A DNA stretch of 64,000 nucleotides, taken from the NCBI RefSeq assembly GCF_947367125.1, contig NZ_CANBCQ010000004.1, positions 25,422-89,421 of the forward strand. Direction: 5' to 3'. The position numbers and the translations under genes are program-made. The DNA comes from an uncultured Lactobacillus sp. Lineage in GTDB: Bacteria; Bacillota; Bacilli; Lactobacillales; Lactobacillaceae. Each line of letters begins with the position of its first letter. The first letter of the stretch is position 1. The notes beneath the pieces were generated by a model, which saw only the letters and a list, made by a program, of their open reading frames with translations, searched no databases and had not been told where the DNA came from. Below are positions 1-64,000 of this stretch, one piece after another.

Positions 1-119
1 ACAAGATTACCGATTTACGTCAAGAGATTGGAGAGTTAACTTCTACATCACGTTTAAATAAAATTGCACGTGAAAAGGGATTAACTCTAATTAACAAAAA
101 TATTAGGACAATTCGTTAA
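1..119 (+). CDS. ftsL: cell division protein FtsL, C-terminal end (truncated by window start)
   Basis: Frame starting at base 3 reads KITDLRQEIGELTSTSRLNKIAREKGLTLINKNIRTIR*, typical of an FtsL C-terminus; overlaps the start of the PBP gene. Confidence 0.8.
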   Translation, partial: KITDLRQEIGELTSTSRLNKIAREKGLTLINKNIRTIR

Positions 120-2278
120 TGAAAAAAAACAGTAATTTAAAATTACAAAAATCCAAAGCCCACGGCTACCGCTTTACGGTGGGGAGATTTCTCCAAATGG
201 CCGTGGCTTTGGTTTTTCTTGTATTTACGGCTAGATTTTTATATATCGGAATATCTAAAACAGTTAATGGACAAAACTTGTCACAACGTATCAAACAGCT
301 TTATAAACGGAATCAGGTAATTAAAGCTACGCGAGGGACTATCTATGATCGAAATGGACTGACAATTGCGGAAGATTCGCATTTGTATACGGTTTATGCA
401 ATTTTAGATAAGACTTCGATTAATTATAAAAATAAACCTGAGTATGTGGTGAATAAGACTGAAACGGCTGAAAAGTTGGCTCAGGTTTTGCCGTTATCTG
501 CTGAGAAAATTTACCAATATTTAACACCACAGAAAAAAGTCTTCCAGGTACAATTTGGAACGGGTGGTAGTGGTCTAACTTTAAGGCAAAAGAAAAAGAT
601 TGAAGCAATGAAATTGCCGGGGATTAAATTCTTAGAAACACCATCAAGGTTATATCCAAATGGGATCTTCGCTTCACATGTTGTTGGTCTAGCTCAGCCA
701 ATTTGGAACAAGAAGACTAATGCACAAAATTTGGTCGGAACCATGGGGATTGAGGCTTATTTCAATAAGACTTTAACTGGAACAGATGGTTATCGAATTT
801 CTTCGGTAGATGCATCTGAATATCAAATGCCTAATGGTAACCAAGTTTATAAGCCAGCTAAAAATGGCAATAACTTGTATTTAACATTGGATTCACAATT
901 GCAAAGTTTACTTGAGACGCGGTTGAGCGAGGTTCAAAAAACGTATCAGCCAACATCAATTACCGCTGCAATTGAGGACATGAAAACAGGCAAGATTTTA
1001 GCAGCTTCACAACGTCCAACTTTCAATCCGCAAACTATGAAAGGCTTGACCAAGTCATATCGTAATATCTTAGTGCAAGATACTTATGAACCGGGTTCGG
1101 TTTTTAAGATTTTGTCATTTGCGGCAGTCGTTAATAGTGGCAATTATAATCCCAATGAGTATTACCGCTCTGGTTCTGTTAATATTGCTGGGTCAACTAT
1201 CCATGACTGGCTAACTTCAGGCTGGGGAACAATTCCGTTTTCACAAGCTTTTGAACGTTCAAGTAACACTGGGTTTGTTAAGTTAGAACAAAAGATGGGT
1301 GCTAAAACTTGGCGCAAGTACCTAAAGAAATTCCGGATTGGAGAAAAAACGGGAGTTACTCTTCCTGGTGAGCAACCAGGGATGATTTCGTTTAAGACAC
1401 CGGTTGATCAGGCAATTACTGCTTTTGGTCAAGGCGTGACTGTGAATGTAATGCAGATGATGCAAGCTTACAGTTCTTTAGCAAATAACGGCCAGATGGT
1501 TAAACCGCAATTGATTAACAAGATTACTAATGCTGATGGTGATACTGTTCAAGGCTATCAGATCAAAAAAGTTGGGACACCAGTATATGACGCCAAGACT
1601 AGAAAAGTAATTGTTGCTAATATGAGAAAGGTGCTTAATAAGCAATCAGGAACTGGTGCTGCCTACAAGATGGGCAATGCTGATATTGCTGTTAAAACTG
1701 GGACCGCTCAAATTGCTAATCCTAAGGGTGGAGGATACCTCAAGGGTAATAGTAATTATATTTTCTCTGTTGTTGGTATTTATCCTGCTAGCAAGCCCCG
1801 TTATTGCATTTATTTGACAATTAAGCAGCCACATTTAATTGGGGGCGGAGCTGAAAAGATTTTAGCTTCAATTTTTAAGCCAATGATGCGTCGGATCATT
1901 TCAATCTCTAAGAATGATGATTCAACAACGACGGTAAAGGTACCTAGTTTTAAAGATAAAACTGTTGGACAAGCTGAAAGTCAAGCTAAGCAATTAGGGC
2001 TTGATTTAGTCAAAGTTGGTAGTGGTGATCGAGTTACTAATCAAGGTATTAAAACGGGTGAAAGATTGGAATCCGGATCAAAAATATTTGTTAATACCTC
2101 AGGTAAAATTATTTGCCCAGATATGACTGGGTGGTCATATAGTGATTTGCACCAATTTGCTAACTTAACTGATATTAAATTAAGTATAAAGGGAACCGGA
2201 ACTGTTTCTAGTCAAAGTGTGACTAAGGGTACAGAATTGAAAGCCGGAAGAAAAATAAACATTAGGTTAAAGGAGTAA
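119..2278 (+). CDS. pbpB: penicillin-binding protein (transpeptidase) with C-terminal PASTA domains, division PBP
   Basis: 719 aa; N-terminal TM; SSNTGFVKLEQ and KTGTAQIA transpeptidase motifs; PASTA-like C-terminus; dcw cluster context. Confidence 0.93.
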   Translation: MKKNSNLKLQKSKAHGYRFTVGRFLQMAVALVFLVFTARFLYIGISKTVNGQNLSQRIKQLYKRNQVIKATRGTIYDRNGLTIAEDSHLYTVYAILDKTSINYKNKPEYVVNKTETAEKLAQVLPLSAEKIYQYLTPQKKVFQVQFGTGGSGLTLRQKKKIEAMKLPGIKFLETPSRLYPNGIFASHVVGLAQPIWNKKTNAQNLVGTMGIEAYFNKTLTGTDGYRISSVDASEYQMPNGNQVYKPAKNGNNLYLTLDSQLQSLLETRLSEVQKTYQPTSITAAIEDMKTGKILAASQRPTFNPQTMKGLTKSYRNILVQDTYEPGSVFKILSFAAVVNSGNYNPNEYYRSGSVNIAGSTIHDWLTSGWGTIPFSQAFERSSNTGFVKLEQKMGAKTWRKYLKKFRIGEKTGVTLPGEQPGMISFKTPVDQAITAFGQGVTVNVMQMMQAYSSLANNGQMVKPQLINKITNADGDTVQGYQIKKVGTPVYDAKTRKVIVANMRKVLNKQSGTGAAYKMGNADIAVKTGTAQIANPKGGGYLKGNSNYIFSVVGIYPASKPRYCIYLTIKQPHLIGGGAEKILASIFKPMMRRIISISKNDDSTTTVKVPSFKDKTVGQAESQAKQLGLDLVKVGSGDRVTNQGIKTGERLESGSKIFVNTSGKIICPDMTGWSYSDLHQFANLTDIKLSIKGTGTVSSQSVTKGTELKAGRKINIRLKE

Positions 2279-2284
2279 CTTAGT

Positions 2285-3253
2285 ATGAATATAATGTTGG
2301 CAAGTTGTATTGCCTTAGTTAGTTCACTGGTTTTGACAGTGATCTTTATTCCGTTGTTAATTAAATTTATGCGGTCACATCACGAAGGACAAGAAATTCG
2401 TGATGAAGGTCCTAAGTGGCATCAGAAGAAATCTGGCACACCTACAATGGGTGGAACTGTTTTTGTAATTGCAGCAGTTATTTCCGTTATTTGGGTAGCT
2501 GCTATGCAACACAATTTGAATAAAGTTGTTTGGATTTTGATAATCAGTCTTTTAGGTTATGGCATTATCGGTTTCCTTGATGATGGAATTAAGTTGTACT
2601 TTAAGCGAAATCTTGGTTTGCGTGCTTGGCAAAAATTGGCTTTGCAAATAATTATTGCAATTGTAATTGTCATCATTGCTACAAGTGATCATTTCCAATT
2701 TGGCTTATATATTCCATTTGCAGGTGTAGTTCATAGTTTAGTTTTATTTGTAGCATTCATTATCTTTTGGCTGGTCGGCTTTTCTAATGCGGTTAACTTG
2801 TCTGATGGATTGGATGGCTTGGCAACTGGATTATCAGTTGTAGCTTACGGTACTTATGCTTATATTGCATTCAAACAAAAGAATTTTGCTGTTTTGGCCT
2901 TTTGTATGAGTGTGATTGGTGGTTTGCTTGCTTTCTTTATTTTTAACCATAAACCAGCTAAAATCTTCATGGGTGATGCTGGCTCACTGGCCTTAGGTGG
3001 TGGTTTGGCTACGATTAGTATTATGCTTAATCGTCCATGGTCACTTTTATTAATCGGAATTGTCTTTGTTTGTGAAACTGCAAGTGTAATTTTGCAAGTA
3101 ATTTCTTTCCAGACTACAGGTAAACGTATTTTTAAGATGACGCCTATTCACCATCATTTTGAAATGTTGGGCTGGTCAGAATGGAAAGTTGACTTTGTGT
3201 TCTGGTTAGTTGGTTTAATTGGTAGTATTTTGTATTTGGTAATTTGGGGATAA
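2285..3253 (+). CDS. mraY: phospho-N-acetylmuramoyl-pentapeptide-transferase
   Basis: Multi-TM protein with [10 protein letters not shown] and [12 protein letters not shown] motifs; context. Confidence 0.97.
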
Positions 3254-3262
3254 TAATAAAAA

Positions 3263-4642
3263 ATGAAAGATATTAAAACTTATAATAATAAAAATATTTT
3301 AGTTTTAGGTTTAGGAAAAAGTGGTTTTGCAGTTAGTGAACTTCTTTTAAAATTGGGTGCCAAATTAACCTTGAATGACAAAGCTGATCTTGATCATAAT
3401 GACAAGGCACAAGAATTAAAGAATCGCGGTGTTCGTGTAATTGGTGGACACCACCCAGTTGACTTACTTGAAAAAGAACATTTTGATTATTTAGTTAAGA
3501 ATCCAGGCATTCCTTACGAAAACCCAATGGTACAAAAAGCTGAAGAATTAAATATTCCAATTATTACTGAACCAGAAGTTGCATTGAGCTGCAGTGATGC
3601 GCCCTATGTGTGTGTGACTGGTTCAAATGGTAAGACTACTACAGTCATGCTAACTCAAAGAATTTTGGATCATCATTTGCAAAAATCTGGTCATCATGCA
3701 TATGCGGTTGGTAATATTGGTGTGCCAATTTCCGAAGTTGTGCCTAAAGCAACTAAAGATGATATTTTAGTAGTTGAAATTTCTAGTTTTCAACTTTTAG
3801 GTGTTACAGATATTAATCCTAAGGTTGCTGCTATTGTTGATATTTACAATAATGTGCACTTGGATTATCACAAGACTTTTGAAAATTATGTTAATGCCAA
3901 GCTAAATGTAACCAGAACGCAAAATAGTAGTGATTACTTTATTGCTAACTACGATCAAAAGGATATTTTAGCTAAAGAAAAAGAAGTTTCTCCAGCTAAG
4001 ATGCAAACTTTCTCAGAAGTTGATCATAATGCCGATTACTTTATTGGTGACGAATATCTAGAAAGCCAAAACGAAAAAATTATGAAGATTGCAGACATTA
4101 AATTGCCTGGTATTCATAATTTGCAAAACAGTTTGGTAGCAATCGCTATCTCTAAGCTTATGGGTGCTGACAATGATGATATTGCTGCAGTATTAAGCAC
4201 CTTTACGGGAGCAAAGCATCGTTTACAATATGTAACAACACTTGACGGCTGCAAGGTTTATAATGATTCTAAGTCGACTAATATTGAAGCTGCAACAGTA
4301 GCTATTCCATCATTTAAAGAACCAGAAGTATTAATTGCAGGTGGACTAGATCGTGGTTTTACTTTTGATGATTTAGTTCCATTATTTAAAGAACACGTTA
4401 AGGCGATTGTTCTTTATGGTGAAACTAGATATCTTTTAGCCGATGCAGCTAGAAAAGCGGGAATTAAGGACATTGTAATTGTTAATACGCTACAAGAAGC
4501 TGTTCCTCGTGCATGGGAATTAGTAGAAGCAGGAGATGTTCTTTTGTTCTCACCAGCTTGTGCTTCTTGGGATCAATTTAGAACTTTTGAAGAACGCGGC
4601 GATTACTTTGTTAGATTTGTGAAGGAATTAAAGACTAAATAA
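3263..4642 (+). CDS. murD: UDP-N-acetylmuramoylalanine--D-glutamate ligase
   Basis: VTGSNGKTTT Mur ligase ATP motif; context. Confidence 0.97.
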   Translation: MKDIKTYNNKNILVLGLGKSGFAVSELLLKLGAKLTLNDKADLDHNDKAQELKNRGVRVIGGHHPVDLLEKEHFDYLVKNPGIPYENPMVQKAEELNIPIITEPEVALSCSDAPYVCVTGSNGKTTTVMLTQRILDHHLQKSGHHAYAVGNIGVPISEVVPKATKDDILVVEISSFQLLGVTDINPKVAAIVDIYNNVHLDYHKTFENYVNAKLNVTRTQNSSDYFIANYDQKDILAKEKEVSPAKMQTFSEVDHNADYFIGDEYLESQNEKIMKIADIKLPGIHNLQNSLVAIAISKLMGADNDDIAAVLSTFTGAKHRLQYVTTLDGCKVYNDSKSTNIEAATVAIPSFKEPEVLIAGGLDRGFTFDDLVPLFKEHVKAIVLYGETRYLLADAARKAGIKDIVIVNTLQEAVPRAWELVEAGDVLLFSPACASWDQFRTFEERGDYFVRFVKELKTK

Positions 4643-4643
4643 A

Positions 4644-5750
4644 ATGAGAGTTATCTTTACAGGTGGCGGTACGGGTGGCCACATTTATCCAATTATGGCA
4701 ATTATTGAGCGTTTGAAAGAACGCGGTATTAGCACAAACGATGAAATCTTGTTTGTTGGTACGCAAAAAGGGTTAGAGTCAAAAATTGTCCCAGCAGCAG
4801 GTGTTAACTTTAAAACTATTAAAATTCAGGGCTTTAACCGCAAACATCCATTGAAAAACTTTGAAACTATCAAATTATTTTGGCAAGCTACTAAAAGTGC
4901 CCGTCAAATTTTGCAAGACTTTAAGCCGGATGTTGTTTTGGGTACAGGTGGTTATGTTAGTGGGGCCATGGTCTATGAAGCAGCTAAAATGCATATTCCA
5001 ACTATGATTCATGAATCTAATTCAGTAGTTGGCTTGGCTAATAAGTTTTTAGGCCATTATGTTGATAAGATTTGTTATACCTTTGATGATGCTGCTAAAG
5101 AATTTTCCGAAAAAAAGAAATTAGTTAAGACGGGTAATCCTCGTTCACAACAAGTTTTGAGTTTGCATGAAGAAAAGATTGATCTTAAAAAGACCTGGAA
5201 TTTGAATCCACAAATGCCGACGGTTTTAGTGTTTGGTGGCTCACGTGGTGCACTTGCAATCAATAGAATTATGCTTAAGTCTTTAATGACATTGAAGCAA
5301 AAGCCATATCAAATTATTTGGGCAACAGGTACTTATTATTTTGATAAAGTGCAAGAAAAGCTTAAGGGCATTGATATAGGAACTAGTATTAAGATCTTGC
5401 CATATATTAAGAATATGCCAGGACTTTTACCAGAAATGACTTGTGTTGTTTCACGGTCTGGAGCAACAAGTATTGCTGAGTTTACAGCGTTAGGCGTACC
5501 AGTTATCTTGATTCCTAGTCCTAACGTAACTCATAATCACCAAATGAAAAATGCACTCGATCTTGAAAAAGCAGGTGCAGCCTTAGTTATTCCAGAAGAT
5601 GACTTGAATCCAAATAATTTTGTTTCTTCAATTGATCATATTTTACTTGATGAAAAGTATGCTACAGAAATGAGTAAGGCTTCTAAAGCACTGGGTGTTC
5701 CTGATGCATCTGATCAAGTAATTAAAGTAATGGAAGAGATTTCACGCTAA
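4644..5750 (+). CDS. murG: UDP-N-acetylglucosamine--N-acetylmuramyl-(pentapeptide) pyrophosphoryl-undecaprenol GlcNAc transferase
   Basis: FTGGGTGGHIYP N-terminus; context. Confidence 0.97.
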   Translation: MRVIFTGGGTGGHIYPIMAIIERLKERGISTNDEILFVGTQKGLESKIVPAAGVNFKTIKIQGFNRKHPLKNFETIKLFWQATKSARQILQDFKPDVVLGTGGYVSGAMVYEAAKMHIPTMIHESNSVVGLANKFLGHYVDKICYTFDDAAKEFSEKKKLVKTGNPRSQQVLSLHEEKIDLKKTWNLNPQMPTVLVFGGSRGALAINRIMLKSLMTLKQKPYQIIWATGTYYFDKVQEKLKGIDIGTSIKILPYIKNMPGLLPEMTCVVSRSGATSIAEFTALGVPVILIPSPNVTHNHQMKNALDLEKAGAALVIPEDDLNPNNFVSSIDHILLDEKYATEMSKASKALGVPDASDQVIKVMEEISR

Positions 5751-5768
5751 GAAAAGTAGGTGAGGCAG

Positions 5769-6626
5769 ATGGCAAAAAAGCCAGTAACTAAGATTGATCC
5801 AAGAAAAGAGTTGTCTCCATACTTAAATCATGAGTTCAATCAACAAAGAAATAGTCATAAATCGCAGGCTAAAATATCTGCCTCACTTTCTAATTTGCAG
5901 GCAGAAAGACGCCGATCGCTAAGGCGAAGACTTGGACTGATAATGACAGTTTCAATTTTGGCAATTGCTGGTTTAGGATATTATATTTCACCGTTAGCAA
6001 ATATTAGTACTGTTAAAGTGATTGGGGTAACGGATTTACCGGTTAAGGAAATTATTAAAATATCCAAAATAAAAGCTAGTGATAAAGTTTTTGATTATTT
6101 ATTTCAACAAAAAGATTTGAGTCAAAAATTATCTAAAAAATATCCAGAAATTCAAAGTGCACAAGTTCATTTGGGTCACGTTAATCAGCTTATTTTGCAA
6201 ATTAATGAACGCAAAGCAGTCGGTTATTTAAAAGATGGTGATTCGTATCGCAAGATTTTGGATAATGGAAAAATAGGTACAAGAGCATTATCTTGGTCGA
6301 AAGTGAATCAAGATAAGCCGATCTTTGTTGGCTATAATAAATCAGATGATTTAAAAAATGATTTAAAGTTATTTAACAATTTACCTAATTCATTCAAAAA
6401 TCAGGTAAAATTATTAAGTGGAAATACCAGACGAAATTCGCAGATTATTTTTGTGATGAAAGATGGCAATGTTGTAATTGGCAATACTACTACTTTGAAG
6501 AGTAAACTAAAATATTATGATGCGATTAGAGTTAAAGCTGGCAAAAATAGCCTAATTGATTTAGAGATAGGCGCATTTAGTAGACCATTAACTTCAAGTG
6601 AGAAGAAAGCTTACGGCATATCGTAG
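5769..6626 (+). CDS. divIB: cell division protein DivIB/FtsQ
   Basis: Basic N-terminus, single TM, POTRA-like region (ISTVKVIGVTDLPVKEI); dcw position. ORF track starts at 5760; ATG at 5769 is preferred. Confidence 0.9.
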   Translation: MAKKPVTKIDPRKELSPYLNHEFNQQRNSHKSQAKISASLSNLQAERRRSLRRRLGLIMTVSILAIAGLGYYISPLANISTVKVIGVTDLPVKEIIKISKIKASDKVFDYLFQQKDLSQKLSKKYPEIQSAQVHLGHVNQLILQINERKAVGYLKDGDSYRKILDNGKIGTRALSWSKVNQDKPIFVGYNKSDDLKNDLKLFNNLPNSFKNQVKLLSGNTRRNSQIIFVMKDGNVVIGNTTTLKSKLKYYDAIRVKAGKNSLIDLEIGAFSRPLTSSEKKAYGIS

Positions 6627-6688
6627 CTGTTTTGCAAGTTTATTTATGTTAGAATTTTTTCAAGGCAAATATTAATGGGGGCTTAATT

Positions 6689-8050
6689 TTGGAGAATTCA
6701 AATCTTTTAGTGGGTCTAGATATAGGAACCACAAGTGTAAAGGCCGTTGTTGCGGACTCTGGTAAAGTAATAGGTGCAGTGACTACGCCTAATTCAGGAA
6801 TGCGACATGGGCAAATAGTAGATATTGATCAGACTGCTTCTGCAATTAATCGTGCACTCAAAGGTGTAGCTGAAAAAACTAATGCCAAAATTTATAGTGT
6901 AGTTGCAGGAATTCCAGTAGGGATGTTACAACTTGAGACTGCTACTGGCTTTGCCAATGTTGGTGAACAAGGTCGAGAAGTAAATAATGATGATGTAAAG
7001 CGGACAATCAAATCTGCCATTCATTCCGCAGCTAAGGATGAACGTGAAGCAATCACATTTTTACCAAGTCGGTTTTTGATTGACGGTAAAACAGAAGTAG
7101 ATGATCCTAGAAAAATGATTGCCCGTTCTTTAGGGGTCAGTGGAATTTTACTAACAGCTCCGACAGGGCCATTACACAATATTAAAAAGGCGATTGAAAG
7201 AGCAGGCTATCATAATAATTTCTTTGTACCGACTCCTTTGGCAATTTCAAGTGTTGCGCTGAATGAAAGTGAAAAAACATTTGGTTCAGTAATTATTGAT
7301 CTTGGTGGTGGCGTAAGTACGGCAACTGTCATTAAAGCAGGTCAGATTAAATACGCTAATATTGATTTAGAAGGTGGCAGTGATATTACTAATGATATTT
7401 CTGCTGTTTTAAGCATTTCTAAGAAAGATGCAGAGCAGATCAAATTAGATTATGGCTTTGCAGACCCACAATTTGCCTCAAAAAATGATAAATTTGCTAT
7501 TAATAGTGTTGGTGCAAATAGCCAACAAATGGTTGATGAAGTTTATCTTAGTGAAATCATTAATGCTCGGCTAGAACAAATTTTAACTCGTTTAGGCAAA
7601 GGCTTGGCTAAACACAAAGCTTTAAAGCAGCCAGGTGGTATTGTGATTACCGGTGGTACGAGTCTTTTACAAGGAATTGATAGCTTAACAGCTAATGGAT
7701 TAAACGTTAAGGCCCGTATTTATGAACCGGATCAAATTGGAATGCGCAATCCGATTTATACGGCTGCTTATGGTATTGTCCACTATTCATATAAGATGTC
7801 TGAAGTAGATTATCTTGTTAATAGCGTAATTTATGGGTTTGGTGAGCCTGCTGTAGAAGATACTGCTTCTCAATCAAAAAATACCAAGATTTCTAAAAGT
7901 ACAACTTCTAGTAGTGAAAGTGAAGCCGAAGAAGCTTATAATAGAAGCAAAGTGTCTGCCAGAGTAGAATCTGAGTCAGATAAAGAAAATACTAAGCAAG
8001 AAAAAACTAATAATAGCTTGAAGAGTTTCTTTAAGAAATTCTTTGATTAA
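6689..8050 (+). CDS. ftsA: cell division protein FtsA
   Basis: Actin-like fold motifs ([29 protein letters not shown]); C-terminal amphipathic [11 protein letters not shown]. Confidence 0.97.
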
Positions 8051-8064
8051 AGGTGGTTAATTTA

Positions 8065-9411
8065 ATGGATTTTACATTCGATTCAGACGACAATAAGAAT
8101 GCTGTCATCAAAGTAATTGGTGTTGGTGGAGCCGGCGGCAATGCTGTTAACCGAATGATTGACGATGGCGTACAAGGTGTTTCATTTATTGCAGCAAACA
8201 CTGATGTGCAAGCTTTAAATAGTAATAAGGCTGAGAATAAGATTCAGTTGGGGCCAAAGCTAACCCGTGGGTTAGGTGCTGGTTCACATCCAGAAGTAGG
8301 TCAAAAGGCTGCAGAAGAAAGTGAACAAACAATTGAAGATGCACTTAAAGGTGCAGATATGATCTTTATCACTGCTGGTATGGGTGGTGGTACTGGTACT
8401 GGTGCTGCGCCTGTAGTGGCTAAAATTGCACGTGAGACTGGTGCCTTGACTGTTGGTGTGGTTACACGCCCATTTAGTTTTGAAGGCCCTAAGCGTTCTA
8501 AAAATGCGGCAGAAGGTATTACCCAACTAAAGCAATATGTTGATACTTTAGTTATTATTGCTAATAACCGTTTGCTTGAGATGGTTGATAAGAAGACTCC
8601 AATGATGGATGCCTTCAAGGAAGCTGATAACGTTTTGAAGCAGGGTGTTCAAGGTATTTCAGATTTGATCACTTCAACTGACTACGTTAACTTGGACTTT
8701 GCCGATGTTAAGACTGTAATGGAAAATCAAGGTGCAGCCTTGATGGGAATTGGTCGTGCTAGTGGTGAAAACAGAACGGTTGAAGCTACTAAATTGGCTA
8801 TTTCTTCACCATTACTTGAAGTTTCAATTGATGGTGCTAAGCAAGTATTGCTTAACATTACTGGTGGACCTGATCTTACTCTATTCGAAGCCCAAGATGC
8901 TTCAGAAATTGTATCTAAGGCAGCTGGCGATGATGTAAATATTATCTTTGGTACCTCAATCAATCCTAACTTAGGTGACGAAGTAGTAGTGACTGTTATT
9001 GCAACAGGAATTGATTCTAAGGCCGAAGAAGCTGCTTCTAAGCAATTACCTGGTCGTAGCCATCAAATTAAGGCCCAGCCAGCTAAAGAAAAGAAAGAAG
9101 AAGCTCCTAAGGTTGCTCAACCTGAACAACCTGTTGATCGTCCACAAACAGTTCAACCTGCAGCAGAAAAGCAAGAACCTGAACAACCTAAACAAACGAT
9201 GGTTGATCCAACCAGTGTTTGGGGATTAAATGACAATCAAGATAACCAAAGAAGAAATACTCAATCTGCTGAACCAAAGAAGGATCATGAGAGTTTTGAT
9301 ACTTTTAGTAATGAAGATCAAGATAGTATTTCTCAAATTGAAACTAGCGCTCAAGATGATGATGACGATAACAGTGATATCCCATTCTTCAAGCACCGTA
9401 GCGAAAACTAG
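8065..9411 (+). CDS. ftsZ: cell division protein FtsZ
   Basis: [11 protein letters not shown] and [10 protein letters not shown] tubulin signature. ORF track starts at 8053; ATG at 8065 follows an AGGTGG ribosome-binding site. Confidence 0.97.
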
Positions 9412-9429
9412 TTTTGGAGGTAGAGATAA

Positions 9430-9867
9430 ATGGCTTTTGATAAATTAGGAAGATTTTTTGGAATTTCTAATGATGATGAATTAGATAATGACGAAGAATA
9501 TACTTCACAAACTAAAGATGAAAATGAAGACTTGCCTCTGAACTCTGTTAGTCGTGATAATGTAGTTTCAATCAAGTCAGGTTTGAATTCAGCTAAAAGC
9601 AAAATAGTATTGTATGAGCCACGGGTATATTCTGATGCTAAGGATGTTGCTCAGAACATATTAAATAATAAGGCAGTAGTAATTAACTTTAGCAGAATGG
9701 AAGATAGTTCTGCGCGTCGGATTGTTGATTTTATTACAGGCACAGTTTATGCTTTGAACGGTGAGATTCAACGTATTGGTGATAAAATCTTTTTAGCAAC
9801 CCCACCTAAGTTTGTTACTGATGGTAAAATTAGTGATTTAGTGGATAAGAAAGATAATTTAAGTTAA
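9430..9867 (+). CDS. sepF: cell division protein SepF
   Basis: SepF-like sequence (ARRIVDFITGTVYALNGEIQRIGDKIFLATP) directly downstream of ftsZ. Confidence 0.94.
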   Translation: MAFDKLGRFFGISNDDELDNDEEYTSQTKDENEDLPLNSVSRDNVVSIKSGLNSAKSKIVLYEPRVYSDAKDVAQNILNNKAVVINFSRMEDSSARRIVDFITGTVYALNGEIQRIGDKIFLATPPKFVTDGKISDLVDKKDNLS

Positions 9868-10169
9868 TGGTTAATGCACTACATTTAATTTATTTGGCAC
9901 TGACATGGATTTTATGGCTCTATAGTTTATTGATTGTAATCGATGCGATTATGAGTTGGTTGCCAATGTTAAGTAATTCTGCAGTTGGACGTTTTTTAGA
10001 TAAAATTGTAAATCCATATTTAAATTTGTTTCGTAGAGGTCCATTTGCTAAATTAGCTTACTCAACTGGAATCGATGTTTCACCAATTATTGCTTTATTT
10101 ATTTTATATCTTGTTCAGAATTATGTTTTAATTTGGATATTTAATATTTTATTGAGGATAATGGGTTAA
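9867..10169 (+). CDS. YggT/YlmG family membrane protein
   Basis: 100 aa, two hydrophobic segments, NPYLNLFRR motif; between sepF and ylmH. Confidence 0.9.
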   Translation: MVNALHLIYLALTWILWLYSLLIVIDAIMSWLPMLSNSAVGRFLDKIVNPYLNLFRRGPFAKLAYSTGIDVSPIIALFILYLVQNYVLIWIFNILLRIMG

Positions 10170-10969
10170 TGGAACGTAGACAAGCAAGTAAGTTTTACCC
10201 ATATTTTAATCAAGAGGAAAGACCAGTAATTGACTATTTTACTGGTCTTTTTAATCAGTTAGTTTTTAAGCATGAGCCGATTTTAACTGATTTTTTGGAT
10301 CCGGGTAAACGAACAATTTTAAAAACTATTGTAGGTAATGATGCTTTTATTCAAGAATATGGTGGTTATCCTAATGCTGAGAAAAAGCGGGTTATTTTGA
10401 GTGAAGAGTGGCTTAATTTACAACCAAGTGATTACCAAATCCAGCCGTATGAAATAATCTATCCGCAAAAATTTGCTAAGATTAATCATAGTGCAGTTTT
10501 AGGAACATTAGCCAATTCAGGCATTGATACAAATATTTTTGGTGACATTATTACCGATGATCAAGGAAAATGGCAGTTTTTTGCTAAAAAAGAAATGGCC
10601 GATTTTTTTGAAGAACAAATCGATCGTGTAGGCAGAACAAAAGTAAAATTGCAGGCAATCAGCTTCAAAGAAATATTAACTCCTGAAGATGATTCAATTG
10701 AAAAGACAGAGATAGTTGCTTCAATGCGAATTGATGCTGTGTTATCAGGAATCAGTAAACAAAGCCGTGGTCAAATCCAAAAAATGATTAGTAGTCAACT
10801 AGTCAAATTAAATTGGCATGAAATAGCAGATTCTAATATAATGGTTAAAGAAAACGATGTCTTAAGTTTAAGACATTTTGGTCGAGTTTTGATTGAAGAT
10901 ATTTCGACTACAAGAAAAGGTAAGTATAAGGTGGTGCTCAGACTTTGGCAGACAAAGAAACGCAATTAA
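10169..10969 (+). CDS. S4-domain RNA-binding protein YlmH
   Basis: S4-like C-terminus and conserved order sepF-ylmG-ylmH-divIVA. Confidence 0.88.
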   Translation: MERRQASKFYPYFNQEERPVIDYFTGLFNQLVFKHEPILTDFLDPGKRTILKTIVGNDAFIQEYGGYPNAEKKRVILSEEWLNLQPSDYQIQPYEIIYPQKFAKINHSAVLGTLANSGIDTNIFGDIITDDQGKWQFFAKKEMADFFEEQIDRVGRTKVKLQAISFKEILTPEDDSIEKTEIVASMRIDAVLSGISKQSRGQIQKMISSQLVKLNWHEIADSNIMVKENDVLSLRHFGRVLIEDISTTRKGKYKVVLRLWQTKKRN

Positions 10970-11775
10970 CCCCGATGGATATTCATAATAAAGAATTTAA
11001 ACATCGTGGTCGCAATGGATATGATCGTCTTGAGGTAGATAGTTTTTTGGATAAGATTGTCGATGATTATGGCGATACACTTGATCAACTGGTTGATTTA
11101 AAGAATGAAAATGTTTCTTTAAATCAAAAGATATCTGACTTGCAAGAACAAGTTGGCAAGTATCAAGAGCAGGTTAATGAATATAACGAAAAGAAAAGTT
11201 CTTTAAATAAGTCACTTATTTCTGCTCAACAAGCTGCAGATGAATTAAAAGAAAGCACAGAAAAAGAAGCTAAAAAAATCATCGCTGATGCAAAGGCAGA
11301 AGCAGAGGCGATCGTTAAAAGGCAAAAACAACAGCAGGATACTATTTCAAAAGATTATATGCGTGTTAAAGAGCAAGTTAGTGAATTTCGGAGTAACATC
11401 CAAGACATGTTGCAAACTGAAATTGATAATTTGACCGATGAAAAATGGCAACACGCTTTGGATGATTATTTCAATTTGGAACGCTATTATCCTGATGATG
11501 ACTCAGAACCAATTGATGCTGACGACGATGACATTGAAGATATCGAAGATGATGATGAAGATGTTGACAACGATGATGAAAATGACGTAAACTCTTCTCA
11601 AGGCCCTGATGATTTGGAATTGGATACACCAGCTGATCCTGACGAGAAAACTGATTCTGCACCCAAGCCAATGACAGGAGATAGTCAGAGTCACGAAACA
11701 ATTAATATTAAACCTGAAATGAAATCTAATTCTTCAGGTCCAACAATTGTTTTTCCTGATGACTATAAGAGTTAA
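10945..11775 (+). CDS. divIVA: DivIVA domain-containing cell division protein with long acidic tail
   Basis: LTPMDIHNKEFKHRGRNGYDRLEVDSFLDKI DivIVA signature, coiled coil; TTG start. Confidence 0.94.
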   Translation: MADKETQLTPMDIHNKEFKHRGRNGYDRLEVDSFLDKIVDDYGDTLDQLVDLKNENVSLNQKISDLQEQVGKYQEQVNEYNEKKSSLNKSLISAQQAADELKESTEKEAKKIIADAKAEAEAIVKRQKQQQDTISKDYMRVKEQVSEFRSNIQDMLQTEIDNLTDEKWQHALDDYFNLERYYPDDDSEPIDADDDDIEDIEDDDEDVDNDDENDVNSSQGPDDLELDTPADPDEKTDSAPKPMTGDSQSHETINIKPEMKSNSSGPTIVFPDDYKS

Positions 11776-11789
11776 TATATTAGATTGAC

Positions 11790-11985
11790 AGTAAAACTTG
11801 ATGGCAATTCAGCGAGCTAGTGATGGTGGAAGACTAGCATAAGAGCTTGATGGTTGATCAGCTGCCAAATTGATCTAAACGTTTTTTTGCACGTTACGCA
11901 AAATTAAGTGGAGTTCGCAAGAGCTCAATTTAGGTGGTACCACGGTTAACCTCGTCCTAATTTTAGGATGAGGTTTTCTTTTTTA
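11790..11985 (+). promoter_or_regulatory. T-box riboswitch leader of ileS (probable Ile AUC specifier near 11857-11859)
   Basis: T-box sequence TTAGGTGGTACCACGG followed by terminator CCTCGTCCTAA-ttt-TAGGATGAGG-T-rich (11950-11984); immediately upstream of ileS. Confidence 0.93.
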
Positions 11986-12001
11986 GAAAGGAATTTTGTT
12001 A

Positions 12002-14785
12002 ATGAGAATCAAAGATACCCTTAATTTAGGTAAAACTAAATTTAAGATGCGCGGTAACTTGCCAGTTCGTGAAGCTGAATGGCAAAAACAATGGCGTGAA
12101 AATAAGTTATATGAACAAAGATTAAAGTTAAACGAAGGTAAACCTCGCTTTGACTTGCATGATGGTCCTCCATTTGCCAATGGTAACATTCATATGGGAC
12201 ACGCATTGAACAAGATTTCAAAAGACATTATTGTTCGTTACAAGAATATGAATGGCTACTATGCACCTTATGTACCAGGTTGGGATACTCACGGTCTTCC
12301 AGTTGAACAACAACTTGCTAAGCAAGGTGTGGACCGTAAGACAATGGATCGTGCCAAGTATCGCGAACTTTGTCGTCAATATGCTGAAGAGCAAGTTCAA
12401 AAGCAAATGACCGACTTTAAACGTCTAGGTGTTATGGCAGATTGGGATAATCCATACATTACCTTACAGCATGACTTTGAAGCACAAGAAATTCGTGTCT
12501 TTGGAGAAATGTACAAGAAAGGCTATATCTATAAGGGCAAGAAGCCAGTTTACTGGTCATGGTCAAGTGAATCGACTTTAGCTGAAGCCGAAGTTGAATA
12601 TAAGGACGTTGAAGCTAATTCTATTTTCGTAGCATTTCCAGTTACTGATGGTAAAGGAATTATTGATCCTAAGGATACGTACTTTGTAATTTGGACTACT
12701 ACTCCTTGGACTATTCCAGCTAATGAAGCTATCTGTGTTAACCCAAAGTTTGATTACTCAGTTGTTCAAGTTGGGGATAAGAGATATGTTGTTGCCAGTG
12801 GCTTACTTGATAAGGTAGCTGAAGAAATTGGTTGGGACGATTATAAAGTTGTTCAAACTCTCAAAGGCAAGGACATGGAATACATGAAGGCTAAGCATCC
12901 AATTTATGATAAAGATAGCTTAGTAATTGAAGGATTCCACGTAACTTTAGATGATGGTACTGGTTTAGTTCATACTGCACCTGGCTTTGGTGAAGACGAC
13001 TTTAATGTTGGTCAAAAGTATCATTTACCAATCTTTAGTCCTGTTGATGCTCATGGTTGTTATACTGATGAAGTGCCAGAACTTAAGGGAATGTTCTACC
13101 AAGATGTAGATAAGTTAATGATCCAAAAGTTAAGAGATGCAGGTGCATTGCTTAAGCTTAAGGTCTTTACTCACTCATACCCACATGACTGGCGGACTAA
13201 GAAGCCGGTAATCTTCAGAGCAACTACTCAATGGTTTGCTTCAATTGATAAGTTTAGAGATCAAATCCTTGATCAAATTGAACAAGCCAACTTCATCCCT
13301 TCATGGGGTAAGACTCGTCTTTACAACATGATTAAAGATCGTGGCGATTGGGTAATTTCTCGTCAACGTGCTTGGGGTGTACCACTACCAATTTTTTACG
13401 CTGAAGATGGCACACCAATTGTTACTTCAGAAACAATTGAACATGTAGCAGGGATTTTTGCTAAAGAAGGTTCAAATGCTTGGTACACTCATCCTGCTAA
13501 GGAATTGTTGCCAGAAGACTTTACTTCAGAACATTCACCAAACGGCGAATTTACTAAAGAAAAAGATATTCTTGATGTTTGGTTTGACTCTGGGTCATCC
13601 TGGTCAGGCGTAATGGAAAAACGTGATGGTTTACATTATCCTGCTGATCTTTACCTTGAAGGTAGTGACCAATATCGTGGTTGGTTCAATTCAAGTTTGA
13701 TTACCTCTGTTGCAGTGACTGGCAAGGCACCTTATAAAGAAGTATTATCACAAGGCTTTGTACTTGATGATAAGGGTCACAAGATGTCTAAGTCACTTGG
13801 CAACGTAATTTCACCAAACGATGTAATCAAGAAGATGGGTGCTGAAATTATTCGTCTTTGGGTAGCTCAAGCTGATACTACTTCTGATGTTGCAGTTTCA
13901 ATGGGAATTTTGCAACAATCTGCAGAAAGTTACCGCAAGATCAGAAATACTTTCCGTTACATGTTGGCCAACACTAGTGATTTTGATCCAAAAGAAAATC
14001 GCGTTGCTTATGCTGATCTTCGTTCAGTTGATCAATACATAGAAGTTAAATTGGATGACTTAGTTAAGGACTGTCTTGCTGCTTATGACAAGTTTGACTT
14101 TACTACCGTCTTTAAGAAAGTCTTCAACTTTATTTCTAATGATCTTTCAGCATTTTATCTTGATTTTGCTAAGGATGTACTCTACATTGATGGTGAAGAC
14201 AGCCATTCACGTCGTTCAATGCAAACTGTGATTTATGATGCTGCTGTTAAATTGGCTAAGATTTTAACACCAATTTTGCCACACACTATGGAAGAAATCT
14301 GGGGCTTCTTGAAGGAACCTGAAGATTACATTCAACTTGCTAATATGCCAGAAGTTGAAGACTATGCTAACCATGATGATTTGCTTGAAAATTGGGGCAA
14401 ATTCATGAAGTTGCGTGATGATGTCTTGAAGGCTCTTGAAGATGCAAGAAACAAGAAATTAATTGGTAAATCATTTGAAGCGGCAGTAACTATTTATCCA
14501 GACAAGGAAACTAAGACAATGCTTCAAGATTTAGATGCTGATTTTAGACAAATCTTGATTGTATCCAAGTTAACTATTGCTGATGGTGAAGCACCTACTA
14601 ATGCAGAAAAATTGAATAATGCCAGTGTAGTAGTTGAACATGTTGAAGGCGAAGTTTGCCCTCGCTGTCGAATGATCAGAACTGATATCGGTGTAGATTC
14701 AAAATTGCCAATGCTTTGTGGTCGTTGTGCTAAAATTGTTGAAGCAGATTACCCAGAAGCTGCTGAAGAAGGATTGGAAAACTAA
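12002..14785 (+). CDS. ileS: isoleucyl-tRNA synthetase
   Basis: [18 protein letters not shown] (HIGH region), KMSKSLGN (KMSKS), C-terminal zinc CPRCRM..CGRC. Confidence 0.98.
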
Positions 14786-14988
14786 TGCGTTTAGGTACTG
14801 TTAAGCAGTTTGATGAAGGCAGTAGCTATGGCTTTATTGAAGATGATAAAAATCATAAGTCATACTTTGTTTTCTATAAAGCAATTAAAGAAGAAGGCTA
14901 TAAGACTTTGCAAGTAGGCCAAAGAGTGCAATATCAATTGGCTCAAGGAAAAAATGGTCTTCAATGTGTAAATGTATATTTAGCCTAA
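14785..14988 (+). CDS. cold-shock-domain family protein
   Basis: 67 aa, GTVKQFDEGSSYGFIEDD..YFVFYKAI; start overlaps ileS stop. Confidence 0.8.
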   Translation: MRLGTVKQFDEGSSYGFIEDDKNHKSYFVFYKAIKEEGYKTLQVGQRVQYQLAQGKNGLQCVNVYLA

Positions 14989-15002
14989 AAGGAGCTGAGA
15001 TT

Positions 15003-15572
15003 TTGGATTTAAAAGAAACAGAAATCTCATCACAACAGATTTTTCAAGGTCGTATCCTAGATTTATCTGTCCGTACAGTTAAGCTTCCCAATGGTGAAAC
15101 TTCAACTAGAGAAGTAATTAAGCATAAACCCGCTTCAGGTGTAATTGCGATTAACGATGAACAAAAGATGCTTTTGGTAAAGCAATGGCGTGAACCGATT
15201 AAGCAAATTACTCTAGAAATTCCAGCTGGTTTGGTTGATTCTACTGATGCTAGCCCACTCGATGCAATGAAACGCGAACTAAATGAAGAGGGCGGCTATC
15301 GAGCAGAATATTGGGAAAAAGTTAGTGAATTTTATTCTTCTCCTGGTTTTTGTGATGAAAAGATGTATCTTTTCTATTGTGATACTTTAACCAAATTAAC
15401 TGATAAGCGGGCTCTTGATGAGGATGAATTTTTAACTTCTGCTTGGTACAGCTTGGATGAGTTAAAGAATTTATTGGCTGAAGGAAAAATTGTCGATGCT
15501 AAGACAATTTATGCGATTACTGTCTGGGAAAATATGCTATTGCAAAATGCTCAGACTGATAATAAGGATTAA
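15003..15572 (+). CDS. NUDIX hydrolase (ADP-ribose pyrophosphatase-like)
   Basis: NUDIX box-like AMKRELNEEGGYRAEYWEKVSEFYSSPG; probable TTG start after an AAGGAG site (ORF track begins at 14964). Confidence 0.9.
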   Translation: MDLKETEISSQQIFQGRILDLSVRTVKLPNGETSTREVIKHKPASGVIAINDEQKMLLVKQWREPIKQITLEIPAGLVDSTDASPLDAMKRELNEEGGYRAEYWEKVSEFYSSPGFCDEKMYLFYCDTLTKLTDKRALDEDEFLTSAWYSLDELKNLLAEGKIVDAKTIYAITVWENMLLQNAQTDNKD

Positions 15573-15574
15573 AC

Positions 15575-15892
15575 ATGGTAGAAAAACGTTCTGATTATCG
15601 AAAAAGGCAAAAAAAGAGCTTGCTTAATAAGCTCAAATCTTCTTTTGCTGATAAAGATTCAGAGGAAGTAAATGTAAATCCGGATTTTCAAAGAGCTGAT
15701 TCTGATAATGAACCACTTAGAAGACGTCCTTTGGAAGGAGACGGACAAGAGTTTTACCAGCATGATCAATTAAGTGATAAAGCAACGATTCGCCAAGAGA
15801 AGTCACTAAGACTGAAAAAAAGATTGAATCGTGCTATCCTGATAGTGATTGTTTTAATTATATTAGTGCTACTAGCACTGTTTCATTTATAG
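15575..15892 (+). CDS. small basic protein with C-terminal TM segment, unknown function
   Basis: 105 aa ORF, well placed between nudix and mtnN; C-terminal hydrophobic ILIVIVLIILVLLALF. Confidence 0.75.
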   Translation: MVEKRSDYRKRQKKSLLNKLKSSFADKDSEEVNVNPDFQRADSDNEPLRRRPLEGDGQEFYQHDQLSDKATIRQEKSLRLKKRLNRAILIVIVLIILVLLALFHL

Positions 15893-15910
15893 TGGAAATG
15901 AGGAAATAAA

Positions 15911-16606
15911 TTGAAGATTGCGATTATCGTCCCAATGGCGGAAGAAGCTGAATTTTATCGTGATCATTTCCAAACAGAAACCAAAGAAATGTTCGGATCA
16001 ACAGAATTCGAACATTTTTCTGTTAATGGCAATGATGTATATTTAGGACTAAGTGGTATCGGAAAGGTACAAGCTGCAATGAACTTAGCCAGTTTGTTGA
16101 GCTGTGTTGATATTGATGTCATTTTTATGACTGGTTCAGCAGGTGCTCTGGCACCAGATGTTCATCAAGAAGATCTAGTTCTGCCAAATGCATTTGCTTA
16201 TTATGATGCACATAATACTGCAGCTGGAGATTACGTTGAAGGTCAAATCCCTCAACAACCAGCCCAATTTGTACTTGATTCACCACAAGGAACTGCCTTT
16301 GCAGAATATTTGAAAAAGACGGGTGTTTCTTTCCGTGAAGGATTGGTAATAACGGGTGATTCATTTGTCGCTTCATCTAAACAAAAAGATGAAATTCGTC
16401 AAAATTTTCCAACAGCTTTAGCCTGTGAAATGGAAGGTGCCGCTTTTGCACAAGTTGCTCATGCATTTAAGAAGCCTTTAGTTGCCATGCGTGCAATTTC
16501 TGATAATGGAGATGGTAGTGCAGAAGAGGATTTCGAAACCTTTGTTAAAAAAGTTGGCGCTAAAGCAGCGAAGTTAATTAGTGATTATGTAGAAAAGATG
16601 AATTAG
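15911..16606 (+). CDS. mtnN: 5'-methylthioadenosine/S-adenosylhomocysteine nucleosidase
   Basis: MTGSAGAL and ACEMEGAAFAQVA motifs. Confidence 0.95.
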   Translation: MKIAIIVPMAEEAEFYRDHFQTETKEMFGSTEFEHFSVNGNDVYLGLSGIGKVQAAMNLASLLSCVDIDVIFMTGSAGALAPDVHQEDLVLPNAFAYYDAHNTAAGDYVEGQIPQQPAQFVLDSPQGTAFAEYLKKTGVSFREGLVITGDSFVASSKQKDEIRQNFPTALACEMEGAAFAQVAHAFKKPLVAMRAISDNGDGSAEEDFETFVKKVGAKAAKLISDYVEKMN

Positions 16607-16608
16607 AC

Positions 16609-17766
16609 GTGCGTGAAATTTATTTAGATAATGCTGCCACCACTCCAATGTCACCTAAGGTAATAGATATTATTACTAATGAAATGAAAAATGATTTTGG
16701 TAATGCTTCTAGTACTTATGAATTAGGTCGTCAGGCAAGAAAAGCAATTGATCGAGCTCGACATCAAATTGCTCAAGATATTAATGCTCAAGGTGGAGAA
16801 ATTATTTTTACTTCAGGTGGTTCAGAAAGTAATAATACTGCAATTTTTGGAACTGCTTATAGTCGTAAAAATATTGGTAAAAAAATTATTACTACACCAA
16901 TTGAACATCCATCTGTGCTAAATCCTATGAAACGGTTAGAAGATGAGGGCTATGATGTTGTCTACTTAAAGGTAGATCAAACCGGTCATATTTCTTTAGA
17001 TCAATTAAAAAAAGAATTAACTCCAGATACAATTTTAGTTTCAATTATGGCGGTTAATAATGAAGTTGGTACGATCATGCCGCTAAAAGAAATTGGAGCT
17101 TTAGTCAAAGAGTCAAACGCCTACTTCCATGTTGATAACGTACAAGGAATGGGTACGATTAAGATTGATGTCAAGGCAATGAATATTGATTTCTTGTCTG
17201 TTTCAGCACATAAAATTAATGGTCCTAAGTTTTTAGGCTTTTTGTATGAAAATGCAGATATTTATATCCCTAATTTAGTTTTAGGCGGTGAGCAAGAAAC
17301 TAAACGACGTGCTGGTACAGAAAATGTACCGGGAATCGCTGGTTTCGGTGAAGCAGTACGTGAAGTGTCAGAAATTGGTCGTGATACTTTGCAAAAGAAA
17401 TATGCTCATTATCAAGATATTATTCTAAAAGAATTAGATGATCATCAAATTGATTACGAGATTAATGGTGGTCATGGTCCAGGCTATTCACATCATGTGC
17501 TTAATTTACACTTTAAGGGGGTATCTACTACTTCTTTACAGACTAATCTTGATTTGAATGGTTTTGCTGTGTCAGGTGGTTCGGCATGTACTGCTGGATC
17601 TTTAGAACCATCACATGTATTAATTGCATGTTTTGGCGAAAATTCACCTAGAATAAATGAGTCAATCCGAATTTCATTTGGGCGTTATAATACAGATGAT
17701 GAGATTAAACAGTTTGCTCAAGAATTAGTAAAAATAGTGCAGAGAATTCAATCTAAAAATAAATAG
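16609..17766 (+). CDS. cysteine desulfurase (NifS/IscS family)
   Basis: YLDNAATTP N-terminus, SAHKINGPK lysine site, SGGSACTAGS cysteine loop. Confidence 0.95.
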   Translation: MREIYLDNAATTPMSPKVIDIITNEMKNDFGNASSTYELGRQARKAIDRARHQIAQDINAQGGEIIFTSGGSESNNTAIFGTAYSRKNIGKKIITTPIEHPSVLNPMKRLEDEGYDVVYLKVDQTGHISLDQLKKELTPDTILVSIMAVNNEVGTIMPLKEIGALVKESNAYFHVDNVQGMGTIKIDVKAMNIDFLSVSAHKINGPKFLGFLYENADIYIPNLVLGGEQETKRRAGTENVPGIAGFGEAVREVSEIGRDTLQKKYAHYQDIILKELDDHQIDYEINGGHGPGYSHHVLNLHFKGVSTTSLQTNLDLNGFAVSGGSACTAGSLEPSHVLIACFGENSPRINESIRISFGRYNTDDEIKQFAQELVKIVQRIQSKNK

Positions 17767-17813
17767 TTGCTTTCAAAAAGAAGGTGACTTATTATAAATA
17801 AGTGAGGTAAATT

Positions 17814-18155
17814 ATGGCAAATACAGTTGTGATAAATGGTGATAAACGTAAATTTACTTTAAATCCTGATTTAAAGTTGTATGCATTGATTGATGCCGGT
17901 TTCGTGAAAACGACTAAGGGTAATTTCAATTATGAGCATCCCCTTTACAATGATTCACCTTATAACGCACCAACCAAGTTAAAGATGACTATTAATAAAG
18001 GTCTATCACATTTAACGATGGTGGTTACTGATCGCAACGGTTTGCAAAAAGTTAATATTTTTAAAAACAAGCAATTAGCCCCAACGGTTGAACTTTTAGA
18101 TTATATTCTAAAGGATCTTGAGGAGCGCAAAATTTTGCTAGAAGTAAAGGATTGA
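17814..18155 (+). CDS. DUF1831-type protein between desulfurase and mnmA
   Basis: 113 aa ORF with context matching Lactobacillales DUF1831 proteins (family recalled, not searched). Confidence 0.75.
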   Translation: MANTVVINGDKRKFTLNPDLKLYALIDAGFVKTTKGNFNYEHPLYNDSPYNAPTKLKMTINKGLSHLTMVVTDRNGLQKVNIFKNKQLAPTVELLDYILKDLEERKILLEVKD

Positions 18156-18159
18156 TTGA

Positions 18160-19290
<1,131 letters not shown>

Positions 19291-19300
19291 AATTATGCAA

Positions 19301-19335
19301 AAAAGGCGTTTGAGTTTTCGAACGTCTTTTTGTTT
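19301..19335 (+). terminator. intrinsic terminator after mnmA
   Basis: AAAAGGCGTT-tgagttttcg-AACGTCTTTT followed by T run. Confidence 0.8.
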
Positions 19336-19382
19336 TGTGCTAAACTATTCTTATTGATTAGACAATTAGGGGGATTTAAGCA

Positions 19383-20042
19383 ATGCAAATTTATTTCGTT
19401 CGTCATGGTAAAACCGAGTGGAACTTGGCCAGCCGTTTTCAAGGAGGACACGGTGATTCGCCACTTTTGCCACAGAGTTTAGAAGATATAAAAAAATTAG
19501 GTCATCATTTACAAGGAACAAAGTTTAGAGGTATTTTTGCTAGTCCGCTTGATCGAGCATTTAATACGGCTCAGGGAATCGATGATGCAATGAATGCTAA
19601 CTTGCCTGTAGTAATCGATGAACGACTTAGAGAATTTAATTTGGGTGATATGGAAGGAATGAAGTTTGCAGATGCAGAAAAGAAGTTTCCTGAGCAGATG
19701 AATAATTTCTGGCATCATCCAGATCAGTACGATCCTACGGAGTTGCACGGTGAAGATTATGCCCATGTTATCGCTCGGGGAAAATCTTTTGCCCAAGAGA
19801 TGGCCCGAAGATTTGCTGACGATGATGATAAAATTTTAGCAGTTAGCCATGGTGCTGCGTTATCAGCTATCATGGGAGGACTTTTAGGCTATCCTTTGAA
19901 GGATATTCGCAAAAATGGTGGACTTAGCAATACCTCTTTAACTATCTTAGAAACACTCGATGGGGGCAAAAACTTTAAACCAGTTGTGTGGAATGAGACT
20001 AGTTATTTAGGTCGTAAATTATCAAAGACGGACTCATTATAA
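19383..20042 (+). CDS. histidine phosphatase / phosphoglycerate mutase family protein
   Basis: FVRHGKTEWN and AVSHGAALS motifs. Confidence 0.93.
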   Translation: MQIYFVRHGKTEWNLASRFQGGHGDSPLLPQSLEDIKKLGHHLQGTKFRGIFASPLDRAFNTAQGIDDAMNANLPVVIDERLREFNLGDMEGMKFADAEKKFPEQMNNFWHHPDQYDPTELHGEDYAHVIARGKSFAQEMARRFADDDDKILAVSHGAALSAIMGGLLGYPLKDIRKNGGLSNTSLTILETLDGGKNFKPVVWNETSYLGRKLSKTDSL

Positions 20043-20692
20043 TGAATCAAAAAATAGCAAAAATCTATGATGATGGTAAGGTAGACCAAGCCATTCGTTT
20101 ATTAATTAAAGAAATCGACCAGCATCCACAGCAAGTGGGGAATTATTTACAATTATCTACTTATTTAATTGAGCAAGGAAGTGTGGATCAGGCCCAGAAG
20201 TTATTGGAGCAAGCTCAACACTTGGTAAAATCGCCACAAGAGTTAAATTATAACTTGGCAGTATGTCATTACATGCAGGGAGATTTTGATCAAGCATTAG
20301 CTTTATTAGATCAAATACCTAATGATGATCTAACCCTTTATCAAAAGGCGCTTACTTATTTAAAATTGGGTCAAACCCAAAAAGCATTGGCTTATGCGTT
20401 AACAATTAAAAAAGTTGATGAGCGGGTCCAAGAATTATTGGGTGATATTTGGCTAAGTCTTGGTGAAACCCAAAAAGCTGAACAGATGTATTTAGCAATT
20501 CCGAACGCTAAGCGAACTGCTAAAATTTACTTTTTATTGGGAATAACTAGCTTAGAAAAAAGTCGTGAGCAAGCTCAACAATATTTTGCTAAGGCCAAGC
20601 AAATGGATGCTAAGTATTATCAGCAAGCAATGAATCAATATGCTTCAATTATGAAGATGATCAACGATAAGGAAAAGAAAAAGCATGATTGA
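20042..20692 (+). CDS. tetratricopeptide repeat protein
   Basis: TPR-like repeats (AQKLLEQAQHL, QALALLDQIP); coupled to recD2. Confidence 0.85.
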   Translation: MNQKIAKIYDDGKVDQAIRLLIKEIDQHPQQVGNYLQLSTYLIEQGSVDQAQKLLEQAQHLVKSPQELNYNLAVCHYMQGDFDQALALLDQIPNDDLTLYQKALTYLKLGQTQKALAYALTIKKVDERVQELLGDIWLSLGETQKAEQMYLAIPNAKRTAKIYFLLGITSLEKSREQAQQYFAKAKQMDAKYYQQAMNQYASIMKMINDKEKKKHD

Positions 20693-23048
20693 ATTTACCG
20701 GTAAGGTTAACGGAATTGTTTTTGAAAATAGTCAAGATCTATATAAAATTCTTGATGTTGAAATTATCGGCACTTTATCTGATTATTCACGTCCTGATAT
20801 TAAAGTAACAGGAAACTTTGGCGATATTCAGATTAATAGTAGCTATCGCTTTGAAGGTAGGCTAGTTATGCACGAAAAGTTTGGCTTGCAATTCAGGGCG
20901 AATAGTTATAAGCAAGTTTTACCGCATGAAGAAGGCTCACTGACTAAGTATTTGAGTTCAAATAAGTTTCCTGGAATTGGTAAAAAAGCTGCAACGACAA
21001 TTATTGATGAATTGGGATTAAATGCATTAGATGTACTAAAAGAAAAACCGGCTAAGATTGATCAGCTTTCTTTAACTAGTAAACAAAAAAATAGTCTTTT
21101 ATCAGGGTTGAATGCAATGGATTCTTATTCAGAGATTGTCTTAAAATTAGCTCAGTATGGGATTAACAAGCGAATTGCCGGTCAAGTTTATCAGCTTTAT
21201 CATGGTGAAGCATTAGAAAAACTAAAAAAGGATCCTTATGCTGCAGTTAATGATATTTCAGGTTTTGCTTTTAAAACTGCTGATATGATGGGAAAACAAT
21301 TAGATATTGCTAGTGATGACCCACGGAGAATTAAAGGGGCAGTTTATCAAGTTTTGCTTGATGCTTTAAATGATGAGGGAAACACTTATGTTGGCTTAGC
21401 CGAACTTTTAACAGAGGCAAGCAAATTATTACAAATCACCCAATTTGATCCCATTGCTAGTTGTATTAATAAATTACAAGAGGCTGGTAAGGTAGTAGTC
21501 GATGGCGAAAATGCCGCGCTACAAAATATTTATCAAACTGAAGTTAACATTGCGCGTTTAATGAAGAACTTAGTACAAAGAAAAGAATCTGAAAAAACAT
21601 CGCAATATAAGCCAGAAGAAATAGATCAAGCAATTGCGGATACGGAGAAAGAACTTAAAATTCATTATGATGATACACAAAAATTAGCTATTAAAAATGC
21701 AGTTAATCAGCCAATTTCCATCTTAACCGGTGGGCCAGGTACTGGTAAAACGACGATTATCAATGGGATTTTATTAGTATTACGAAAATTAGCAGAAATT
21801 CCTGCTTCTGCTCTTTACAGTGAAGATCCTCCATTTTTGTTAGCTGCGCCAACTGGACGAGCTGCTAAAAGAATGGGCGAAATTACGGGAATTAGTGCTA
21901 AAACCATCCATCGATTATTGGGATTAGGAATTGGTGACGCTAATAATCAAGATTTAAATGAGTTAAATGGTGAGATTCTAATTGTCGATGAAATGTCGAT
22001 GGTTGATATGTTCTTATTTAAGCAACTGTTATCAAGCATTAATGATACACGGCATCTTGTTTTTGTAGGTGATAAAGATCAGTTACCTTCTGTTGGGGCA
22101 GGAAATGTTTTTAGTGATTTAATTAAATCACAGGCTTTTCCAACAACTATTTTGAAGCAAATTCACCGACAAGGGGATGACTCGACGATTATTACTTTGG
22201 CACATGATGTAAATGAAGGAAAAGACCAACAAGCCTTGTTTAAAAAGACCAAGAATTATTCTTTTATTAGTTGTCGTCCTGAATTAGTGGGGGATGCGGT
22301 TGGTCAAATTGTTAAGCTTGCCTTAAAGCGTGGTTTTGCCAAGGATGATATTCAAGCGTTAGGTGCGATGTATCATGGTAATGGTGGCGTGACTAATTTA
22401 AATAATATTATTCAAGCAATTTTAAATCCTTCTCAGCCTAAGAGTAAATCTCTAGAAGCTCATAACGAAGTATTTCGGATTGGTGATCGAATTCTACAAC
22501 TGCAGAATAATCCGGAAAAAGACATTTATAATGGTCAAATTGGTAAAATTATTAGTATTGAAGAAGATGCTAAAGAATGCATGATTGCTGATTTTGATGG
22601 TCGAGAAGTGGCGTTTGAGAGAAAGGATTTAAACGACTTAACTCGCGCTTATGCAATTACTATTCATAAATCACAGGGATCAGAATTTCCGTTGGTGATT
22701 TTGAATTTGACTATGCAGAATTTTGTCATGTTGAAGCGGAATCTATTGTATACTGCAATTACTCGGGCGGAAAAAAATTTAGTTTTAGTTGGTGATCCAC
22801 GAGCATTTGTAGCGGCGTTTAAAACTTCAGGAAATGATCGAAAAACTGGTTTAGCAGATAAAATATGCCAGCAGCTAGGTATTTCATTAAGTGAGAGCAA
22901 GCAAGCTGAACAAGCCAAGTCGCCACAAGTAGATAATGAGCAAGAAGATAAAAAAACACAAGAGATTAAAGATTTTATTCTAACTCCAGAAAAAATATAC
23001 TCTGGTGAAATTGATCCTATGATTGGTATGGAAGATATTAAATTATAA
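20685..23048 (+). CDS. recD2: ATP-dependent RecD-like DNA helicase RecD2
   Basis: HhH region, Walker A GGPGTGKTTI, DEMSMVDM, AITIHKSQGSEF. Confidence 0.95.
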   Translation: MIEFTGKVNGIVFENSQDLYKILDVEIIGTLSDYSRPDIKVTGNFGDIQINSSYRFEGRLVMHEKFGLQFRANSYKQVLPHEEGSLTKYLSSNKFPGIGKKAATTIIDELGLNALDVLKEKPAKIDQLSLTSKQKNSLLSGLNAMDSYSEIVLKLAQYGINKRIAGQVYQLYHGEALEKLKKDPYAAVNDISGFAFKTADMMGKQLDIASDDPRRIKGAVYQVLLDALNDEGNTYVGLAELLTEASKLLQITQFDPIASCINKLQEAGKVVVDGENAALQNIYQTEVNIARLMKNLVQRKESEKTSQYKPEEIDQAIADTEKELKIHYDDTQKLAIKNAVNQPISILTGGPGTGKTTIINGILLVLRKLAEIPASALYSEDPPFLLAAPTGRAAKRMGEITGISAKTIHRLLGLGIGDANNQDLNELNGEILIVDEMSMVDMFLFKQLLSSINDTRHLVFVGDKDQLPSVGAGNVFSDLIKSQAFPTTILKQIHRQGDDSTIITLAHDVNEGKDQQALFKKTKNYSFISCRPELVGDAVGQIVKLALKRGFAKDDIQALGAMYHGNGGVTNLNNIIQAILNPSQPKSKSLEAHNEVFRIGDRILQLQNNPEKDIYNGQIGKIISIEEDAKECMIADFDGREVAFERKDLNDLTRAYAITIHKSQGSEFPLVILNLTMQNFVMLKRNLLYTAITRAEKNLVLVGDPRAFVAAFKTSGNDRKTGLADKICQQLGISLSESKQAEQAKSPQVDNEQEDKKTQEIKDFILTPEKIYSGEIDPMIGMEDIKL

Positions 23049-23053
23049 TAGTG

Positions 23054-23092
23054 AAAGTCCCTGTTATTTCGTATAATAAGGGGCTTTTTCAT
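23054..23092 (+). terminator. intrinsic terminator after recD2
   Basis: AAAGTCCCTgttat...ataaGGGGCTTTTT. Confidence 0.75.
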
Positions 23093-23157
23093 TATACAAA
23101 AGCATGATATAATTATTGTTGTATAAACATACGTTCCAAAAATATAAGAATAATAAG

Positions 23158-24798
23158 ATGGATATTACAATAATTATATTAACAGTAGGTTTATTGACCT
23201 ATTATTTTTTTCGAAAACAAAATCAAAAAAAGAAAATGAAAAAAATAGAATTATCTGCAATAGATAAAGAAGAAATAACCAAATTAGAAAAACTTGCAGG
23301 TAAAAGATTACCGTATCGCTATTCTAATCAAAGGCAATTGACTTTTCAGATAATCGAATTGGTGCGGCCAGGTTATATCAAACGACGTATTTTTGATAAT
23401 AAAGGGCATTGTCATTATTTAATCAAATATTATTTAGATCGTTCTGTAGCAGAACTAGTGGAGTTTGGCATAACTGATGGGCATTATTGGCGTAAAACTA
23501 AATGGGATAAAGAACCTAAAGTAATTTATCATTATGGTAAAAAGGAGTTTAGCAATTTTGACAAAATTACCCAAAATTTTCGGTATTATAGTTCAATAGT
23601 CAAAGCTGGGCGAGATCGGATCCTTCCTTTAGAAAATGATCTAAATCAGTATGTAAATGAATTAGAAAATCATGCAAATTATCAAAAAGCATGGGTTACA
23701 CGTAATCATATTAACGATTCACAGGCTATTCATGCTATTAGCACTGTTGAAAAAATTAATTTAGATAGTAAACGTGGAATCAAGCGAGGCTTGGCTTTAC
23801 AAAATATCTTGCGCATTCGAGCAATTAATTCGGGATTTAAGGTTTATAACCAAAAAGTAAATTCCTTTCAGAATAGAATGACCGAACTACATTTAGATCA
23901 GATAAAAAGTTTACATCAAATGGACATTTTATCTTCACGTGATCTGCGTCACCTTAGCAATTTATTGGCAGGCGCTGCAGCTGAAAAATTAGTAAATTTA
24001 CGTCTTCGTGAGGTACAAACTGGAAAAGGGATAATTCACAATCTGCTATTGCCATATCCGTATGAGCACCAAAATAGTCTAGGGACTAATCAAATTGACC
24101 ATGTAGTAATTACATCAAATGGTATTTTTTGCTTGGAAACTAAAGCTCGTACTAGTCAAAATGAACAGTATAATGTTCTAACTGATTATAATGAAGTGGC
24201 CGATCAAGTAGCTAAACATAAAGAGAGTATTAAATATGTTTTGGAGAAGAGTAATAATCCTGTAATCATTAATTTACTTAAACGGCTATCTAATATCGAT
24301 CGATTAGTTAAAAATGTAGTTGTATTTGTCAGCAGAACTGAGGATGAAGTTACACTGGTTAACACAGAACGCTATGAAAAGATGGGAATAACTGTTGTAC
24401 AAGTAGCAGATATACAATCTTTGTTAATTAAAGCTGAAAATAAGATAGGACTGCAACCCGAAGAAATAGCGGCTATTAAAGAGGAGCTTGATAATAATAA
24501 ACAATTGCAGGAAGAAAAAGCTTATCAAGAAAATGCAGTGCTATTTGAAGATCAGGGCTTAACATTAAATCAAAAGCAAGTTGAAGAACAGTTATATCAT
24601 GCTAATCAGGTGATTAAACATCTTGATCAAATCGATGCTCTTTTGGCTGATTATTTGCAAGAAGCACGTGAGTGGCAAAAGCAATATCGAAAATATTGTT
24701 ACTGGAAGAAATTTTACGAGCAAGTACATAATTTTATTGATCAAGGGCAGTATTATCGAATGCATAATTTGAAAAAGGATATTTTCGATAAAATATAA
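23158..24798 (+). CDS. NERD domain-containing protein with N-terminal TM
   Basis: GTNQIDHVVITSNGIFCLETKA matches the NERD (nuclease-related) motif; N-terminal hydrophobic segment; ORF track begins at TTG 23116. Confidence 0.8.
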   Translation: MDITIIILTVGLLTYYFFRKQNQKKKMKKIELSAIDKEEITKLEKLAGKRLPYRYSNQRQLTFQIIELVRPGYIKRRIFDNKGHCHYLIKYYLDRSVAELVEFGITDGHYWRKTKWDKEPKVIYHYGKKEFSNFDKITQNFRYYSSIVKAGRDRILPLENDLNQYVNELENHANYQKAWVTRNHINDSQAIHAISTVEKINLDSKRGIKRGLALQNILRIRAINSGFKVYNQKVNSFQNRMTELHLDQIKSLHQMDILSSRDLRHLSNLLAGAAAEKLVNLRLREVQTGKGIIHNLLLPYPYEHQNSLGTNQIDHVVITSNGIFCLETKARTSQNEQYNVLTDYNEVADQVAKHKESIKYVLEKSNNPVIINLLKRLSNIDRLVKNVVVFVSRTEDEVTLVNTERYEKMGITVVQVADIQSLLIKAENKIGLQPEEIAAIKEELDNNKQLQEEKAYQENAVLFEDQGLTLNQKQVEEQLYHANQVIKHLDQIDALLADYLQEAREWQKQYRKYCYWKKFYEQVHNFIDQGQYYRMHNLKKDIFDKI

Positions 24799-24842
24799 AA
24801 AAGAAGAATTTGAAATGCAGAAATCAAATTCTTCTTTTTTTA
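24797..24842. terminator. bidirectional terminator between NERD gene and dagK
   Basis: AAAAAAGAAGAATTTGA-aatgcagaaa-TCAAATTCTTCTTTTTT, 17-bp stem. Confidence 0.9.
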
Positions 24843-24844
24843 CG

Positions 24845-25792
24845 TTACTTTAATAAATTAAAATGATCAATTTTGAAGGTTAGTTTAAAATTTTGTTTTT
24901 CAATATCTTCACCGTCAATCTGAGCATATTCAGCTTTATTGGTTTGAACTTGAATTTTCTTAGCTTCAACATAATGAAATTGTGGTGCATTAACATGTGA
25001 GCCATTTTTGATAAGTTTAGCAAATAGCCAAAGAAATTTACCTAGACTTGGTTTCTCAACAATTACGGTATCAAGATGATGACTGTAAACATCTGCTTTA
25101 GGCAAAATAGCAAATCCACCGCCAAAGTAGGGATGATTAGTAGTGGTGACAAAGTAAGCATCACCATAACGGATAGTTTCATTTTTGGTTTTAACTGTTA
25201 CTGTAAACTTATCTTGTTTAGCTAAAGCTTGAACAACATTTAAACCGTAAATTAAATTGCCAGAATTAAGGCGATTCAGTTTTTTCTTTAATTGGGCATG
25301 ATTACTCTGATGGACAACAAACGCATCAAAGCCAATTCCAAAATTATTAACGAAATAACCATTAGGTAATTGCTTGATATTTGACGTAAAATAACCGCAA
25401 TCAACTCTTTCTGATTCAGGATCACGTAATAGATTGTTAATTAGTTGCCGCGGATCAGCAGTTAATCCAGCACCACGAGCAAAATCATTACCCGTTCCAG
25501 CAGGCAAATAGGTAATTGGTGTTTCTGGGTAGTCAGAACTTTTAATACCATTTAAAACTTCATTAAAAGAGCCATCACCGCCGACTACGATTAAAACATG
25601 ATCAGAAGAAAAATGGTGGTTGGCATACGCCTTAGCTAAGCTAATTAATTCACCTGGATAATGGCTTTTTTGTTGCTTAAAAGGAATATTTAATTTTTTT
25701 AAAATAGATTGCAGTGAGGCGTTTGCCTTGATAGCATTTCCGTTTCCTGCAACTTCGTTAACTAATAAATGAACTTTAATTTTTTTCTGCAT
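24845..25792 (-). CDS. dagK: diacylglycerol/lipid kinase family protein
   Basis: VVGGDGSFNEVLNG and PAGTGNDFARG motifs. Confidence 0.92.
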   Translation of the reverse strand: MQKKIKVHLLVNEVAGNGNAIKANASLQSILKKLNIPFKQQKSHYPGELISLAKAYANHHFSSDHVLIVVGGDGSFNEVLNGIKSSDYPETPITYLPAGTGNDFARGAGLTADPRQLINNLLRDPESERVDCGYFTSNIKQLPNGYFVNNFGIGFDAFVVHQSNHAQLKKKLNRLNSGNLIYGLNVVQALAKQDKFTVTVKTKNETIRYGDAYFVTTTNHPYFGGGFAILPKADVYSHHLDTVIVEKPSLGKFLWLFAKLIKNGSHVNAPQFHYVEAKKIQVQTNKAEYAQIDGEDIEKQNFKLTFKIDHFNLLK

Positions 25793-25811
25793 TTTACTTA
25801 TTTTCTAAAAT

Positions 25812-25837
25812 AAAAGACTCCCTGAGGAGTCTTTTTC
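25812..25837. terminator. terminator between rnjA and dagK
   Basis: AAAAGACTCC-ctga-GGAGTCTTTTT. Confidence 0.85.
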
Positions 25838-25839
25838 TT

Positions 25840-27519
25840 TTATTTCTTTTCAATGATAATTGGTAAAATCATTGGTCGTCTTTCAGTCTTAGAATATAGG
25901 AAATCTGAAAGATTTTCGATGATGGCCTTTTTAATGTCGCTTTCTTTAGGTCGATTTGATTTAGCCATCTCATTTCTGAGTACATGGTAAACATGTTTTT
26001 GCGCTTGACTAATTAGTTCAGTCGATTCACGCATGTAAACAAAACCACGACTAAGAATGTCAGGTCCAGCTAAAACACGTTTGTGCTTATAATCAACTGT
26101 AGCTACTGCAACTACCAAGCCTTCTTCAGAAAGGATCTGTCGATCATGAACAACTACATTGCCAACATCTGCAGTACCAGAAGTATCGACGTAAACATCA
26201 CCTGCAGGAATATGACCAGCAATCCTAGCACCGTTGGGGCCAAAGCAAACGACTTCACCATTAGATAAAACAAAAGTATTTTCGGCAGCCACACCAGCTT
26301 GTTGAGCAAGTTGGGTATGAATGACCTGCATTCTGTATTCACCGTGAACAGGAATCATATACTTAGGCTTAACTAAGCGAACCATCATCTTTAATTCTTC
26401 TTGACCACCGTGACCAGAAGTGTGGACATTATTTACTCTTCCGTGAATAACGTCAGCTCCACCTTCCATTAACTTGTTAATTAAATGGTTAACACTTAAG
26501 GTGTTACCTGGAATTGGGTTAGAAGAGAAAATAACTGTATCACCTGGTTGCAAACTAATTTGCCGGTGAGTACCATTAGCAATTCTTGATAGAGCAGCCA
26601 ATGGTTCACCTTGAGAACCAGTACATAAAATCATTACTTTCTCAGGTGGTAATTTATTGATCTCATCTGCATCAACAATTAAACCTTTAGGTAAATTCAA
26701 GTAACCTAAATCAATCCCATTGTCAACGCCATTTTCCATACTACGACCAAAAATAGCTACCTTTCTGCCAGTATCAATTGCAGCTTGAATGGCAGTGGAT
26801 ACCCGGTAAAGATTAGATGCAAAGGTTGCAAAAATAATCCTACCATGAATTCCTGTGATGATATTATGCAGTGATTGGGCTACAAATCTTTCAGATTTTG
26901 TAAATTGTGAAACTTCTGCATTAGTTGAATCAGAAAGAAGTGCAAGCACACCTTCATTTCCCAATTGTGCCATTTTCTGAAAGTCTGGTGCAGGCTGTCC
27001 CATTACAGGTGTTAAATCAAACTTGAAATCACCTGTAAAGACTACAGCACCAAGTGGTGTATGAACAGCAATACCCAAAGTATCAGGAATGGAGTGGGTA
27101 GTTCTAAAGAAAGAAACAGAAAGCTTCTTAAATTTTAAAACTGTATCCTCATGCTCTTCATGTAGTTCAGTTGTTTTTAAAATTCCGTGTTCTTCCAACT
27201 TGCCTTTAATTAATGAAAGAGCAAATGGAGTCGCATAGACAGGAATTTCTGGAATTTTTTCCAATAAAAATGGAATACCACCAATGTGGTCTTCGTGTCC
27301 GTGACTAACTACAAGAGCTTTGATCTTTTTACGATTCTTAATTAGGTAAGAATAATCTGAAATGACGTAGTTAATACCTAATAGATCATCTTCGGGGAAT
27401 TTAATACCACAGTCCATGATGATAATTTCATCTTGATATTGGACACAATACATATTTTTACCGATTTCATGCAAACCCCCGATTGCATAAACGGCTACTT
27501 CATTATTTTTAATTCGCAC
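25840..27519 (-). CDS. rnjA: ribonuclease J1
   Basis: Beta-CASP metallo-beta-lactamase; SHGHEDHIGGIPFLL, FTGDFKFDLTPV; followed by rpoY as typical in Firmicutes. Confidence 0.96.
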   Translation of the reverse strand: MRIKNNEVAVYAIGGLHEIGKNMYCVQYQDEIIIMDCGIKFPEDDLLGINYVISDYSYLIKNRKKIKALVVSHGHEDHIGGIPFLLEKIPEIPVYATPFALSLIKGKLEEHGILKTTELHEEHEDTVLKFKKLSVSFFRTTHSIPDTLGIAVHTPLGAVVFTGDFKFDLTPVMGQPAPDFQKMAQLGNEGVLALLSDSTNAEVSQFTKSERFVAQSLHNIITGIHGRIIFATFASNLYRVSTAIQAAIDTGRKVAIFGRSMENGVDNGIDLGYLNLPKGLIVDADEINKLPPEKVMILCTGSQGEPLAALSRIANGTHRQISLQPGDTVIFSSNPIPGNTLSVNHLINKLMEGGADVIHGRVNNVHTSGHGGQEELKMMVRLVKPKYMIPVHGEYRMQVIHTQLAQQAGVAAENTFVLSNGEVVCFGPNGARIAGHIPAGDVYVDTSGTADVGNVVVHDRQILSEEGLVVAVATVDYKHKRVLAGPDILSRGFVYMRESTELISQAQKHVYHVLRNEMAKSNRPKESDIKKAIIENLSDFLYSKTERRPMILPIIIEKK

Positions 27520-27525
27520 TCTTTA

Positions 27526-27747
27526 TTACTTCTTATCGAACTTTGTTAACTTAAAGTCAGCATGTTCTTTTTCGTAAGTTAAAGAATTGCCTGTTAACTC
27601 TTGGATGAGTTCAATGTTATAGGGGGTATTGTCCTCAACCGTACTTCTTGCTTCAACCATGTTGTCTGCTTCCATGTAAAGAGTTTGTGTAGTTTCTCTA
27701 CGAGGATTGACAATCTTGTCTTTTTGATACAAAACTTTGTAAATCAT
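27526..27747 (-). CDS. rpoY: RNA polymerase epsilon subunit (DUF1447)
   Basis: 73 aa, [27 protein letters not shown]; upstream of rnjA. Confidence 0.93.
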
Positions 27748-27889
27748 AAATGATTCTCCTTAATTAATGTATAAACGTTCAATGTAGAGTAAAAATTACT
27801 CAATAGCTATAAAAATTTTATCATATTTATAAAGGTAAGTATATAATTATGTTTCTTTTGATTTTTAATAATGAATTTCACAAATATTA

Positions 27890-27918
27890 TTGACATAAAA
27901 TAACGTCAGTTGTACTAT
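27890..27918 (+). promoter_or_regulatory. predicted sigma-A promoter of the intergenic candidate sRNA
   Basis: TTGACA (27890-27895), 17-bp spacer, TACTAT (27913-27918); no CDS follows. Confidence 0.7.
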
Positions 27919-27924
27919 AAACGT

Positions 27925-28028
27925 GTAGTGAATGATTAATAAACTCATTTGCTCGTTATAAGAAGTCTCTTCACTCTTCTTAATTCCCAATGTATGAGTC
28001 ACTGGCCTAGTCAACCAGTGATTTTTTT
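27925..28028 (+). ncRNA. candidate small RNA between rpoY and def
   Basis: Own promoter as above and intrinsic terminator TCACTGG-cctagtcaa-CCAGTGA-TTTTTTT (27999-28028); no ORF; opposite strand to both flanking genes. Confidence 0.6.
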
Positions 28029-28032
28029 ATGC

Positions 28033-28060
28033 AAAAAAGCCCGCATGTGCAGGCTTTTGC
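28033..28060 (-). terminator. terminator of def (minus strand)
   Basis: Minus strand reads AAAAGCCTGCACATGCGGGCTTTTTT. Confidence 0.8.
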
Positions 28061-28077
28061 TAATTGTTAAATAACAA

Positions 28078-28632
28078 TTAAGAAATTACAACTGTATCTT
28101 CTTTAAGAGCAAATGGATCATTCTTATTAATTCGGTCGTAGAATAAGTGACCATTTAAGTGATCAATTTCGTGAGAAGAAACGATTGCTGGGTAATCTTT
28201 TAAGCGAATAGTCTTTTCTTCACCATCGATAGTGTAGTAATGAATAGTTAGTTTATCTGGACGAGGGACATAGCCATTGATTACTTTATCAACGCTTAAA
28301 CAACCTTCTCCTTCGCTAAGACATGCTTGGCGAACAGATTCAGAAACAATTTCTGGATTAACATAAATTTCTTTAAAAATAATTTTGCCTTGATCATCAG
28401 GAACTAAAAGTGCAGCCATTTGAACGCCTTCACCAACTTGAGGCGCAGCTAAACCTACTCCAGCTCTTAATTGATGCTTTTCGGCAACTTTAGGGTCTTG
28501 AGAATCAATTAAGTATTGCATCATATCATCTGCTAGTTTTTTGTAATGGTCACTAAGTGGGAAAGTTAAAGGCTTAGCAACTTGACGTAAAACGGGATCT
28601 CCGTCACGTACAATATCTTTCATTAAGATCAA
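28078..28632 (-). CDS. def: peptide deformylase
   Basis: [25 protein letters not shown] motifs. Confidence 0.97.
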
Positions 28633-28746
28633 AATAATTACTCCTTTTTTTAAAATTTATTATCTATAATTATATTTTTAACATAGTTTAATAGTTTTTG
28701 CTTGTTTTTGCATTAAAAAATCCTTGATTAACTTAATTGTTAAGCG

Positions 28747-28775
28747 TTGACCCGCGTGCAGTTAGGTGGTAAAAT
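28747..28775 (+). promoter_or_regulatory. predicted typA promoter
   Basis: TTGACC (28747-28752), 17-bp spacer, TAAAAT (28770-28775). Confidence 0.65.
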
Positions 28776-28836
28776 TCACTAACGTAACTATACAGATTTA
28801 AGAAAAGCACTTCGATAAAGCGCTAATGCGTTACCG

Positions 28837-28863
28837 AAACTGTGACCGGGTCACAGTTTTTTT
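28837..28863 (+). terminator. terminator-like hairpin in typA 5' leader
   Basis: AAACTGTGAC-cgg-GTCACAGTTT followed by T run, 11 bp before the typA ribosome-binding site GGGGAGG. Confidence 0.75.
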
Positions 28864-28887
28864 ATTGAAGAGTGGGGAGGAATACTT

Positions 28888-30732
28888 TTGTCAGAAAAAA
28901 GAAGAGACGATCTAAGAAACATTGCGATCATTGCCCACGTTGACCATGGTAAAACTACTTTGGTCAACCAATTGTTGAAGCAATCTGATACTTTGCCAGA
29001 ACATATGAATCTGGAAGATCGTGCTATGGACTCAAATGCCATTGAACGTGAACGTGGTATTACTATTTTATCTAAGAACACTGCTGTTAAGTACAAGGAT
29101 ACTACTATCAACATCTTGGATACACCAGGTCACGCCGACTTTGGTGGGGAAGTAGAACGTGTTATGCACATGGTTGACGGTGCATTGCTTTTGGTTGATG
29201 CCTATGAGGGTCCAATGCCACAGACTCGTTTCGTTTTGAAGAAGGCTTTGGAAGCTGGCGTAAAACCTATTGTTGTTTTAAACAAGATTGACCGTCCAGG
29301 TGCTCGTCCTAAGAAGGTTTTAGACGATGTTCTTGAACTCTTTATCGAATTAGGTGCCAATGATGAACAACTTGACTTCCCAGTTGTTTATGCATCAGCT
29401 TTGAATGGTACTTCATCATATGATCCAGATCCAAGTACCCAAAAAGAAACTATGGATCCAATTTTTGATACTATCATTAAGAATATTCCTGCTCCAGTAG
29501 ATAATTCTGATGAGCCATTGCAATTCCAAATCACTATGTTGGATTGGGATGACTATGTTGGTCGTATCGGTGTTGGTAGAATTTACCGTGGTAAGGTTAA
29601 GGTTGGCGACAACATCACTGTTATGAAACGTGATGGCTCAACTCAAAACTTCCGCGTTACTAAATTATTTGGTTACTTTGGTTTGAAGCGTAATGAAATT
29701 AAAGAAGCTAAGGCCGGTGATATCATCGCTATTAGTGGTATTAATGACATTTACGTTGGTGAAACTATTGCTTCAGCTGAACATCCAGAAGCATTACCAT
29801 TACTTAAGATTGATCCACCAACTTTGCAAATGGACTTTGTTGCCAATGACTCACCATTTGCTGGTCGTGAAGGTGATCAAGTAACTCCTAAGAAGCTTGA
29901 AGATCGTTTGATTCGTCAAACTCGTACTGATGTTTCTTTGAAGGTTGAACCAACTGATCAATTAAATGCTTGGACTGTTTCTGGTCGTGGTGAACTTCAC
30001 CTTTCAATTTTGGTTGAAGAACTTCGACGTGAAGGCTTCGAATTGCAACTTTCACGTCCTAAGGTAATTTACCGTGAAATTGATGGTACTATGTGTGAAC
30101 CATTTGAATCAGTACAAATTGATACGCCAGATGAATACGTGGGTTCAGTTATCGATTCTCTTTCACAAAGAAAAGGTGAAATGAAGAACATGGAATCAAC
30201 TGGTAATGGTCAAACTCGTCTTGAATTCTTAGTACCATCACGTGGTTTAATTGGTTACAACAACGAATTTATGTCACAAACTGGTGGTTATGGTATCATG
30301 AACCACACCTTTGATTCATATAAGCCAGTAGTTAAGAACTGGAACCCAGGTCGTCGTAATGGTGCCTTGGTATCTATTAACCAAGGTCAATCTACTACTT
30401 ACTCACTTCAATCAGTAGAACAACGTGGTGAGTTATTCATCGGTGCTGGTGTTGAAGTATACGAAGGTATGATTGTTGGTCAATCAAGTCGTGAACGTGA
30501 CATTGCAGTTAACGTAACTAAGGGTAAGAACTTAACTAACACTCGTGCTGCTGGTAAGGACCACGCTGCTGCTATTAAGACCCCTAGAACTTTAACTCTT
30601 GAAGAAGCTATTGAATTCTTAAATGACGATGAATACTGTGAAGTAACTCCAGAATCTATTCGTTTACGTAAGAAGATCTTGAACACTTCAGAACGTCAAA
30701 AGGCTGACAAGAAGCGTAATCGTGCTAACTAA
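28888..30732 (+). CDS. typA: translational GTPase TypA/BipA
   Basis: [47 protein letters not shown] start. Confidence 0.97.
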   Translation: MSEKRRDDLRNIAIIAHVDHGKTTLVNQLLKQSDTLPEHMNLEDRAMDSNAIERERGITILSKNTAVKYKDTTINILDTPGHADFGGEVERVMHMVDGALLLVDAYEGPMPQTRFVLKKALEAGVKPIVVLNKIDRPGARPKKVLDDVLELFIELGANDEQLDFPVVYASALNGTSSYDPDPSTQKETMDPIFDTIIKNIPAPVDNSDEPLQFQITMLDWDDYVGRIGVGRIYRGKVKVGDNITVMKRDGSTQNFRVTKLFGYFGLKRNEIKEAKAGDIIAISGINDIYVGETIASAEHPEALPLLKIDPPTLQMDFVANDSPFAGREGDQVTPKKLEDRLIRQTRTDVSLKVEPTDQLNAWTVSGRGELHLSILVEELRREGFELQLSRPKVIYREIDGTMCEPFESVQIDTPDEYVGSVIDSLSQRKGEMKNMESTGNGQTRLEFLVPSRGLIGYNNEFMSQTGGYGIMNHTFDSYKPVVKNWNPGRRNGALVSINQGQSTTYSLQSVEQRGELFIGAGVEVYEGMIVGQSSRERDIAVNVTKGKNLTNTRAAGKDHAAAIKTPRTLTLEEAIEFLNDDEYCEVTPESIRLRKKILNTSERQKADKKRNRAN

Positions 30733-30750
30733 TTTAGTTTAATCATTTTT

Positions 30751-30787
30751 AAAAGGTCATCACTTAATAGAAGTGGTGACCTTTTTG
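30751..30787 (+). terminator. intrinsic terminator after typA
   Basis: AAAAGGTCATCACTT-aatag-AAGTGGTGACCTTTTT. Confidence 0.9.
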
Positions 30788-30829
30788 TTTTATAATAAAA
30801 AAGTATTATTTAATAAAGGGGCAACGCTT

Positions 30830-32014
30830 GTGCGTCGGAAATTACATTATCTTAATTACCGAATTTTTATTCCTTATCTAATCTTGGTGATTGTTGGAAT
30901 AATTTTGGTATACTCAGCTAGTTCAGATATTTTATTAGTCAATGGCTTTAAACCAAATGTTTATGGGGTTCGACAGGCAATTTATGCTGCTGTGGCATTT
31001 TTTGGGTTTGGTATTCCATTTTTCGCATTAAAAATTAAAGTATTTAAAAGTCCAAAATTTGTAGCAGGTTTTCTATCAATATGTATACTTATGCTGCTGT
31101 GGCTAGTATTCTTACGCTTTGCGCATGGAAGCAGTGCGGCGGTTAACGGAGCCGTAGGTTGGATTAATTTAGGCTTTATTAATTTACAGCCATTAGAAGT
31201 TACTAAATTGGCTTTAGTCATTTATCTAGCATATGTACTAGATAGGAGAGATGGGAAGTTAGTTAAAGGCAAAATTAAACATAATTTATCTCACCCAGCA
31301 ATTTTGGCTGCATTTTTAATGTGTTTGGTAATTGTTGAACCGGATTTTGGTGGGACAGCGATTCTGTTTATGATTACTCTGGTAATGTTTTCAGTATCAG
31401 GTGTACCAACTAAATTAGCTTTAATGTGGCTAGCTGGAATAGTGCTTTTGGTGGCATTAGTATTTTTGATAGTAGTTGCTTGGAACCCAGGATTTTTGCA
31501 AAAAAGTTATCAATTTCAGCGATTAATGTCATTTTTGCATCCCTTTGAATTAGAACGAAAAGGTGGGGCCCAGTTAGTTAACTCCTATTATGCAATTCAT
31601 AATGGCGGTTTATTTGGTGTTGGTTTAGGTAATAGTATGCAAAAGCGAGGCTATTTGCCAGAACCATATACTGATTTTATTTTATCCATTACAGCAGAAG
31701 AAGTAGGTGTTATTTTTACTATCCTTTTAGTAGGATTGCTATTTTACTTGATGTGGCAAATTATGGAAGTAGGAGTTCATGCAGTTTCTCAATTTGATGC
31801 ATTAATTTGTTTTGGGGTTACCACTATAATTTTTACAGAAGCATTTTTTAACATTGGCGCTGTGTTGGGATTATTGCCGATTACTGGGGTTACTTTGCCA
31901 TTTATTTCATATGGTGGTTCATCAATGATTGTTTTGACTGCAGCGATTGGACTCGTTTTGAATGTTTCCGCAAATGAAAAAATGTTACAGGAAAAGGATG
32001 AAACGATTGCATGA
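30830..32014 (+). CDS. FtsW/RodA/SpoVE family peptidoglycan glycosyltransferase
   Basis: SEDS-like multi-TM; VEPDFGGTAIL, ITAEEVGVIF, LPFISYGGSS. Confidence 0.93.
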   Translation: MRRKLHYLNYRIFIPYLILVIVGIILVYSASSDILLVNGFKPNVYGVRQAIYAAVAFFGFGIPFFALKIKVFKSPKFVAGFLSICILMLLWLVFLRFAHGSSAAVNGAVGWINLGFINLQPLEVTKLALVIYLAYVLDRRDGKLVKGKIKHNLSHPAILAAFLMCLVIVEPDFGGTAILFMITLVMFSVSGVPTKLALMWLAGIVLLVALVFLIVVAWNPGFLQKSYQFQRLMSFLHPFELERKGGAQLVNSYYAIHNGGLFGVGLGNSMQKRGYLPEPYTDFILSITAEEVGVIFTILLVGLLFYLMWQIMEVGVHAVSQFDALICFGVTTIIFTEAFFNIGAVLGLLPITGVTLPFISYGGSSMIVLTAAIGLVLNVSANEKMLQEKDETIA

Positions 32015-32355
32015 GTATTAATAAGGAAATTGAAGGTACAAATTTAATCAAACGTGTAGCGTTGATTATTTATTTAAAATCAGTTAGCGATCAATATAAA
32101 TTGCGCCATTACGGTGATATTGTTTATTTTTCTAAAAAGATGAAGTATTGTGTTCTTTATGTTGATCGTAAAGAATGCAATGAGATTAAAGGGCAGATTG
32201 CTCATTTAGATTTTGTTAAACATGTCGAAATTTCAGCTGAAGAAGAGGTTGATTTAGATAGTAAACATATTGAAAATCAATTGACCGAAATGGCTAAAAA
32301 AGCTGAAGAAAAATTGCAACTTGAACAAGAAAAAAGTGAGAATCAATTAAAATGA
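32011..32355 (+). CDS. YlbG family (UPF0298) protein
   Basis: VALIIYLKSVSDQYKLRHYGDIVYFSKKMKYCVLYVD; next to rsmD. Confidence 0.88.
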   Translation: MSINKEIEGTNLIKRVALIIYLKSVSDQYKLRHYGDIVYFSKKMKYCVLYVDRKECNEIKGQIAHLDFVKHVEISAEEEVDLDSKHIENQLTEMAKKAEEKLQLEQEKSENQLK

Positions 32356-32900
32356 GAATCATTTCAGGAAAATATGCTAAGAGAAATTTGTTTACTTTAA
32401 AAAGTAATCGAACTAGACCGACCAGTGATAAAGTTAAGGAATCGCTTTTTAATTCTTTAGGGCAGTTCTTTCAAGGCGGCAATGTCTTGGATTTATATGC
32501 CGGCAGTGGTGCTTTAGGGATCGAAGCTGTTTCAAGAGGCTGTGATCGTGCTAGTTTAGTCGATATTAATCGTGCTGCTTGCACAATTATTAAAAAGAAC
32601 GTTGCTTTAACTAAGGAAGAACAACGTTTTAATATTTATAATATGCGCAGTTCAGCAGCTTTGAAATTATTTGCTGAAGCGAATAAAAAATTTGATTTAA
32701 TTTTCTTAGATCCGCCTTATGCCAAAGAAAAAATTGCTAAAGACATGCTACAAATGGATAAGCTAGGGTTGCTTAATGAGCATGCAACTGTTGTTGCAGA
32801 AACTGATGATCAGACTGAATTAGGTGAAATTGCGGGATTTTCATTGATCAAAGAACATCATTTAGGAAAAACAATTGTGCGGATTTATCGAAGGGACTAA
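32352..32900 (+). CDS. rsmD: 16S rRNA (guanine966-N2)-methyltransferase
   Basis: LDLYAGSGALGIEAVSRG and FLDPPYA motifs. Confidence 0.95.
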   Translation: MRIISGKYAKRNLFTLKSNRTRPTSDKVKESLFNSLGQFFQGGNVLDLYAGSGALGIEAVSRGCDRASLVDINRAACTIIKKNVALTKEEQRFNIYNMRSSAALKLFAEANKKFDLIFLDPPYAKEKIAKDMLQMDKLGLLNEHATVVAETDDQTELGEIAGFSLIKEHHLGKTIVRIYRRD

Positions 32901-32902
32901 TA

Positions 32903-33388
32903 ATGACGATCGCTTTATTTCCGGGGAGTTTTGACCCAATTACTAATGGTCATGTGGAAACGGCTAAAAAGGCAGCTGAAATTTTTGATAAAGTTTATGT
33001 GGTAGCGATGACCAATACAGCTAAGCAATACTTGTTTACACCTGAAGAACGGGCAGATTTAATTAGGGATGCCTTAAAGGGAGTGCCTAATATTGAAGTG
33101 TTAGAAAGGCCTGAAGAAGTTACTGTGAAATTGGCACATGAACTTCATGCTACAGTGATGGTTCGTGGCGTCCGTAATAGCGATGATTTTCGTTATGAGC
33201 AGGAAATTGCTGGAATAAATAAGAAACTAGCACCAGATGTAAATACGGTTTTACTGTTTACTAGTCCAGAAAATTCATTTGTGGCGTCGAGTATGGTTAA
33301 AGAATTAGCTCGTTTTGATGAAGATGTTAGTTTATTTTTGCCTAAAAAAGCTGCAATAGCATTGAGAGAGAAGCTACGACATGAGTAA
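32903..33388 (+). CDS. coaD: pantetheine-phosphate adenylyltransferase
   Basis: FPGSFDPITNGH, VRGVRNSDDFRYE. Confidence 0.97.
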   Translation: MTIALFPGSFDPITNGHVETAKKAAEIFDKVYVVAMTNTAKQYLFTPEERADLIRDALKGVPNIEVLERPEEVTVKLAHELHATVMVRGVRNSDDFRYEQEIAGINKKLAPDVNTVLLFTSPENSFVASSMVKELARFDEDVSLFLPKKAAIALREKLRHE

Positions 33389-34424
33389 TAAAAATAATAA
33401 GCAATCAAAAAAGCACCTGCATAATTGGCTGTTTGCCTTAATTGCGCTTGTTTTATTTATTGTAATTGCTGTTTGGCCAACCGATTATTATATTGAATCG
33501 CCAGGTGAAGCAGTACCAGTTGGGCAATTTATCAAATCCGCCGGTAAAAAACCGTATAATTTTTATTTAGTGACAGTTAGTGTAACTAGTCAGCCAGCTT
33601 CAGTTTTTCAATATTTATGGAGCTTTACTCGGCCATATGATGAACGAGTGCCAAGTAAAGAACTTCTAGGAGGACAAACTAGCAGTCAGTATAATGAATT
33701 GCAAAATTGGTATATGGAAACTAGCCAACAAAATGCTATTTATTATGCAGCCAAGAAAGCTGGTAAGAAACACAGTTTGAAGTATCTTGGCGTCTATGTG
33801 ATGGAAGTACAAAAGGGTTCTAGCTTTAAGCACAAACTGCAGATCGGTGATACGGTTTTAGGTGCAAACGGACATCAATTTCATTCAACTGAAGAAATGA
33901 TGTCTTACCTGCGTAAACAAAAAATTGGCACGCGAGTAACAATTTCCGTTTTACGTGGCAAAGAAAAGAAACACTTTACTGGTAAGATTGTTAAAGTAAA
34001 AGGCACTAATAAACCAGGTATTGGTATTCAGTTAGTTGAACATGTAGAAGTAAAAACTAAGCCCAAGTTAACAATTAATGCTGGCGAGATTGGTGGCCCA
34101 TCAGCTGGGTTAATGTTTACTCTTGAAAGCTATGAAGTCTTTACTAAACAGAACTTAAGTAAAGGACACAAGATTGCTGGAACGGGTACAATTTCGCCTA
34201 CAGGAAAAGTGGGTATTATCGGTGGTGTTGATAAAAAAGTAGTTGCAGCCAGTCGAGAAGGGGCGGAAATCTTCTTTGCGCCAACTGATTCAACTAGTGT
34301 AAAAAAGAATGAAACTAATTATGCAGTGGCCAAAAGAACTGCGAAAAGAATCCATACCAAGATGAAAATTGTGCCTGTAGATACTTTTGATGACGCTTTA
34401 AACTATCTGAAGACACATTATTAA
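33381..34424 (+). CDS. PDZ domain Lon-like serine protease (YlbL/SepM family)
   Basis: N-terminal TM, PDZ-like region, GGPSAGLMFTLE catalytic Ser motif. Confidence 0.92.
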   Translation: MSNKNNKQSKKHLHNWLFALIALVLFIVIAVWPTDYYIESPGEAVPVGQFIKSAGKKPYNFYLVTVSVTSQPASVFQYLWSFTRPYDERVPSKELLGGQTSSQYNELQNWYMETSQQNAIYYAAKKAGKKHSLKYLGVYVMEVQKGSSFKHKLQIGDTVLGANGHQFHSTEEMMSYLRKQKIGTRVTISVLRGKEKKHFTGKIVKVKGTNKPGIGIQLVEHVEVKTKPKLTINAGEIGGPSAGLMFTLESYEVFTKQNLSKGHKIAGTGTISPTGKVGIIGGVDKKVVAASREGAEIFFAPTDSTSVKKNETNYAVAKRTAKRIHTKMKIVPVDTFDDALNYLKTHY

Positions 34425-34444
34425 AACTTTTTTGAAAAAATTTG

Positions 34445-34475
34445 AAGTCCAGAAAAAATTCTGGGCTTTTTTTGC
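34445..34475 (+). terminator. intrinsic terminator
   Basis: AAGTCCAGAA-aaaa-TTCTGGGCTTTTTTT. Confidence 0.85.
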
Positions 34476-34500
34476 GTAATAAATAGTAGAGGTGATTTTT

Positions 34501-35184
34501 ATGAATTTTGAAAAAATAAAAGAATTTCTACTTGAGAAAAAAATATATCTCATCGTTGGCGTAATTCTTGTAGTTGGATTTTTGGGATTAAAGAAAGGTA
34601 ACCGTCAGGAAAGTAGTCCAGCAGTAGAAAATCAGATGATGCAATCCAGTTCAAGTAGTTCGACTGCAGCATCTAATGTTAATGCGACAACTAGTAGTTC
34701 ATCTTCAGCTTCCAAAACTGTAACTTGTGATATTTCAGGAGCAGTAAAGCAGCAGGGGGTATATACTTTGAAGAATGGTGCACGTTTGCAGGAATTGATT
34801 GAAGCAGCAGGTGGTACTACAGCTAGAGCACAATTGAAGGCGATTAATCGGGCTATTTTGCTTAAAGATCAGGATAAGATTCATATTCCTTATAAGGGTG
34901 AAAAAGTTGAGCCAGCTGCAACTGCCGGTTCGGCTGCTAATAATCAGAGTAGTGGACCTGCTAATAATTCAACTGACCAAGGCAGTGGCGGTGACAAGGT
35001 TAATTTAAATACAGCTAATGTGACGGAATTGCAAAAATTGACTGGAATTGGTCAAAAAAAGGCGGAGCAAATTATCGCTTATCGTGAACAAAATGGTTCT
35101 TTTAAAAAGATAGAAGATCTAATGCAGGTATCAGGAATAGGAGAAAAGACATTTGCTAGTCTCAAAGATCAATTGGCTATTTAA
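34501..35184 (+). CDS. comEA: competence protein ComEA (helix-hairpin-helix DNA-binding)
   Basis: TM, SLBB-like region, VNLNTANVTELQKLTGIGQKKAEQIIAYREQNG. Confidence 0.95.
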   Translation: MNFEKIKEFLLEKKIYLIVGVILVVGFLGLKKGNRQESSPAVENQMMQSSSSSSTAASNVNATTSSSSSASKTVTCDISGAVKQQGVYTLKNGARLQELIEAAGGTTARAQLKAINRAILLKDQDKIHIPYKGEKVEPAATAGSAANNQSSGPANNSTDQGSGGDKVNLNTANVTELQKLTGIGQKKAEQIIAYREQNGSFKKIEDLMQVSGIGEKTFASLKDQLAI

Positions 35185-37441
35185 AAATGAAGTTGGCTTT
35201 TATTTATTAACAGCTTTGCTATTGGTTGTAATATCTTTTTTAGCATTTAGTTGTACGACGACTAGTCAAAAAATTATTGCCTTGCTTTTTGGTGGTTATT
35301 TTCTTTTATTGCTAATCAAAAAATATCGGGTTAGCTTAACAATAGTTAGTTTGGCAGTTGCTGCATTATTAACAATAATTTTTTTCAATAAGCAAGAGAA
35401 AAATCTCGTCTTAACAGAGCAGAGTCAATTAAAAATTTATCCTGATCAAGTCAAAATTAAAGATGACTATTTAACGGGAATCGGTAATTTTGCGCAAGGC
35501 AAAGTATTAATTAGTGGCAAAGTGACAGACGCACAAAAAATATTGCTTAAGCGGGGAAATCCCATTTTAATGAAGGATATCAGTGGCGATTGCAATTTGA
35601 TTGAACCTGCTACTAATATTGGAGAATTTAATTTTCAGAATTATTATCAGGCTAAGCAGATTTATCAAAAAGTGAAATATAAAAATTGTCAAATGGAATT
35701 GTTACAGATTGATAATTTCTTTGATCAATTGCATCAATTACGATTTCAATTGCAAGAGTATTTTGCCAGTATGCCGCAGTTACTAGGTTTTTTTGCTAGT
35801 GAACTAGTTTTGGGTGAAAATAATGCCCAAGAAAATCAAGCAATATTGAATAATTACCGGGATTTAGGCGTGATTCACCTATTGAGCATTTCGGGCTTGC
35901 ATGTGGGAATTTATGTCTTATTAATTAGTGTATTTTGCTTTAATTTAAAAATGACAGATGAAGAAACTTTTGTTTGCTGCAGCTTAGTACTATTATTGGG
36001 AATCTTTTTAAGTAATGGTCAGGCAGGTTTTGTCAGAGCAAGTCTAACGTATTTTTTAGGGAAAATTTGCAAGTTTAAAAGATATCATGTGGCCCCAATA
36101 GATTTATTAGGCTTGACCTGTATTTTGCACCTGTTAGTTGTCCCACGACTATTTATGGCTGCCGGAGCAGTGTTAAGTTATATTTTGGCTTTTGGGTTAC
36201 AGTTAACTGATAAATTTGGCAGTATTAAGCAGGCAATTTTGTTAAATCTTTTATTAACCCCGTTCTTATTGCTATATTTTTATCAAGTTAATTGTTTAAC
36301 CGTTATTTTCAATATGCTAGTAGTGCCTTATTTTAACTGGGTAGTTTTGCCAATAGCCTTTTTTAATGCTATAACTTTTGCCCTAACTAAAGATTTAGCT
36401 CCGATATTGGAACAAATATTGGGATTAGGTGAAAAAATTATTGGGCAAGTATCAACTACTAAGTTAGGTTTGCTATCTTTTGGGCAAATTAATTGGTGGC
36501 AATGCTTATTATTGCTAATAGTGACAATCGTATTTATTATTTCGTTAGGGGAAAAAGCTGCTTGCCGATTTAATAGCAAAAAGATCATGGCCTGCATTTT
36601 AAGTTTGTATGCGATTTTTTTCAGTATGATTCATTTTACTTTGCGAGGCCAGGTAACTTTTATTGATGTAGGGCAAGGAGATAGCATTTTAGTAACTACG
36701 CCATTTCCGCGGAAGGTGTATTTGATTGATACTGGTGGGAAATTGAATTTTAGTGGTAAAAAGCAAACGCCCCAACTTAATCGAATTACTATTCCTTTTT
36801 TGAAAAGTCAGGGAATTAATACGATTGATGGAGTTTTTGTTTCCCATCAAGATGCTGACCATGTTGGTGATTTAGGACCGTTATTAGAACAAATTAATGT
36901 TAAACGGCTATTTATGGCAAAAGGATTAATTAAAAATCCGTCCTTTCAGAAGCGATTAGATGGTCGAATTAAAGATACTAAATTAATTGAATTGATGGCA
37001 GGGATGCAAGTAAAAGAGCCGCAAATTGTATTTAATGTCGTTTATCCAGATCATGCCGGTGAAGGAAAGAATGAAGATTCTTTAAGTTTATTTTTTAGAT
37101 TAGCCAATAAAAATTGGTTATTCACTGGAGATTTAGGACAAGATGGTGAAAAAGAAATCATGCAAAAATGTAATTTACAAGTAGATTATTTCAAATTGGG
37201 ACATCATGGAAGTAAAACTTCATCTAATCCAGATTTTTTGCGTGCAATTCATCCTAAGCAAGTTTTTATTTCTGCTGGACGAAATAATCGTTTTGGACAT
37301 CCCCATCAAGAAACGCTACAAACTTTACATCAGCAACAAATACCATGGGTTTCAACCCAAGACTGTGGTATGATTAGCTGGTATTATGGTAAAATGGAAA
37401 ATTCTGAATTTAGTTACTTTTTAAAGCGGGGTAAAAAATGA
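35153..37441 (+). CDS. comEC: DNA internalization competence protein ComEC/Rec2
   Basis: Competence-domain TMs plus metallo-beta-lactamase domain (SHQDADHVGD, LGHHGSKTSSN). Confidence 0.95.
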   Translation: MLVSKINWLFKNEVGFYLLTALLLVVISFLAFSCTTTSQKIIALLFGGYFLLLLIKKYRVSLTIVSLAVAALLTIIFFNKQEKNLVLTEQSQLKIYPDQVKIKDDYLTGIGNFAQGKVLISGKVTDAQKILLKRGNPILMKDISGDCNLIEPATNIGEFNFQNYYQAKQIYQKVKYKNCQMELLQIDNFFDQLHQLRFQLQEYFASMPQLLGFFASELVLGENNAQENQAILNNYRDLGVIHLLSISGLHVGIYVLLISVFCFNLKMTDEETFVCCSLVLLLGIFLSNGQAGFVRASLTYFLGKICKFKRYHVAPIDLLGLTCILHLLVVPRLFMAAGAVLSYILAFGLQLTDKFGSIKQAILLNLLLTPFLLLYFYQVNCLTVIFNMLVVPYFNWVVLPIAFFNAITFALTKDLAPILEQILGLGEKIIGQVSTTKLGLLSFGQINWWQCLLLLIVTIVFIISLGEKAACRFNSKKIMACILSLYAIFFSMIHFTLRGQVTFIDVGQGDSILVTTPFPRKVYLIDTGGKLNFSGKKQTPQLNRITIPFLKSQGINTIDGVFVSHQDADHVGDLGPLLEQINVKRLFMAKGLIKNPSFQKRLDGRIKDTKLIELMAGMQVKEPQIVFNVVYPDHAGEGKNEDSLSLFFRLANKNWLFTGDLGQDGEKEIMQKCNLQVDYFKLGHHGSKTSSNPDFLRAIHPKQVFISAGRNNRFGHPHQETLQTLHQQQIPWVSTQDCGMISWYYGKMENSEFSYFLKRGKK

Positions 37442-38424
37442 CCTTACTTTCTTTATTTAAAAATACCAATAACAATAATCCGCATACTTTAGTTTGGAGT
37501 GGAGATGATTTTCTCAATGATTATTTAGTGAGATCATATGCAAAAGAAGATCGCTTTAAAGATTTGGAACATGTGAATGTTGATTGTGAAAGCGATGGCT
37601 TAGATGAGTTGATTGCCAGCTTAACAGAATCAAGTTTATTTAGTGAACAAAAATTTATTGTAGTTAAGAATCCATTCTTTTTAACGGCTAAAGTACCAAA
37701 AAAGTTTCAAAAGCAAATAGATGATTTGCAAAAAATCTTTGAAAATTTAACTGATTTAGAAGATGTAGTAGTAATAGTTGCTTCTTATGAAAAGCTTGAT
37801 CGGCGTAAGAAACTGACTAAAACAGTTTTAAAACAATTTAATGTGGTTGAACCACAAATTCGTCCATATGAAGTTGCTGCGATAACTAAAGCTTTGATTA
37901 AAGAAGAAGGATATACAATCACCCAGTCTGCTTTGCAATTATTAATTGAGCGCAGTGACCAAGTAATTGATACGATTTTAAGTAATTATCAAAAACTAAA
38001 AATGGCTGCAGCTGATAACAAGATTACTGAAAAAGCAGTAATGCAAAATGTCGACTTATCATTGGCTCAAAATATTTTTGCTATATTAGAAGCGGCTTTA
38101 AACAAAAATTATCGTGAGGCTATTGAACGATTAAACAATCAATTGCGTGAGGGAACCAATCCGATTCAATTACTAGCTGTCTTTGAAAATCAGCTAGAAT
38201 TAATTTTAGTGGTCAAAATTTTAGCGCAAAGAGGGCGTAGTGAAGCACAAATTGTAAAAGAATTAGGGGTGCATCCCTATAGAGTTAAGCTAGCAATGCG
38301 TAATCGGTTAAAAGTAGATAAATTAGAGAATCTGTTGCGGGATGCAATTGAGTTAGAATTCAAGTATAAAAATGGAACTTATCATGAAGATAACTTCTTA
38401 AAGTTATTCATTTTAAATGTTTAA
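37438..38424 (+). CDS. holA: DNA polymerase III delta subunit
   Basis: HolA-like sequence in the standard comEC-holA-rpsT arrangement. Confidence 0.92.
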   Translation: MTLLSLFKNTNNNNPHTLVWSGDDFLNDYLVRSYAKEDRFKDLEHVNVDCESDGLDELIASLTESSLFSEQKFIVVKNPFFLTAKVPKKFQKQIDDLQKIFENLTDLEDVVVIVASYEKLDRRKKLTKTVLKQFNVVEPQIRPYEVAAITKALIKEEGYTITQSALQLLIERSDQVIDTILSNYQKLKMAAADNKITEKAVMQNVDLSLAQNIFAILEAALNKNYREAIERLNNQLREGTNPIQLLAVFENQLELILVVKILAQRGRSEAQIVKELGVHPYRVKLAMRNRLKVDKLENLLRDAIELEFKYKNGTYHEDNFLKLFILNV

Positions 38425-38426
38425 AG

Positions 38427-38467
38427 ATACAAAAAGAGGAGGTCGATGACCTCCTCTTTTTGTATGA
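38427..38467. terminator. bidirectional terminator between holA and rpsT
   Basis: Perfect 18-bp stem ATACAAAAAGAGGAGGTC-gat-GACCTCCTCTTTTTGTAT. Confidence 0.92.
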
Positions 38468-38484
38468 ATTAGTAATAAGTAAGA

Positions 38485-38742
38485 TTACTTGTTTGCTAAC
38501 TTGTTTAAACGACTCTTGTCACGAGCAGCCTTGTTCTTGTGGATTAAGCCCTTTGAAGCAGCCTTGTCCAAAGCACGTTCAGCTTCTAAATGCAACTTGG
38601 AGACGTCTTCCTTACTATCACTTTCAACAGCGTTCTTAAACTTCTTAACAGCAGTTCTTAACTTGCTTAATTCAGAAGCACGACGTTCGTTAGTAGCGTT
38701 TTGAGTCTTAACACGTTTGATAGCTGATTTGATTTGTGGCAT
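38485..38742 (-). CDS. rpsT: 30S ribosomal protein S20
   Basis: [23 protein letters not shown]; start at internal Met of the ORF-track entry. Confidence 0.97.
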
Positions 38743-38821
38743 GAAATTCACCTCCAATGATTTAGAAATTTACTTCATTCATTATACTTAAGAACTATTG
38801 AGGATGCAAGGTAATTTCTGC

Positions 38822-38850
38822 TTGCTTTTTTAAAAAATAATGTGTATGAT
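38822..38850 (+). promoter_or_regulatory. predicted rpsO promoter
   Basis: TTGCTT (38822-38827), 17-bp spacer, TATGAT (38845-38850). Confidence 0.55.
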
Positions 38851-38860
38851 TATGACTGTT

Positions 38861-38914
38861 GTGAACCGTTAACGCTGTTTGTTTGTTCACGCCGACGATA
38901 GACGTTGTTAACGG
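38861..38914 (+). promoter_or_regulatory. candidate S15 autoregulatory leader (H-type pseudoknot)
   Basis: GTGAAC (38861-38866) pairs with GTTCAC (38885-38890); CGTTAAC (38867-38873) pairs with GTTAACG (38907-38913); interleaved order. Confidence 0.6.
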
Positions 38915-38941
38915 CAATTATTTAATGAAAGGTGAATTACT

Positions 38942-39211
38942 ATGGCAATTTCAAAAGCTGAAAAAGAAAAGATTATGAAGGAATACGCAACTCACGAAGG
39001 TGATACTGGTTCTGTTGAAGTTCAAGTTGCTCTTTTAACTGCTGATATCAACAACTTGACTGACCATATGAAAAGCCACAAGCACGACCACCACTCATAC
39101 GTTGGTTTGCTTAATAAGATTGGTCACCGTCGTAACTTGCTTCGTTACCTTGAAAACAACGATATTAATCGTTACCGTGAATTAATTAAGAAGTTAGGTC
39201 TTCGTCGTTAA
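38942..39211 (+). CDS. rpsO: 30S ribosomal protein S15
   Basis: [36 protein letters not shown]. Confidence 0.98.
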
Positions 39212-39232
39212 TTCTTATAAATTTTGCACTAA

Positions 39233-39262
39233 AGGGTCAACTCGGAAGAGTTGGCTTTTTTG
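39233..39262 (+). terminator. intrinsic terminator after rpsO
   Basis: GGTCAACTC-ggaa-GAGTTGGCTTTTTT. Confidence 0.85.
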
Positions 39263-39369
39263 TCTCTGTTATAATTTCTTTCTTTATGCTAAAATTGAAA
39301 CAGATTATTTTTACGTTGAGATCAATAGATCCATAAGAATTTTAAAAATTAGATAGAAAAGGAAATATA

Positions 39370-41160
39370 ATGGCTAATCAAATCAAGATTATGATCTTGA
39401 GCGGTGTACGCGAACAAGGTAAAGATATGTTTGCCGTTCAAGTTAATGATGAAATTTTCGTTCTTGATGCCGGATTAAAGTACCCTGATAGTTCTTTATT
39501 TGGTATCGATGTAGTAATTCCTGACCTCGATTTCTTTGAACAATATGGTGATCGAGTTGCAGGGATCTTTTTGACGCACGGACATGCTGATTCAATTGGT
39601 GCTTTACCATATATTTTACGTAAGTATGATATTCCGGTGTTTGGGTCACAATTAAGTATTGAACTTGCAAAAATTGAAGTTCAACGTGAGAATAAAAAGC
39701 GTAAAAACAGTTTGTTCCATGTAATTGATGCAGATACTGAGATTGATTTTAAGAATGCTAGCATTTCATTCTTTCATACAACGCATTCAATTCCTGATTC
39801 ACTTGGAATTGATGTGCATACGCCAGTAGGTGAAATTGTTTATACTGGTGATTTTAAGTTTGATCCAACAGCTGCACCAAATTATCGGACTGATATGGAC
39901 CGTCTGGCTGAGATTGAACAAAAGGGCGTTTTAGCACTTTTGAGCGATTCATCTAATGCTGAAGCCTCTTTCCCTAATGCTTCAGAACAAGATATTGGGA
40001 AATTTGTAACTAACGTTTTTAGAAATGCTAAAGGCAGAATTATTGTAGCTGCTAAGGCTTCTAATTTAAATCGTGTTCAAGAAGTCTTGAATGCTGCTGC
40101 TGCAACAGGCAAGAGAGTGTTGTTAACTGGTCGCGATTTAGCTAAAATTGTTAGAACTTCAATGAAATTGGGCTATTTAGATGTGCCTGATGGTTTATTG
40201 ATGCGAGTTAAGGACCTAAAAACTGTACCAGATGAACAGACTGTAATTTTAGAAACTGGTCGTATGGGTGAACCACTTAACTCATTGCAAAAAATGGCCA
40301 AAAAACGCCACAGTATGATAACAATTCATAAGGGTGATTTGGTCTTTATTGCTACTACGCCATCGCATGCGGTTGAAACTATGGTGGCTGAAACCAGTGA
40401 TTTAGTTTATAAGGCTGGCGGTACGGTTATCCAATTAGGTAGAAATATGCATACTAGTGGTCATGCAACTGGACGTGACTTACAGCTTTTAATCACTACC
40501 TTGAAGCCGCAGTTTTTAATTCCTGTAATTGGTGAATATCGTTTGCTTGAAGTTGTACGTGATCTAGCTATTAAGGCTGGTATGGGTCCTAAGGATATTT
40601 ATATTACCCAAAATGGCGATTGTCTTGAATATGACTTTAAGCAAAAGCGTTTCTTCTTGACTGATCCTGTTCCAGGTGAAGATACAATGATCGATGGCTC
40701 AGGCGTAGGTGATGTTGGCAATATTGTTTTGCGTGATCGTGAAGTGTTGTCAGATGATGGTATCTTTATCGCTGTTGTAACAATTGACCGTAAAAAGAAA
40801 AAGATTATTGCAGAGCCCAAAGTTACAAGCCGTGGATTTGTTTATATTAAAGCAAATCGCCAATTGATGAGCGATTCAATTGATGTGATTAAAAAGGCAA
40901 TTCAGGCTAATTTCGAACATAAAAAGTTTGATTGGACCGAATTAAAGCAAGATATTCGCAGCAATCTGGAGAAGTTTCTATATAAGAAAACTAATCGTCG
41001 ACCTGTAATCTTACCTGTAGTTATGGAAGTAAATCAAAATCGTCATCGTGCTATGCAAAAACGCAATGAAAAAGCACAAAATGATAACAAAAATCATCCT
41101 AAAGATGAAAATAAGCAAACCAAAGTAACTAAGAAAAAAGAAAGTAATAAAAAAGACTAA
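39370..41160 (+). CDS. rnjB: ribonuclease J2
   Basis: Beta-CASP MBL paralogue of rnjA; THGHADSIGALPYIL; located downstream of rpsO. Confidence 0.93.
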   Translation: MANQIKIMILSGVREQGKDMFAVQVNDEIFVLDAGLKYPDSSLFGIDVVIPDLDFFEQYGDRVAGIFLTHGHADSIGALPYILRKYDIPVFGSQLSIELAKIEVQRENKKRKNSLFHVIDADTEIDFKNASISFFHTTHSIPDSLGIDVHTPVGEIVYTGDFKFDPTAAPNYRTDMDRLAEIEQKGVLALLSDSSNAEASFPNASEQDIGKFVTNVFRNAKGRIIVAAKASNLNRVQEVLNAAAATGKRVLLTGRDLAKIVRTSMKLGYLDVPDGLLMRVKDLKTVPDEQTVILETGRMGEPLNSLQKMAKKRHSMITIHKGDLVFIATTPSHAVETMVAETSDLVYKAGGTVIQLGRNMHTSGHATGRDLQLLITTLKPQFLIPVIGEYRLLEVVRDLAIKAGMGPKDIYITQNGDCLEYDFKQKRFFLTDPVPGEDTMIDGSGVGDVGNIVLRDREVLSDDGIFIAVVTIDRKKKKIIAEPKVTSRGFVYIKANRQLMSDSIDVIKKAIQANFEHKKFDWTELKQDIRSNLEKFLYKKTNRRPVILPVVMEVNQNRHRAMQKRNEKAQNDNKNHPKDENKQTKVTKKKESNKKD

Positions 41161-41162
41161 AA

Positions 41163-41996
41163 ATGACATCAGTAAGTCAACAAAATCTATTAAAACTTGC
41201 TGAAGAAGATGAGCGTAAGGGCGATCTTGTAGCGGCTATTCAAAACTTAGAAGAAGCGCTGCGAGGAGAACACTCTTTGGATGTAATTTTAAAGCTGTGT
41301 GAGCTCTATTGTGCTAATAAACAAGAAGATCAGGCGTATGCTTTAATTAAAGAGGAGCCTGATCTTTTTTCTGATCAGCGAGTGTTTAAGAGCTATTGCA
41401 AAATTTTAGCTGAAAACAATTTTTATATTGAGGCTTTGCAATTAAAAAATATTGTCGGAGTAAATGTGGTAGAAAAGGTAAAGCCAGTTTCTGAAGAGAA
41501 GCAACAGCAAATTATGCAGAGATTTAAAGAAAAAAAGCAAGTTAGTCAGGCGGATTATGAAGACCTTTATAAATTAAATTTGCTTAACTTTAAAACTTTT
41601 GCTCAAAGCATTTTGTTAGATCCAACACCAAATTTTGCAGTAAGGCTGTCACTGTGTGAGGATTTAGTTCGGTTAGGTCTTAAAGAGCAATTCAAAATTT
41701 GGGTAATTGGTAAATTGGAAAGCTTTACGCCTCAAAATACTTTGCTTTTAGAAAAAGAATCAAAATATCGAGAAATTGTTTCTAGTATCGGAAGCAAATT
41801 TCATAATAATCCTAGTCAATTACCGTTAATGCTAGGAGAAGTAAATTTAGTGCTAGGCAGTCTTTATCCTAAGATTAACGAATATGTTGATGAACCAGAT
41901 AGTTTTGCTAGTGATCTAGTGTCATTTTTATTAAAAAAAGATGGGCACAGTCATCAAAAATTGCTAAAAACGATCTATCATAATCTACCTCAATAA
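41163..41996 (+). CDS. tetratricopeptide-like protein, unknown function
   Basis: 277 aa helical-repeat protein coupled to rnjB. Confidence 0.75.
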   Translation: MTSVSQQNLLKLAEEDERKGDLVAAIQNLEEALRGEHSLDVILKLCELYCANKQEDQAYALIKEEPDLFSDQRVFKSYCKILAENNFYIEALQLKNIVGVNVVEKVKPVSEEKQQQIMQRFKEKKQVSQADYEDLYKLNLLNFKTFAQSILLDPTPNFAVRLSLCEDLVRLGLKEQFKIWVIGKLESFTPQNTLLLEKESKYREIVSSIGSKFHNNPSQLPLMLGEVNLVLGSLYPKINEYVDEPDSFASDLVSFLLKKDGHSHQKLLKTIYHNLPQ

Positions 41997-42013
41997 AAAA
42001 TAAGCAAAAAAGG

Positions 42014-42041
42014 TTTACTTTTCGATACTATTTAGTATAAT
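42014..42041 (+). promoter_or_regulatory. predicted tuf promoter
   Basis: TTTACT (42014-42019), 16-bp spacer, TATAAT (42036-42041). Confidence 0.6.
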
Positions 42042-42185
42042 TAGCAAAGGATATTTTCGTTAGGCAATATCGCTTAAGCTTTTTTACTAGGCATTTGCCG
42101 AAGAAAGTAGTACAATATTCAACAGAGAATTATCCGTTAACTTATCTCAACGGACTTCTTGCAAATTTACAGGAGGGTCATTTTA

Positions 42186-43376
42186 ATGGCAGAAAAAGAA
42201 CATTACGTTAGAACTAAGCCACACGTAAACATTGGTACTATCGGTCACGTTGACCACGGTAAGACCACTTTAACTGCGGCTATTACTACTGTTTTGGCTG
42301 ACAAGGGTTTGGCTAAGGCTGAAGATTACTCACAAATCGATGCTGCACCAGAAGAAAAGGAACGTGGTATTACTATTAATACCGCCCACGTAGAATACGA
42401 AACTGAAAATCGTCACTACGCTCACATGGACGCTCCAGGCCACGCCGACTACATCAAGAACATGATCACCGGTGCTGCACAAATGGATGGTGCTATCTTA
42501 GTTGTTGCTGCAACTGATGGTCCTATGCCACAAACTCGTGAACACATTTTGCTTGCTCGTCAAGTTGGTGTTAACTACATCGTTGTTTTCTTAAACAAGT
42601 GTGATTTAGTTGACGATCCAGAATTGATCGACTTAGTTGAAATGGAAGTTCGTGACTTGTTAACTGAATACGATTACCCTGGTGACGATATTCCAGTTGT
42701 TCGTGGTTCAGCTTTGAAGGCTTTACAAGGCGACAAGGAAGCTCAAGAACAAATTCTTAAGTTGATGGACATCGTTGATGAATACATCCCAACTCCAGAA
42801 CGTCAAACTGACAAACCATTCTTAATGCCAGTTGAAGACGTATTCACTATCACTGGTCGTGGTACTGTTGCTTCAGGTCGTATCGACCGTGGTACTGTTA
42901 AGGTCGGTGACGAAGTTGAAATCGTTGGTTTGGTAGACAAGGTTCTTAAGTCAGTTGTTACTGGTTTGGAAATGTTCCACAAGACTCTTGACTTAGGTGA
43001 AGCCGGCGATAACGTTGGTGTATTGCTTCGTGGTATTGACCGTGACCAAGTTGTTCGTGGTCAAGTATTGGCTGCTCCAGGCTCAATCCAAACTCACAAG
43101 GAATTCAAGGGTCAAGTTTATATCTTGAAGAAGGAAGAAGGCGGCCGTCACACCCCATTCTTCTCAGACTACCGTCCACAATTCTACTTCCACACCACTG
43201 ATATTACTGGTGAAATTGAATTGCCAGAAGGTACTGAAATGGTTATGCCTGGTGATAACACTGAATTTACTGTTAAGTTGATTAAGCCAGCTGCCATCGA
43301 AAAGGGTACTAAGTTCACCATCCGTGAAGGTGGTCGTACCGTTGGTGCCGGTCAGGTTACTGAAATCCTTGACTAA
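42186..43376 (+). CDS. tuf: elongation factor Tu
   Basis: [42 protein letters not shown]; start at internal Met after AGGAGGG. Confidence 0.99.
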
Positions 43377-43392
43377 TTTCTAACGATATAGT

Positions 43393-43432
43393 AAAAAAGA
43401 TGCACTTCTTCACAGGAGCGCATCTTTTTTCT
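43393..43432 (+). terminator. intrinsic terminator after tuf
   Basis: AAAAAAGATGC...GCATCTTTTTT. Confidence 0.85.
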
Positions 43433-43520
43433 TTTAAATTTGTTTTTTGCGCCCTTTTAAGGTAAGATAACTTAGTATGCAAGAAGCAAACTCAAATTTG
43501 ACATTGGAGGTATTTAATTA

Positions 43521-44852
43521 ATGTCTGTTAAATGGGAAAAGACCGGCAAGACAACCGGTGATCTTACTTTTGATATTTCAAAAGATGAAATTAAATTAGG
43601 CTTGGACCAAGCTTTTAGAAGAGTAAAGAAAAACTTGCGTGTTCCTGGTTTTAGAAAGGGTCACGTATCTCGTGTGATTTTTGATCAATACTATGGCGAA
43701 GAAGCTTTATATGAAGATGCTTTAAACATTGTATTGCCAAATGCATATTCTGCTGCAGTTAAAGAAGCAGGTATTAAAGCAGTTGGTCAACCACAAATTG
43801 TTCCTGTATCAATGGATAAGGACAAGGACTGGACTATGAAGGCTACTGTTGCTGTAGAACCAGAAGTTAAATTAGGCGACTACAAGGGGATTGAAGTTCC
43901 TAAGCAAAATACTCGTGTATACCAAAAAGATATTGATGCTGAACTTGACAAGCGTCGTGAACAAAATGCTGAACTTGTTCTTAAGAAGGGCAAGGCTGAA
44001 AAGGGCGACACTGTTACTATCGACTACAAGGGTACTATTGACGGTAAGGCCTTTGAAGGTGGCTCAGCTGAAAACTACTCACTTGAATTAGGTTCAGGTG
44101 CATTCATTCCTGGCTTTGAAGATCAACTTGAAGGCCATGAAGCTGGCGATGACGTTGATGTTGTTGTAACTTTCCCTAAGGATTACGGTGCAAAGGATTT
44201 AGCTGGTAAAGAAGCTCACTTTGCAACTAAGATTCACGAAGTTAAGTCAAAGCAACTTCCTAAGTTAGATGACGAATTTGCTAAGGATGTTGATGATTCT
44301 GTAGATACTCTTGATGACTTGAAGGACAAGATCAAGAAAGACTTGAAGGAACAAAAGGAACAACAAGCAAACGACGCTATTCAAGAAGCTGCAATTGAAG
44401 GTGCTGTAGACAATGCTACTATTGACGAAATTCCTGATGCTATGATTCAAGAAGATGTTGATACTCAATTAAACCAATACTTGGGTAACATGCAACGTCA
44501 AGGTATTGATCCACAAACTTACTACAAGTTAACTAATACTAATGAACAACAATTGCGTGCACAATTTGCTAAGAATGCTGCTGAAAGAGTTAAGACTAAC
44601 TTAGTTCTTGAAGCTATTGTAGCTGCAGAAGACCTCAAGGCAACTAAGGAAGAAATTGACAAAGAAATCAAGGATCTTGCTTCAGAATACAACATGGATG
44701 AAAAGATGGTACGTAATACCTTATCAGATGACATGTTAGGTCACGACATTACTGTACGTAAGGCTATGGATCTTGTTACTGATAATGCTAAGCAAGTTGC
44801 TAAGTCAAAGCTTGAAGCTAAAGAAGACGATGACAAGAAAGAAAGCAAGTAA
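43521..44852 (+). CDS. tig: trigger factor (peptidyl-prolyl isomerase/chaperone)
   Basis: [12 protein letters not shown] ribosome-binding signature; [18 protein letters not shown] domain. Confidence 0.97.
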
Positions 44853-44875
44853 TGGATATTGCTGATTTCTCACTA

Positions 44876-44901
44876 AAAGCGGCTATAGGCCGCTTTTTTT
44901 G
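44876..44901 (+). terminator. intrinsic terminator after tig
   Basis: AAAAGCGGC-tata-GGCCGCTTTTTTT. Confidence 0.88.
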
Positions 44902-44977
44902 TTGTTCGAGCTTAATATTTATCAATATTAGTTAATTTATGATAATCTAATTTTTGGTAGATATAGGAGGAAAAATA

Positions 44978-46252
44978 ATGGCAAATCAGTTTACAGATCA
45001 AGAAGAGATTAAATGCGCTTTTTGTGGTAAAACTCAAGACCAAGTCAAAAAAATGATTGCTGGAAACGGCGTTTATATTTGTAATGAATGTGTGGACTTG
45101 GCTAAAAAAATTATTGACGATGAATTGCGAGCAGATTCATTAAAAACAGCTCGTGAATTACCTAAGCCTGTTGAAATAAAAAAAGAACTTGATCAATATG
45201 TCATTGGTCAAGATCGTGCTAAGAAAGTATTATCAGTTGCCGTATATAATCACTATAAGAGAATCAGTCAAATGGACGTTGATTCTTCAACTGAATTGCA
45301 AAAATCAAATATTGCAATGATTGGACCTACTGGATCAGGTAAGACTTATCTTGCGCAAACTTTGGCTCGTATTTTGAATGTACCGTTTGCGATTGCTGAT
45401 GCAACTACATTAACTGAAGCTGGTTATGTAGGCGAAGACGTTGAAAATATCTTGCTTAAGCTATTGCAAAACGCTGATTACGATTTGGAACGTGCTCAAC
45501 GTGGAATTATCTACATTGATGAAATTGATAAAATTTCTAAAAAATCTGAAAATGTCTCAATTACCCGCGATGTTTCTGGTGAAGGTGTACAACAATCATT
45601 ACTGAAGATCTTAGAAGGTACTATTGCCTCAGTTCCACCTCAAGGTGGTCGTAAGCATCCACAACAAGAAATGATCAAGATGGATACCACTAATATTCTA
45701 TTTATTGTTGGTGGTGCCTTTGATGGGATTGAGCAAATTGTCAAGAATCGTTTGGGCAAGAAGACCATTGGCTTTGGTGCTGAAAATGAAGCAGATAAAG
45801 TTAATGCCGATGACTGGACTCGTCATTTAACTACAGCTGATTTGGTTAAGTTTGGCATGATTCCTGAATTTATTGGTAGAATCCCAATTATTACTACACT
45901 TGATAAATTAAATAGTAAAGATTTGGTTAGAGTATTAACTGAACCTAAGAACGCTTTAGTTAAACAATACAAGAAGTTGCTTTCACTTGATGACGTTAAA
46001 CTTAAGTTTACTGATGGCGCACTTAAGGCAATTGCTGACTTGGCAATTCAAAGAAACATGGGGGCACGTGGGCTTAGAACCATTATTGAAAATTCAATTA
46101 TGGACATTATGTATGAAACCCCAAGTGAAGAAGATATTGAAACTGTTGAAGTAACCAAGGATGTAATCACGCGTCATACTGAACCTAAAGTTACTCGTAA
46201 AAAGGATAAAAAAGAAAGCAGCAAAGCACAGGTAGGCGCTAATGATAATTAA
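44978..46252 (+). CDS. clpX: ATP-dependent Clp protease ATP-binding subunit ClpX
   Basis: CAFCGK zinc finger, [15 protein letters not shown]; start after AGGAGG. Confidence 0.98.
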
Positions 46253-46832
46253 AAGTAGTAGTTATGCTGTCAGTGCAGTTAGAGAGGATCAATATCCTAA
46301 GGATGATTTGCCTGAGATTGCATTATCAGGCCGTTCAAACGTTGGAAAGTCGAGTCTGATTAATACACTACTTAATCGAAAAAACTTGGCTAGAACCTCT
46401 TCACAGCCTGGTAAAACGCAAACCTTAAATTTCTATCTAGTCAATGATGAGTTTTATCTTGTAGACGTACCAGGATATGGTTATGCTAGAGTTTCACAAA
46501 AGAAACGTCAAGAATTCGGTGAAATGATCCAAGATTACTTGGAAACTAGACCTAACTTAAAGGGATTAGTAATTTTAATTGATTCTCGTCATGAACCAAC
46601 TAAAGATGATATTGCAATGTATAATTATGCTCAATATCTGAATTTGCCTATTTTAGTTGTATGTACGAAGATTGATAAAATAAAAAAGAGCCAAGTAAAT
46701 AAAGTAATGTCACGCCTGAAAAAGAACATAGATCTTAACTATGATCATGTGACGGTTTTGACATTCAGTTCTGTAACAAAATTACATGTAGCAGAATTGG
46801 GCAACTGGATTGAAGAAAAAATTAATAAATAA
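46242..46832 (+). CDS. engB: ribosome biogenesis GTP-binding protein YsxC/EngB
   Basis: [25 protein letters not shown]; downstream of clpX. Confidence 0.97.
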
Positions 46833-46840
46833 AGAATGAG

Positions 46841-46872
46841 AAGGCTGTTAACTGAGGTTAGCAGCTTTTTCT
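46841..46872 (+). terminator. intrinsic terminator after engB
   Basis: AAGGCTGTTAAC-tgag-GTTAGCAGCTTTTT. Confidence 0.85.
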
Positions 46873-46955
46873 TATGAGAGGATTATTAGAATAAATCTAC
46901 TTAAAAGAAAGGGTGCTAAAATTAAAAGTATAGTAAAGAAAGTAGCAGCTTTATC

Positions 46956-47809
46956 TTGGATGACAATAAAACACAGAAAAAGACATTAACCATTTTAAGC
47001 CTAGTTTTGATGCTCATAACTACAGTTTACGGTTCCGGTAATGTCTCGGTTTCATACCGGCAAATGACTTATGTCGGTATTATTTGGCTTATTTTAGCCG
47101 GAATTTGTTTTTTCTTTCCAGCTGGGTTAATAATGGCAGAATACGGTTCAGCCTTTCACGATGCACAAGGTGGGATTTATTTCTGGCTTGCTGGCTCTCT
47201 TGGCGAAAAATGGGCTTTTATCGAAACTTTTGTCTGGCTGGCTAGACTTGGGTGCTTTGGCTAGTATCTAGTGCCTCAAGACTCTGGATTTTGATTTCAG
47301 CGCTAATTTTTGGTAAAGATACAACTCAGAGTTGGAATTTATTTGGCTTGCATGGAACGCAACTAATAGGTGTATTGGCGATTTTGTTCATGATCGTATT
47401 TACATACTTGTCATCAAGAGGAATGACCGGAATTAAAATCATGTCTTCAATTGGTGGTGTAATTGACAGTATGAAGCATTCCGAAAAAGACTTTCCCAAA
47501 GGTTTAATTATTAGTAGTCTATTTACGATTGTTTCTTATGTCTTGACTGATTTTTCAGTCAATTATCAAAGAGATATCGTTCAAACTGGTGCCAACACGG
47601 GTAATATTACTTATGTAGTTTATGGACGGTAGTGTATAGTATTTGTAGAAATAATTGTCTGCACGGGTATTATATTTACGGTTTTGCAGCCGCTTTTGGA
47701 ACATAGATATGCTACAGCTTTCTGAACTGGATTTGGACCAATCTTCTTTGGGTTAATATTTTTTTATCGTGTTTCAAAGAAAAAACATGGTTTAACTGAT
47801 TTAAATTAA
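46956..47809 (+). pseudogene. degraded APC-family amino acid permease
   Basis: Permease N-terminus (46956-47264) continues in another frame (47252-47632, IDSMKHSEKDFPKGLIISSLF) with apparent internal loss, then an in-frame stop and a C-terminal remnant TGFGPIFFGLIFFYRVSKKKHGLTDLN ending at 47809. Confidence 0.85.
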
Positions 47810-47812
47810 AAA

Positions 47813-47845
47813 AAGAGACTTGCTTATACAAGGCAAGTCTTTTTG
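47813..47845. terminator. terminator at end of dapF / permease remnant
   Basis: AGACTTGC-ttatacaag-GCAAGTCTTTTT. Confidence 0.8.
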
Positions 47846-47846
47846 A

Positions 47847-48851
47847 TTATGCTAAAGTTGTGATGTCATTGAATTCAGGTAAATTGTCGACGAATTTTTC
47901 ATAAGCATTTTGTTCATTGGTTTTAGTAATTTGGGCATTAGCCAGATTATTGTTTCTTAAATCCTCTTCAGCAATAGAAATTTGATGAGTAAAGGTAGCA
48001 TTTCCAATAAGTTCAATCCAGTAGTGATTGTTTTCATAATGAACAATGGTTTTTACCATGCCACCAGGATTATAAACGTTGATTGGAGTATCAAATTCTG
48101 CCATTTCCGGTTTAGTTAAACAAAATGCCAATGAGGTAGCAGACATTCCAGTTCCACAAGCGTTAGTAAAACCTACACCACGTTCATAAGTCCTCACAAA
48201 TAAACGATTCTTATCTAAGATCTGAGCAAAATTAACGTTAACACCATCAGTGAAGTACGGATTTTCACTATTGAGTCGTTTACCAATTATTCCTAAGATA
48301 GGACCAGTTATTTGTTTTTGATTAACAAAACTAATTAAATGAGGATTAGGTACGGCGATAGAAGAAAAGCGTAAACCGGGATAAAGTTCAGGAACAAATT
48401 CATCTATCAAACGATCACGTCTTAAATTGTCAAATGGCAAGGCTTCTTTATTGAAGTGGACAGGTGAAATTTCAACTGCAAAAGCAGGAACATTTGGAGC
48501 GAAGTCGTCGTCCTTTCTAACGCGGAGGCTAGCATTCATGGTATCAACCAAAAAATTGCTTTTTTGATACTTTTCACTTAAATAACGAGCAACAGTTCTA
48601 AGGCCATTGCCGCACATTGATGCTTCGCTACCATCGGCGTTAATAACACGCATTTGAGCTAAAGCATTTTCTCTGACGGGCTTGTTGATCACTAATACAC
48701 CGTCCGCACCACCAAGAAGACCGTTTTGTGGATTGGTAAGCTTAATAGTTAATTCTTTTAATTCATTGTCAGATAAATTTTGTTTCAGTTCAGTTTGATC
48801 AAGAATAAAAAAATGATTTTGTGATCCGTGTACTTTTAATAATTTAACCAT
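47847..48851 (-). CDS. dapF: diaminopimelate epimerase
   Basis: ASMCGNGLRTVARYL and TNACGTGMSA cysteine motifs. Confidence 0.95.
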   Translation of the reverse strand: MVKLLKVHGSQNHFFILDQTELKQNLSDNELKELTIKLTNPQNGLLGGADGVLVINKPVRENALAQMRVINADGSEASMCGNGLRTVARYLSEKYQKSNFLVDTMNASLRVRKDDDFAPNVPAFAVEISPVHFNKEALPFDNLRRDRLIDEFVPELYPGLRFSSIAVPNPHLISFVNQKQITGPILGIIGKRLNSENPYFTDGVNVNFAQILDKNRLFVRTYERGVGFTNACGTGMSATSLAFCLTKPEMAEFDTPINVYNPGGMVKTIVHYENNHYWIELIGNATFTHQISIAEEDLRNNNLANAQITKTNEQNAYEKFVDNLPEFNDITTLA

Positions 48852-48855
48852 GATT

Positions 48856-50217
48856 TTAGCCTTTCTTGAAAAATTGTTGATAAATAATTCTTACTGCTTC
48901 GTCTGCTTTTTCTTTTTTTGTTCCGATCATCATTGAGATTTGGGATGCACCTTGGTTGATCATGCGTGGTGAGATATCATGATCACCTAAGGAATCTAAA
49001 ATTTGGCGACTAACAACATGATACTTTTTCATTCCTTCGCCAACGACCATGATGATGGCATAATCGTCAATCCATTCGAGCTGATCTGGATTAATTATTG
49101 CTTGAATTTCATTACAAATTTGGTCAATTAACTGATCATTTAGAAAATCATTGTTGAAAATAATTGTAATGTCATCGATACCAGAAGGCATATGTTCGTA
49201 TGGAACATTGTGCTTGTACAAAATTTGAAGGATTCGCAAAGTAAAGCCAGCTTCTTTGTTTAACAAATATTTATGCAAATAAAGAGCTGAAAAGTGTTTT
49301 TGACTGGTTACGCCAGTAATAATATTATCTGGCACAAAGTCTTTATCTGGGACGATGATAGTACCAGGTTGATCAGGCTCATGGGTATTTTTGACATTAA
49401 TAGGAATTTGACCTTGAATGGCTGGAATCAAAGCTTCATCGTGGAAAACGGAGAAGCCAGCATAAGATAATTCTCGCATCTCGCGATAAGTCATTTTCTT
49501 AATGGATTGCGGATTATTTACGATATGTGGATTGGCTGCAAAAATTCCGTTGACGTCAGTAAAGTTTTCATACATATCAGCATGAAAACCACGTGCTAAA
49601 ATTGCTCCAGTAATATCAGATCCACCTCGTGAAAATGTAGCAATATTACCTGATGGCGTGATACCGAAAAATCCAGGAAAAATAATGTGTTCATCTGGTG
49701 TGATTTTTACTTGATCAAGATTGAGGTAGCTTTCAGGGTTAACTAAAGCATCGTTAGGCTCACCTGTAACTATGAGACCTGCTTCTGTTGGATCGAGAAA
49801 GCGACCTTTAATACCTTGATGTTGCAATATCATAGCAATTAAGCGCGCGTTAAGACGCTCGCCATGAGCTTTAAAAGCAGCCATTAAGTAGCTGGAATTA
49901 GGATAGTTTCGACTAGGTAAAGCTAAAAGAATCTCCTTGATGATTTTAAGTTCATCGTTAGATACACCAAAGAAATGTCCAATTTCTTGATAACGCATAA
50001 AAATTGTTTGAACGATTTCAGCAGTATTTTCGTTTTTGAGCGTCAGATTAGCATACTTAATTAAAAGATCTGTAATTTTGATGTCATCATCATTTCTTTT
50101 ACCTGGCGCAGAAACTACTACTATGCGTCTTTCAGGATCACTTAAAATAATATTTAATGCTTGTTCTACATTTTGTCCGTTAGCTAAAGAGCTACCACCA
50201 AATTTAACTACTTTCAT
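48856..50217 (-). CDS. lysC: aspartate kinase
   Basis: MKVVKFGGSSLANG, FSRGGSDITGAILA, ACT-like C-terminus. Confidence 0.95.
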   Translation of the reverse strand: MKVVKFGGSSLANGQNVEQALNIILSDPERRIVVVSAPGKRNDDDIKITDLLIKYANLTLKNENTAEIVQTIFMRYQEIGHFFGVSNDELKIIKEILLALPSRNYPNSSYLMAAFKAHGERLNARLIAMILQHQGIKGRFLDPTEAGLIVTGEPNDALVNPESYLNLDQVKITPDEHIIFPGFFGITPSGNIATFSRGGSDITGAILARGFHADMYENFTDVNGIFAANPHIVNNPQSIKKMTYREMRELSYAGFSVFHDEALIPAIQGQIPINVKNTHEPDQPGTIIVPDKDFVPDNIITGVTSQKHFSALYLHKYLLNKEAGFTLRILQILYKHNVPYEHMPSGIDDITIIFNNDFLNDQLIDQICNEIQAIINPDQLEWIDDYAIIMVVGEGMKKYHVVSRQILDSLGDHDISPRMINQGASQISMMIGTKKEKADEAVRIIYQQFFKKG

Positions 50218-50424
50218 AACATAATCCCCTTGAAGTGAAATTTCATAATTCGTTAACCAGAAAATGGATTTGAACTAAATTAATTTGAATTTTAGCATTA
50301 TTTTTTAATCTTGCAACAAAAAGTTGAGAATACTGGTCCTGGATAGAAAAGTATATATGGTATAAATTAAAAAATGATAAAAAGTATTGACTAAAATTTA
50401 ATAAGAATGTAGACTACATGTAAA

Positions 50425-50650
50425 TCGAAGAGGCGCAATTGACAAGAGTAACAATTATGAGTTCAGCAAAACGAAGACTAATTGTGAAAGGGGAGGTTGC
50501 CGAAGCTTAAACCGAGCTGAAGGGATAAGCTGGGTCGTGATTGAATAAATTACGGACTGTCGCGGACAAAATTCGCGGAGCGCTATCGACCATAAGATTA
50601 AGTGAAAACTAATCCATTGTTTGTTTAGCGCAGACAATGGATTTTTTTAT
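50425..50650 (+). promoter_or_regulatory. lysine riboswitch (L-box) with terminator upstream of lysA operon
   Basis: AGAGGCGC, AGTA, GGGGAGGTTGCCGAAG, CTGGGTCGTGA, GGACTGTCGC, GAGCGCTATC in the canonical order; terminator AATCCATTGT...ACAATGGATTTTTTT at about 50611-50648. Confidence 0.93.
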
Positions 50651-50686
50651 TGGGTGCTTCGCATGCATAAAGACTAGGGGCAATAT

Positions 50687-52003
50687 ATGAATTCACAAAT
50701 TTTAGAAAACCAAATCAATCAAGCAGGACATTTAACTATTGGTGGTGTTGATACAGTTGAATTAGCTAAAAAGTATGGCACACCTCTTGTTGTATACGAT
50801 GTAGAGCAAATTCGTAATCAAATTAGAGCTTTTAAAAAGGTCTTTGAAGAAGAAAACGTAAAATATGCAGTTAGTTATGCTAGCAAAGCTTTTGCTTGTG
50901 TAGCGATGTATCAAATAGCTGCGGCGGAAGGTGCTTATACAGATGTGGTTTCAGCTGGAGAGTTATATACAGCTTTGAAAGCTCATTTTCCAGTAGAGAA
51001 GATTAGTTTTCACGGTAACAATAAATCTAAGTCAGAGCTTGAAATGGCCGTTAAAAATCATATTGGTAAGATTATTATTGATAATTTTCATGAAATTAAG
51101 TTATTAGATCAAGTTTTACGTGAGCAAGATACCAAAATTGATGTCATGTTAAGAATCACACCAGGTATTTCAGCACATACACATGAATATGATCAGACCG
51201 GTCAGGTTGATAGTAAATTCGGCTTTGATTTAGAATCTGGTCAAGCTGATTTAGCCTTAGAACAAGTTTTAGCTAATTCAAGAATGAATATGATCGGGCT
51301 ACATGCTCATATTGGATCACAAATTTTTGAATTAAACGGTTTTGAGATGGCTGCCAAAAAATTAATGGAAGTTGCCGAAAACTGGCGTAGTCAATATGGT
51401 TATACTGCACAAGTAATTAATGTGGGCGGTGGTTTTGGAATTAAATATACTGCGGAAGATAATCCATTAAAACCAGAAGAATTTGTTAGAGCAATTGTTA
51501 AAACTATCAAAAAAGAAGCTAAGAATGCTGCCTTTCCTCTTCCAAAAATTGATATTGAACCTGGACGCTCTATCGTGGGTCCAGCTGGTTATAACTTATA
51601 TACAACAGGTAGTCGTAAGATTGTTCCGGGCCACTGTCCTTATGTGACTGTTGATGGCGGAATGGGTGATAATATTCGTCCAGCTCTATATGATGCAAAA
51701 TATGAAACAGTTTTAGCTACTGATCCACGAGCTGATTTGACAGAGCATGTAAGAATCGCTGGCAAATATTGTGAAAGTGGCGATATCTTAGCTGAAGATC
51801 AAGCACTTCCAGCAACTAAATCAGGCTCACTTTTAGTAATGCTTGATACTGGAGCATACGGATATTCAATGGCTTCAAATTATAACCGTAATGCTCGTCC
51901 AGCTGTTGTTTTTGCAGAAAACGGCAAAGCTCAGCTAGTCATTAAACGAGAAAGTCTAGAAGATTTAGTTCATTTAGATCAACCATATAATAATGAAGAT
52001 TAA
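50687..52003 (+). CDS. lysA: diaminopimelate decarboxylase
   Basis: PLP decarboxylase: YASKAF, VGGGFGIKY, EPGRSIVG. Confidence 0.96.
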   Translation: MNSQILENQINQAGHLTIGGVDTVELAKKYGTPLVVYDVEQIRNQIRAFKKVFEEENVKYAVSYASKAFACVAMYQIAAAEGAYTDVVSAGELYTALKAHFPVEKISFHGNNKSKSELEMAVKNHIGKIIIDNFHEIKLLDQVLREQDTKIDVMLRITPGISAHTHEYDQTGQVDSKFGFDLESGQADLALEQVLANSRMNMIGLHAHIGSQIFELNGFEMAAKKLMEVAENWRSQYGYTAQVINVGGGFGIKYTAEDNPLKPEEFVRAIVKTIKKEAKNAAFPLPKIDIEPGRSIVGPAGYNLYTTGSRKIVPGHCPYVTVDGGMGDNIRPALYDAKYETVLATDPRADLTEHVRIAGKYCESGDILAEDQALPATKSGSLLVMLDTGAYGYSMASNYNRNARPAVVFAENGKAQLVIKRESLEDLVHLDQPYNNED

Positions 52004-52022
52004 TTTTTAAAGGGGAAACATT

Positions 52023-52733
52023 ATGACAAAACTAGATGCAAAAAGTATTATCAATTATATTGGCAATGCTCCTAAGAAGACACCAGTTAAGGTCTTTATT
52101 AAGGGACAACTTGACCAAATTGATTTCCCGGAAAAGATCGAAAATTTCACTGAAGCACATTCCGGAGTGATTTTTGGTGATTGGAAAGATGTTGAGCCTT
52201 TTTTGAAAGAAAATCAGGATAAGATTCAAGATTACCGCATTGAAAATAATGCCAGAAATTCGGCTATACCTATGATCGATATGAAGAAATTTGATGCGCG
52301 AATTGAACCGGGTGCTATTATTCGAGATCAAGTAGCTATTGGTAAAAATGCCGTTATCATGATGGGTGCAATTATTAATATCGGTGCTGAAATTGGCGAT
52401 GATACCATGATTGACATGGGGGTTGTTTTAGGTGGACGTGCTATTGTCGGTAAACACTGCCATATTGGAGCAGGGAGTGTGTTAGCCGGCGTAATTGAAC
52501 CAGCTTCTGCTACTCCAGTTAAGATTGATGACAACGTAGTGATGGGTGCTAATGCGGTAGTGATCGAAGGCGTTCACGTTGGTGAAGGTGCTGTGATTGC
52601 TGCAGGTGCTGTAGTAACTCATGATGTAGCACCACATACGATGGTAGCAGGTGTCCCAGCCAAGGTGATTAAAAAGGTCGACGATCAAACCGAAAGCAAG
52701 ACAGGATTAGAAGATAATTTGAGAAAGATTTAG
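52023..52733 (+). CDS. dapH: 2,3,4,5-tetrahydropyridine-2,6-dicarboxylate N-acetyltransferase
   Basis: Left-handed beta-helix hexapeptide repeats; followed by acetyl-DAP deacetylase gene. Confidence 0.92.
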
Positions 52734-52735
52734 CT

Positions 52736-53890
52736 ATGGCAGTTTTAACTGAAAGCGAGTTAATTCAGATTAGAAGGCATTTGCATGAAATCCCTGAATT
52801 AGCTTTACAAGAAAAAGAGACGCATGATTATTTATTAGAAATAATCAAAGGATTTAATTCAGATTTTTTAACCATAAAAGTACCAGAAGAATTGCCTACC
52901 GCAATTTTGGTATTAATTAAAGGAAGCGATCCGCAGAGAACGATCGGTTATCGCACTGATATCGATGCGTTACCAGTTAAGGAGAAGACAGATTTAACTT
53001 TTTCATCAAAGCATCCAGGAATCATGCATGCTTGCGGTCATGATATTCACATGAGTGTTGCATTAGGATTACTTAGCTATTTCAGCGAAAATCAGCCTAA
53101 AGATAATTTGCTATTCTTTTTCCAGCCAGCTGAGGAAAGTGAAAGTGGCGGTAAGAAAGCATATGAAAGAGGAATTTTTCAGGAACAGTTTAAACCTGAT
53201 GAATTCTATGGCTTGCATGATAATCCTGAGTTGCCTGCTGGAACAATTGGTTGTCGTGAAGGTACGTTATTTGCTGGAACTACTGAAGTCAACATTGATT
53301 TGATTGGCAAAGGCGGTCATGCAGCTTTTCCGCAAAATGCTAATGATACGGTAGTAGCTGCGGCTAGTCTGATTATGCAAATTCAAACGGTAATTTCAAG
53401 AAGCATTGATCCCATTCAAAGTGGAGTTATTACTTTAGGCAAAGTTAGAGCTGGAACTATTAGAAACGTAATTGTAGGACAGACTCGAATTGAAGGAACG
53501 ATTCGGGGATTGACGCAAAAAATGATTTTGCAAATAGATCAACGGTTGCGAGATTTATGTGAGGGTATAGCGCGTAGCTATAATATGAAAGTAAATCTCG
53601 AATTAAATCAGGGTGGTTATTGGCCGGTAGAAAATAATCCAGAGTTAACGAAAAAATTCATTAATTATATGAGGAATAATCCTGAGGTTGATTTTATTGA
53701 GACAAAACCAAAGATGACTGGTGAAGATTTCGGTTTTTTGCTTGCAAAGTTTCCAGGAACTATGTTCTGGTTAGGTGTTGGTGATCCGGATTCACAGTTG
53801 CATTCAGCAACTTTGAATCCAGACGAAAAGAGTATTATGCGCGGAATTAACGCAATTAAGGGATTTTTAATCGATAGAATGGGGAACTAA
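52736..53890 (+). CDS. N-acetyldiaminopimelate deacetylase (M20 family)
   Basis: [39 protein letters not shown]. Confidence 0.92.
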
Positions 53891-53891
53891 T

Positions 53892-54827
53892 ATGGCTACA
53901 TTAATTGATGCAGATTTATTGACGGCAATTTTGACGCCATTTGATGAGAATAAAAAGATTGATTTTGATAGTCTAAAGAAATTAACAAATTATTTGATTG
54001 ATCAAGGTTGTAATGGTTTTGTGATAGGTGGTACGACCGGCGAAACACCAACTTTAACCCATGATGAAAAGATCGAATTGTATAAGCAGTTTGGTCAAAT
54101 CGTTAATGGACGTGCGGTTGTGATTGCCGGCACTGGTAGCAACAACACTGCCGAAACAATTAAATTTACCAATGAAGTAGCAGAAATTGATGGTATTGAT
54201 TACGCCTTAGTTGTTGTACCACCATATAATAAGCCAAATCAACGTAGCATGGTTGCTCACTTTACTGCGGTAAATGACAACGTTAAGATGCCATTCTTAA
54301 TCTATAATATTCCGGGCAGAACTGGCGTAAAGATGGAGAAAGAAACGATTGTCCAATTATCTCAATTAGATAATATTAAGGGAATTAAACAATGTGCATC
54401 CCTTGAAGAAATGGAGTATATCATTGATCATAAAGCAGCAGATTTTCAAGTCTTTACAGGAGAAGATACCCAAGCTTTGACTGCAAGATTGCTTGGAGCA
54501 AATGGGGTTGTTTCTGTAGCTTCTCATATCTATACTAAAGAAATGCGCCGGATGTATGATGCTTTATACGAAGGTAAATATCCTGAAGCAGCCAAAATTC
54601 AACGCTGGTTAACGCCTAGAATGCAAGCACTATTTATGTACCCATCGCCATCACCAGTAAAGGCAGTTTTAAATGCGCAAGGATTTGAAACAGGATACTG
54701 TCGCTTACCTTTGGTCGCCTTGAAAGATGAAGAAAAAGTAACTTTGGCTCAACATTTAGGCTTAGAAGATAAAGCTTTATTGCAAAAATTGCCATTAGAT
54801 TTAGGAAAGGATCTTGAAAATGACTAA
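53892..54827 (+). CDS. dapA: 4-hydroxy-tetrahydrodipicolinate synthase
   Basis: [19 protein letters not shown] motifs. Confidence 0.96.
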
Positions 54828-55599
54828 AAAAGTATTAATTGCCGGCTTTACAGGTGCAATGGGGCAAAAAGCCGTGAACTTAGTTAACAATATGTCAGGC
54901 TTTGAAGTGGTTGCAGGGCTTTCTCCAATTGCAGAAGATAATCGAGCTCAATATCATTTACCTGCTGATGCTCAAATTTTTAAGAGTTTAACGGAAATTC
55001 CTGATAATTTGGCAGATTTTTGGATAGACTTTACTACACCTAAAGCAGTATACGAAAATGTAAAATTTGCATTGCAACATCACATTAGACCAATAGTTGG
55101 TACTACTGGTATGAGTGATGAGCAAGAAGCAGAATTAATCGAACTTTCTAAAAAAGAAAAAATAGGTGGTTTGATTGCTCCTAATTTTGGAATGTCTGCA
55201 GTTTTATTAATGAAATTTGCCAAAGAAGCTGCCAAGTACTTCCCAGATGTTGAAATTATTGAAATGCACCATGCAGACAAGAAAGATGCTCCATCAGGTA
55301 CGGCACTTGCTACAGCTAAGATGATTACAGAAAATCGTCCTGAACATCAAACCGCACCAGATGAAGTAGAAATCTTGAGAAATGTTCGCGGTGGTGATTA
55401 TCAAGGAATCAAGATTCACTCAGTTCGTCTGCCGGGCTATATTGCACATGAGCAAGTATTATTTGGGGGACCGGGTGAAGCGCTGACTATTCGTCAAGAT
55501 TCATTTGATCGTGGCTCATTTATGAGCGGAGTTAAGGTAGCTTTAGAAAAAGTTGATCAGTTAAATGAATTAGTAATCGGGTTAGAAAATATCCTTTAA
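54820..55599 (+). CDS. dapB: 4-hydroxy-tetrahydrodipicolinate reductase
   Basis: [31 protein letters not shown]. Confidence 0.96.
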
Positions 55600-55617
55600 A
55601 CATAAGGAGGGAAGCTT

Positions 55618-56793
55618 ATGCCGGAATTAGCTAAAGATTTAGGTTTTAGCCAAAAAGTACAAAATGTCAAAGCTTCTGGAATTAGAATCTTTGATAATAA
55701 GGTTTCAAACATTCCAGGAATTATCAAATTAACTTTAGGCGAACCTGATCTGAATACGCCTGAACATGTTAAAAGTGCCGCAATTAAAAGTATTCAAAAT
55801 AATGATTCTCATTATGCTCCTCAAAAAGGAAAATTAGAATTACGCCAAGCGATTAGTAACTATTTAAATAAAACTATCGGCGTAAAATACGATCCAGAAA
55901 CAGAAATTGTAGTAACAGTTGGTGCTACGGAAGCAATTAATGCTGCACTTTTTGCTATCGCTAATCCTGGTGATAAGGTAGCTATTCCAACGCCAGTCTT
56001 TTCATTATATTGGCCAGTTGCTACCTTAGCCGACGCCAGTTATGTATTAATAAATACTACTGAAGATGATTTTAAGTTAACACCGCAAAAATTGACAGAA
56101 ACTATTAAAGAAAATTCGACAATTAAAGCAGTGATTTTGAATTACCCAACTAACCCAACTGGCGTGGAATATACGGAAGATGAAATTAAAGCTTTAGCTA
56201 AAGTGGTTGAGGAAAATCATTTGTACGTTATTACTGATGAAATCTATAGCACTTTGACTTATGGTGTTGAGCATCATTCTATTGCAAGTTTGATTCCAGA
56301 GCGAGCAATTTATATTTCTGGTCTTTCCAAGTCTCATGCGATGACAGGGTATCGTTTGGGCTATATTGCAGGACCTGCTAAAATCATGGATCAAATCGGT
56401 AAGGTGCACGGCTTAATGGTGACGACGACCACTGATTCATCGCAAGCTGCAGCTATTGAAGCTTTAGAAAATGGATTAAATGATCCAGTTGAATACCGTA
56501 AGATTTACCAAAAGCGCAGAGATTTTGTTTTAGAAAAATTAAATGAGATGGGGATGCAAGCAGTAAAGCCTGAGGGAGCCTTCTATATTTTTACGAAGAT
56601 TCCATCTCAGTATGGTAAAGATGATATGCAATTTGCATTAGATTTAGCCTTTAAAGCTAAAGTTGGCGTGACTCCCGGCAGTGCCTTTGGTCCTGGTGGG
56701 AAAGGCTATGTAAGATTGTCATATGCATCTAGTGATGACAATTTGCGAGAAGCAATGAAGAGAATGAATGATTTTTTACAAGGGGTTGAATAA
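55618..56793 (+). CDS. patA: aminotransferase class I/II (probable N-acetyl-LL-diaminopimelate aminotransferase)
   Basis: [30 protein letters not shown] lysine; lysine operon context. Confidence 0.92.
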
Positions 56794-56794
56794 A

Positions 56795-57853
56795 ATGGTT
56801 AAAGAATATAATGTTGCAATTTTAGGAGCTACAGGTGCTGTTGGTAGAAGAATGATTGATCAATTGGCTAAGTCAACTATTCCAGTAAAAAGCGTCAAGT
56901 TATTGGCTTCATCACGTTCAGCTGGCACTGTATTAAAGTTTAAAGATCAAGACTTGGTAGTTGAAGAAACTACGCCGGAATCCTTTGATGGCGTTGATTT
57001 AGTTCTTTCATCAGCTGGTGGCGCAGTATCAAAGAAATTTTTACCAGAAGCTGTTAAGCGCGGGGCAGTTTGTGTAGACAATACTAGTGCTTTCAGAATG
57101 GAACCTGATGTTCCACTAGTTGTGCCAGAAGTAAATTCAGAAGCATTGAAAAAGCACCATGGTATTATTGCTAATCCTAATTGCTCAACGATTCAAATGG
57201 TAATGGCCCTTGAGCCAATTAGAAGAAAGTTTGGCTTAAAGCAAATTATTGTTTCAACTTATCAAGCTGCTTCTGGTGCTGGTCAAGCAGCAATTGAAGA
57301 ACTCAAAAAAGAAAGCCAAGATTTTCTTGATGGTAAAGATATGCAAACCAATGCGAATATTTTACCGACAAAAGGTGATAAAAAGCATTATCCACTGGCA
57401 TTTAATCTTCTGCCACAAATTGATGTCTTAGAAGATAGCGGCTATTCTCATGAAGAATGGAAGATGATTCATGAAACCAAGAAGATCATGTTGGATGATA
57501 TGAATGCTAAGGACATTAAAGTAACGGCAACTTGTGTCAGAGTCCCTGTGACAATTTCTCATGGTGAAAGTGTCTACTTTACTGTTGAAGATGAAAGTGC
57601 CACAGCACAAGATATTATGGATGCAGTAGCTGCCTTTCCTGGGGTTGTGCTTGAAGACGATATTAAGAATCAAGTTTACCCACAGCCAATTAACGCAACT
57701 GGCAAGCGGGAAACCTTTGTTGGAAGAATTCGTCCAGACTATGAAAATCCAGGTGCCTTTAATATGTGGATCGTAGCCGACAATTTATTAAAGGGAGCTG
57801 CTTGGAACACAGTTGAAAATGCGGAATACTTGGTTAAGATGAATTTAATTTAA
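56795..57853 (+). CDS. asd: aspartate-semialdehyde dehydrogenase
   Basis: [27 protein letters not shown]; end of lysine operon. Confidence 0.96.
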
Positions 57854-57866
57854 AAAAATAAAAATG

Positions 57867-57908
57867 AAAGCGCAATCTATGATTAAAAATGTTTTTGCGC
57901 TTTTTTTC
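57867..57908 (+). terminator. intrinsic terminator after asd
   Basis: AAAGCGCAA...TTGCGCTTTTTTT. Confidence 0.8.
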
Positions 57909-57948
57909 TTGTGGTAGAATAATCCAGGATTAAAAGGAGATCGAAATA

Positions 57949-59052
57949 TTGAAAACACTAAAAAAGTTTGGGATAGCTTTCATTTTATTTTGTTCATCGT
58001 GTTTAGTGATGTCTAGCCATGCTGTTCAGGCAAAGTCTTATTCGAATCACCAACTGCGTCAATATACGCTAAAATTGATGAAAAAGAATCATTTACGAGG
58101 AAGCATTGAAATTGTCAAAAATGGCCAAGCTCAACGGGTTAGCTTAGGCTATGGCTATTACAGCAAAAAAACAAAAAATGGTAATTCCAAATTGCTTTAT
58201 CCAGTTGGCTCCTTGCAAAAGATGATTACTGCTGCAATGATTACGCAATTGATTTATCAGAAAAAATTTAGTCAAAATACTAAAATTTCTCGTTGGTATC
58301 CTAAGCTTAGATATGCCAAACAAATCACCGTGGGTCAGTTGATGACTCATACTTCAGGAATTAATGTTGGTGGAACTGAAACCAATCACGGAATTAATTT
58401 TTCTGAAAATGGTGCAATAAATTGGATGATTACGCGTGCTAATTCGCAGGCTAATACTGGCCGTGGTCGTTTTAACTATAATAATGCTAATTATGTGTTG
58501 TTAGCAGGAATTATTCGCAAAGTAACCGGCGAATCCTATGCTGCCAACGTGAAAAAGAGGATTATTCGTCCATTAAAGTTAAAGCAAACTTATATTTACC
58601 AGCAAATTCCGCGGTCTAAAACTGATGCAATTTCGTATTTGTATCAGGGTGGCAAAAATTATCGTAATAGTATTTATGCTAATCGAAATGTGGTTTCTCA
58701 ACTGCCTGGTGCAGGAAATTTGTTTTCAGCAGCTAGTGATTATTTTAAAATCCAACGCGGAATGATTAATGGCAAAATTTTAACTAAAAAGCAATTTAAT
58801 TATTTATCTCATCTAAATGCTAAGGTTAATACTTATTCGGGTGGTTTTTATTTGAAGAAAAACCATACTTTAAAGTTGGCTTATGGTAACTTTGGTGATA
58901 CGCATTTTTGTAATTGGATGCAATTGACGACTGATAATCAAAATGGGATTGTCATGTTTATTAATCAAACTTATGGTGGCAAAAATCGTCTTAAGTCCGT
59001 GGGTTATGATATTTTAAAGCATATTAAGGCTGATACTTTTATTAAAAGATAA
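57949..59052 (+). CDS. beta-lactamase class C / serine hydrolase family protein, secreted
   Basis: Signal peptide-like N-terminus; SLQK (SxxK) and YNN (YxN) motifs. Confidence 0.88.
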   Translation: MKTLKKFGIAFILFCSSCLVMSSHAVQAKSYSNHQLRQYTLKLMKKNHLRGSIEIVKNGQAQRVSLGYGYYSKKTKNGNSKLLYPVGSLQKMITAAMITQLIYQKKFSQNTKISRWYPKLRYAKQITVGQLMTHTSGINVGGTETNHGINFSENGAINWMITRANSQANTGRGRFNYNNANYVLLAGIIRKVTGESYAANVKKRIIRPLKLKQTYIYQQIPRSKTDAISYLYQGGKNYRNSIYANRNVVSQLPGAGNLFSAASDYFKIQRGMINGKILTKKQFNYLSHLNAKVNTYSGGFYLKKNHTLKLAYGNFGDTHFCNWMQLTTDNQNGIVMFINQTYGGKNRLKSVGYDILKHIKADTFIKR

Positions 59053-59054
59053 GC

Positions 59055-59094
59055 AAAAAGCTTGCTAACGAGTTGAAGTTAGCAAGCTTTTTTA
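59055..59094. terminator. bidirectional terminator
   Basis: AAAAAGCTTGCTAAC-gagttgaa-GTTAGCAAGCTTTTTT. Confidence 0.9.
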
Positions 59095-60702
59095 ACGATG
59101 ATTTTTAGGCATTTTCGTTCGTTGACTAAATAGTTCTCCGATTAATTTGAAGAAGCCATAAGCGATTAACAGAATTCCAATAATAATAATCGATCTCCGA
59201 TCAAATGCACTAGGATTTACGACTACGATAATTCCTAAGGCAAAGGCAATCAATGCTTCGATAGCAACAACCGTAATACGAAAAACACCTGGCAATTTAC
59301 GAAAAACCAATTGTCTTATTCTAATATAAGAGTAGATGATTAGAAATAGTCCTAAGAAATAGTGGGCCAAAAAGATCAACAAACGATTGTTAGAGATTAA
59401 AGCCGTTGATAAAGCGAAAACTATTAAGTAGGAAATAATAAAGAAATTTTTCTGCCGCTCTTTTAAACTAGACTTGGCAGTAATTAGAATTTGATGAACA
59501 CTAAAACCAATTCCAGTAAAGGCTACAAGAGTACCAAAGGCTCGTACAGCGTATTGTGGCAAGGTTAAACTAATGATACCTAGAATGACCATTACCCAGC
59601 CAACAATTGTGTCTGTTGAGAAAAGTGCTTTCGTTAATTCTTGACTCTTAATTGTTTGCCAAATGCTAGAAAATAAAGAGCCGAAGACAAAGCGAGTTCG
59701 CCGAGAAGAATCGGCAAGAGAGAAAAGAATAGCGCCGAAACCGCCAAAACCATTTTTATCGAGCTCATTGATCTTAGTAGCGCCTCCAGCACCCAGAGCG
59801 GCAAAAAGATCATTAGTTAATGATTCCCGTTCCTCTAAAGTAGCATTCCCGATCCACTGATTAATTAATTGGTTATAAACCTTAGATTGAGCGTTGCGAT
59901 GACGTCTAGTATCGAATCTAGAACCGATTATCTGCCAAGAAAAAGCATCATGTTGGCTTAAACCTTTGCGATTGCTGCCCACGATTGTGGCGGGGATGTT
60001 TTTGGGTTCAAATAAGCGACCAATGACGCTAAAGTCAGGTACAAATCTTCGTAAAGTATTTTGTAAATATTTATTTGGAAGCTGAGCTCCGACTTCTTCT
60101 GCAATTCCAGGTGAATCAAAAGTGTAAATTCGCTTGATTCTTTTTCTTAGTTTAGGCTCGATATTTATTGCAGCGTATTCGGCTAAATTGCCGCCTTTAG
60201 AGTGGCCGCCTAAATAATAATCTTGATCGTCTGCTTTTAAAATGGTTTCAAGCAATTTTACAGCTTGCTTTTGGGCAACTGTAATTTTAAAACTAATTTC
60301 AAAGTCTTCTTTCCAGCCAATCAATGAGTCATCAGTGCCACGAAAGGCAACGAAGTTTGTTCCATCAGTCAGCTCGATTTTAATAGCGCTAAATTGAGTA
60401 TGTTCAGTTAATGTACTGGTGAAGTAAGATAACTTAGCATCTTTAAAACGATCAACATGTGCCATTAATTTAAATAGTTCTTGATATTGTAAATTATCAT
60501 GACGAGGATGATCATCTGCAAAGTAAAGCTTGGCTGCCTTTTCTAAGCTGATAGCTGTACCGTTGCTTTTGACAATTCCTGGTAATTCCAGATAAGAAAA
60601 AATAGATAAAACAAGTGCATCAATATTATTGAAAGGTGATGTGGAGAAATCAACGTCACCACGCCATTTTAAATATGTGAGAATATTATTATCTGGATAC
60701 AT
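59092..60702 (-). CDS. DUF2974 (Mbeg1-like) lipase-fold protein fused to C-terminal DUF308-like multi-TM domain
   Basis: Mbeg1-like N-terminus, GGHSKGGNLAEYAA nucleophile elbow, FDSPG, then about six hydrophobic helices. Confidence 0.82.
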   Translation of the reverse strand: MYPDNNILTYLKWRGDVDFSTSPFNNIDALVLSIFSYLELPGIVKSNGTAISLEKAAKLYFADDHPRHDNLQYQELFKLMAHVDRFKDAKLSYFTSTLTEHTQFSAIKIELTDGTNFVAFRGTDDSLIGWKEDFEISFKITVAQKQAVKLLETILKADDQDYYLGGHSKGGNLAEYAAINIEPKLRKRIKRIYTFDSPGIAEEVGAQLPNKYLQNTLRRFVPDFSVIGRLFEPKNIPATIVGSNRKGLSQHDAFSWQIIGSRFDTRRHRNAQSKVYNQLINQWIGNATLEERESLTNDLFAALGAGGATKINELDKNGFGGFGAILFSLADSSRRTRFVFGSLFSSIWQTIKSQELTKALFSTDTIVGWVMVILGIISLTLPQYAVRAFGTLVAFTGIGFSVHQILITAKSSLKERQKNFFIISYLIVFALSTALISNNRLLIFLAHYFLGLFLIIYSYIRIRQLVFRKLPGVFRITVVAIEALIAFALGIIVVVNPSAFDRRSIIIIGILLIAYGFFKLIGELFSQRTKMPKNHR

Positions 60703-60778
60703 GCTTTACCTTCTTTAAACACAAATTTAATAATTCCATTTCAATTTTAACGTAACTAAGAAAAGATAGTATAAGAAA

Positions 60779-60812
60779 AAAGCTCTTTTGAAGAAATTTT
60801 CAAAAGAACTTA
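60779..60812 (-). terminator. terminator-like palindrome (minus strand) upstream of the DUF2974 gene; could instead be an operator
   Basis: Minus strand AAGTTCTTTTGAA-aatttc-TTCAAAAGAGCTT-TTTT, 13-bp stem with one G-U. Confidence 0.5.
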
Positions 60813-60841
60813 AGAAACTGTATAACACCAGTTATTTATTA

Positions 60842-60850
60842 TGCTATAAT
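60842..60850 (+). promoter_or_regulatory. extended -10 promoter of the FMN-binding gene leader
   Basis: TGCTATAAT perfect extended -10; no good -35. Confidence 0.55.
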
Positions 60851-60853
60851 AAA

Positions 60854-61028
60854 ACAGGTAGAAGGGGATTCTTACTACCTGTAAAGTGGGTCATTATAAG
60901 GACTTATAAAACATTCAAGACCCATCTAGTAGTATATCAATAATTGTTAGATAATGATATACCAAATGACATATATTTATATCTTTTATTAAGAAGCTTG
61001 TATATAATTATTGTATAAGCTTTTTTTA
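60854..61028 (+). promoter_or_regulatory. structured 5' leader (four successive stems, the last terminator-like) upstream of FMN-binding domain gene
   Basis: ACAGGTAG/CTACCTGT; GGGTC[TTATAA-GGAC-TTATAA]GACCC; GTATATCA/TGATATAC; AAGCTT(g)TATA/TATAAGCTT + T run. Confidence 0.6.
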
Positions 61029-61047
61029 TTTTTTAGGGAGTAAATAA

Positions 61048-61314
61048 ATGTTAAAAGAAGGAACATATAAGGCAGAAGCTCGCGGAATGGCAGGATTTGT
61101 TGGTGTTGAATTATCTATTAAAAGTAACAAAATTTCTGAAGTAAATTTAGATCTTACAACAGAGACACCACAATATGGTCAAAAAGCTGAAGCACAATTA
61201 AAGCAAGAAATTTTAACTAAACAATCAGCTGATATTGATGCAGTAACGGGTGCTACTTTTACTTCGAATGGGGTTAAAGCCGCAGTTGAAGCAGCACTAA
61301 AGCAAGCAGAGTAG
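61048..61314 (+). CDS. small FMN-binding domain protein
   Basis: 88 aa; DAVTGATFTSNGVKAAVEAAL matches the FMN-bind flavinylation motif; no signal peptide. Confidence 0.88.
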   Translation: MLKEGTYKAEARGMAGFVGVELSIKSNKISEVNLDLTTETPQYGQKAEAQLKQEILTKQSADIDAVTGATFTSNGVKAAVEAALKQAE

Positions 61315-61327
61315 AAAGAAGGATTTT

Positions 61328-61843
61328 GTGCAAGTCACAACCTATTTCATTATTGCAGCTGCTGTTTTAGTGATTTTTCTCTTATTTAGATCTGAACATA
61401 AATTTGTATTTTTAAAAGCGGCAATTTTATTTCTTATTCAGATTATTTTTTCAATGATCAATTTCTTAATCTTTATGATTATTGCTTATTTGATTATGCG
61501 ACAATGGGATCATGTTAGTTTAGGTAATTTATTTGTTTTGTTAGCTGTCTTTGTAGTACTTTCAGGTGTTTTTCTCTATTGGGGGATGCGCTTAGCTGCT
61601 AAAATATTTAAATTTTCGACTACGACATTAACTTTAGTTGAATATTATATTCAGTGGTCATTGATTTATGTTACCGTTTATCAGGCAATCTTTAGCAATA
61701 TCAAGCATATTGCGTCGATCACTCACTTTATTCGTGTGGGTAATTTCTTAGATCCTAACTTATTTGTTGTAGCCATGTTGCCATCATTTATTTCAGCGTG
61801 GATTGCAGTAATTCTTTACAAAAAATTTACCAAGGCAATATAA
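61328..61843 (+). CDS. multi-TM membrane protein of unknown function
   Basis: 171 aa, 4-5 hydrophobic helices; closely follows the FMN-binding gene; GTG start. Confidence 0.78.
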   Translation: MQVTTYFIIAAAVLVIFLLFRSEHKFVFLKAAILFLIQIIFSMINFLIFMIIAYLIMRQWDHVSLGNLFVLLAVFVVLSGVFLYWGMRLAAKIFKFSTTTLTLVEYYIQWSLIYVTVYQAIFSNIKHIASITHFIRVGNFLDPNLFVVAMLPSFISAWIAVILYKKFTKAI

Positions 61844-61873
61844 AAGGGCATCAATATCGCGATGCCCTTTTAT
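61842..61873. terminator. bidirectional terminator
   Basis: AAAAGGGCATC-aatatcgc-GATGCCCTTTT. Confidence 0.88.
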
Positions 61874-61878
61874 TATGA

Positions 61879-62805
61879 TTATTTTCTTTCTAAAATTTCG
61901 TCCATTTTTCGGAAGAAGAGTTCTTTGTTTGCTTTAGTAACTAACTCAACTTCACGACCTTGAGGATCGCGCACAAAACTACCAGCACTTAAGCCATCAG
62001 TAATAACTTTAGCATGAGTTTTTTCAGTTTCTACAACTTCAGGATAAAGTGCACTAACTGTAGTTAAAACATCCCAAAGATAGAGTTCGGCTGAAGGAAT
62101 AGAAATGATTAAACTATAGCCCTGACCAACTAAATCCATTGCTGGATATTTGCGTAAACTAGCCCAATGTTGGCGCAATTCATCATTTAAAGGCAATTCT
62201 TCGGTACTCTCTAATCCGACCATTTGAATCGGAATCTTAGAATCAAAAACGCGCTTAACGGCGTATGGATCCCAGAAAGAATTCCATTCTTGACTGCCGT
62301 CAGCATTAATCGTAGCCACATTGCCATGTCCATCAAGGGAACCACCCATCCAGTAAAGTTTCTTAATTTTGGGTTCAATAGTTGGATCGGCGTCAAGTGC
62401 ACGAGCTAAATCAGTTAAAGGACCGGTCATAATTAAAGTGATTGGTTCCGTCGCTTCTTTGAGTTTTTCGACCATGTCCAAGTGAGCCGGAAGCTTGGCT
62501 TGTGGTGTATCGATATGTCCTTTTTCATTTAAAATTGGCAAATAGTTAAAGGAGTAAGTTGCCATCCGCCATTCATGGGGAAATTGATTGACTGCTCTAG
62601 AATTTGAACGGGCAACAGCTAATTTATTACCGCGTAAATTAAAAAGATCAGTCATTTTTCGACATGCTTCAACAGAAGGATCAATGTAGCCATCAGCATC
62701 AATTGCACCAACGCCAAGCAATTTGATGTCGGGAGCTTGCAATAATAAAAGATATGATACTAAATCATCAATATTGCCGTCATGATTAAAATAAATTTGT
62801 TTCAT
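61879..62805 (-). CDS. nucleoside hydrolase (inosine/uridine-preferring family)
   Basis: IYFNHDGNIDDLVSYLLLL Asp-rich motif; IMTGPLTDLARAL. Internal Met preferred over ORF-track start 62832. Confidence 0.9.
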   Translation of the reverse strand: MKQIYFNHDGNIDDLVSYLLLLQAPDIKLLGVGAIDADGYIDPSVEACRKMTDLFNLRGNKLAVARSNSRAVNQFPHEWRMATYSFNYLPILNEKGHIDTPQAKLPAHLDMVEKLKEATEPITLIMTGPLTDLARALDADPTIEPKIKKLYWMGGSLDGHGNVATINADGSQEWNSFWDPYAVKRVFDSKIPIQMVGLESTEELPLNDELRQHWASLRKYPAMDLVGQGYSLIISIPSAELYLWDVLTTVSALYPEVVETEKTHAKVITDGLSAGSFVRDPQGREVELVTKANKELFFRKMDEILERK

Positions 62806-62850
62806 TGTCATAGCCTTTCTTAATTTGATCACTTTTATTTTAGCAAGTTT

Positions 62851-63213
62851 TTAATTAAGATGATCGAGCAAATTAATATTTTTACGATAAGCGTTAGGCA
62901 TAACATGATATTGCTGCTGGAATTTTGCATAAAAAGAATTTAAATTATGAATACCAACTAGTTCGCATATTTTAGTAATGGGATAATCGCTGGATGAAAG
63001 TAAATACTTTGCCTGTTCCAATCGTTTTTGAGTGCACACTTTGACAAAATTTTTACCAGTTAACTCTTTGATTAGGCTGCTTAAGTAGGGTGAAGTATAG
63101 CCATAGCGTTGAGCTAAGTCAGCTAAAGAGATAGTTTGATATTTTTGAGAAATTTCGTTTAATAAATCAACTAGAAGTTTCTGCTTTTGATCATGATTTT
63201 CTTCTTCGGTCAT
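62851..63213 (-). CDS. AraC-type DNA-binding domain protein, short (possibly truncated regulator)
   Basis: Two HTH motifs of AraC C-terminal domain (SLADLAQRYGYTSPYLSSLIKELTG; ITKICELVGIHNLNSFYAKFQQQYHVMPNAYR). Confidence 0.78.
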   Translation of the reverse strand: MTEEENHDQKQKLLVDLLNEISQKYQTISLADLAQRYGYTSPYLSSLIKELTGKNFVKVCTQKRLEQAKYLLSSSDYPITKICELVGIHNLNSFYAKFQQQYHVMPNAYRKNINLLDHLN

Positions 63214-63320
63214 GGGATAATTTTAGCTAGCAAAATATTAAAATAATTGTCAATAATTAAGCTATGGTAGGTGTGATTAGAAAAATATTCTTCGATAATA
63301 TTATCCATGGTTGTATTAAT

Positions 63321-63490
63321 ATCAGTATTTTGCGGAAAGAGGACAAATTTTTGCTTGTTTTGATTTTGAAAAGACAGAAAAGTTCTATGACTTTGAAGAT
63401 ATTAACCAAGCTAATGCTGATTCAGTATCAGGTAAGACAATTAAGCCAGTCTTAATTATTGATAAGGATTACAAGCCTGAAAACAAGTAG
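63321..63490 (+). pseudogene. C-terminal remnant of a zinc-type alcohol dehydrogenase-like protein
   Basis: Frame ending at TAG 63490 reads ...GQIFACFDFEKTEKFYDFEDINQANADSVSGKTIKPVLIIDKDYKPENK*, with no start/5' part upstream. Confidence 0.7.
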
Positions 63491-63510
63491 CAATGAATAA
63501 AAACTTATTT

Positions 63511-63545
63511 AAAAGAGGTATCTGAGATTCAGGTACCTCTTTCTG
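63511..63545 (+). terminator. intrinsic terminator after dehydrogenase remnant
   Basis: AGAGGTATCTGA-gattc-AGGTACCTCTTT. Confidence 0.75.
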
Positions 63546-63563
63546 TATGCTAAAATAAAAATT

Positions 63564-63932
63564 ATGAATATTGAAACTTTAAGAGCGGAATTTAATGCTC
63601 AAGCAAATGAAGAAAAAGCCAGTCATCTTGCTGGTTATATGAGAAATCAATTTCCATTTTATGGCTTGCAAACGCCACAAAGAAGAGCAATTTATCATGA
63701 ATTTTTGAAGGATGAGAAAAAGAAACAGCAACTTGATTGGGATTTGCTCAATCAGGCTTGGAATGAGAAGCAACGTGAGATGCAATATTTTGTTTGCGAT
63801 TATTTAATTGCTCTGAAAAAATACATTAAGTTTGATGATTTAGCTAAGATTGAACATTTTGTTAGGACTAAACAATGGTGGGATACAATTGATTCATTAA
63901 TCAAAGTTTATGGTTATTTAGGCTGTCAATAA
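63564..63932 (+). pseudogene. DNA alkylation repair (AlkD-like) protein, 3'-truncated
   Basis: 122 aa matching the N-terminal part of AlkD-like HEAT proteins (QFPFYGLQTPQRRAI, REMQYFVCDYL, WWDTIDSL) then an abrupt stop. Confidence 0.72.
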
Positions 63933-63965
63933 TTTAGGAAAATGTCCCAAAATTATTTAATTATT

Positions 63966-63994
63966 AGCGGAGAATTTGCTCTCCGCTATTTTTA
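63966..63994 (+). terminator. intrinsic terminator
   Basis: AGCGGAGA-atttgc-TCTCCGCT-atttttat. Confidence 0.65.
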
Positions 63995-64000
63995 TACGTA

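Follow-up and report, generated by a model that had tools for sequence, protein, structure and literature searches.

A probable small regulatory RNA encoded between rpoY and def in part of the genus Lactobacillus

Does the gap between rpoY and def in this Lactobacillus genome contain a gene of its own, and, if so, what might its product do? In the 64,000-nucleotide stretch of DNA that was analyzed, hereafter the window, rpoY (RNA polymerase epsilon subunit; 27526–27747) and def (peptide deformylase; 28078–28632) both lie on the − strand; the name rpoY was taken from the preliminary description and from the position of the gene before that for RNase J, not from a library scan. The preliminary description had placed a promoter, about 104 nt of RNA and an intrinsic terminator on the + strand, opposite both neighbors, and all of these sequence features are present. 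A −35 element, TTGACA (27890–27895), is followed after a 17-bp spacer by a −10 element, TACTAT (27913–27918), and the terminator (27997–28028) consists of a stem (27997–28005/28015–28023) and seven T residues (28022–28028). The transcript predicted from these signals would extend from 27925 to 28028, about 104 nt, diverging from rpoY and converging on def. Its orientation follows from the order of the −35 and −10 elements and from the T-tract, which comes after the stem on the + strand only. A simple terminator scan of the window omits this terminator because its 9-nt loop exceeds the limit of 8 used in the scan. Although the fold of the predicted transcript is better than those of all 200 shuffled sequences (z −3.6), promoter patterns of this type are expected 0.99 times by chance in 64 kb and were found once. 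The sequence of the window is thus suggestive, and it is the comparison between genomes that decides.

The element is present in 21 of 75 Lactobacillus genomes. We located rpoY in 73 of the 75 and could extract the rpoY–def gap from 71, as the contig ends there in genomes G085 and G064. The gap measures 332–413 bp in 20 genomes and 120–226 bp in the other 51, and all of the long gaps contain the element; G085 is an additional carrier, in which the element lies beside def where another contig begins. In carriers, the element occurs as a single copy at this same locus. Named carriers include L. kalixensis, L. kitasatonis, L. xujianguonis, L. hominis, L. hamsteri, L. kefiranofaciens, L. gallinarum, L. 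agrestimuris, L. ultunensis and L. rodentium. On a tree of def and rpoY, whose deep branches are weak, the carriers form three groups, one of which encloses two non-carriers, and the carrier label requires 5 changes, compared with 17.7 for shuffled labels; a single origin followed by losses is plausible.

Outside the genus, the core described below is absent from all matches in the 401 genomes of the family that were scanned; what these matches (best E = 4.6e-5) have in common with the element is a terminator-like stem. When 85,462 species genomes were scanned for the pattern, the sole match lacking the element was in Lactobacillus sp. YT155, where the flanks and fold are not those of the family and the sequence resembles coding sequence. 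Matches with two mismatches elsewhere in the genus are coding-like or in unrelated places, and the viral, plasmid and phage collections searched contain no copies. In everything searched, the family appears confined to part of the genus Lactobacillus.

Which parts of the element are conserved? Among 15 sequences of the main carrier group, conservation sets in sharply at the −35 element: mean pairwise identity is 0.51 upstream, 0.88 in the −35 element, 0.82 in the first ten bases of the spacer, 0.79 in the −10 element, 0.76 in the 5′ hairpin, 0.98 in the core, 0.63 in the terminator and 0.45 downstream. A putative promoter of the form TTGAC-N17-TANNAT is kept in 16 carriers and one of the TTGACA type in the remainder. 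The T-tract is also kept among carriers, so that each RNA would have a terminator of its own. The conserved half of the spacer, TAAAATAACG (TAAAATAAC; 27896–27905, +), is nearly as conserved as the adjoining −35 element and is missing from the hominis/rodentium group; its conservation suggests an operator or a special promoter feature.

The predicted RNA contains three hairpins. In the 5′ hairpin (helix 1, 27927–27953; arms 27927–27935 and 27945–27953), pairing is retained while the letters drift, with two-sided changes at 4 of 9 pairs; in the terminator stem (helix 3), all 9 pairs have such changes. Together these two helices contain 54 two-sided compensatory cells, a number that none of 500 shuffles reached. 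Over all three helices, compensatory changes occur at 13 pairs and 98.1% of cells are paired in an alignment of 20 members, which was fitted to the model and so leans towards structure; helices slid out of register gave values far below these. An alignment of 16 members made with MAFFT gave a weaker result but the same answer (18 two-sided cells compared with 5.0 for shuffles, none of 500 reaching the observed number). When five divergent members were folded singly, the same three hairpins were the lowest-energy folds, with z scores of −3.1 or better in four and −2.0 in L. agrestimuris. Complementarity is the sole support for helix 2, which is near-invariant. In L. kefiranofaciens, a 25-bp direct repeat duplicates the 5′ arm of helix 1, such that the RNA would begin with two alternative copies of this arm.

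Between helices 1 and 3 lies the nearly invariant 29-nt core (27960–27988), which includes the central hairpin (helix 2; arms 27960–27965 and 27976–27981) and its CU-rich 10-nt loop (27966–27975). The loop reads UCUCUUCACU in the window and UCUCUUCAAU in most relatives, and the letters UCUUCA are common to both carrier groups. A predicted single-stranded linker, AAUUCCCAAUGUAUG (27982–27996), follows; its AAUUCCC is kept in 15 of 16 members of one carrier group, while the hominis/rodentium group has AAGUAACAUG or AAGUAACAUA instead. Loop and linker are thus both conserved and, in the folding model, unpaired, as a seed would be. Of the alternative stems first proposed, AATGA/TCATT belongs to the conserved 5′ hairpin, but AGTGAA/TTCACT is not a conserved fold, since it needs a C at 27974 that occurs in the window's genome alone, other carriers having A or T at this position of the loop. 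Likewise, the pyrimidine-rich stretch is predicted to be exposed in part: the loop TCTCTTCACT and AATTCCCAATGTATG would be accessible, whereas CTTCTT would form the 3′ arm of the central hairpin.

The conserved promoter and terminator, the compensatory pairs, the fixed locus, the lack of a coding pattern and the absence of an Rfam match strongly support the proposal of a free-standing non-coding RNA gene. On this comparative evidence, the stand-alone gene of about 104 bases very probably encodes a real regulatory RNA.

How would such an RNA act? We think it probable that this small RNA (sRNA) of part of the genus acts in trans by base-pairing with one or more mRNAs. RNA polymerase containing the housekeeping sigma factor would transcribe the gene, and the transcript would end at the U-tract. 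The loop, UCUCUUCA(A/C)U, and the neighboring single strand would be exposed and could pair with mRNA, probably at or near ribosome-binding sites (RBSs); the 5′ hairpin and the terminator would be kept for their shape and the core for its letters, through which the partner is recognized. Kept letters in an exposed loop and the single strand beside it, together with drifting outer stems, are the look of a base-pairing RNA. The CU-rich loop and the C-containing single strand argue for this reading by analogy with known base-pairing sRNAs. Counting against it, stem and loop of the central hairpin are equally invariant, beyond what a seed presented in a loop needs, and AAUUCCC, which is the first half of the single strand at the 3′ side of the core, differs between the two carrier groups. 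The third point against it is that candidate target sites at rplW, typA and mvaD were no better than controls and did not co-vary with the RNA.

These target searches covered sites complementary to the core in 16–19 carrier genomes, and pairing was tested for rplW, typA, mvaD and 52 gene leaders of the window. The anti-Shine-Dalgarno character ascribed earlier to the CU-rich stretch may be real, but the core shows no preference for RBSs beyond that due to its composition: in 16% of composition-shuffled cores, the preference for gene leaders relative to gene bodies is equal or stronger. The mvaD Shine-Dalgarno (SD) sequence was rejected as a target, since genomes that lack the RNA have an equally good GATTGAGGA site, which the window's genome has lost. 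The typA SD was also rejected, being equally complementary in genomes that lack the RNA. Although typA is the best of the 52 window leaders, it is so solely through the window's A-to-C change in the loop; with the C at 27974 (+), predicted pairing to the leader of typA in the window strengthens from about −18 to −25 kcal/mol, which is within chance. Three percent of composition-shuffled cores reach this typA score, and pairing of the consensus core with the typA leader is unremarkable, as 66% of shuffles are as good.

Because the pairing tests at rplW, mvaD and typA and the test of leader preference failed, a protein partner is a serious rival. The hairpin AAGAAG-UCUCUUCAAU-CUUCUU could be a binding site through which a real sRNA sequesters, guides or regulates an RNA-binding protein. 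The stem and loop are both near-invariant, including the UCUUCA found in both carrier groups; this invariance of the stem fits a protein partner at least as well as it fits base-pairing, and our searches supported no mRNA target. However, we recognized no known protein-binding motif in the hairpin and have no candidate protein, and a conserved stem may equally serve to present a seed. We regard a protein-mediated role as possible but rather doubtful.

It has also to be considered that the core might pair with the rplD–rplW junction and repress translation of rplW, and so part of the S10 operon. In searches with the complement of the whole core, rplW was the only gene to recur; the site covers its SD, where as many as 21 contiguous pairs are possible in L. 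agrestimuris and L. kefiranofaciens. However, the site is about equally complementary in genomes that lack the sRNA: across 68 genomes, mean pairing energies were −20.8 kcal/mol without the sRNA, −22.1 in main-group carriers and −17.3 in the hominis group. Moreover, the RplD reading frame constrains the site, pairing in the window's genome ranks with the weakest, and site and sRNA do not co-vary, such changes as occur being non-compensatory. Repression of rplW is therefore very unlikely. A broader proposal, that the sRNA coordinates translation genes through one invariant seed at the RBSs of rplW (in the S10 operon) and typA, would make an RNA, in place of a ribosomal protein, the regulator of ribosomal-protein output, and we find it very improbable indeed. 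The end of rplD, which overlaps the rplW RBS, reads AAGAAGATTGAGGAGG in many Lactobacillus genomes, a sequence that is simultaneously coding sequence and SD.

That the transcript encodes a short peptide is extremely unlikely: a short ATG frame runs through the core in three carriers, but indels upstream of the core change the frame from one species to the next so that none is retained, frames end after a few codons and at differing positions in other carriers, the window included, and third positions of the core show no freedom. The statement that the region has no ORF was nearly right, as a 41-codon frame with a TTG start (27949–28074) crosses it and is broken by indels in relatives. The view that this is non-functional, drifting intergenic DNA whose promoter and terminator arose by chance deserves hardly any credence: although chance yields such a promoter about once per 64 kb and some 70% of Lactobacillus genomes lack the element, the near-identity of the core between flanks at 0.45–0.51 and the compensatory changes, unmatched in shuffles, argue against it.

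Is this trans-acting RNA, as we read it, already known? A check against the Rfam 15 covariance models, which could have revealed a known family, gave no match to the element at or above the gathering threshold, and a permissive scan of the window's gap gave sub-threshold matches only, mostly on terminator hairpin stems. The papers searched contain no description of an RNA at the rpoY–def locus, although subscription papers and supplements were outside our reach and an unnamed entry in an RNA-seq table is possible. From the sequence comparisons, we conclude that the element represents a new family of sRNAs; its type is well known and unsurprising, but the family is solid. RsaE/RoxS, LhrC and the CiaR-controlled csRNAs are trans-acting sRNAs of Gram-positive bacteria in which C- or CU-rich stretches are exposed. 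Like these, the RNA predicted here is a short stand-alone transcript with hairpins and a terminator in a Gram-positive host, and it has a conserved, exposed pyrimidine-rich stretch. Unlike them, it has a core of mixed U and C (UCUCUUCAAU) in place of C-runs, it matches nothing in Rfam 15 by sequence or covariance, and it has no supported target here.

6S RNA forms one long bulged hairpin, whereas the RNA described here would form three separate short hairpins in about 104 nt and has no Rfam 6S match. Both would be stand-alone non-coding RNAs of lactobacilli; the 6S RNA of lactic acid bacteria is the subject of PMC8414754. The sRNAs that sequencing revealed in L. casei BL23 are, like the new family, intergenic and from Lactobacillaceae, and are mostly group-specific; the study detected no homologues of them in L. 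acidophilus NCFM (PMC8220740). They belong, however, to another genus in present taxonomy and cannot be the same as the new family, since no member of it was found outside Lactobacillus. Knowledge of sRNAs in the genus Lactobacillus is sparse, and the papers searched contain no match to this family, which combines firm comparative support with a defined fold and a near-unchanging core. Close relatives with and without the element provide natural knock-outs.

Finally, we note two other elements in the window. The only gathering-level Rfam match is a lysine riboswitch (RF00168; 50420–50594, +; 99.6 bits). The typA/bipA leader (28747–28887, +; typA starts at 28888) contains a terminator-type hairpin, GAAACTGTGACCGGGTCACAGTTTTTTT (28836–28860), directly before the typA RBS. 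In the main group, a conserved TTGACC-17-TAAAAT promoter and the motif CACTTCGAT lie upstream of it. Of 71 Lactobacillus genomes, 69 retain the hairpin letters CTGTG...CACAG; such strict sequence conservation is rare in terminators, and the hairpin is a candidate attenuator or regulated leader of typA.
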